NCBI GenBank assembly: GCA_903872035.1
Contig: CAIQIZ010000009.1
Location: 71,299-107,865 of the forward strand
Direction: 5' to 3'
Source: an uncultured bacterium
Lineage (GTDB): Bacteria > Patescibacteriota > Minisyncoccia > Phycocordibacterales > PALSA-1337
Length of the DNA stretch: 36,567 nt
Notes under the pieces: model-generated
The model's input: only the letters and a program-made list of their open reading frames with translations
Databases searched by the model: none
What the model was told of the DNA's origin: nothing
Position numbers and translations under genes: made by a program
Shown: positions 1-36,567 of the stretch, one piece after another
Numbering within the stretch: position 1 is the stretch's first letter
Layout of the letters: the number at the start of each line of letters is the position of its first letter

Positions 1-593
1 ACAACTGCGAAGCCGTACGAAACCTTCTCATCGACCGCGTAATGGTCGAGGTTCAGAGAGGAGTAGTGCTTGTCCGGGGGCATGTCCATATCGGTGAGGA
101 CGGCATCGAAGTGTAGTTGGCCCACCTTGACCCTAGCATCTCGGAGCGATCCGACAACCGTCACGGCGTGTTTCTCGAGGACCGTCTCGGCGATGCGAAG
201 GTTCTGCTCTGTGTCATCGATGACGAGGACCGAGTAGCGTCTCCTGAAGGTGGCGATGTCCGAGAACTTCGGGCGTTCCACCTTTGTAGCAGCACGTTCG
301 GATTTGGTTGCCTTGCGCTTATCGATCTGCGCAAGAAGGAGCATGATGCCATTGTCGCCCGCAAAGAGCCTAAGGGTATCGATCAGGCAAACATTCTCCG
401 GCTGGTTCGGAGCGACACGCAGTCCAGGAGTCGTGAGTACGCAGAATATCTGCTTTTCGTTGTACAAGGCACGGAGATCATCCGTTCCCGCGAGGAGGAC
501 GATTTCGGCCAGTTTGGCGTCGGTCAAACCGACGACTTGCAGAAAAGCCCTGCTCAACGGGCCCGGTTTATGAGCGTAGATGTTCATGTTCAT
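1..593 (-). CDS. REC-like (response-regulator receiver-like) protein, truncated by window edge
   Basis: Open minus-strand frame from ATG at 593 to the window edge (absent from the ORF track because it has no stop). Reads MNMNIYAHKPGPLSRAFLQVVGLTDAKLAEIVLLAGTDD...RRYSVLVIDDTEQNLRIAETVLEKHAVTVVGSLRDARVKVGQLHFDAVLTDMDMPPDK...; IDD and LTDMDMP resemble REC motifs. Confidence 0.75.
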   Translation of the reverse strand, partial: MNMNIYAHKPGPLSRAFLQVVGLTDAKLAEIVLLAGTDDLRALYNEKQIFCVLTTPGLRVAPNQPENVCLIDTLRLFAGDNGIMLLLAQIDKRKATKSERAATKVERPKFSDIATFRRRYSVLVIDDTEQNLRIAETVLEKHAVTVVGSLRDARVKVGQLHFDAVLTDMDMPPDKHYSSLNLDHYAVDEKVSYGFAV

Positions 594-713
594 ATATAAA
601 TGTGTAAAAACCATTATAGCACCTTAGCTTGCATAAGTCAAGCTTTTGTGTTATGGTTTCAATGAAGCTTTTTTGACAATAAACCCACAACATTCAACAA
701 AGAAAGGCAACGG

Positions 714-1691
714 ATGAAGACATTTATCGACTTCAAGAACATGAGCGACGGGGATATTCAGATGATCCAGGCACAATTACGGGCACAAGCGGGCCAGACC
801 ACTTCAGCGGAGCGATTGCAACCGACCATGGAAGAGTTCCGGGTCTTTATGCTAGAACGGCTCACGGCTATCCAAGAGAAGCTAGCTAAATCTCACACCC
901 CGGAAACGATCGGGCAATACGCCTGCGACTACGATCCAGCCACCAATCCCGAGAGATTCCTGAGCGAGTCATGGAGCGTCCAAGCTCCCTACTGGGCACT
1001 GGTCGAGACGCCGCAGACTTACACGATCACGATGCTGAACTTGCTGCGATTCCTGGAATTCCCAGAAGATAAGCACCTATCGCTCGTCAGTTTGGGAAGC
1101 GGTCCTGGGCTGTATGAGACGTTCCTTGCTCGCCTACTCGGTAAGACAGGGATCGGCGGCATGACCACGTGCATCGACTTTGCGAGCGCCATGACTGAGA
1201 TGCATAGATTCATTCTTTCGCTTGAGCAGCCGCCGCTCCGTAACATCGAGACTGCAACAAGCGACATGAGCTCCATACCGCTTCCCGACCATCGTACCGA
1301 CGTCATCATCTGCAACAATTCATTGCAATGGTGCAGACAATGGAAGAAGGCTGTGGCGGAGATGGCACGGATCCTGGATCCTGATCGGACGGCTATGGTC
1401 TACCTCATCATCCACCTCCACGAATGTCCGATGGGACTGTTCGATCGGGCGGGCAAATGCCCTATCGAGATGCCCCGCATCAGCGCCGAAAGGATCATGG
1501 ACGAGTTCGAAAAGAATAAGTTCACGATCTACGGCAGCACCCAGATGCGCGGAGGCCACGGTAGCGGTCAGATGGGAGGTGAGGTAAACCGAGCGATGCT
1601 TCGCGCCAAATACACACCGCAAGGCCTTGAGTGCCGATGGAGAAAAGCTAAAAGGACGTTTGGCGAAGCCCATTGCATGAAGTGGACGTAG
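714..1691 (+). CDS. class I SAM-dependent methyltransferase
   Basis: LVSLGSGPGLYETFLARLL (motif I), later NNSLQWCRQWKKAVAEMARILDPD typical of Methyltransf_11/25. Confidence 0.8.
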   Translation: MKTFIDFKNMSDGDIQMIQAQLRAQAGQTTSAERLQPTMEEFRVFMLERLTAIQEKLAKSHTPETIGQYACDYDPATNPERFLSESWSVQAPYWALVETPQTYTITMLNLLRFLEFPEDKHLSLVSLGSGPGLYETFLARLLGKTGIGGMTTCIDFASAMTEMHRFILSLEQPPLRNIETATSDMSSIPLPDHRTDVIICNNSLQWCRQWKKAVAEMARILDPDRTAMVYLIIHLHECPMGLFDRAGKCPIEMPRISAERIMDEFEKNKFTIYGSTQMRGGHGSGQMGGEVNRAMLRAKYTPQGLECRWRKAKRTFGEAHCMKWT

Positions 1692-1711
1692 TACCTTCGT
1701 TACTTTACACC

Positions 1712-1741
1712 AGCTGCTGGATCACTCCGGCAGCTGTTTTT
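1712..1741 (+). terminator. Rho-independent terminator after the methyltransferase
   Basis: AGCTGCTGG-atcact-CCGGCAGCT followed by gttttt. Confidence 0.75.
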
Positions 1742-1771
1742 ATATTATTTAAATAGATGAGGACTTTCTGA

Positions 1772-3187
1772 CTACAACGTTTCCACCAAGATGAAATTCG
1801 TCTCGCTGGAACTGCCGAATGGCATGCCGGCCACGATCACCACCTTGTCCCCCGTTTTTACCAATTCATTTCCAATCATAACTTTGCGGACAATATTGAG
1901 GATTTCGTCAACCGTCTTGAATGTCGGAACGACCATAGGATAACAGCCGAATGAGAGCATGAGCTTGTGGGCATTATCTTCTGCATCAGAAAGGGCCAAG
2001 ATGCGCTCGGCCGGACGATATCGAGCAAGCATGCGGGCAGTCCGTCCGGAACGAGTCAAGGCCACGATCATGGATGCGCCGACGTTATGAGCGGCACGCA
2101 CAGCTGATTGCGAGACGACATCGGTGACACCGTGAGACCTGTCATATTCGGCGATAGTATCACGTGTGTAGACTTCGCTTTCCACGCGTAGAGCGATGCG
2201 AGTCATGATCTTGACCGCTTCGACTGGAAAATCTCCCAAGGTCGTCTCTTCGGAGAGCATGATGGCATCCGTACCATCGATGATGGCGTTGGCGATATCA
2301 GATACTTCCGCCCGAGTCGGCACAGGATTCTTGATCATCGATTCCAACATCTGCGTGGCAGTGATGACCGGCTTCCCCACAGAATTACATTTGTGAATAA
2401 GAAGTTTTTGCACTATCGGCACATCTTCAGCCGGTATCTCAATTGCCAAGTCTCCGCGAGCCACCATTAGTCCATCAGCTTTCTCCAAGATGCCGTCAAT
2501 ATCATCCAAAGCTTCCGGTGTTTCGATCTTGGCTATGATCTGCGCCTTACATCCTCGCTTGTCCAGAATCTCGCGGAGTTCCACGATGTCGGAGGCATGT
2601 CTGACGAACGATAAGGCCATAAAATCAACCTTATTCTTTATACCAAATTCCAAATCTTCCCTATCCTTATCTGTCAGAGATTTAACAGACAAATTGGCAC
2701 CGGGCACATTGACGCCTTTGTGGCTGGACAAGCGGCCCCCGACGATGACTTTGGTGATGATGTCGTTACCTCTGACCTCGATGACTTCCAATTTCTTTGT
2801 CCCGTCTTGGATCATTATCGGGCTACCGGCTTTGACCTCTTTTGGCAATTCCTTGTAAGTCACGCTGACTCTATCGGCTGTACCTTCGATCTCATCCGCA
2901 GTTAAAGTGAATATCTGTCCGGGCGTCAGCAATATCGTCTTCTCCTTGAATGTGCCGATGCGGATCTTTGGACCGCTCAAATCCTGCATGATAGCCACGA
3001 TCTTGCCAGACTTTTTCATGATCTTCCGAATGGAATCCACCCTTGCTTGATGTTCTTCAAAACTGCCGTGAGAGAAGTTCAGGCGCATTATGTTCATGCC
3101 AACATCGACGAGTTCCGCGAGCTTTTCTTCGCTTTCAGTCGAAGGACCGATGGTGCAAACGATCTTTGTCTTTTTTCCGAGATTCAT
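1772..3187 (-). CDS. pyk: pyruvate kinase
   Basis: KTKIVCTIGPSTES, MNIMRLNFSHG, MVARGDLAIEIP, ITATQMLESMIKNPVPTRAEVSDIANAIIDGTDAIMLSEET. Confidence 0.98.
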   Translation of the reverse strand: MNLGKKTKIVCTIGPSTESEEKLAELVDVGMNIMRLNFSHGSFEEHQARVDSIRKIMKKSGKIVAIMQDLSGPKIRIGTFKEKTILLTPGQIFTLTADEIEGTADRVSVTYKELPKEVKAGSPIMIQDGTKKLEVIEVRGNDIITKVIVGGRLSSHKGVNVPGANLSVKSLTDKDREDLEFGIKNKVDFMALSFVRHASDIVELREILDKRGCKAQIIAKIETPEALDDIDGILEKADGLMVARGDLAIEIPAEDVPIVQKLLIHKCNSVGKPVITATQMLESMIKNPVPTRAEVSDIANAIIDGTDAIMLSEETTLGDFPVEAVKIMTRIALRVESEVYTRDTIAEYDRSHGVTDVVSQSAVRAAHNVGASMIVALTRSGRTARMLARYRPAERILALSDAEDNAHKLMLSFGCYPMVVPTFKTVDEILNIVRKVMIGNELVKTGDKVVIVAGMPFGSSSETNFILVETL

Positions 3188-3371
3188 GATTTGGACGGCA
3201 AAATGAGGTATTCAAAATGCCTGATTAACGATTAATATTATTGATGATTATATCATCTTGGCGCCTTTTTTGAAATTCATTGTTCTTTGAACATTTATTT
3301 ATTCTTTTTTGAGGCTTTTTTCATCATTTCTTCATAACTATTATGTACAATATGTTGAATGATCATTTTTT

Positions 3372-3570
3372 CCTGTGGGCCTGCCAAGTAGTTTGGAACC
3401 CCTCTCGCCAGATAGGGTTTGCGGGTGCAACTCCCGTCAGGTCCACAGGGTTAAGTGATCATTTGGACCTTGACTTTATGATTTAAATTTCATAAACTTC
3501 ATTCACTGGCGAGAAGGAAATTCCATCTACGAAGGTAAACCCTGCAAAAGTCCGCTTCGGCGGATTTTTG
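3372..3570 (+). ncRNA. candidate structured ncRNA: 12-bp closing stem, three-armed cloverleaf-like core, pseudoknot, 3' hairpins, terminator
   Basis: Pairs seen: CCTGTGGGCCTG 3372-3383/CAGGTCCACAGG 3438-3449 (one GU); CCAA 3384-3387/TTGG 3393-3396; AACCC 3397-3401/GGGTT 3415-3419; GCGGG 3421-3425/CCCGT 3433-3437 with loop TGCAACT; loop TCTCGCCAG 3403-3411 with CTGGCGAGA 3506-3514 (9-bp pseudoknot); TTTATGA 3475-3481/TCATAAA 3490-3496; terminator TCCGC-TTCG-GCGGA-TTTTT. No plausible ORF on the plus strand. Confidence 0.8.
3550..3570 (+). terminator. Rho-independent terminator of the ncRNA
   Basis: GTCCGCTTCGGCGGATTTTTG: UUCG tetraloop, 5-6 bp stem and T-run. Confidence 0.85.
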
Positions 3571-3590
3571 CTTTCTATGACCATTGGGAA

Positions 3591-4556
3591 TCAAATTCCC
3601 TTCGCCGGAATAGGTCTTTGAACTGGAGGAAAATCGACAGGACTTATTGTACGGTTGAAACATACCTCACCAGATCCATGGCTCCAATTGTAGAACGCAT
3701 TATTATACGTAGGTGTCACATAAGGCGAATTTAGATTCTCTTGTGTAGAAGTCGCAGAAAAAGTCGCACAGATGATAAACGAGTTTGTTTGTGAACCAGA
3801 TTCATAACTATACGGGGCATGTGTTTCCGGATCTTTCGGAACGCTTCCCATGAATTCTGGCATTTTTGCAAGCGATTCGGGGACGCTTCCTAACTCTTGC
3901 CAATAATGTGCCACTGAACCTTGGATGTTTGAAAGATCATTAATTCTCAATTGATCAAACCTTATCGCCCTTTGCGTAGCCGGCGAACCTACAAATACAA
4001 ATCCAGCGACTATCGCGGCCACCGTCAAAATAATTCCAACCCACGCCAATAGAATCAAAAACTTCCTAGACCGTCCAGAATCGCTCATTCTTTCAAGAAT
4101 ATAGTAGGAAAATATTACCGCCGAAATGACTAGAACGATGAGAATCTTATAAATGAACCTGGCGCTTATTTCACCGTTCAAGTAAGTGTTGATGAGAGCT
4201 ATCAAATCACCTGCAATAGTGGCGCCGGTCAAAAACAAAGTTAAATATATCCGCCAACGTCGTATCCAAACTTCCCTCTTTTCTGGAATTTTGACGATGT
4301 CTCGACGGATCACCCATTCAAGTACATATAAAATTGGAATCAATACTATGAGCGTCGAGATCGGCCAAACAACAGAACTAACGCTAAAGTACCCAGCCAA
4401 AGCGTCTGGCAAGGCATAGTTGACCGTGCTGAAGGCTAAGTTGATAAGCGCTATAGCCGAAGCGTAGAGCGCGGTAGTAGCGCCCAAATGAAGGAAAAAA
4501 TCCTTCGGAGTGGTTTTGGTTGTGTTCATTTCGCAATTGTACCCCTTTTCCGGCAC
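3591..4556 (-). CDS. DUF5671-like multi-TM protein with soluble C-terminal domain
   Basis: TPKDFFLHLGATTALYASAIALINLAF...WVIRRD followed by several hydrophobic segments; C-terminus DLSNIQGSVAHYWQELGSVPESL. Confidence 0.6.
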   Translation of the reverse strand: MPEKGYNCEMNTTKTTPKDFFLHLGATTALYASAIALINLAFSTVNYALPDALAGYFSVSSVVWPISTLIVLIPILYVLEWVIRRDIVKIPEKREVWIRRWRIYLTLFLTGATIAGDLIALINTYLNGEISARFIYKILIVLVISAVIFSYYILERMSDSGRSRKFLILLAWVGIILTVAAIVAGFVFVGSPATQRAIRFDQLRINDLSNIQGSVAHYWQELGSVPESLAKMPEFMGSVPKDPETHAPYSYESGSQTNSFIICATFSATSTQENLNSPYVTPTYNNAFYNWSHGSGEVCFNRTISPVDFPPVQRPIPAKGI

Positions 4557-5125
4557 TCATACAAAAATGCTGGCGGAAAGTTGCGCAATTCGAAGCCTAT
4601 CACGTGAGCTTCGAACATCTGTTTGATGTGCGGCAAGCTCACCGGTAAATATTGGAACTGCAGATATTTTCCATTATCACGGAGCCCATCTCTAATAGCA
4701 TTCAATAGTTGCTGCCTCTTGGTCCGACTGAAATCTCCGAATGGTAGACCAGAAACGATGCAGTCAGCCAGCGGCAAAGATCTAGCGGCTAGATGTTTGG
4801 GGAGCAGAGCGGCATCGTCCTCGATGATGACTAGCCGCTTGTCGATCAACGTTTTCCGAAGGTGTTCAGCCAGGACATGATTGGTCTCAAAAGCCAGCAA
4901 CGTCCCCTTCTTGGGCATCTGTTTCAAGATCATTTCAGTGAATGCTCCGGTGCCAGCTCCTAACTCGACGATCAGGATCCCATCTCTCATCGGTATACGT
5001 TTGACGATGCGCCCACCCAGATATTTTGAGCTAGGCAAAAGCGACCCTTGGATGTGGATCTTCTTCATTCCTTCCTTCAGGAATATGAGCGAGGCATGTC
5101 TTTTGTTTGAATGGGTTTTATTCAC
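4526..5125 (-). CDS. rRNA-adenine-dimethylase/phospholipid-methyltransferase-like methyltransferase
   Basis: ILIVELGAGTGAFTEMILKQMPKKGTLLAFETN; SGLPFGDFS; FPPAFLYECRK. The start may be internal (MKKIHIQGS). Confidence 0.75.
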   Translation of the reverse strand: MNKTHSNKRHASLIFLKEGMKKIHIQGSLLPSSKYLGGRIVKRIPMRDGILIVELGAGTGAFTEMILKQMPKKGTLLAFETNHVLAEHLRKTLIDKRLVIIEDDAALLPKHLAARSLPLADCIVSGLPFGDFSRTKRQQLLNAIRDGLRDNGKYLQFQYLPVSLPHIKQMFEAHVIGFELRNFPPAFLYECRKRGTIAK

Positions 5126-5278
5126 GGTATTGCAAATATCAAATTCATTTTAACCAGCCTGACTTCTTCTGTGCATTTGAAGGTTACGCCATTTTACCAC
5201 ATTCTTGACTCTCGAAAATTTAAGCACATACTGTGTTTACAAGTGGCTTCGGCCCCGCCCTGCAAGTGGCAAACAGTG

Positions 5279-5311
5279 AAAATCCGTCAGAGCATAGCTT
5301 TGACGGATTTT
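5279..5311. terminator. bidirectional terminator-like hairpin
   Basis: AAAATCCGTCA (5279-5289)/TGACGGATTTT (5301-5311), perfect 11-bp inverted repeat with A and T tails. Confidence 0.75.
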
Positions 5312-5449
5312 CTGTATTAAAAACCCCTCCGGGTATTTCTGCTGATAAGCGGGCTCCACTAAATATTTTGTGACAGCATTATATCACTCCAGTTTCCGCA
5401 AATTCAAGGTCACCCAAAAGACTGGCCCATCAGTCCGTTTACCCACGAA

Positions 5450-6712
5450 CTACTTCGGCATGGCCAGGAATTCTCCGGTAACTTTCGGTGACCAATATTT
5501 ATCGTAGATCCGTTTGAGGTAAGCTGTATCTTTGCATTTCTCAAAGAATCTCAGATAATCAGCTTCCGTATAAACCTTTCCTCCATGGGGACCGAGCGTG
5601 AAAGCGGCCATTCTCATCATGGAGCTGAGTGTCTCGAAACTGAAGGTCCTCGAAGATTTCTCCCGTTCGACTTCTCTTACAACCAGAGCCTTATCCGAGA
5701 TGGCCCGGAGGATCCTCTCATGGATCTCTTTTCTGACATGCGCCACCTGCTTCTTTGAACTGAGCGGCAAGCAGATCTCCCATGTATTATAAATAGTCGG
5801 ATTGGTGTCCCATGAATTATCAAAATCTATGTCATAGCACCACCCCAGTTCCTTCCTCAACCATTCAAAAAGAACACCCTGTGTGCTATTCGCTAGAAGC
5901 TCTCCAATGAAGGATATTGCGATATTCGTCTGAACATCGGTTGTGCTCACGATACCGCCCATGTAGTACAGGTAGCGTTTTATTGTATCGAATTTCTTCT
6001 CGTGGTATTTCTTATTGACCCAGGTTATCTGTTTTATTTTCGTAGACAAATGATGTTTCTTGGTCTTTATCCGGCCGAGCTCTTTTATGACTGTTCTCTG
6101 GTCGAACTTGCCGCCGATGACGAGATACGTCCTCGGATCGAAATATGCTTCGTGCAGTCCGGACAGCTTCGTCACGCTCATCTTCGTGAGATCTTCTCTC
6201 TTCCCTACGCGTTGCCTCAAAGTGAATCCCAGGGTATCCCTCCACTTCGTCTGGAAATAATTTCCCAGCCTGTCTTCGCCCGGGAACCATTTGTTATACA
6301 TCTTCGATTCGTTGATTATGATACCGGCTTCGTCCGCTATGTCCTTCGCAGTGATAAGCGGTTCGAATACGTGGCTCATCAGACCTTTGAATGCGCGATT
6401 GAACATGTCCGAGCGGACGCTGAGCTCGTACCTGGTATGTAGCGAGCAGGTCGAAGCATTGAATGAGCCCCCAGCCAATTCGACGATTTTCTGGAATCGG
6501 TCTTTCTCCGGATATAGGCGTGACCGTCCGAAGGCGATATGTTCCAACATATGAGCCGTACCCGGCAGCACCTCTCCGGTGTTATGGATATGCCCCACCG
6601 GCACATACAGCCAGATCGTGGCGAACGGCAAGTCGATATGCTTGGAGAATATCCGAATGCCATTCTTTAGTTTTGTGGTCTTGAAGACGAGGCGGTCTTT
6701 CATATGAGGCAC
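5450..6712 (-). CDS. M16-family zinc peptidase
   Basis: HxxEH motif HMLEHIAFG; GSFNASTCSLHTRYELSV. Confidence 0.9.
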   Translation of the reverse strand: MPHMKDRLVFKTTKLKNGIRIFSKHIDLPFATIWLYVPVGHIHNTGEVLPGTAHMLEHIAFGRSRLYPEKDRFQKIVELAGGSFNASTCSLHTRYELSVRSDMFNRAFKGLMSHVFEPLITAKDIADEAGIIINESKMYNKWFPGEDRLGNYFQTKWRDTLGFTLRQRVGKREDLTKMSVTKLSGLHEAYFDPRTYLVIGGKFDQRTVIKELGRIKTKKHHLSTKIKQITWVNKKYHEKKFDTIKRYLYYMGGIVSTTDVQTNIAISFIGELLANSTQGVLFEWLRKELGWCYDIDFDNSWDTNPTIYNTWEICLPLSSKKQVAHVRKEIHERILRAISDKALVVREVEREKSSRTFSFETLSSMMRMAAFTLGPHGGKVYTEADYLRFFEKCKDTAYLKRIYDKYWSPKVTGEFLAMPK

Positions 6713-6774
6713 TCTAGCTCATATGATGGGGTTTGGGTAGGAGGATGGCAAATTAAATGCCCACCATATTAAAC

Positions 6775-7092
6775 TCAGTCTAGTTTCCACACATCCAACG
6801 CCACCTCCTCATAAGGATGCGCTTTCTTGATGGCCGCGACCACCGCCCGAACCATCGGCCGGTCGCAAGTCACTTCGATCCGCTCTTCCTCTATCTCTTC
6901 CAATCTTCCCGGGGTGCCGATGAATGGCTGCGCCCCCAGATCCGGCTTGGACCGTCCGATGCCGCGTATCGAGAAGCTGCAATACGAGTACTTCCCTAAC
7001 CTTCCCCCTCCGGCCGCCCCTATCGCTTCACGCACAACATCCGCATGTGTGAGCGGCACTGTCACAACGATTTTGGAGCGTGGGGTGGGCAT
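6775..7092 (-). CDS. NIF3/YqfO-type PII-like domain protein
   Basis: KIVVTVPLTHADVVREAIGAAGGGRLGKYSYCSFSIRGIGRSKP...GTPGRLEEIEEERIEV...AIKKAHPYEEVALDVWKL. Confidence 0.85.
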   Translation of the reverse strand: MPTPRSKIVVTVPLTHADVVREAIGAAGGGRLGKYSYCSFSIRGIGRSKPDLGAQPFIGTPGRLEEIEEERIEVTCDRPMVRAVVAAIKKAHPYEEVALDVWKLD

Positions 7093-7105
7093 ATAAAAAT
7101 ATGCT

Positions 7106-8953
7106 TTATATATTTACATTCCAGACACTATCAAACGAATACCCTGCCAAATCAATAGCACGCTGTGTAATCAATTTCCTGTCCCACTTTTGATTTTCAT
7201 ATTTCATAATGATCAATTCTTTATTGCCAATATTGATCATATGTTTAGGATCAGCTTTGATTAAATTAAATTTTTCTGCAGGCGTTCCGTGCTGAAATGA
7301 ACTATTAGCATGAAGCGGGATAACTAGAAGGTTTCCAATATTGTTGCCGGCATCAGTTCCAACCAAATCCTCACTCTCCTCAAACAATTTTCTTGGATAG
7401 AAATGCTCGATGTTTGAGGACTTAGTTTTGACTTCTTTATCCGGATTATATAGTTCATATATTTGGTCACCTTTTGATTCAGCATTTGAAATACGGTCAA
7501 ATATATATACGATTAACCTCTTTTCTTCGTCGTCATAATTTATGTCAGTAAATTTAGAGAGGAATGATTTTCGTGTCTCCCTCAAAGTCATCAGTTCCTT
7601 CTTTAGATCGATTTCAATTTCATTAAGTTTATTCAGATCTTCAGCATTGTAAAATTTTTGTGCATATTCCGAATAGAGCGATTCTACTTGATTACCAATA
7701 TTTTTTCCTATCACTGTGTTAACAAAATGGAAGTTTTCTAAACGTTGGAGAAAAACAAGTAAGTATTCACAAATTGTTCTTCGTCCCCTTGACGATTTAT
7801 TTGCTTCCTCAATTTCATTCTTTGCCCTAGATAAACATCTGATATAAGAATAGACTAGTGGGTATATTTGAGTAATCTTAAACAACTGAAAAGCTGTAAT
7901 AGATCTTGTTAATGCTTTTTTCCTCGGAGCATCAGATAAAATTTCCCCCAGGTCAACCTCTCTAAAATAATGGCTCATTACAGACATTTCGGATGCTATA
8001 GATCCTTCTTCCGACATCATTTTATAGAACAATGAAAAATCACTTAACTCGTTAATTAACATCCTTGATGTTTTATCCTTAACCTTTCCGCTCAAAGTCG
8101 GGAAGATTTCCTTTTTAAGAGTTTTACCATTGAATGTTATGACATAATACTTTAACATCTGGCTAAGCTTATCCGATGAGTTGGTAGTTATCTGCTCCCA
8201 TTTTTTATCGATATCGTCATGTAAAGATTCATCCGCTCTTTGAAATAAAAGATTTTTTACAAGATCCGATTGTGCAAGTTTCATACCACGGGCATTCGTC
8301 CTCTCAAAAATATCAAAGGCTTCGACAGGATCATCAATTTCAATCTTGGTTACAAATATTTTTTCCAATGATCCTAATATGTCCGCCAATTCCTGAGAAT
8401 TCAAATTTTTTACCTTATTGTAAAAGAAACTGTAAACGGGTTCAATCTTGCCTTTTATTTTCCGATAGGTTCTGCCATCAATTTTCATCTTCTCTGGAAT
8501 GTTGCCGTCCCAATTGTAATCCGACATAAGGTCGAAGAGAAGCCTGATCGGTTTGGCCACTGTAACTTTTTTTAAACCAGTTCTATCCTGTTTCGCAAAT
8601 CTGTTAGTTACATATTCAATTAAATTATTTACATCCGATATTTGTAGTGCGTTTTCCGTCAATTGTTTTGCTCTTGTTCTTATAGCAATAAGCAAAAACT
8701 GTAAAGTTGTTATTCGTTGTTGACCGTCAATTATTGACAGGACTTTTTTATCAGGGTCATCGTTAAGAAAAATAAAATTCCCAAAAAATAAGCTGTCTTT
8801 CGCTTTCTGATTCACAGACTCCAAATCAGACCAAAAATTTTCTATCTGTTCCATCCCCCAATCATATCCTCTTTGAAATCTTGGAACTTGGTATCTATTA
8901 TTTTGTGAGAATATTTCTATAAGATTCTCATTTTTGGGATTGAATGTCTTCAT
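7106..8953 (-). CDS. DUF262 + DUF1524 (HNH) protein, GmrSD-like type IV restriction
   Basis: YQVPRFQRGYDWGMEQIENFWSDL, IIDGQQRITTLQFLLIAI, C-terminal KSSNIEHFYPRKLF...NNIGNLLVIPLHANSS. Confidence 0.85.
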   Translation of the reverse strand: MKTFNPKNENLIEIFSQNNRYQVPRFQRGYDWGMEQIENFWSDLESVNQKAKDSLFFGNFIFLNDDPDKKVLSIIDGQQRITTLQFLLIAIRTRAKQLTENALQISDVNNLIEYVTNRFAKQDRTGLKKVTVAKPIRLLFDLMSDYNWDGNIPEKMKIDGRTYRKIKGKIEPVYSFFYNKVKNLNSQELADILGSLEKIFVTKIEIDDPVEAFDIFERTNARGMKLAQSDLVKNLLFQRADESLHDDIDKKWEQITTNSSDKLSQMLKYYVITFNGKTLKKEIFPTLSGKVKDKTSRMLINELSDFSLFYKMMSEEGSIASEMSVMSHYFREVDLGEILSDAPRKKALTRSITAFQLFKITQIYPLVYSYIRCLSRAKNEIEEANKSSRGRRTICEYLLVFLQRLENFHFVNTVIGKNIGNQVESLYSEYAQKFYNAEDLNKLNEIEIDLKKELMTLRETRKSFLSKFTDINYDDEEKRLIVYIFDRISNAESKGDQIYELYNPDKEVKTKSSNIEHFYPRKLFEESEDLVGTDAGNNIGNLLVIPLHANSSFQHGTPAEKFNLIKADPKHMINIGNKELIIMKYENQKWDRKLITQRAIDLAGYSFDSVWNVNI

Positions 8954-9089
8954 ACTTTTAGATTAGCAATATTTTTTGGTTTTCTTATAATAAGGCCATT
9001 CTAGCGCAATTTTGAAAACAGTAAAGATCCACCGCTTAATCTGTCCTGACCCCCCTCGTACTAATGTTATACTCCCCCTATCTAACCCC

Positions 9090-9674
9090 ATGCCCCTACT
9101 CCAATCCCTCACCACCGACATCATCATCGCCTGCTGGGTCATATTCTGGCTATTTTGGCTGGTGGGGGCGGCGTTCACCAAACGGACGATTTGGGCCGGA
9201 AGCATATGGTCGAGAGTGGGCTTGGCGGTGGTATTCGTCATTGGGGGGACACTGCTCTTCGGCCGCAATGGTTCGGGCGGGATAGGCAGCGAGGCGCGCC
9301 TCTGGTCATTTGATCCGACCATAGGAGTCATAACCGCCGCGCTCTCGGTCTTGGCTTTGGTGATGCTACTGTGGGCGCGCGTCACGCTGGGGCGCAATTG
9401 GAGCGGCCGGATCGTGGTCAAGGAAGACCACCGATTGGTGACGAGCGGTCCTTACGCTCATGTGCGCCACCCTATCTACAGCGGCTTCATCCTTCTCATC
9501 TTCTCGACGGCTCTCTACATCGGCCGACTGGCCGGCATTCTCGGCTTCCTCATCTTCCTCGTCATCTTCCTTTGGCGCACCTACCGCGAAGACGCGCTCA
9601 TGGCAGAGACTTTCCCGACGGAGTATCCGGCATATAAGGCGAGGACAAGGAGGTTGATTCCGTGGGTGTGGTGA
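9090..9674 (+). CDS. isoprenylcysteine carboxyl methyltransferase (ICMT)-family membrane protein
   Basis: GRNWSGRIVVKEDHRLVTSGPYAHVRHPIYSGFILL plus several TM segments; ATG at 9090 preferred over 9012. Confidence 0.8.
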   Translation: MPLLQSLTTDIIIACWVIFWLFWLVGAAFTKRTIWAGSIWSRVGLAVVFVIGGTLLFGRNGSGGIGSEARLWSFDPTIGVITAALSVLALVMLLWARVTLGRNWSGRIVVKEDHRLVTSGPYAHVRHPIYSGFILLIFSTALYIGRLAGILGFLIFLVIFLWRTYREDALMAETFPTEYPAYKARTRRLIPWVW

Positions 9675-9752
9675 ACTGATTTTCCAGCGGACTTGCCAAC
9701 ACCTCTAAAATGAGTAAGGTATTGATAAACAACAGAACAAAGGAAAGTACAT

Positions 9753-10025
9753 ATGAATAAATTCAAAGTGACGATCCATGCCTTCAATAAGGCGGCCGTT
9801 CTCAACCCGGCGGAAAATCCAACAAAAGCAGGTCTGACCAGGCTCGGATTCCCAACGGTCTCAAAGCTTCGGATGGGCAAGTGCTTCATAGTCGAGTTCG
9901 AGGCAGCCGACCAAACGGACGCGACTAGACAAGCCGAAAAGATGTGCGTAGACGGATCGACCTTCTACCTGATCAATCCGGTCGTCGAGACTTTTGAAAT
10001 CGCTAAAGTCGTTGAAGCGATATAG
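9753..10025 (+). CDS. purS: PurS-like phosphoribosylformylglycinamidine synthase subunit
   Basis: FKVTIHAFNKAAVLNPAENPTKAGLTRLGFPTVSKLRMGKCFIVEFEAADQTDATRQAEKMC...NPVVETFEI matches the PurS pattern. Confidence 0.7.
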   Translation: MNKFKVTIHAFNKAAVLNPAENPTKAGLTRLGFPTVSKLRMGKCFIVEFEAADQTDATRQAEKMCVDGSTFYLINPVVETFEIAKVVEAI

Positions 10026-10061
10026 AAAAGATGCTGCGGTCTTCGATTTTTAAGTACGAAT

Positions 10062-10086
10062 GCGGTCCTTGCTGGGCCGCTTTTTT
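10062..10086 (+). terminator. Rho-independent terminator
   Basis: GCGGTCC-ttgct-GGGCCGC-TTTTTT. Confidence 0.9.
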
Positions 10087-10119
10087 GTGATAGCGATATG
10101 CATTTATTGCACATTGATT

Positions 10120-10650
10120 TTAAGGCAACAGATTCTTCGTCACCTTGAGCGTCAACTTGCCTTTCAATGCACCGCGAATATTTTCCGACCCCATGAAAGC
10201 TAAGGCTTTTTGCAGGTCTTCAACATTCTCAGTCGAACGGTTAATAGTTCGCTTGTCCAGATTAAATCCTTTGACCAAATACTCGCGAAGGATACGAGTG
10301 GCCCAGATACGGAACTTGGTGGCTTTCTTGGAATTGACTCGATAACCGACGGCGATTATGGCATCGAGGTTATAGAATTTAGTGAGGTACTGCTTGCTAT
10401 CTTTGGCAGTTATCCGGAATTTCCGGATAACTGAAATCTCATTCAATTCTCGAGTCTTAAAGATATTCGTGAGGTGTTCATTTACGGTTCGAGTATCGAC
10501 TCCAAACAACCTGCTAATTTGTGCTTGCGTTGCCCAGATCGTATCTTTTTCCACGTCAGCACGTAACTCCACATTCCCGCGCTTGTCGGTGTAGAGAACG
10601 ATCTTATTCTCAGCAGCGTTAATAATCGAACTCTTGTTTGTTGCATTCAT
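10120..10650 (-). CDS. RhuM-family protein (short form)
   Basis: IWATQAQISRLFGVDTRTVNEHLTNIFKTREL...VIRKFRITAKDSKQYLTKFYNLDAIIAVGYRVNSKKATKFRIWATRILREYLVKGF. Confidence 0.85.
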   Translation of the reverse strand: MNATNKSSIINAAENKIVLYTDKRGNVELRADVEKDTIWATQAQISRLFGVDTRTVNEHLTNIFKTRELNEISVIRKFRITAKDSKQYLTKFYNLDAIIAVGYRVNSKKATKFRIWATRILREYLVKGFNLDKRTINRSTENVEDLQKALAFMGSENIRGALKGKLTLKVTKNLLP

Positions 10651-10833
10651 TTTCTTATGAAAATTACGAGCAATTATTAATCTCCCCTATACGAAAAACC
10701 CCACCTACTTACGTAAGCGTAATTGATATTATTCCTTCGTCGCGGCCACAATGGAGAACCGGCCGTGCGTACAATGAAGCTATTTTACTCCGCGCGAGAT
10801 CCTGTGCAACAAAGGATCATCTCGCCACACCTT

Positions 10834-11535
10834 TCACACCTCCTTCAAAAAGTCCGTGAACAGAGACAAATTGTCCATTATCAGACCTTTCGGATATCCT
10901 GCTCTTTTTATCATCATTATCTTCTCACATACTTCACGCGTCTCATCTGTCGAATCAGCGATCAAGTCTCCATATCGAAATACTTTGAACGGCATGTTCC
11001 TTTGATGGATGAGATAACACAGGCGAGCCAAGCCTTTTATTGGGTACTTTTCTCCATCTTCTTTGATCCGCCTTTCCATGAGATTTCTGACATTTGTCCG
11101 TACATCATCGATCACTGATTCAAGGTCGACTTTTCCCAAAGCAAAATCAGTTTTATCGAATACCTTTCCCGCCACATGTCTCCAGTTAGGCAAGTCGTAC
11201 AAGAGCGATTCCGCCGAGACAAATCTCGTAATCGCTTTCGGTGCTTCCCCATTCAAAGCAGAAGGATAGAGCAGATTTATCCTGAGTTTTGGTAAGGCTT
11301 GGCCTAATCTATTATTTAATTGGCCTTTCAATTCAGGGTCTGTATCTTCATCGACAAACGCGATCGAATCTATATCACTGCTTTCTGGATCAAAATCATC
11401 AGTCAATACTGAACCCCAGAGATAGATTGCCTGCAATTGCGAATATTCTTGTTGAACTTCTGTCAGGATTTCCACGGCTTTTGCCTTGATATTTTCGATC
11501 AAAACATCTCTTGAAATTTCCACGCCTTCTTTCAT
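10834..11535 (-). CDS. nucleotidyltransferase-domain protein
   Basis: AIYLWGSVLTDDFDPESSDIDSIAFVDE (GS..x..D-x-D pattern), DUF4111/aminoglycoside adenylyltransferase-like C-terminus. Confidence 0.75.
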   Translation of the reverse strand: MKEGVEISRDVLIENIKAKAVEILTEVQQEYSQLQAIYLWGSVLTDDFDPESSDIDSIAFVDEDTDPELKGQLNNRLGQALPKLRINLLYPSALNGEAPKAITRFVSAESLLYDLPNWRHVAGKVFDKTDFALGKVDLESVIDDVRTNVRNLMERRIKEDGEKYPIKGLARLCYLIHQRNMPFKVFRYGDLIADSTDETREVCEKIMMIKRAGYPKGLIMDNLSLFTDFLKEV

Positions 11536-11565
11536 TCGTTTATTTTATGTTTGTGCAATAGCGCC

Positions 11566-12354
11566 CTACCCCTGCGGTATCTTCAACTCCCCGATACCTT
11601 CGACCATGTTCCGTATCTTGTCTGTAAATTGCGAGAATATCTCCGACTTGGCTTCAAACATGATGACCAGGGTCTTGCCATTGCCATCCATATAATAAGC
11701 ATCTCTCATGTGGATGCCGTCCGCGTCCCTGTCGATGATGTGGTATATCCGTGTATTGGTTTCGATCTGCATGCTGATGGTATCGCCTTCATGTTGATTG
11801 AGCAGGACTTCATGCGAGATCAAATCGGATTTGAGAGCCGTATCCAATCTGGTTTGATATAGATTGTCCGCATTATACAATTCCGTGCTTGAAGCGACTG
11901 AAAATGAGATATCACTAAAATTATTTGGATCATCCCGGACCAGCGGAGTAAAGACCATTCCTTGGGGACCATAAGGGACCATCTTCCAATTGGTGACCAG
12001 CCAATCTGGGACGTACCAAACGAAAGCCCCGTTCGCGAAGTAACCAACGATATTGCTGGTCATAGCTTCCCTTTTTCCTTGAAAGAGATAAGCGTAAGAT
12101 TTGCTGCCATTCTGTTCGGCTCCAGATCGAACCGAACTCGTCGATGTTCCCTGATCGAGAGCTGCTGCAGATGCTGCCGGGCTTGGAGTGACCGGCTTTC
12201 TGTAATGTTGAGTTGTGACGATCGTGCCAGATGACATCTCCGTGGTTCGTGTAAGCGAAAAATAATACTGCGAATATACGAAAATGAAAGCGGCGATGAC
12301 GATGACTACTATTAACAACCTTTGGCTACGAAGTTTTGGATTCATTGTGCACAT
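11566..12354 (-). CDS. membrane-anchored hypothetical protein
   Basis: N-terminal TM LLIVVIVIAAFIFVYSQYYF; start could be 12354 or 12345. Confidence 0.6.
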   Translation of the reverse strand: MCTMNPKLRSQRLLIVVIVIAAFIFVYSQYYFSLTRTTEMSSGTIVTTQHYRKPVTPSPAASAAALDQGTSTSSVRSGAEQNGSKSYAYLFQGKREAMTSNIVGYFANGAFVWYVPDWLVTNWKMVPYGPQGMVFTPLVRDDPNNFSDISFSVASSTELYNADNLYQTRLDTALKSDLISHEVLLNQHEGDTISMQIETNTRIYHIIDRDADGIHMRDAYYMDGNGKTLVIMFEAKSEIFSQFTDKIRNMVEGIGELKIPQG

Positions 12355-12415
12355 TGTGGGACGATATTCGAATGGAATTAATGGTTAATGTTCCTAGCTA
12401 ATCGTTTATTTGCGA

Positions 12416-13660
12416 TTATTGGACGATTGAGAACACTCCAGAGTACCCGAACTGATTGCCATTATAGTTATTAAAGACCTGTATTTTCAAACTCGGAGTT
12501 GGATATGTTGGAGTCCAGGTATAACTACAAGTCGATGGATCTGCCCAGTGTCCCATTCCACTACCTGTACAAGAGGCTTGTGCAAGAGATACTGTGGCTA
12601 TCGTTCCGTAAGTGTCGCTATTAGTAGGAAATGAATTTATACTGAATACCTCATTTCCTTGTTCAAAGTGGCCAGACCAGGTTATTTGGTATGGCTGACC
12701 GACTCTCAATACACTACCTGCGGACGGAGAAAGAACTGTAATCAGTGAAGCATTGGGATCAGTAACGGTAAAGTAATTATTGCTACTATCACAAACATTT
12801 GTGTAATCTTTACAAATTTCAATCTTGTACTTTACCCCAGGAATAAGAACGACACTATTTGGTCCCGTACTCGATCCAGACATTCTCGCAAGTGTATCCC
12901 ACGAGTAGCTGCCAGTATTTTTTAAGCCGTAAGCAATAATGTAACTATTTTGGCACCCCACCATTCCAGCAGGACAACTCTTGGATTCATCATTTAGCTT
13001 AATGGTTATCGTCGATTGGTCGAGACCTGTAGAACTCCATGAAATAGTATTCAACCCACCGATCTTTATAGTCTCTCCATCATTCGGGGAAAGTACTTTG
13101 ATAGAGGGTTGTGTGATGTTTGGTTCGGTAATGCTAAAATAATCACCACTCTCATCCGCTACGCCCATTCCGGAACTATACTTATCGACGATTACCTGGA
13201 TCTTATATCTGCCAGCATTTCCTCTTGTTTCTGATGTTCCAACTGGAACTTTAAAGGAAAAAGTATTCGTATTCGTGGTTCCAATCGTTTCTGCCCCAAC
13301 ACGAACGCCGTCATCGGAATATCTGTTAAGACGAACTGTTATTGCTCCTAATTCTCCGGTTTTTGCGAATGATATCGTATAAGTTTGTCCTATTTTCCAG
13401 TTCTCTCCACCATTTGGTGAAAGAATGGTAATGCTAGGTTTAACAGAGGATTGATTATTCTGAGCTGTTGGTACAGGAGCAGTGTTATTACTTTGCGGGT
13501 TTGCTTGCTGAATTTGATTCGATTGCTGTGTTGTATTGTCAACAACCGCAGGAACTTCAGCTTTTTTATTCTCGTAAAGATACACACCACCACCTATAAC
13601 TAATAACGCAATAATTGCTACTAATAATGGAACAACGAAACCTTTTTGAGAGTTTTTCAT
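12416..13660 (-). CDS. surface/pilin-like protein with three Kre9/KNH-like beta repeats
   Basis: N-terminal GFVVPLLVAIIALLVIGGGVYLY; repeats ITILSPNGGENWKIGQTYTISF, IKVLSPNDGETIKIGGLNTISW, ITVLSPSAGSVLRVGQPYQITW. Confidence 0.75.
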   Translation of the reverse strand: MKNSQKGFVVPLLVAIIALLVIGGGVYLYENKKAEVPAVVDNTTQQSNQIQQANPQSNNTAPVPTAQNNQSSVKPSITILSPNGGENWKIGQTYTISFAKTGELGAITVRLNRYSDDGVRVGAETIGTTNTNTFSFKVPVGTSETRGNAGRYKIQVIVDKYSSGMGVADESGDYFSITEPNITQPSIKVLSPNDGETIKIGGLNTISWSSTGLDQSTITIKLNDESKSCPAGMVGCQNSYIIAYGLKNTGSYSWDTLARMSGSSTGPNSVVLIPGVKYKIEICKDYTNVCDSSNNYFTVTDPNASLITVLSPSAGSVLRVGQPYQITWSGHFEQGNEVFSINSFPTNSDTYGTIATVSLAQASCTGSGMGHWADPSTCSYTWTPTYPTPSLKIQVFNNYNGNQFGYSGVFSIVQ

Positions 13661-13692
13661 ATTGCAAATACTGTATCACATTCCGAGCTCTT

Positions 13693-13862
13693 TTGTGCGC
13701 ATTTTTGAACAAAGTTCGAACATTTTTCGCCGCGAATCCGGAGGCATGAGTCGCTCATTGCGCCCTCGCTGCGCTCGGCGCTCGGTTCGGACTGGCGCGA
13801 CGACCTTTTTTCGGGGAGGAAAGTGTCGCGCCCGTCCGCCTGTTTTTTCGGGCAGGGGCGGG
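13693..13862 (+). repeat. repeat A copy 1 (hairpin-rich), inverted relative to 26957-27125
   Basis: ttgtgcgcatttttgaacaaagttcgaacatttttcgccgcgaatccggaggcatgagtcgctcattgcgcc... is near-identical to the reverse complement of 27125 downwards. Confidence 0.95.
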
Positions 13863-13871
13863 TCGAAACCG

Positions 13872-13927
13872 TAATCGGGTCAAATGGTGGAAATGGCCCG
13901 ATTAGGTCGTACCATCTGACCCGATTA
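13872..13927. terminator. long inverted repeat, possible terminator at the 3' side of the 13930-14541 gene
   Basis: TAATCGGGTCAAATGGT (13872-13888)/ACCATCTGACCCGATTA (13911-13927), 16/17 complementary; extra CCCGATTA at 13898-13905. Confidence 0.55.
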
Positions 13928-13929
13928 TT

Positions 13930-14541
13930 CTAGCGCAGAAGCATATAAATAACATCTCTTCCTGCTCCGGAACGTTTCAATCTTCCCTGCGCCACCAACT
14001 TATTCAGGTACCGTTCAGCAGTCTTATCGGAGATCCGTAGGAGCTTCTGTGCTTCGCGATTGTCTATATTTCCTTTTTTCGAGACCGCTAGCATGAGCAA
14101 CTCTAGCTTCTTCTGTCTATTCGACTGGATCTTGGCTTGGGCTTTCAAAAGCAGATTGTGAATGAATCCTTTCTGGTCTTGTTGCGCCGGCGATTGTGGC
14201 TGTGGTTGTGGTGCTGGCGGAGTCACTGGCGCCGGCGCGGGCGAAGCAGGTTTAGATTGAGTAGATAGAGTTGGCTCTGAAATTGGAGCTTGATTTGGTG
14301 CTTCCAGCGCCTCGCTTTCTGGCTGTTTTAGCCCTGAATTAGCACTTTCCACAGGAAGTGAAGCCACATCGTTTATAGGCGATTCTGGGGCTTCTGGGGG
14401 CAAATCGCTAGGTTTAGAGCCATCAGACTGGCTGGAATTCGGCTCATTTGGGGTTATAGGAGGTTCAGCAGCCGGAGCTGATACTGGCTCTGGCACTGGT
14501 GTTTCCACTACTGGCTCACTAGGTGTATTTTGATCATCCAT
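13930..14541 (-). CDS. Pro-rich protein with C-terminal winged-helix/HTH
   Basis: PAPAPVTPPAPQPQPQSP linker; KKLELLMLAVSKKGNIDNREAQKLLRISDKTAERYLNKLVAQGRLKRSGAGRDVIYML. Confidence 0.7.
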   Translation of the reverse strand: MDDQNTPSEPVVETPVPEPVSAPAAEPPITPNEPNSSQSDGSKPSDLPPEAPESPINDVASLPVESANSGLKQPESEALEAPNQAPISEPTLSTQSKPASPAPAPVTPPAPQPQPQSPAQQDQKGFIHNLLLKAQAKIQSNRQKKLELLMLAVSKKGNIDNREAQKLLRISDKTAERYLNKLVAQGRLKRSGAGRDVIYMLLR

Positions 14542-14560
14542 CGATATATTTTAACATCAA

Positions 14561-14704
14561 TCAGATATCCGCCACATCACTCATATCAACATTTCCATCC
14601 GCCACAAGTTGCTGCACCTCCTCGTCGAGCGCCTCGAAAGCCTCGACTTCCTCCGGCTCGATTGTGCCTTCTTTAACTAATTCTAGGATTTCGTCGGAGT
14701 TCAT
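14561..14704 (-). CDS. small acidic ORF (47 aa)
   Basis: MNSDEILELVKEGTIEPEEVEAFEALDEEVQQLVADGNVDMSDVADI, just upstream of and co-directional with the 13930-14541 gene. Confidence 0.45.
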   Translation of the reverse strand: MNSDEILELVKEGTIEPEEVEAFEALDEEVQQLVADGNVDMSDVADI

Positions 14705-14753
14705 TGTTAAAAATTACTTAGGAATCGTCAAAGAAATTACTGGTAAAGCAAGT

Positions 14754-15410
14754 CTAAGAATTCATAATCAGTTGTACAAGTCCATCAAATTTTTTGTCAC
14801 TAACATTTTTCTTACTTACTGAAACATTCCGAAAACTATTGAGTTTTAATAAATTTGGATACGTTTCAAGTCCTGGAATACAACTAAACCACTCTCGTCT
14901 CGCGCGCATTATAAGTATAGTTTTATTATCCTTCATGGCTTGCCGCACAATATAAAAGTTATACTGTTGGGATGGGATAGTCTGTTTCAGACTACGCTTG
15001 CTCGGCGAATGATATGGAAAAAATTCAATGCTGGCAACATTCTTACTAATGCTAGTCCGGCCACATTCTTCAATTAACTCACGTAGTTTGTTATTCCACC
15101 ACTTGTAAACAGGGGTTTCAGAAAATCTTGGGTCTAATGGATAAAATGAACACTCGGATGGTACCTGTTGGATGTTTCTTTGAAGAGCTTCGACGAAATC
15201 CTTTCGTGAATGAGCCAGTCTATCTTCCTCGTCAAAGCCGGGGTTCAAGTTCAATAAAATCACTTTAGCTGTATCAATAATACCCAAGAAAGGCTCAGGC
15301 AGAATATCGAAGTTAAAGTATTCTATTCTATTAATTCTGCTCAAAACTTCCCAATCATCAGATAGTACGTAGGGTGATTGAGACGGAAGTTTTTTCCAAG
15401 GATTTTCCAT
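14754..15410 (-). CDS. hypothetical protein, possibly uracil-DNA-glycosylase-like fold
   Basis: AKVILLNLNPGFDEEDRLAHSRKDF...YHSPSKRSLKQTIPSQQYNFYIVRQAMKDNKTILIMRARREW; UDG-superfamily-like layout, weak. Confidence 0.5.
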   Translation of the reverse strand: MENPWKKLPSQSPYVLSDDWEVLSRINRIEYFNFDILPEPFLGIIDTAKVILLNLNPGFDEEDRLAHSRKDFVEALQRNIQQVPSECSFYPLDPRFSETPVYKWWNNKLRELIEECGRTSISKNVASIEFFPYHSPSKRSLKQTIPSQQYNFYIVRQAMKDNKTILIMRARREWFSCIPGLETYPNLLKLNSFRNVSVSKKNVSDKKFDGLVQLIMNS

Positions 15411-15461
15411 TAAATTTAGAAACTTTTAAACATTATTAATGTATAGCTATTATACGCCAGA

Positions 15462-15929
15462 TTACCTATCCTCGCTCCAAGCCTCATATGCCTTATCTGC
15501 ATTTTTGAAAATCTGTTCATCCTTAAACCTCTGGAGTTCTTCAGTTTCCGCAAGGCTTAGATCGTGTTCCTTAGCTATTTCAAATACATCATCTTCCAAA
15601 TATATACTCTTTAGGCACCCTTCATCAAAATTATTCTTCTTTATGATTTTATATAAAATCCAAGCTAAATCCAAGGGAAAATATTCAATAATAGTGCCAT
15701 TACGTAGTCTAGGGCTATAGCGCCAAACTATTCCAAAGACTTTTCTTTTTTCATTTTCTGTGAGTTTCCTGCCTATTAAGTCAGACAATTTATCGACATT
15801 TTCATCAAGAAACCTTTCATAAAATCTAACATCGGCTTGTTCCTTCTGTATCTCACGAATATCTCTCTTCATGTCCGGAATTAAATCAGATATCGTTATT
15901 TCTTTGTTTTTTGGTTTTTTCATAGTCAT
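15462..15929 (-). CDS. hypothetical protein
   Basis: 155-aa ORF ending 6 bp upstream of the next gene's stop region; operon arrangement with neighbours. Confidence 0.65.
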   Translation of the reverse strand: MTMKKPKNKEITISDLIPDMKRDIREIQKEQADVRFYERFLDENVDKLSDLIGRKLTENEKRKVFGIVWRYSPRLRNGTIIEYFPLDLAWILYKIIKKNNFDEGCLKSIYLEDDVFEIAKEHDLSLAETEELQRFKDEQIFKNADKAYEAWSEDR

Positions 15930-15935
15930 TACAAA

Positions 15936-16688
15936 TTACTTCTCAAACTTTCTCCTCGCAGTCCAATATGCGCAAAAATCACACTCCGGATTTGGCTCTG
16001 GTACTTTACCATCAAGACATTTTTTAATTTCAGTAATTTTACTTTCAATCCAAGAATCGTCGCCGATATAAGGAATAACTTTTATATCAAATTCCAGCTT
16101 ACTATCAAATGCTTCTTTATCAGAATCGCCATTACAATAAACAAAATAACCAGTATTCGAAACCTTGAAACCGTTCCTTCTAAATAGCCACTGGTACATC
16201 TCCATCTGTCGTTTATATGTTATCTGCCAATCAGCATCTAAATTAACCTCTTCATCCTTCGATGTCGCCTTATAGTCAACTATCATTAATTCACCACTTG
16301 GACTAACCCAGACATCATCAACTCCACCTGTAATAAGCAAATTGGTGATCTTATCATGATACGTAATCCCTCTTCTCAACGAATCCCTCCATTCATCGAT
16401 TTTCTCATGAGCATAAGGTACTGCGTCAAGTCCATACGCCTTCATCAATGGGTGTGCAGTACCGTTAGCTCGATGAATATCAAATTCCTTCTTTAATAGC
16501 TTATCTACTGCAGTATTCAAGTTAAAAGGAAATCCTCCAGGCTGCCCTACCCCAAGCCTACGATCAAGATAGAAGCATTTTGGGCATTTTATAAACGAAT
16601 CAATTTTTGAACGAGATATTCGAAAAGGCTCTGTAGACTTTGGGTCATAGAGATTTCTAGTTCTATTAGGTTTGTAGTATTCAGACAT
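15936..16688 (-). CDS. PD-(D/E)XK nuclease, Cas4/RecB-like with probable 4-Cys cluster
   Basis: SRSKIDSFIKCPKCFYLDRR; GGVDDVWVSPSGELMIVDYKATSK; Q-x-x-MYQWL; CDFCAYW. Confidence 0.85.
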   Translation of the reverse strand: MSEYYKPNRTRNLYDPKSTEPFRISRSKIDSFIKCPKCFYLDRRLGVGQPGGFPFNLNTAVDKLLKKEFDIHRANGTAHPLMKAYGLDAVPYAHEKIDEWRDSLRRGITYHDKITNLLITGGVDDVWVSPSGELMIVDYKATSKDEEVNLDADWQITYKRQMEMYQWLFRRNGFKVSNTGYFVYCNGDSDKEAFDSKLEFDIKVIPYIGDDSWIESKITEIKKCLDGKVPEPNPECDFCAYWTARRKFEK

Positions 16689-16758
16689 AATATTTTAGAT
16701 ATATTTAATATATACAACCTTCTATTATTTACTCAATCTACGTTCCTTTCTATCCACC

Positions 16759-17985
16759 TCATACATTATTAGTCGTTGCAGCTGGTAACTCACCCATATC
16801 TACTGTCTTCTCTATTCCAAGTGGTTCTTCGACTTTATTTAGTTTTTTCTCTATCTGACGATTTCTATCTATCGCATCACCAATTACATTGCCAGCTTCC
16901 TGTAACTTCTTCTGTGTCTTTTCTAGCAAACCACCAAATGTACCAAAATCATTTTTCAGTTTGGATAGCATTGTCCAGACTTCTCCTGACCTCTTTTGGA
17001 TATTCAATGTCTTGAAACCGACATTCAAACTATTCAAGATAACTTGAATTGTTGTTGGACCGGCAATGATCACATTATAGTCTCGTCTCAGTGATTCATA
17101 GAGACCATCTCTCTTTAATATTTCGGCGTACAAGCTTTCAGTTGGCACGAACAGGATCCCAAAAGCAGTCGTATTTGGGACATCGATATACTTGTCACGA
17201 ATATCCCTTGCTTCCGATTTAACTCTCATTTCAAGAGCTTTTGCATATTCTTTAATTTCTTCCAGATTTGCCGACTCCTGTGCTATCTGAAGTTTTTGGT
17301 AATCCTCTAATGGAAACTTTGCATCGATAGGTAACCATATATGTTTATTCTTTTCACTACCTGGTAATTTTATCGCATACTCAACGTTGTCCTTACTGTT
17401 CTTTTTTGTTCTAACATTTTTCTCATACTGATCCGGTGTAAATATCTCTTCTATCAAATTGCCAAGTTGTGCCTCACCCCATGTACCCCTAGTCTTCACA
17501 TTACTTAGGACTTTCTTCAAATCACCAACTCCGATAGCAATTGTCTGCATTTCCCCTAACCCCTTATGGACCTGCTCCAAACTGTCTCTTACGATTTTAA
17601 AATTGTCACCCAATCGTTTCTCGAGCGTCGCCTGCAATTTCTCGTCAACAATGACTCGCATTGCATCAAGCTTTTCATTGTTATTCTTCTGTAATGACTC
17701 AAGTTTCTTCTCGACGACATCTCGTATTTTATCCATCCCAGAGTCTAATGATTTGCGTGACAGTTCGAGAGAATCTTGAAGCTCCTTTCTTTGACCTAGG
17801 CCAGAATCAGCAATTTCTTTTCTATTTCTAGCCATTTCATCCTTTAACGATTTATCGCTATTCTCAAAATATGGCCTTAATTTTTCAAGTATTGATTCGG
17901 TATTATCTGCGTGCTTTGTTTTAATTACCAATATTAAAACGGCAATGATCCCGATCGTATTTATTGCAATAAATAGTGTAGTCAT
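16759..17985 (-). CDS. rmuC: DNA recombination protein RmuC
   Basis: N-terminal TM, coiled coil, VKTRGTWGEAQLGNLIEEIFTPDQYEKNV, LPIDAKFPLEDYQKL, FGILFVPTESLYAEIL, ASGPTT-like IAGPTTIQVILNSL. Confidence 0.95.
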   Translation of the reverse strand: MTTLFIAINTIGIIAVLILVIKTKHADNTESILEKLRPYFENSDKSLKDEMARNRKEIADSGLGQRKELQDSLELSRKSLDSGMDKIRDVVEKKLESLQKNNNEKLDAMRVIVDEKLQATLEKRLGDNFKIVRDSLEQVHKGLGEMQTIAIGVGDLKKVLSNVKTRGTWGEAQLGNLIEEIFTPDQYEKNVRTKKNSKDNVEYAIKLPGSEKNKHIWLPIDAKFPLEDYQKLQIAQESANLEEIKEYAKALEMRVKSEARDIRDKYIDVPNTTAFGILFVPTESLYAEILKRDGLYESLRRDYNVIIAGPTTIQVILNSLNVGFKTLNIQKRSGEVWTMLSKLKNDFGTFGGLLEKTQKKLQEAGNVIGDAIDRNRQIEKKLNKVEEPLGIEKTVDMGELPAATTNNV

Positions 17986-17990
17986 ACTCG

Positions 17991-18989
17991 TTATTTCTTT
18001 ATAACCTTCCTAACCAACGTCTTCTTATCCTTTGGCCCAACAACCCCACATGCCTCTAGCTTATCCACCAATCCTGCGGCACGAGAATATCCGATGCCCA
18101 ATTTTCTTTGGATGAAGGCCGCGGACGCTTTGCCAGCTTCCATTGTTATCTTCTTGGCTTCTTCGTACAGTTCATCTTCACCAGCCGCGAGGTCATCATC
18201 AAATGCAAATATCGATATAGCGACAGGCTCCAAGACATCTGTATACTTCTCGCACACCGACTTACACAGAGCTTTCACGTCAGTTTCTGTAACCAATCTG
18301 GCCTGTCCACGAATTATGTATTTCATTCCATTTCGGAAAAGCATATCCCCAGCTCCGTGCAACTTTACAGCACCATCTGTACCGATGATCAATTTTGAAT
18401 CTTGTAACGGAGATGTTTGCATGGCGATCCGCGCCGGGATCGTGTCGAGAATAGATTTAGTCAAAACTTTTGTACTTGGTCTAGATGTAGAAAGTATGAT
18501 ATGCACTCCGACTACATGACCCATCTCTGCGATCTTCAATACTACATCCTCAACCTCGAGAGGATATGTCTGTATCAAATCTGATAATTCATCGATCATA
18601 ATGACGATCTCTGGCATGGTTTCCTTACCTGTATACTCGGAAATATCCTTGACCCCGCCTTCTTTCAAAATATCGTATCTCCTATTCATTTCCTTGACTA
18701 CCCATCTCATGGCGAGCACAGCTTTCTTCGGATCAGTGATGACCTCAGTCAGAAGATGAGGAATCCTGTTATACATAGTCAATTCAACACGCTTCGGATC
18801 TATCAAGATCAGTTTGAGGAATTCTGGGGAGTTATTCGATAATAATGTGCCCAAGATATTGTGGAGAAAGACTGATTTACCAGAACCGGTAGCCCCAGCC
18901 ATCACAATATGCCTAATCGCGCCCAGATCAATCACTACATCCTTGCCATATTCATCTTTGGCGATATTTATGCTTAAGTTTGTTTTCAT
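17991..18989 (-). CDS. short FtsK/SpoIIIE-type DNA translocase motor
   Basis: HIVMAGATGSGKSVFLHNILGTLL (Walker A), LILIDPKRVELTMYNRIPHLLTEVITDPKKAVLAMRWVVKEMNRRYD, IVIMIDELSDLI (Walker B), gamma-like wHTH tail; no TM region. Confidence 0.92.
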   Translation of the reverse strand: MKTNLSINIAKDEYGKDVVIDLGAIRHIVMAGATGSGKSVFLHNILGTLLSNNSPEFLKLILIDPKRVELTMYNRIPHLLTEVITDPKKAVLAMRWVVKEMNRRYDILKEGGVKDISEYTGKETMPEIVIMIDELSDLIQTYPLEVEDVVLKIAEMGHVVGVHIILSTSRPSTKVLTKSILDTIPARIAMQTSPLQDSKLIIGTDGAVKLHGAGDMLFRNGMKYIIRGQARLVTETDVKALCKSVCEKYTDVLEPVAISIFAFDDDLAAGEDELYEEAKKITMEAGKASAAFIQRKLGIGYSRAAGLVDKLEACGVVGPKDKKTLVRKVIKK

Positions 18990-19009
18990 ATTCCGATCAT
19001 ATGATTAAT

Positions 19010-19408
19010 TTATAAAGAAACGATATTTTTATACTCCTCATAATTCTCTCGAACCAACCTCTTCCATTCTGCCGTCTCGTTATGACCGCTCAAATCCGTT
19101 TTTCCGTAAACGAGTAGAACGCAAACCCTGCAGGTATCTTTATGGATCGCCACGATACATCTATTTCCCGAAGCGTGACGAGACACCTGCGTACCGTGAA
19201 CGCGAAACTCGGCTTTACATATCATAATATTGGAATCACGAGCGATCGTCTCAGCGATAGATGATTTGAACAATTCGTCGAAATTTACGAATTGTTGCAG
19301 AATACCTGCCCACGTACTGTCCCAAGCGCCTTTGTACTTTTTTGAGAAGCTCTTTATGAAATGGCGCTCGGCAAAGCGCTCAACAATGACGGTATAACTA
19401 GTAGACAT
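19010..19408 (-). CDS. RelE-like toxin, putative PanT-type
   Basis: VERFAERHFIKSFSKKYKGAWDSTW...ICKAEFRVHGTQVSRHASGNRCIVAIHKDTCRVCVLLVYGKTDLSGHNETAEWKRLV; overlaps the antitoxin by 11 bp. Confidence 0.75.
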   Translation of the reverse strand: MSTSYTVIVERFAERHFIKSFSKKYKGAWDSTWAGILQQFVNFDELFKSSIAETIARDSNIMICKAEFRVHGTQVSRHASGNRCIVAIHKDTCRVCVLLVYGKTDLSGHNETAEWKRLVRENYEEYKNIVSL

Positions 19409-20102
19409 CGCCGGGGTTTTCTTGAATTATGAGCTCGTAAGGGATCACCTCATTATCTCGACAAATAGTGTATGGCAATTGGTTGTGCGTGAAAGTCACG
19501 ATATCCTGCGTGTTTTTATCCTTCCATTTCTCGGCGATCTGCTCCATGAGCTTCTTTTCTTCGCCGGAAATAGTCGTGATTTTCTCATTCTTGTTGCTCT
19601 CTGACTCGCTGATCAAGAATACGTCTTTTTCACCCTCCTTAGTCCTTTCGACGTTGATCTTTCCTTCCCCTTCCAATTCATCTAGAACGCGAAAGAAAGT
19701 ATCCGGTACTGGTCCATATGCGAACTTCTTGTATTGCATACCGCTCATGCTTTCCAAGTTATCGTAGAACCATGCAAAGTCAGCCAAATATAGAAGTTTG
19801 GCTAGCTTAGTCTTTGTGACTTTTCCCCCACGAGTGCTCGATACCTTCATCCGCAGATATGCGAGTATCATCTGCTTATATTTCTCGACGTTCTCGATCG
19901 TCCCGGAAATGAGTTCGCTCAGACTTATGCCAAAAAACTTGGCAAGCTTCTGTGCTTCACCTAAATCGAGATCCTGCTTCTTCCCTGCCTCGATTGCAGT
20001 ATATGTGGGACGAGATACTCCTATCGCTTGGGCCACTTGCTCCTGCGAAAGACCCCTTTTTAAACGAAACTCTTTGAGTTTTTCTATATACTTGTTGGTC
20101 AT
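19398..20102 (-). CDS. HTH-XRE + Panacea (DUF4065/SocA-like) antitoxin
   Basis: KEFRLKRGLSQEQVAQAIGVSRPTYTAIEAGKK; TKTKLAKLLYLADFAWFYDNLESMSGMQYKKFAYGPVPDTFFRVLDEL. The ORF track starts at 20165; the promoter position favours 20102. Confidence 0.88.
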   Translation of the reverse strand: MTNKYIEKLKEFRLKRGLSQEQVAQAIGVSRPTYTAIEAGKKQDLDLGEAQKLAKFFGISLSELISGTIENVEKYKQMILAYLRMKVSSTRGGKVTKTKLAKLLYLADFAWFYDNLESMSGMQYKKFAYGPVPDTFFRVLDELEGEGKINVERTKEGEKDVFLISESESNKNEKITTISGEEKKLMEQIAEKWKDKNTQDIVTFTHNQLPYTICRDNEVIPYELIIQENPGDVY

Positions 20103-20140
20103 ATACCAACGAGTATATAGAACCAATGTAAAGAAGTCAA
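20082..20140 (-). promoter_or_regulatory. sigma70-like promoter plus palindromic operator overlapping the antitoxin start codon
   Basis: Minus strand TTGACT (20140-20135), 17 nt, TATACT (20117-20112), ATG at 20102. Inverted repeat TTCTATATACTTGTTGGT (20082-20099)/ACCAACGAGTATATAGAA (20105-20122), one wobble. Confidence 0.85.
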
Positions 20141-20265
20141 GCAATAATGGTTGATAACTTGACATTCTTAATACAGGGCTTAACTGCCGCTATTATTTCG
20201 CGACTACTTCATGAAACAGTAATATCGTCGTCTCAGAACTTAATCCTGCCATACACCGTAGCTCT

Positions 20266-22620
20266 CTAAAGTAGTCTCAATTTCAACGCCATCCAATCGC
20301 TCCAATCCCCTTTTTCGCACTTATCCCAATCATATTTCGGCTTGTCATTTATGAGCCACGAATCATAACGCTCGATAGCAATTCCACCGAACACCTTCTT
20401 GTTGCCTAGCTTAATGATAAATTTTTGGAGCGCCTCGGCTTTGGCTTTCGTATAGCTCAAACCGTCACGATCATTAGTCTCCTTAACCTCCAAGATAGCG
20501 ACGCGACCGTCCTTGAATCTGACGAGATAATCGGGATAGAAAGTGTATATGGAATTCTGATATTCATACTTAATACCAAAATAATCTAGCTTATTTTCGC
20601 CATTTTTCCACCACCAGTCGATCTTGGTAGAATTGTCATCAAGAAATTCCTCGAATTTCTTCTCCGGCGCGGAACGATCGATATTCAAGTAGCACGGCTC
20701 GTACGCATACTTCTTCATTCGGATCTTTTCATCGGCATATTCGTTGTAGAAAAGCTCCGGGCGAAGCTCGAATGTATAATGTTGTTCGCTTTCCTCGATG
20801 CGCTCGCGAATTTCCTGCTCCTTGACCGACACATAAGTATCGATTGCCAACGATAATATTCTCTCAAAATGTCCGCAATTCTTTTCATTCATAAAAACTT
20901 TCTGCGTAATAAGCATATTTTCTTCACTCCACTCTTTTGAGCCAAGCACTTCTTGGAACCAGATATAAATAGCCGATTTTACCGTTGGCACCGAGCGTTT
21001 GACGTTCTTGAATGGTCCGAGATTATTCTTGATGGTCTGTTCGAAAAATAACATGAGTTCATCCGCGGCTACCTGGAGCTTAGCCATAGCATCACTGTCG
21101 AGCTTTCCCTCCAGATTGTCGAAGTCCTTCACATCGACATGTGTATCAGCGATGATTTCCTGTTGATATTTCCTGATGTTGAGATCTACGCCTTTTGATT
21201 CAACCATCTTGGTATTTTCAGCCGGTTCATGTCTGCGTGATGTGCCAAAATAATCATCTGCGGCCTTCTCGAAGACTTTATGGAAGCTTGAGGTCACATC
21301 GCCGTAATCGGCACGAGCCTTATAATACGATTCGAGTTTGATTGGCTTATATCCCTTGATTCGTTCGGCTCGCAGATGCTTGATGATGTTCGGGTTGTAC
21401 TCCTCTTTTTTGACTGCAATCGAACGTAGGTTGGTGTAGATGTAACCTCGATTCAAGGACTCATTAGCATAATGACGCTGTTCCGGCATGCGCAATATAC
21501 GTCCAACAGTTTGGATCTCAAAAACGATATTGTGGGTTTCGCGGAATTTGACCAAAATATGGGCGCGCGGACAATCCCAGCCAGTGTCTATAGCTTGTTT
21601 GAAGATAAGAAATTCGATCTCATTATCCGGCTCGGCGATCCAGTCTATAAGCTCTGATTTTTGCTCGGCCAACCATATAGCCAGCTTGCCGTTGCCGTGA
21701 CCATTCTTCCTTTCGACAATATGTTTGTCAGCCAGAAATTTTTTAACTGCTTCGATCTTTTGTTCACCAGCTTCGGCCGTGGGAATCTGGACTAGCACCA
21801 ACGGATTGATATCCGAACCTTCTTTTTCAAAAGCCTTTTTGAGCTCCAAACGCTTGCGATACGCCGCTTCGAGCACAGCGGCCTGTGAATCATCCTCCGA
21901 CTGTGCGATTTTTTCTATATCTTCATTGATAATGATCTCTTTCTTAATCATTCCCTCGTCGATGACGTCTTTTGGTTCAACAAAAACGTAACCGGCTCCT
22001 CCTTTAGCAAGTTCTTGTGCGAAACCGACCTCTTGTTGTGGTCGTTTCGGCGTAGCGCTCATTTCAATAACGATGTCGGCACCGATGATATCACGTAACT
22101 CGTTTGCACGTCTGGTATCGGCGCTCACATGGCTTTCGTCAATGATGAGGATGATCTTGCGCTGCTCCCTTGTCTTTTCGAGCACGTCACGGAAATTGAT
22201 TTTTTCACCGTCTTTCATTATCAGGTTCTTCCACTCTCCACTTTCCTTATCCTTAGAACGCAACTTTTCCCAGTTCGCTACGATAACTTCATTCTGCACG
22301 ATTCGTTCTCGCCCACCACCAAATGCTTCTTCGACTAACGATACGCGAGGAAACCCGTTGAATATTTTCCCGAGCGAATGTTTACTTTGAACATGTAAAT
22401 CTCCCTTACCGATACTCATCCAAACGAAACAGATATCTTCTTTTGGAATCTCTTTGATCAGAGCCTCGATGAATTTAGCCATGATGACCGTCTTACCGCT
22501 TCCGGTCGGTGCTTGGAAGACACAGACTTCGCCCGGACCGTCATATCCGAGAAGCTCGACGGTCTTTTTGACCAGTTGGTCTACTGCTTTTTCTTGATAT
22601 GGTTTAAGCTCAATATTCAT
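20266..22620 (-). CDS. type III restriction enzyme Res subunit (SF2 helicase + PD-(D/E)XK)
   Basis: VFQAPTGSGKTVIMAKF, LIIDESHVSADT, IEMSATPKRP, QTVGRILRMPEQRHY, DYLVRFKDGRVAILEVKET. ATG at 22620 (MNIELKPYQEKAV) preferred over 22761. Confidence 0.93.
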   Translation of the reverse strand: MNIELKPYQEKAVDQLVKKTVELLGYDGPGEVCVFQAPTGSGKTVIMAKFIEALIKEIPKEDICFVWMSIGKGDLHVQSKHSLGKIFNGFPRVSLVEEAFGGGRERIVQNEVIVANWEKLRSKDKESGEWKNLIMKDGEKINFRDVLEKTREQRKIILIIDESHVSADTRRANELRDIIGADIVIEMSATPKRPQQEVGFAQELAKGGAGYVFVEPKDVIDEGMIKKEIIINEDIEKIAQSEDDSQAAVLEAAYRKRLELKKAFEKEGSDINPLVLVQIPTAEAGEQKIEAVKKFLADKHIVERKNGHGNGKLAIWLAEQKSELIDWIAEPDNEIEFLIFKQAIDTGWDCPRAHILVKFRETHNIVFEIQTVGRILRMPEQRHYANESLNRGYIYTNLRSIAVKKEEYNPNIIKHLRAERIKGYKPIKLESYYKARADYGDVTSSFHKVFEKAADDYFGTSRRHEPAENTKMVESKGVDLNIRKYQQEIIADTHVDVKDFDNLEGKLDSDAMAKLQVAADELMLFFEQTIKNNLGPFKNVKRSVPTVKSAIYIWFQEVLGSKEWSEENMLITQKVFMNEKNCGHFERILSLAIDTYVSVKEQEIRERIEESEQHYTFELRPELFYNEYADEKIRMKKYAYEPCYLNIDRSAPEKKFEEFLDDNSTKIDWWWKNGENKLDYFGIKYEYQNSIYTFYPDYLVRFKDGRVAILEVKETNDRDGLSYTKAKAEALQKFIIKLGNKKVFGGIAIERYDSWLINDKPKYDWDKCEKGDWSDWMALKLRLL

Positions 22621-24301
22621 AGATTTGTTTGTAGACATCCAAGATCTTCTGTGGAATTGGTTCCAGCGACACACCTTGCCAACCGGCAAATTCTGTCTTG
22701 GATAGACCGGATGGATCAAGCGTGAAACAATACAAGATCTTCTCGCCATCCATTTTTTCAAGCTCTTTTTTCAAAACCTGCAAACTTGTACGAGTGATGG
22801 AATGATAAACCGCCACTGTCTTATTCCCTTTTTGGAATATGCAGTAGTGATCAGTCTTTTGAACCTCATCAAACACCCCCTCGCGTAGACAGAGCATCTC
22901 CGTGCATTCGGCAGTGATTCGGGTTTTAAAGTCATCCCCATTATTGTTCTTTTTAACAAACTTCGTCTTGAAGTATTTTAGAGAACCACCTATTCCGCTG
23001 ATCGACTTATTGTCAATTTGGTCCTTATAACCCGTGATTATTGATTTGATCCTTGGATAGCAAACCTCTTCGCATATGCCATTTTCGTTGTTGGTACAGA
23101 GGATAAAAGACCGGTTTCCTTCATCCTTTTTATTTAGTTCCATCACAGCATGACCGGTAGTGCCAGAGCCGGCAAAATAATCCAATATTATTGCGTCCTT
23201 CTTATCTTTGGCTACAGCTAATAAACACTCCTTCACAACATTGATGGATTTCGGAAAAGCAAAAGTGTTCGGGCCTAAGATTCTCTTTATCAATTTTGTA
23301 CCATATTCACTGGCATCATACTTACTATCGATCCAGACTGTTTTATATCTATCCTCGTCCTTATAAAGATATATATCGAATTTACCCCTCACTTCTTTGA
23401 CCCGAAGAGCTTTGATGATTTCTTCTACAGAAGATCTTGAGTATCTCCATTTACGTTCATCCCCGGTAGAATCTATCGGCCAAATATAGATCGACCCATC
23501 TTTCTTTTTCTCGTTTATTCCTTTTGGATGAAATTTCTGATCAGGCACACCTCCAAAACCTGTTATTTTCCCATCTTTGACTATAATCGGGTAAAAACAT
23601 GTCCTTGCATCTGTCCGCATCGACTCACCTCCGCTGTCTCTAAGATTTCTCAAGGATGGATCTTCTCTCTCGTGCGTTGAGATATACTTTTTTCCGTCGC
23701 CAGGATACACGAAATATGCGTACTCATGACAATAGGAAAAATTTGTCCCTTGAATACCCCGTGGGTTATGCACGATTGAAACACAGACGATTTCATGTTT
23801 GGGAAATATTTCTTCGAGCATTATTCCAAGTCTCGGTTGTTCATTTTCGTCAATTGCACATATTAATGTGCCGTCCTCTTTAAGAAGTGATCTGGCGAGT
23901 ATAAGCCGCTTATTCATAAAGGAGATCCACTTGCTATGTCGATACGCATCTTCTTTCTCGACAAAGTTGTTATTATATTTCCAGCTTGTATCTCCGGTGT
24001 TATACGGCGGATCAATATAGATGACATCGACTTTTGCCTGATGTGTAAAATTTAGAACCGACAGAGCGTGGTAATTGTCGCCCTCAATGAGGAAATTGAC
24101 CGGCTTAGACGGATCCTTGTCGACAATCTCCTTGCCCTTAATTTCCTTCAAAACTGGTAGGGCGTTCTCCGCATCCTTTTCGAACTGTTCTTTTACTTTT
24201 TCTTCATCCCAAATGAGCCCGTATTTCTTACGGGATTCAAGTTTTTCGATGATTTTTATGAGCTCGGTTTTGTCGAGTTGGGAATAATCTTTTTCAGCCA
24301 T
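22610..24301 (-). CDS. type III DNA-methyltransferase Mod subunit
   Basis: VDVIYIDPPYNTGDTSWKYNNNF (DPPY), ILDYFAGSGTTGHAVMELN; beta-class order. Confidence 0.95.
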   Translation of the reverse strand: MAEKDYSQLDKTELIKIIEKLESRKKYGLIWDEEKVKEQFEKDAENALPVLKEIKGKEIVDKDPSKPVNFLIEGDNYHALSVLNFTHQAKVDVIYIDPPYNTGDTSWKYNNNFVEKEDAYRHSKWISFMNKRLILARSLLKEDGTLICAIDENEQPRLGIMLEEIFPKHEIVCVSIVHNPRGIQGTNFSYCHEYAYFVYPGDGKKYISTHEREDPSLRNLRDSGGESMRTDARTCFYPIIVKDGKITGFGGVPDQKFHPKGINEKKKDGSIYIWPIDSTGDERKWRYSRSSVEEIIKALRVKEVRGKFDIYLYKDEDRYKTVWIDSKYDASEYGTKLIKRILGPNTFAFPKSINVVKECLLAVAKDKKDAIILDYFAGSGTTGHAVMELNKKDEGNRSFILCTNNENGICEEVCYPRIKSIITGYKDQIDNKSISGIGGSLKYFKTKFVKKNNNGDDFKTRITAECTEMLCLREGVFDEVQKTDHYCIFQKGNKTVAVYHSITRTSLQVLKKELEKMDGEKILYCFTLDPSGLSKTEFAGWQGVSLEPIPQKILDVYKQIYEY

Positions 24302-24322
24302 ATATACATCGAATCATAGCAT

Positions 24323-26143
24323 TCATTTTTTGATTATTGAAGCATCATCTACTTTCTGCTTTTTAACTAGTGAAAGACACATAAGAACATGTATAAGACG
24401 ATTGGCAACATCCTCGCCCTCAAAAATTCCTTTGTTGATTCCATGAGCAAAATTATTCCTCAAATTCCAACCAACCCGCTCTGTTAACAACACCCGTAAA
24501 TAATATTCGATGTTTTCTCCCATCGTTCGAAAGACTGCTTTGATTAGACCACGACTGAGTAGTTGGTCTAAGCTGAGCACATCGTACCCACCTTCGTCAT
24601 TAGGCTTTATATAGGTGTGATTATTGATGCGATATAGGTTTCTAACCGCATCTTCAATTAAAGGTATGCTCAAACAACATGTGGTGAGATATCCTTTATC
24701 CCAAAAGGACTTTGACAGTTTAGAAATATAGCTTTTGTCTTCTGCTCTAAATACTGGGGATTGGAGTATGGCTTCGGTAAACTGCTCAGATGTATACAAT
24801 TGACGAATTTTTTCAAACGCCATCCTAAGAAATACCGCTTGGAAATGAAGATTGCGAGAAAAGTTTTCCAAGAGATGTTTATCGTAATCATCGTTAATAG
24901 GTCCGAACTTCACTATCGGATAGCCCTCCTCGGAGGCCATTACATGACCAACTAGGTACATCAACGGATGATCTTTAGAGAGATTGTTAAGCTGATCAAC
25001 TACTGACTGTTTCCTCAAGACAAAATTCCCTACTATCCTAGCGATGACAGTTTCTAACGAATTAGAGTTATTTTCACCAAAAATTGAACTGGTGAATTTA
25101 TCAATATTATCTTTAGTGAGCTTAATCTCCGTAGAGACTTCATGCATCGCGAATTTGCCACGCTCGCCGAGATTGCTCAATTCATTAACGATTCGTGCGC
25201 GAGCATCTTTAGCAAACTGGAATGAAATATATTCGAGATAAATATTAATAAGTTTTTCAAGATAATTGCTTACGAGCATCCCATCTGAATTTGCATATTT
25301 GTTTTTTCGGAATGCAGCTTCAAGATTATCAATTACTCTTTTAAGATTCTCTTCATCCTTAGTAGCTGAATAATATGGAGCAAGTAATCTAACCGCGCAT
25401 TCAACACACCATGGGTCTGGATCTTCTAGTGCCATCAGCCTCTTCAGACGATCTTCCAGATCTGCAAGTAATTTATTTTTCTCATCATCTTTTATAATGA
25501 TTTTCCCCGTCTTATCCAAAACCAACCATTGGAATGCATAACCCCAAAGACCCGGTTTATCATCTTCGGTGTATTTCTTTTCAATAGTAATAACCGTTTC
25601 AATAAGCCCTTGTATTCTCGTTGAGTCGTTGATTTTGATCGCTAATCCTAGAGATCGATCCAGTTTATCCTTACAACCCAAACCATCGTCTAATCCGGAA
25701 TTACAGATTTCAATAGCAGAATCTATGACCTTTTGCGCAACGGTGAAATCAATACTTTTATTCAAGACTACGGGCTCGAAATCAAATACCAAGTCGGCAT
25801 ATCGATATGCCAAAATTGGATGCTTGCATTCATCTGCGCGTTTTCTCCAATAAGCTAGAATCTCCTGATCAACCTGTTTTATGCTAGGAAATTCCGTAAA
25901 TTGCCCTTGATCATTTTTCCATACGATCATTGGTCCATGATATGTGCCCCAACCAACATTATTGTTCGGATATTGAGCCATGAACTGAAAAGCTATATAT
26001 TCTGCCAATTCTTCCTTGTCGGTGAGTTTTTCTTGTTTTGCGTTTAGGATTTCGCCTATTTTTTCGCCAAGAACATAATCCTCGATTGGCTCGATTTTCC
26101 TTTCTAGATCCGCAAAATAATCCTGTAACGATTTCCTAATCAT
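24323..26143 (-). CDS. DUF4209-like protein with C-terminal HEPN-type RxxxxH motif
   Basis: C-terminal GENIEYYLRVLLTERVGWNLRNNFAHGINKGIFEGEDVANRLIHVLMCLSLV; RNNFAH fits HEPN Rx4H. Confidence 0.7.
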   Translation of the reverse strand: MIRKSLQDYFADLERKIEPIEDYVLGEKIGEILNAKQEKLTDKEELAEYIAFQFMAQYPNNNVGWGTYHGPMIVWKNDQGQFTEFPSIKQVDQEILAYWRKRADECKHPILAYRYADLVFDFEPVVLNKSIDFTVAQKVIDSAIEICNSGLDDGLGCKDKLDRSLGLAIKINDSTRIQGLIETVITIEKKYTEDDKPGLWGYAFQWLVLDKTGKIIIKDDEKNKLLADLEDRLKRLMALEDPDPWCVECAVRLLAPYYSATKDEENLKRVIDNLEAAFRKNKYANSDGMLVSNYLEKLINIYLEYISFQFAKDARARIVNELSNLGERGKFAMHEVSTEIKLTKDNIDKFTSSIFGENNSNSLETVIARIVGNFVLRKQSVVDQLNNLSKDHPLMYLVGHVMASEEGYPIVKFGPINDDYDKHLLENFSRNLHFQAVFLRMAFEKIRQLYTSEQFTEAILQSPVFRAEDKSYISKLSKSFWDKGYLTTCCLSIPLIEDAVRNLYRINNHTYIKPNDEGGYDVLSLDQLLSRGLIKAVFRTMGENIEYYLRVLLTERVGWNLRNNFAHGINKGIFEGEDVANRLIHVLMCLSLVKKQKVDDASIIKK

Positions 26144-26910
26144 AAATCAGTTTTTATCATGCTCTTAACTTTCTTATAATTTTCTGTCTCCATCATTTCT
26201 GCCTTGAGCCTATTATTTTGATCGACCAAGGTCTTAAATCTTGGTCCAAAATCATCAATGAACTTGAAGACTTTATATTTCTGATTTACACCGTAAAACA
26301 GGTCAAGTAACCCCATTGCTGTATTAGCGACAAACCACAGGTCAGTCTTAATCCAGTAATCGTTTTCTGGATCAAAAAAAGTCGTCCTAAAACCAGGATC
26401 TTCTATCGGTTTCATCTCAAAATTCTGAAATGCGTAAGTAATATTAGAATGGGCTCCAGCGCCACTGATCATCTTTTTCAGCCTTTTTGTTTCATCAGCT
26501 TTCACTTTGAAATTTTCGTCCAACCATTTGTACATTGCTTTTTCGTGTTTGTCTTCTACAGAAATAAACCCATTTTTATCCTTATCATAGAATTTCCCCT
26601 CCTCTTCATTCCCCATTGCATACGCTGCCCACTGCGCGGCTTCTATTACATATCTTAGATTCATGTTTGCCTGAATATGGTGCCTACGTATTGCAGAAAA
26701 TAAAGCTAGAGTCAAATATTTCTCAATTTGGAAAATGAATGCCATAGATATGAATTTAGCCGGATCATCCATTGATTTGATGAAATCATTGAATAAACCA
26801 TTAAATTCTGAGGCGTTTATGAAATACTCACCGTAGCATTCAGACCCGTGTAAGATCATTTGGCTTTCGCTTTCGATAATATCTCCAACTGTGTCCTGTT
26901 TGAATTTCAT
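26140..26910 (-). CDS. hypothetical helical protein coupled to the HEPN-like gene
   Basis: 256-aa ORF; 4-bp overlap with the downstream gene suggests translational coupling. Confidence 0.75.
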   Translation of the reverse strand: MKFKQDTVGDIIESESQMILHGSECYGEYFINASEFNGLFNDFIKSMDDPAKFISMAFIFQIEKYLTLALFSAIRRHHIQANMNLRYVIEAAQWAAYAMGNEEEGKFYDKDKNGFISVEDKHEKAMYKWLDENFKVKADETKRLKKMISGAGAHSNITYAFQNFEMKPIEDPGFRTTFFDPENDYWIKTDLWFVANTAMGLLDLFYGVNQKYKVFKFIDDFGPRFKTLVDQNNRLKAEMMETENYKKVKSMIKTDL

Positions 26911-26956
26911 AATTGCTTAATTGTATCACGCGTTGAATGTAATAATCTTTAATTCC

Positions 26957-27125
26957 TCCCCGCCCCCGCCCGAAAAAACAGGTGGACCGGCGCGGCATTC
27001 CTCCCCGAACCCCTCCTGCCGCGCCGTCCGAACCCAGCGCCGAGCGCAGCGACGGCGCAATGAGCGACTCATGCCTCCGGATTCGCGGCGAAAAATGTTC
27101 GAACTTTGTTCAAAAATGCGCACAA
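26957..27125 (-). repeat. repeat A copy 2 (inverted relative to 13693-13862)
   Basis: Reverse complement matches copy 1 over ~110 bp nearly identically, then a variable hairpin, then cctgttttttcgggcgggggcggg. Confidence 0.95.
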
Positions 27126-27312
27126 TTTCGCAGAAAACTCAAAATCGTCGGGAATGGGCGAGGGGCGTCGCAATTGTGGAGGGCGGGGCGGCATTCCTCC
27201 CCAGACCCCTCCTGCCGCCCCGCCCGCTTCCTTGCTGGCGTTTTTGGGGATTTCCGAGACGAAGGCGAAGGGTGCCCGAGGCGAAAAAACCAGGGCGCGG
27301 TCGCGGACGAGT
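27119..27312 (-). repeat. repeat B copy 2 (inverted relative to 29044-29238)
   Basis: Reverse complement actcgtccgcgaccgcgccctggttttttcgcc...cgacgattttgagttttctgcgaaattgtg is almost identical to 29044-29236. Confidence 0.95.
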
Positions 27313-27371
27313 CGGATTCTCACCGGCTACTATTTTCTAAATCGCAAACACAAATCACATTCATTCCTGTA

Positions 27372-27563
27372 GCTCGAAGCGGCCCACTTCCGCTTCCGCA
27401 TAGTCTCTGGCGCGCCTCACGCGCACACCCGCATGGCCGCTCCGCTTCCGTCGAGCTCTGCCTTTGTGGAGCAGAGCTCCACAGGCGTCGCGAAATGCCA
27501 TGCCGGTGTGGCGCTAGGCGCGAACTGATTTCGTGAGAAGAAGCGGAACTCGGCCGCTTCTCG
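27372..27563. repeat. long imperfect hairpin upstream of serine recombinase 1
   Basis: GAAGCGGCC 27376-27384/GGCCGCTTC 27552-27560; TTCCGCTTC 27388-27396/GAAGCGGAA 27540-27548; CGCGCC 27411-27416/GGCGCG 27517-27522; GCGCACACCCGCATGGC 27421-27437/GCCATGCCGGTGTGGCGC 27497-27514; TGTGGAGC 27465-27472/GCTCCACA 27476-27483. Confidence 0.9.
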
Positions 27564-27673
27564 ACAAAGTTAGCGGTATCAGTGGAGCGGTGTGCGTTAT
27601 GCACTGCTTACGCACAGATTATTTGAGGAATTGCTTCTTGACTTCAAGATTTATTGGTATGCTTATAGTTAGC

Positions 27674-29290
27674 ATGACTACTTCATCAAGAAAATTCTTC
27701 ATATATACTCGCAAATCCACCGACACCGAGGATCGGCAGGTCAGGAGCCTTGCCGACCAGCTCTCCGAGCTACGCGAGCTTGCCAGAAAAGAGCAACTGG
27801 AGGTTGTAGATGTCTTCATCGAGAAACAAACTGCCAAAGTCCCTGGCAGACCTGTATTCGCGGAGATGCTGGAGCGTATAGAGGCCGGAGAAGCGTCCGG
27901 TATTTTGGCATGGCATCCTGACAGGCTCGCTCGCAACTCGGTTGATGGAGGAAAAGTGATTTACCTTGTGGATACCGGCAAGATCACTGACTTGAAGTTT
28001 CCAACATTTTGGTTTGACGCCACGCCACAGGGAAAATTCATGCTTTCGATTGCCTTCGGTCAAAGCAAATATTATGTAGATAACCTGTCGGAGAACATAA
28101 AGAGAAGTTACAGACAGAGATTGAAAGATGGTATCTGGCCGCATAAAGCTCCGCTCGGATATTTGAATGACAAAAAATTGAAAAGCCTAGTCATCGATCC
28201 TGCCATAGCACCACTCATCAAGAAGGCATTCGAAGCCTACGCCACCGGAAACTACGCGCTATCCGATCTACGCAGGATCATGGGCGATCTTGGTCTGGTG
28301 AGCCATACGGGTAAAGAGCTTTCCATCTCGAACTATCAATACCTCCTCAAAAATACCCTCTATCATGGCCTCATATATTCCGGCGGTGAATTTTACGAGA
28401 GCAAACACGAACCAATCATTTCAAAGAAGCTTTTTGATACGTGCCAAGAGGTAATGACAAGAAAAAGCAAACCCCAGCATGAAGGTGGATTGAAGCCTTA
28501 TGCTTACCGCGGATTATTTAAGTGCGGTGGATGTGGCTCTTCCATCACCACTGAGACGCAAAAAGGTCATAACTACCTGCGATGTACCAAGAGAAAAGGA
28601 CCTTGTGCTCAAAAATATATCCGTGAGGAAACTATGACTGCCATGATCCAGGATGAGCTTAGAAAAGTTTCGTTATCCGATGCTGTAGCTGATTGGCTTA
28701 TCGCAAGAGTCGAGAAAGAAAAAATCGAGGACGATAATTCTTCAAAAGGTCAGGCTCAAAAGGTAAATGAAGAAATTGTGGCCGTTGATTCCAAGCTCGA
28801 CAAACTTATGACTGCGTACCTGGAAAACGCTTTGACGCTGGAGGAATACCAGACTGCCAAAAACAAGCTCGTCAGCGAAAAGCAGACCTTGAAAGACAAA
28901 TTGACGGCATTCAATCGAAATTCGACGAATCAGTTCGAACCTGTGATGAACTTCCTAAACGACTGTAAACAGGCCGGTATTTTGGCACAGAGCGATGATC
29001 CGGTTAAAATTCGGACATTCTTCCAAAAGGTCGGTTCGAACCCACTCGTCCGCGACCGCGCCCTGGTTTTTTCGCCCCGCGCACCCTTTGCCTTCGTGCA
29101 GGAAATCCCCAAAAACGCCAGCAAGGAAGCGGGCGGGGCGGCAGGAGGGGTCTGGGGAGGAATGCCGCCCCACCCTCCACAATTGCGACGCCCCTCTCCC
29201 ATTCCCGACGATTTTGAGTTTTCTGCGAAATTGTGCGCGCTGTGGGACGATATTAGAACGGAACTTGGTTCTAAGTATTCCCGTTTTTAG
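27674..29290 (+). CDS. large serine recombinase 1 (resolvase + Recombinase + zinc-ribbon)
   Basis: FFIYTRKSTDTEDRQVRSLADQLSEL, WHPDRLARNSVDGGKVIYLVDTG, PLGYLND, RGLFKCGGCGSSITTETQKGHNYLRCTKRKGPC. ATG at 27674 preferred; the C-terminal ~80 aa are encoded by repeat B. Confidence 0.95.
   Translation: MTTSSRKFFIYTRKSTDTEDRQVRSLADQLSELRELARKEQLEVVDVFIEKQTAKVPGRPVFAEMLERIEAGEASGILAWHPDRLARNSVDGGKVIYLVDTGKITDLKFPTFWFDATPQGKFMLSIAFGQSKYYVDNLSENIKRSYRQRLKDGIWPHKAPLGYLNDKKLKSLVIDPAIAPLIKKAFEAYATGNYALSDLRRIMGDLGLVSHTGKELSISNYQYLLKNTLYHGLIYSGGEFYESKHEPIISKKLFDTCQEVMTRKSKPQHEGGLKPYAYRGLFKCGGCGSSITTETQKGHNYLRCTKRKGPCAQKYIREETMTAMIQDELRKVSLSDAVADWLIARVEKEKIEDDNSSKGQAQKVNEEIVAVDSKLDKLMTAYLENALTLEEYQTAKNKLVSEKQTLKDKLTAFNRNSTNQFEPVMNFLNDCKQAGILAQSDDPVKIRTFFQKVGSNPLVRDRALVFSPRAPFAFVQEIPKNASKEAGGAAGGVWGGMPPHPPQLRRPSPIPDDFEFSAKLCALWDDIRTELGSKYSRF
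29044..29238 (+). repeat. repeat B copy 1, overlapping the 3' end of serine recombinase 1
   Basis: See repeat B copy 2. Confidence 0.95.
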
Positions 29291-29302
29291 TTGTTTCAAC
29301 CG

Positions 29303-29363
29303 CTCCTCTAAATTCATTACTTTGTAAAACCATCTTATATGGTGATTGTTCTATAATCTTCAT
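29303..29363 (-). pseudogene. 5' remnant of a paralog of the 31098-31703 gene
   Basis: Minus strand MKIIEQSPYKMVLQSNEF vs MKIVEQSPDRMVLQSNEFGRAI at 31703; nucleotide similarity stops where the recombinase element begins. Confidence 0.75.
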
Positions 29364-29366
29364 AAA

Positions 29367-31052
29367 CTATTTAATTTGGAACCAATTACTAGAATCTGAT
29401 GCCAGCGTTTTTCCCTTGGAATCAAGAGCGGATATTATTATTTTGTATTCTCTTTGACTAGAATAGTATGGTAATTTTGTGGTATCTATTGCCCACGAGT
29501 AGTTTTTCTGCATTGGTGAAATACCACTTGAGATCGGGATAAATTGATTGCTTGGAAGAAATTGATCATTCATATATGTGAGATCAATATTGATAGATGA
29601 GCTATTCGGTAAATTTTGTGCTGACCAGCTAATGGCCATGGCGGCTGTAGGATTATAGAAAAGTATCCCCCCGTATTTACTTGGATTAGCAATTGAAATA
29701 TTGGGGGAGCTTGAATCAGACGGAGGATACTGTGGCCGACTCGATGCGCAGGTAAAAGGAATCTGGGAAAGATAAAGTTTATATGGTGACGATGTACTCA
29801 TTGCATTGGCTATGTCTAGAAACAAGCCGTATACCACATCAGTTTTCTTTTTGATTAGAGTTGCTTCTTGTGCAATGCCAGAGATTGGTATATTACAAAC
29901 CCATGCTGTGGGATAATTATTAGCGATCTGATAGCCTTGTAGCGGACAATATTGCCCCTTCACTGGAAGAATGTAGTAGTTAATACCACCAGTATTGAGA
30001 TCCCCAAGGTTTATTGAAGCGGGACTGCATACAGATAATGCTTGAGACATGCAGGTCATTGATTTCACGTCGTCGGGAGTCGCTTCAGATATCAAATGAT
30101 TAACTTGTCCACAATTCTTATACGCTGTTGATGTCGGCGTCGCTTTGTTATTCTGGTTAGTAGTATTTTCGAGTGATTGAGGTGGAGGACTAACCTTTAC
30201 AGGTGTCGAGACCGTGGTTGTCGCAACAACAGTTGTGTTTTGGATTATATTTTGATTCTCACTACTAGTTTGTGTCGTCGGATATGTCTGCTGGGTTTGA
30301 GAATTTGTACTTATACCGTATTTTGCATAAGCATATGGACTGATTATAGCAACGATAATAAATAATATAAGTATGCTTACCATAACCACAAACGCTCTTG
30401 AGTTTCTGCTAAAAATCGTCCTGTATCTAACTTCAAAATGATGATGTAGGAAAAGTTCTAATGCAAGACCGAAAACGGCAAAACAAAGTTGAAATATAAT
30501 CGCACCCAATGACAGCGATGAGCTATTTGAGAATACTGTTAATCCTATAACCGCCGATAGTACAGGAAATAGCCATGCTAAAATAAGCAAGCGTGGTGCG
30601 ACTATTTTTTTCCAGAAAATAAAATTGATAAGCAGTAATAATACTAGAGACAATGCAAATATAATAACTGCAGGTGTAGCGATACGACCCCACCAAAGAA
30701 GCGATAGTGTTATATCTTCCCAAAGTCCCATGGACCCCCAATGAACATAAGATATAAATGGAGTTGAAGATTCAGCAATAAATAATCCCCAACCAAATAA
30801 AGTAATCCACCAGATTATTTTTGATAAATTATTCAGAAAGATAGATTTATTATTTACATTTGTATTCGTTGCTACGATTGTTGGCTTATAGGAAGTGGGT
30901 ACACTTTGCCCAGCATTTATTACTGCAAATGCTTCCTCTATATCAGACAACTGCCATCCACCATTTTGTTGAAGACTGTTTTTCACAACATCCACGCTAA
31001 CACCTTGACTGCGTTGTTGTTTTATATAATCAAGTAATTGAGGGTTAACCAT
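29367..31052 (-). CDS. multi-TM hypothetical protein with N-terminal helical domain and C-terminal beta domain
   Basis: LLDYIKQQRSQGVSVDVVKNSLQQNGGWQLSDIEEAF, several TM segments, Thr/Ser-rich linker. Confidence 0.7.
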   Translation of the reverse strand: MVNPQLLDYIKQQRSQGVSVDVVKNSLQQNGGWQLSDIEEAFAVINAGQSVPTSYKPTIVATNTNVNNKSIFLNNLSKIIWWITLFGWGLFIAESSTPFISYVHWGSMGLWEDITLSLLWWGRIATPAVIIFALSLVLLLLINFIFWKKIVAPRLLILAWLFPVLSAVIGLTVFSNSSSLSLGAIIFQLCFAVFGLALELFLHHHFEVRYRTIFSRNSRAFVVMVSILILFIIVAIISPYAYAKYGISTNSQTQQTYPTTQTSSENQNIIQNTTVVATTTVSTPVKVSPPPQSLENTTNQNNKATPTSTAYKNCGQVNHLISEATPDDVKSMTCMSQALSVCSPASINLGDLNTGGINYYILPVKGQYCPLQGYQIANNYPTAWVCNIPISGIAQEATLIKKKTDVVYGLFLDIANAMSTSSPYKLYLSQIPFTCASSRPQYPPSDSSSPNISIANPSKYGGILFYNPTAAMAISWSAQNLPNSSSINIDLTYMNDQFLPSNQFIPISSGISPMQKNYSWAIDTTKLPYYSSQREYKIIISALDSKGKTLASDSSNWFQIK

Positions 31053-31097
31053 GTTTATTATTTAAATAATTTTAATAATATGTTAAGTTGTCTAAAT

Positions 31098-31703
31098 CTA
31101 AAATGGTGAGCCACTCCCTTTATTAATACCGCCCTCGTCTTGAAAAGGAACACCGAGAAATTCAGATATTTTCTGACCCAATGTCCTGTCTCTATCGGAC
31201 GGAACTGTCGTATAACTTGTCCGCGATATGGCGATTGGGTGGTCAAGTGGAAATTCACTGCCATCTTGCATGATAAAAACTAGGCGATAATTCTCTGCCG
31301 GCACTGATCGACCAGACGGCACTTTTGGAATTCCACTATCCCAAGAATCGTGGAGGTGGACATGGTTGATTTGTGATATTTCACATTTTTTTTCGCTTTG
31401 ACCAAAGATGCCTCTTGTCGTGGTAACCGCAGTAGCAAGTGTCTTATCAAGCGTGGCTACCACTTTTCTAAAAGAGAAACAATTAAAAATTCCTCCCAGT
31501 AGAAAGAACGCACCAAAAATTACGAAAATAATTGTTGTGCTACTCGAATTACTTTGAAAAACGCCATTAATTACGGAAACGACTTTTAGCCCAATGGTTA
31601 GTATAGCTATACCAGCCAAAACGAACACAAAACCAAGGATAGCTCTACCAAATTCATTACTTTGCAAAACCATTCTATCTGGTGATTGTTCAACAATCTT
31701 CAT
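31098..31703 (-). CDS. two-TM hypothetical membrane protein
   Basis: AILGFVFVLAGIAILTIGLKVVSVI and TTIIFVIFGAFFLLGGIFNCFSF hydrophobic segments. Confidence 0.7.
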   Translation of the reverse strand: MKIVEQSPDRMVLQSNEFGRAILGFVFVLAGIAILTIGLKVVSVINGVFQSNSSSTTIIFVIFGAFFLLGGIFNCFSFRKVVATLDKTLATAVTTTRGIFGQSEKKCEISQINHVHLHDSWDSGIPKVPSGRSVPAENYRLVFIMQDGSEFPLDHPIAISRTSYTTVPSDRDRTLGQKISEFLGVPFQDEGGINKGSGSPF

Positions 31704-31808
31704 GATTAAAGTATATCAGATTTATAGCCAATATGATGTAATGTTATGTGGACAATATTGGATAAAAAGATGGCGCCTTAATCATTAGATTTATATGATC
31801 ATGCATGG

Positions 31809-32130
31809 TGTGGGTTCTTCGCCTCCCGCCGCTACAGCACTTTCGGAAAGTGATGCGTGGCCGCTTGGCTTGAAAGGGCGCATTGACTTCCGCCCATCGT
31901 CTCGCGGGTAATCCGTGCCTAGCGCATATCGGTATGGCGGAGCGCCTACGATTGCGAAGTAATGGTAGAAAAGCGCGAGCCATACGGATATGCGCGTTAA
32001 AGGCACGCCACGTTCACAATACTGGGCGGAAGTGGATGCGCCCGTGCTTTGTCATATCCCCGGCTCTGTACAAGCGGACACGCATGACTTTCCTGCGATT
32101 GAAAGTGCTGTTGGGGCGGGTGGCGCCACA
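31809..32130. repeat. giant (~320 nt) imperfect hairpin, putative replication-origin-type structure
   Basis: TGTGG 31809/CCACA 32126; CGCCTCCCGCC 31820-31830/GGCGGGTGGCG 32115-32125; AGCACTTTC 31836-31844/GAAAGTGCT 32101-32109; GGAAAGTGATGCGTG 31845-31859/CACGCATGACTTTCC 32079-32093; CCGCTTG 31861/CAAGCGG 32071; GGGCGCAT 31876/ATGCGCCC 32036; ACTTCCGCCCA 31886/TGGGCGGAAGT 32023; CGTGCCT 31914/AGGCACG 32001; GCGCATATC 31922/GATATGCGC 31987; GTATGGC 31932/GCCATAC 31979. Confidence 0.95.
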
Positions 32131-32173
32131 AACAATGGTTTTACTACAATTTCGTAGGTGTTAAACTATATGA

Positions 32174-33013
32174 ATGGATCTCCTCATTGCCGAGCTTAAC
32201 CACAAATATGCAGAGTTTTTAGAGGCCATCAAAAAACACAGTCTCCCTAAGACTTCCAGAGCTGTATACGAATACTTCGACATCATTCAAGGGCAGAAAA
32301 CCATACAGAATATACTCGAAACTGATAAACAGGAAATTGCCACCAAGAAAGCAATCGTGAATTCCGGTACCAGTTCAACCCAGAGTAGTCGAGACGAAAT
32401 CATCAGACGAATCGACAGGAATTCGCTCTCATATAGCCACGATCTCATTTACAACAGGATGTATGCGCCTATGAAAGCATACAAGGAATCGACCGATCAC
32501 CTTGATGAAAAGATACTGACCGGTATGTCTCTACTGTTTCAAAACGAATCGATTTCTGAAAAACTGATGGGTACCTGGGAGCAATTTAAGCTCTACTGCG
32601 CGCTAGATGACTTGGTTATCTGGATGGAGAGAATCCACGCCACTCTTGTAAAGAAGTTGCTGGAAATAGAGAAACCGGAACCGGTAATTGCATTCGACGC
32701 ACCTAGCAAAATCGGCATCGTAATTGATGACGATAAAGGCATATATCGATCTGATGATGATACGCAATTCTATGCCATTAGCCGGACAAGTATGAGATTG
32801 AAACTGGTCAAGTATTTGGCCACAAAAGATAACTGCGGCATTGGGGAACTGGAAAAGATCACAGAGCAAACTACCCACGTCACCATGAAATCCGTGCCGG
32901 AAATCAATAAGCTTTTCCGAGAAAAATTGAATCTTACCGATGATCTGATTCTCCGCCCCAATACTGGAGGCTATTCTCTAAACAAAGACGTTTTTGACAT
33001 AACGATCAAATAA
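32174..33013 (+). CDS. hypothetical protein with C-terminal winged-helix-like domain
   Basis: Helical N-terminus; C-terminal SMRLKLVKYLATKDNCGIGELEKITEQTTHVTMKSVPEINKLFREKLNLTDDLILRPNTGGYSL. Confidence 0.65.
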   Translation: MDLLIAELNHKYAEFLEAIKKHSLPKTSRAVYEYFDIIQGQKTIQNILETDKQEIATKKAIVNSGTSSTQSSRDEIIRRIDRNSLSYSHDLIYNRMYAPMKAYKESTDHLDEKILTGMSLLFQNESISEKLMGTWEQFKLYCALDDLVIWMERIHATLVKKLLEIEKPEPVIAFDAPSKIGIVIDDDKGIYRSDDDTQFYAISRTSMRLKLVKYLATKDNCGIGELEKITEQTTHVTMKSVPEINKLFREKLNLTDDLILRPNTGGYSLNKDVFDITIK

Positions 33014-33046
33014 TACTTTTAGGTGGTGTTAATAAGTAGGCACGAC

Positions 33047-33073
33047 AGAGCGGTAAATACGCTCTATTTTTAT
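33047..33073 (+). terminator. Rho-independent terminator
   Basis: AGAGCG-gtaaata-CGCTCT-ATTTTTAT. Confidence 0.8.
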
Positions 33074-33131
33074 AGTTTTTTCAAATCAAACCCACGTAGA
33101 GGTATATTTGCCAATCTGCGACCATTAACTC

Positions 33132-33332
33132 GTGGTCGAATTTAACAAACAACTCGTGAGGAGGTTACAAGCCTACTGGAAAACCCGCACCGGCGAGGAT
33201 ATTTCTGATGCCACGGCTAACGAATATCTCAACTCCTTTGCCGATCTCTATGAATCATTTCTGGAGTTCGCCAATCCGAAATATGATGCGCCTTTGACAG
33301 TCAGTGAGCGTCCCGTCCAGCCAACGCTTTAG
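33132..33332 (+). CDS. small conserved-looking protein (66 aa, GTG start)
   Basis: MVEFNKQLVRRLQAYWKTRTGEDISDATANEYLNSFADLYESFLEFANPK; immediately upstream of rep. Confidence 0.65.
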   Translation: MVEFNKQLVRRLQAYWKTRTGEDISDATANEYLNSFADLYESFLEFANPKYDAPLTVSERPVQPTL

Positions 33333-33349
33333 CGCGGCGGACGGGACGC
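33308..33349. repeat. strong hairpin between the small ORF and rep, possible nick-site or regulatory hairpin
   Basis: GCGTCCCGTCC (33308-33318)/GGACGGGACGC (33339-33349), perfect 11 bp, with an inner CGC-TTTA-GCG. Confidence 0.8.
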
Positions 33350-33402
33350 ATGATGACTTGCTAGTTAACTAACATAACAAGAATGACAATTAACATAAAC
33401 AA

Positions 33403-34167
33403 ATGGGATACAACAAATTTATCAAGTCCGGTAAGACCTTAGAGATATATCAATATGAACGATCTAGACAAATTCGTGAGGGATCATGCCGGGGCTATAA
33501 AGGCAAAGATGGTGTGCCTGGTCTGGCTTCTGGTGGAGGCGATCCATTATCACCCCAAGAATTCGAAGGAAAGCGCAAAGATAACGCGTCCCGCGCATCT
33601 ATGGCTTTTAGACGGCTTATCCTATCTAACCTTGGAGGATCTGAATTACCTATACTCGTTACTTGTACATACAAAGAGAACCAAACTGACATCAAACAGG
33701 GATACGCGGATTTCACGGCTTTTGTCCAAGCTCTCAGATATAAATACGGCCCACTTTTTCGGTACATCGCAGTACCAGAATTTCAGCGCCGTGGAGCCGT
33801 TCATTTCCACGCTCTGTTCTGGGGGCTACCCGAAACCACAGTTGAAACAGAGAGACATACCAGATTGGTTGCAACACTGTGGGGACACGGCTTTGTCTAC
33901 CTGAAAGAGACTGACGGCAATGACAAACTATCGTCATATCTCGCAAAATACATGGCCAAATCATTCATAGATTACAGATTGAAGAATCAGAAAGCGTACA
34001 CCTGCTCACGTAATCTCTTACGTCCGCAAATCGTCGGCAACATCAGCAACTTCACTCTAGATGCTGTTATTCAAGAGTTTGGCGTCGCTGGTAAAGCAGT
34101 AACTGATCGAACTTACGACACTCATTGGCTCGGAAAAGCGCATTATCGCGTCTACAATCTTGACTGA
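33403..34167 (+). CDS. HUH-endonuclease rolling-circle Rep (phiX174 gpA-like YxxxY arrangement)
   Basis: Motif 1 ILVTCTYKEN; HUH motif GAVHFHALFWG; motif 3 SSYLAKYMAKSF with two Tyr three residues apart. Confidence 0.9.
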   Translation: MGYNKFIKSGKTLEIYQYERSRQIREGSCRGYKGKDGVPGLASGGGDPLSPQEFEGKRKDNASRASMAFRRLILSNLGGSELPILVTCTYKENQTDIKQGYADFTAFVQALRYKYGPLFRYIAVPEFQRRGAVHFHALFWGLPETTVETERHTRLVATLWGHGFVYLKETDGNDKLSSYLAKYMAKSFIDYRLKNQKAYTCSRNLLRPQIVGNISNFTLDAVIQEFGVAGKAVTDRTYDTHWLGKAHYRVYNLD

Positions 34168-34194
34168 TTAATTTTTAGGAATACAATTATCGCA

Positions 34195-35667
34195 ATGAAA
34201 TATATTTTATACTGCAGAAAATCCACTGATACCGAAGACAAGCAAGTATTGTCTCTGGAATCGCAACAAAAAGAGCTGACTGATCTGGCCAAAAATCAAG
34301 GCATTGAGATTGTTGCCATTTTGACTGAAAAGAGATCAGCTAAAGCTCCAGGTCGTCCAGTTTTCAATGAAATGCTCGCCATGATTAGCGCCGGCAAGGC
34401 TGACGCGATTCTCTGTTGGAAGATCGACCGCTTAACTCGCAACCCAGTCGATGGTGGCCAGATTCAATGGCTATTACAGACCGACAAGATCAAGTGCATC
34501 CGAACATTCGAGAAAAGCTATTTTCCGTCTGATAACGTGCTTCTTATGAGCATTGAGCAGGCTATGGCTAACCAGTATATTCGTGATTTGAGTACCAATG
34601 TGAAGCGTGGTAATAGAGCCAAAATGGAACATGGTGGCTGGCCTAGTCGCGCACCTTTTGGATATGTAAACGATCGAGGTACAAAAACCATTAAGATCGA
34701 CAAGAAGATTTCACCTTATATCGTCCGAGCTTTTGAGCTATATGCTACAGGTGGATACAGCGTTAAACAAATCTCTGACATTTTATACCAAGAAGGCTTA
34801 CGCACAGCTTCCGGCGGTAAGGTCTGCAAAAATCAGATACACCGAAATCTATCTCATAAATTCTATATCGGCTTTATGGAAAGAGAAGGTAAGATATATG
34901 AAGGCAAGCATACGCCCCTCATTTCAAAAGAACTATTTGACAAGGTACAGGACGTTCTCAACGGTAAACTTCATGCCAAGGTCAAAAAGCATTTCTATTC
35001 AGCTCGTGGATTTTTAACTTGCGCCTCATGCAGCTGTGCCTTAACCTGCGACACCAAAAAGGGCTTCAAGTATTACTACTGCACTAATGGCAAAGGCAAC
35101 TGCGAGGAACACAAAAAATACATGAGATCAGAATATATTGACGGACTCATCTCACAGAAATTCCTTGACCTCAAGATCGACGAGGAAATGATCGCTATCT
35201 CCGGCGAGGCTTACAAGGTCAAATACAATGAACGGGCTGATCGTACCAGACTACCACTGGAAAACCTCTCCAACGAGCTTAATTTACTTCTAGAACGAGA
35301 ACTAACCCTCACAGACGGCTACAGCTCCAAACTCATCAGAGAAGAAGTTTACAAGCTTAAGCTACAGGAGATCGAAAACAAAAGGGTGGAAATCAAGAAA
35401 CAAATTAAGGATCTCCAAGCCAAAACTGGACCAACAGTTGCCACTTTCGAACAAGTCAAAAATGTATTCCTGGACGGCAACAAAGCCTCGGCACGGTATC
35501 TGGTCGTAGATGACCAAGAAAAGCGAAAGATGCTAGAAAAGCTACTTTCGAACGCTTCTATCAAAAATGGAAACATGGCTCAATACCAATTCAAAAGTCC
35601 TTATTCAGCTCTTGCAAAAGCACCCAAAAACAACGATATCGAACTATTTGATACGTACCCCTTTTAG
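34195..35667 (+). CDS. large serine recombinase 2
   Basis: YILYCRKSTDTEDKQVLSLESQQKEL, WKIDRLTRNPVDGGQIQWLLQT, RAPFGYVND, RGFLTCASCSCALTCDTKKGFKYYYCTNGKGNC. Confidence 0.95.
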   Translation: MKYILYCRKSTDTEDKQVLSLESQQKELTDLAKNQGIEIVAILTEKRSAKAPGRPVFNEMLAMISAGKADAILCWKIDRLTRNPVDGGQIQWLLQTDKIKCIRTFEKSYFPSDNVLLMSIEQAMANQYIRDLSTNVKRGNRAKMEHGGWPSRAPFGYVNDRGTKTIKIDKKISPYIVRAFELYATGGYSVKQISDILYQEGLRTASGGKVCKNQIHRNLSHKFYIGFMEREGKIYEGKHTPLISKELFDKVQDVLNGKLHAKVKKHFYSARGFLTCASCSCALTCDTKKGFKYYYCTNGKGNCEEHKKYMRSEYIDGLISQKFLDLKIDEEMIAISGEAYKVKYNERADRTRLPLENLSNELNLLLERELTLTDGYSSKLIREEVYKLKLQEIENKRVEIKKQIKDLQAKTGPTVATFEQVKNVFLDGNKASARYLVVDDQEKRKMLEKLLSNASIKNGNMAQYQFKSPYSALAKAPKNNDIELFDTYPF

Positions 35668-36567
35668 TAGACACTTCTAGAACCTAGACTAGCCAGTAAA
35701 TGATTTCTGTATTGTACTGGCGTCATTTTGTTTCTGGTCCACTGCTTTCTTTCGTTGTTGTAGTATTGCATATATTCGGCGATTTTTGAACGAAGCTCTT
35801 CGAATGAATTGCAAGTCTTGTAATCGAGTTCGTCTTTCAGGTGGCCAAAGAACGATTCGATCGGTGCGTTGTCGATGCAGCTGCCTTTGCCTGACATCGA
35901 CTGAACCATCTTCAACTCTTTCACAAGCTCAATGTAACCCGGATGCGTGTAGTGAAATCCTTGGTCTGAATGAATCATGGCGCTTTCACACAACTCTGGT
36001 GGAATCTTTTTGATCGTGTCTCTCACCAAGGATATTTCTAGGCCAGGGGAAACATTCCATGCCACCACCTCTCCGCTCGCGATATCCTTAACAACCGAGA
36101 GGAAAACGAACTCATTCTGGAACGGTATGTAGGTGATATCGGTGCAAAATACTTTGTATGGAACGAACTGGACGAATTCTCTTTGGAGCTTGTTCGGAAA
36201 TATTCTGTGCTCCAGTCTTTTCTTCATGATGGCCTTGTATGGGTTCTTTCTTCTAACCTTGGCGATGAGGTCGTACTTCTTCATGATTCGCTGTATCTTC
36301 TTGTGATTCATGGCTTTAAGCTCCATTTTAATGCTTCTCCAGCCCAATTTACCCTTGCCTTCATCGAAGACCTTCTTCACTTTTAGGTAGTCGTCATAAT
36401 CCTTGTCCGGCTCGTTTGCATGTTTTAACCATTTGTAATATCCGCCTCTTGAGACGTCGGCTAGTCCACAAAGGACGTTGACGTCGCCTCCTAGATCTCG
36501 TACAAGCCTGTATTTTTGGTGCGGCCTGAGTTTCTCTCCGCTCTTTTGGCCCGGAGTTTTGCTAAAA
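35664..36567 (-). mobile_element. IS3-family transposase OrfB region, running off the right edge
   Basis: The minus frame stays open to 36567 (FSKTPGQKSGEKLRPHQKYRLVRDLGGDVNVLCGLADVSRGGYYKWLKHANEPDKDYDDYLKVKKVFDEGKG) and continues into rve: CTDITYI, IHSDQGFHYTH, IDNAPIESFFGHLKDE (DDE), YYNNERKQ. Confidence 0.93.

What the first reader, a model, noticed from the sequence alone, without database searches (positions are those of the whole stretch)
3372..3570. Structured ncRNA with tRNA-like core locked by a 9-bp pseudoknot
An intergenic plus-strand transcript unit sits between two minus-strand genes. A 12-bp closing stem holds three small hairpins in a cloverleaf-like junction. The 13-nt loop of the middle hairpin contains TCTCGCCAG, perfectly complementary to CTGGCGAGA about 95 nt downstream. 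A UUCG terminator ends the unit. This is too organised to be spacer. It does not fit tRNA, 4.5S, tmRNA or RNase P as I know them. A general resemblance to raiA-type RNAs is possible but unverified.
Basis: partly seen in the sequence, partly recalled or inferred. Interest (0 to 1): 0.8.

Follow-up and report, generated by a model that had tools for sequence, protein, structure and literature searches.

The report
tRNA mimic with its own antisense RNA
The stretch is not one folded RNA but two neighbouring genes: an alanine-tRNA look-alike and a small antisense RNA whose first bases match the look-alike's anticodon loop; this pair recurs, in changing gene arrangements, across the Patescibacteria, and neither Rfam nor the papers searched describe it.

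Summary
The 9-bp "pseudoknot" joins two separate RNAs. RNA A (3377-3445) is a compact tRNA-like molecule. It has a 7-bp acceptor stem with G3·U70 and A73 (alanine identity), a short D hairpin, a canonical T arm, D-loop/T-loop contacts that covary, and a YUNR anticodon-like loop. RNA B (about 3505-3575) has its own sigma-70-type promoter (3470-3498), starts at the complement of A's loop, and ends at the UUCG terminator. I catalogued 85 relatives in several Patescibacteria classes. B lies downstream, convergent or divergent from A. Its complementarity to its own A averages 11.5 nt, against 7.4 nt for swapped partners; predicted pairing energy is -16.3 against -2.5 kcal/mol. A second subtype, including this genome's paralog, also complements A's acceptor strand plus the unencoded CCA end. 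A's promoter carries 11-nt direct repeats also found upstream of type IV pilus genes. Rfam has no matching family for the window; raiA, tmRNA and tRNA annotation fail. Most likely: a tRNA-Ala mimic held in check by a dedicated, Sok-like antisense RNA. That it acts as an RNA toxin-antitoxin pair is inference. No expression data exist here.

The parts
3298..3335 (+). Four 11-nt direct repeats (TTTAT, TTGAG, TTCAT, TTCAT), a probable OmpR/PhoB-type activator site overlapping the -35 region of RNA A
   Evidence: Sequence; autocorrelation over upstream regions of 38 members from the window's family peaks at lag 11 (z 14.9) and 22 (z 14.4), and at lag 11 (z 9.0) in 47 other members
3346..3351 (+). 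-10 element (TACAAT) of RNA A
   Evidence: Sequence; TATAAT/TACAAT at the same place in several homologs; no start-site data
3357..3376 (+). 5' leader that pairs with the 3' trailer, extending the acceptor stem outward
   Evidence: outer part of helix 1 with many two-sided changes
3377..3445 (+). RNA A: tRNA-like body from G1 to A73; CCA is not encoded
3377..3383 (+). Acceptor stem 5' strand (pairs 3438-3444); G3 (3379) pairs U70 (3442)
   Evidence: G3-U70 wobble in 84/85 and A73 in 85/85 members while pairs 4-7 vary
3384..3396 (+). D-like hairpin; loop AG (3390-3391) probably contacts the T loop
   Evidence: D-loop/T-loop covariation: GG with TT 73, AG with TG 10, discordant 0, unclear 2
3397..3419 (+). 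Anticodon-like arm; loop core C-U-C-G-C-C-A (3404-3410) is a YUNR U-turn loop
   Evidence: U 92-96%, R 100%, final A 100% across members
3421..3437 (+). T arm: 5 bp, 7-nt loop TGCAACT
   Evidence: Canonical T arm in all members
3438..3445 (+). Acceptor 3' strand and discriminator A73
3470..3498 (+). Promoter of RNA B: TTGACT, 17 nt, TAAACT
   Evidence: Promoter score at least 9/12 in 78% of 65 members against 3% of dinucleotide shuffles, ending 5-8 nt before the complement in most
3505..3575 (+). RNA B: antisense RNA, 5' tail then terminator
3506..3514 (+). 5' tail of B, CTGGCGAGA, complementary to A's loop 3403-3411
3545..3571 (+). Intrinsic terminator of B (UUCG hairpin plus U run)
   Evidence: Sequence; terminator found downstream of 44 of 65 B RNAs by a crude rule

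Best explanation
The locus encodes two RNAs. RNA A is a compact alanine-tRNA mimic: probably cut by RNase P at G1, trimmed and CCA-tailed at its 3' end, and alanylated through G3-U70/A73. RNA B is a roughly 70-nt antisense RNA from its own promoter. Its 5' tail seizes the U-turn anticodon-like loop of A and invades the anticodon stem; in the second subtype B also captures the CCA end and acceptor strand. B therefore disarms or destroys A, and A becomes active when its 11-nt-repeat promoter, apparently shared with type IV pilus genes, raises A above B. Shown by sequence: A's tRNA-like fold, the cognate A/B pairing, B's promoter and start point, the CCA-plus-acceptor complement in the second subtype, and the repeats. 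Inferred: processing, alanylation, separate transcripts in the cell, and that free A disturbs translation so that A/B behaves like an RNA toxin-antitoxin pair (about 0.4 for that last step).
For: tRNA fold: covariation in all helices; T arm canonical, G3-U70 84/85, A73 85/85, elbow covariation 83 concordant, 0 discordant, 2 unclear; one member passes the Rfam tRNA model; two intermediates keep a full tRNA-Ala-type D arm. Cognate pairing: 51/85 with at least 10 nt against 21/680 swapped; 30 of 49 after thinning at about 70% identity; cofold -16.3 against -2.5 kcal/mol, own partner best of 16 in 54/61; nearly all genuine tRNA-Ala genes give 7-8 nt. B is a separate gene: promoter and start statistics; tandem, convergent and divergent arrangements. 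Second subtype: variable acceptor positions paired 44/60 against 25 +- 3.2, 0 of 20000 permutations as high. Loop: YUNR conserved, the loop type shown to speed hok/Sok pairing (PMC6562991). Shared repeats: 14 hits against 2 for the reversed control, upstream of T2SSE/T2SSF, a pilin-like and a PemK-like gene.
Against: No expression, charging or phenotype data. G3-U70 frequency is partly a product of the search: the model was built from such sequences and my parser gave GGG a small bonus. Members are not independent. No terminator separates A from B, so read-through would let B pair in cis. B's first 12 nt are only about 64% unpaired in its own predicted fold. Some second-subtype members show weak loop complement (7-8 nt). 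The D arm abuts the acceptor stem without the usual linker, so ribosome entry is uncertain.
Confidence: 0.72

Rival explanations
1. One folded ncRNA with an internal pseudoknot.
For: 9-bp complement and strong folding in the window; no terminator between A and B.
Against: Conserved promoter placed so that B starts at the complement; B on the opposite strand or upstream in many relatives.
Confidence: 0.08
2. A is a regulated special-purpose alanyl-tRNA (for miscoding, frameshifting with an 8-nt loop, or non-ribosomal alanine transfer), and B only sets its dose; no toxin role. This shares the A/B anatomy with the best explanation and differs in the role of A.
For: Loop core C32 U33 Y R H C A38 looks like an anticodon loop; ARAGORN reads a 4-base anticodon in L323; shared promoter repeats with pilus genes.
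Against: Loop letters differ between paralogs and track B, so no fixed codon is implied; patchy presence suits a dispensable element.
Confidence: 0.35
3. Divergent or two-piece tmRNA.
For: Alanine identity and tRNA-like ends.
Against: The genome has a canonical tmRNA at 84.1 bits, over the cut-off of 47; no conserved tag reading frame seen in A or B by eye.
Confidence: 0.02
4. In the second subtype, B carries a primer-binding site and A primes reverse transcription.
For: TGGTGGA plus acceptor complement resembles a retroviral primer-binding site; the genome encodes two reverse transcriptases.
Against: Neither reverse transcriptase is on the contig of an A/B locus of this genome; the window's B lacks the site.
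Confidence: 0.03
5. T-box-like sensor: B reads the charging state of A.
For: Second-subtype B contacts both the CCA end and, further 3', the anticodon-like loop, as a T-box does.
Against: B ends at a terminator with no consistent downstream gene; the window's B lacks the CCA contact.
Confidence: 0.05

Closest known systems
hok/Sok-type antisense RNA control (type I toxin-antitoxin)
   Same: Short antisense RNA with a recognition tail and terminator; the target loop carries a YUNR U-turn motif (PMC6562991; details of Sok from memory).
   Different: The target is a tRNA-like RNA, not an mRNA; no peptide toxin; B is not encoded overlapping A but beside it, in several orientations.
RNA-only toxin-antitoxin pairs (called type VIII; from memory, not found in the paper library)
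   Same: Both partners would be RNAs.
   Different: No toxicity shown here; known examples do not, to my knowledge, use a tRNA mimic.
tRNA-Ala
   Same: G3-U70, A73, T arm, elbow contact, CCA end (encoded in many members of other classes); intermediates keep a full D arm.
   Different: No linker before the D arm, 3-5 nt D loop, longer anticodon-like arm whose letters follow B; mostly missed by ARAGORN and Rfam.
tmRNA tRNA-like domain
   Same: Alanine identity and canonical T arm.
   Different: No mRNA-like domain or tag; a real tmRNA is elsewhere in the genome.
T-box riboswitch
   Same: Second-subtype B contacts both the CCA end and the anticodon-like loop.
   Different: Acts on its own partner, not a leader of a gene; longer acceptor-strand invasion.
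raiA motif / ModT RNA
   Same: About 200 nt, pseudoknots, terminator.
   Different: Reported from Bacillota and Actinomycetota (PMC11706538); no covariance-model match here.

Membership tests
tRNA (RF00005) | Match to the covariance model at gathering score | tested here: not met
   None in the window; one member, L326, passes at 35.6 bits
tRNA (RF00005) | Canonical T arm, acceptor stem and D/T elbow contact | tested here: met
tRNA (RF00005) | Recognised as a tRNA gene by ARAGORN | tested here: not met
   0 genes in the window; of 60 loci scanned only L072, L073, L096, L309 and L323 are called at the member
tmRNA (RF00023) | Covariance model match or ARAGORN tmRNA call | tested here: not met
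   No match in the window; canonical tmRNA on contig C12
raiA motif | Covariance model match | tested here: not met
   Not listed up to E=10 for 3200-3700
Tymovirus tRNA-like element (RF00233) | Gathering score of 40 bits | tested here: not met
   20.9 bits; best Rfam resemblance, driven by the T arm
Antisense RNA pair (hok/Sok-like) | Specific complementarity that covaries between cognate partners | tested here: met
Antisense RNA pair (hok/Sok-like) | Antisense RNA has its own promoter and terminator | tested here: met
   By sequence only: (terminator by a crude rule in 44/65)
Antisense RNA pair (hok/Sok-like) | YUNR loop in the target | tested here: met
Antisense RNA pair (hok/Sok-like) | Target is an mRNA for a small toxic peptide | tested here: not met
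   The target is tRNA-like
RNA toxin-antitoxin system | One partner toxic, the other neutralises it | not testable with these tools
   Needs expression
T-box riboswitch | Controls a downstream aminoacyl-tRNA or amino-acid gene | tested here: not met
   Neighbours vary and are often on the other strand
Bacterial Y RNA (YrlA) | Ro60-binding stem and a Ro60 gene in the genome | not tested
   No Y RNA family is listed for the window region; Ro60 was not searched

The most novel reading that the evidence does not exclude
A widespread Patescibacteria system in which an alanylated tRNA mimic acts as an RNA toxin or growth switch, induced with type IV pilus genes, and is neutralised by a dedicated antisense RNA that uses the two single-stranded ends of the tRNA shape (anticodon loop, and in one subtype the CCA end) as footholds to unfold it.
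Probability: 0.35. Interest if true: 0.93.

Novelty: categorically new. Interest (0 to 1): 0.85.

Why it matters
Patescibacteria make up a large part of bacterial diversity and have few known regulatory RNAs. A tRNA mimic with a private antisense RNA joins two kinds of RNA biology, tRNA identity and antisense control, in one module, and gives sharp predictions for charging, pairing specificity and toxicity that can be tested with synthetic RNAs and a laboratory E. coli strain. If A enters translation, it would also be a natural case of anticodon-independent alanylation put to a regulatory use.

Tried and rejected
Rfam families: only weak matches for the window; the Tymovirus tRNA-like element is the nearest. 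tmRNA: rejected. raiA: rejected. Viral origin: 80 pattern hits in viral contigs look like chance and none matched model R2. Conserved neighbour gene: none; pyk, dnaK, recA/efp, gyrA, dnaG and others (named from the sequence by eye except pyk). Small ORF in B (ATG after a Shine-Dalgarno-like stretch in some members): not conserved, absent in the window. CCA complement over all 85 members: little excess, so it is claimed only for the second subtype. Literature searches found no description; preprints and most subscription journals are not in that library.

Full report
What is in the window. Rfam finds nothing at gathering score in the whole window, ARAGORN finds no tRNA, and the best-scoring weak Rfam resemblance is the Tymovirus tRNA-like element at 20.9 of 40 bits.

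RNA A is tRNA-like. A DNA search of 100 relatives found homologs in the same genus and family. Aligning ten of them shows two-sided changes in 22 of 41 pairs, against 12.5 in column shuffles. Over 85 members, G3-U70 occurs in 84 and A73 in 85, while acceptor pairs 4-7 vary freely; T loops with TT go with D-loop GG (73) and TG with AG (10), with no discordant case and two unclear. G3-U70 with A73 is the known identity of tRNA-Ala (established knowledge). The frequency is partly favoured by the search model and by a small bonus in my parser.

RNA B is a separate gene. In 65 members with at least 9 nt of complement, the promoter score reaches 9 of 12 in 78% against 3% of dinucleotide shuffles, and the -10 box usually ends 5-8 nt before the complement. 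So the complement is predicted to be the very 5' end of B. In the class around G345, B commonly lies convergent on the opposite strand; in L319, L321, L332, L348 and L358 it lies upstream on the opposite strand. This cannot be a fixed intramolecular pseudoknot.

The pairing is specific. The longest complement between A's anticodon arm and its own flanks averages 11.5 nt, against 7.4 nt with other members' flanks; at least 10 nt in 51/85 against 21/680. After thinning to 49 dissimilar members, 30 still reach 10 nt. Predicted interaction energy is -16.3 kcal/mol for cognate and -2.5 for non-cognate pairs, and the own partner ranks first of 16 in 54 of 61. In this genome, A1/B1 (-15.3) and A2/B2 (-23.5) beat A2/B1 (-1.7) and A1/B2 (-8.4). 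Nearly all genuine tRNA-Ala genes used as controls give 7-8 nt; L304 is higher because a second tRNA lies beside it.

The loop. Its core reads C-U-Y-R-H-C-A, with U at 92-96%, R at 100% and the last A at 100%, although the last A was used to anchor the alignment (in A2 it is also invariant). YUNR U-turns speed antisense pairing, as shown for hok/Sok (PMC6562991), and U-turns are also the form of tRNA anticodon loops.

Second subtype. In about 15 members, including this genome's paralog G000:C3:15214-15288, B contains TGGT followed by the complement of the acceptor 3' strand, so it matches the acceptor strand plus CCA, even where CCA is not encoded. Variable positions pair 44 of 60 against 25 +- 3.2 in permutations, 0 of 20000 as high (L079 was misparsed there, which lowers the observed value). 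A similar complement occurs in the distant pair L302/L308. In these B RNAs the UGG sits directly 3' of a small 5' hairpin, so the CCA end of A would abut the 5' end of B (inference from sequence, consistent with the cofold).

Regulation. The 70 nt upstream of A show a strong 11-nt periodicity (z 14.9 and, at lag 22, 14.4 in the window's family; 9.0 at lag 11 elsewhere). The triple repeat occurs 14 times in this genome against 2 for the reversed pattern. Genes just downstream include T2SSE and T2SSF pilus proteins, a pilin-like protein with an N-methylation motif, a PemK-like toxin and an LCAT-like protein. The regulator is not identified, and this regulon was looked at in one genome only.

Distribution. 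Model R2 finds members in 23 of 53 genomes of the family, 0-3 per genome, and in several other classes of the phylum, with false positives that are true tRNA-Ala(UGC). pyk is 89% identical to that of a Candidatus Taylorbacteria genome. L102 is a broken remnant, L108 an orphan B next to what looks like a truncated A start. L314 and L355 have a complete tRNA-Ala-type D arm together with the long loop, which suggests descent from tRNA-Ala.

Mechanism. The best account is a tRNA-Ala mimic restrained by a dedicated antisense RNA that uses A's exposed loop, and in one subtype its CCA end, as a foothold. Anatomy and cognate pairing are shown; processing, charging, the presence of two transcripts in cells and a toxin-like or growth-control role are inferred. 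Limits: no expression data, shared ancestry among members, one genome for the regulon, an open-access-only literature search, and no search outside the Patescibacteria.

Noticed in passing
G000:C3:15214-15288 (L076): Second A/B pair in the same genome, of the CCA-binding subtype, with its own distinct loop.
   Followed up: yes
L108 (G045:C7:8593-8615): Orphan second-subtype B; upstream sequence GTGGGCACGCATTGG looks like the first bases of a deleted A.
   Followed up: partly
L102 (G022:C29:10377-10477): Broken remnant of A where relatives L087 and L103 keep intact copies beside the same gene families.
   Followed up: partly
L314, L355: Intermediates: full tRNA-Ala-like D arm with an expanded loop; L314's B lies upstream on the same strand.
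   Followed up: partly
L106 (G017:C47): A first-subtype A/B pair followed by a second-subtype B with its own promoter-like sequence.
   Followed up: no
L372, L373, L377, L380, L381 (G000): 11-nt repeat promoters upstream of pilin-like, PemK-like, T2SSE/T2SSF, a possibly ComEC/MBL-like and an LCAT-like gene: a possible regulon.
   Followed up: partly
window 7106-8953: GmrSD-type restriction endonuclease gene, minus strand.
   Followed up: no
G000:C21:43702-44313 and G000:C13:8772-9374: Two reverse transcriptase genes.
   Followed up: no
L175 (CALMYA010000062.1): A member at 61.9 bits on a public contig (uncultured bacterium), with a large palindromic hairpin downstream that holds both senses of the loop.
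   Followed up: no
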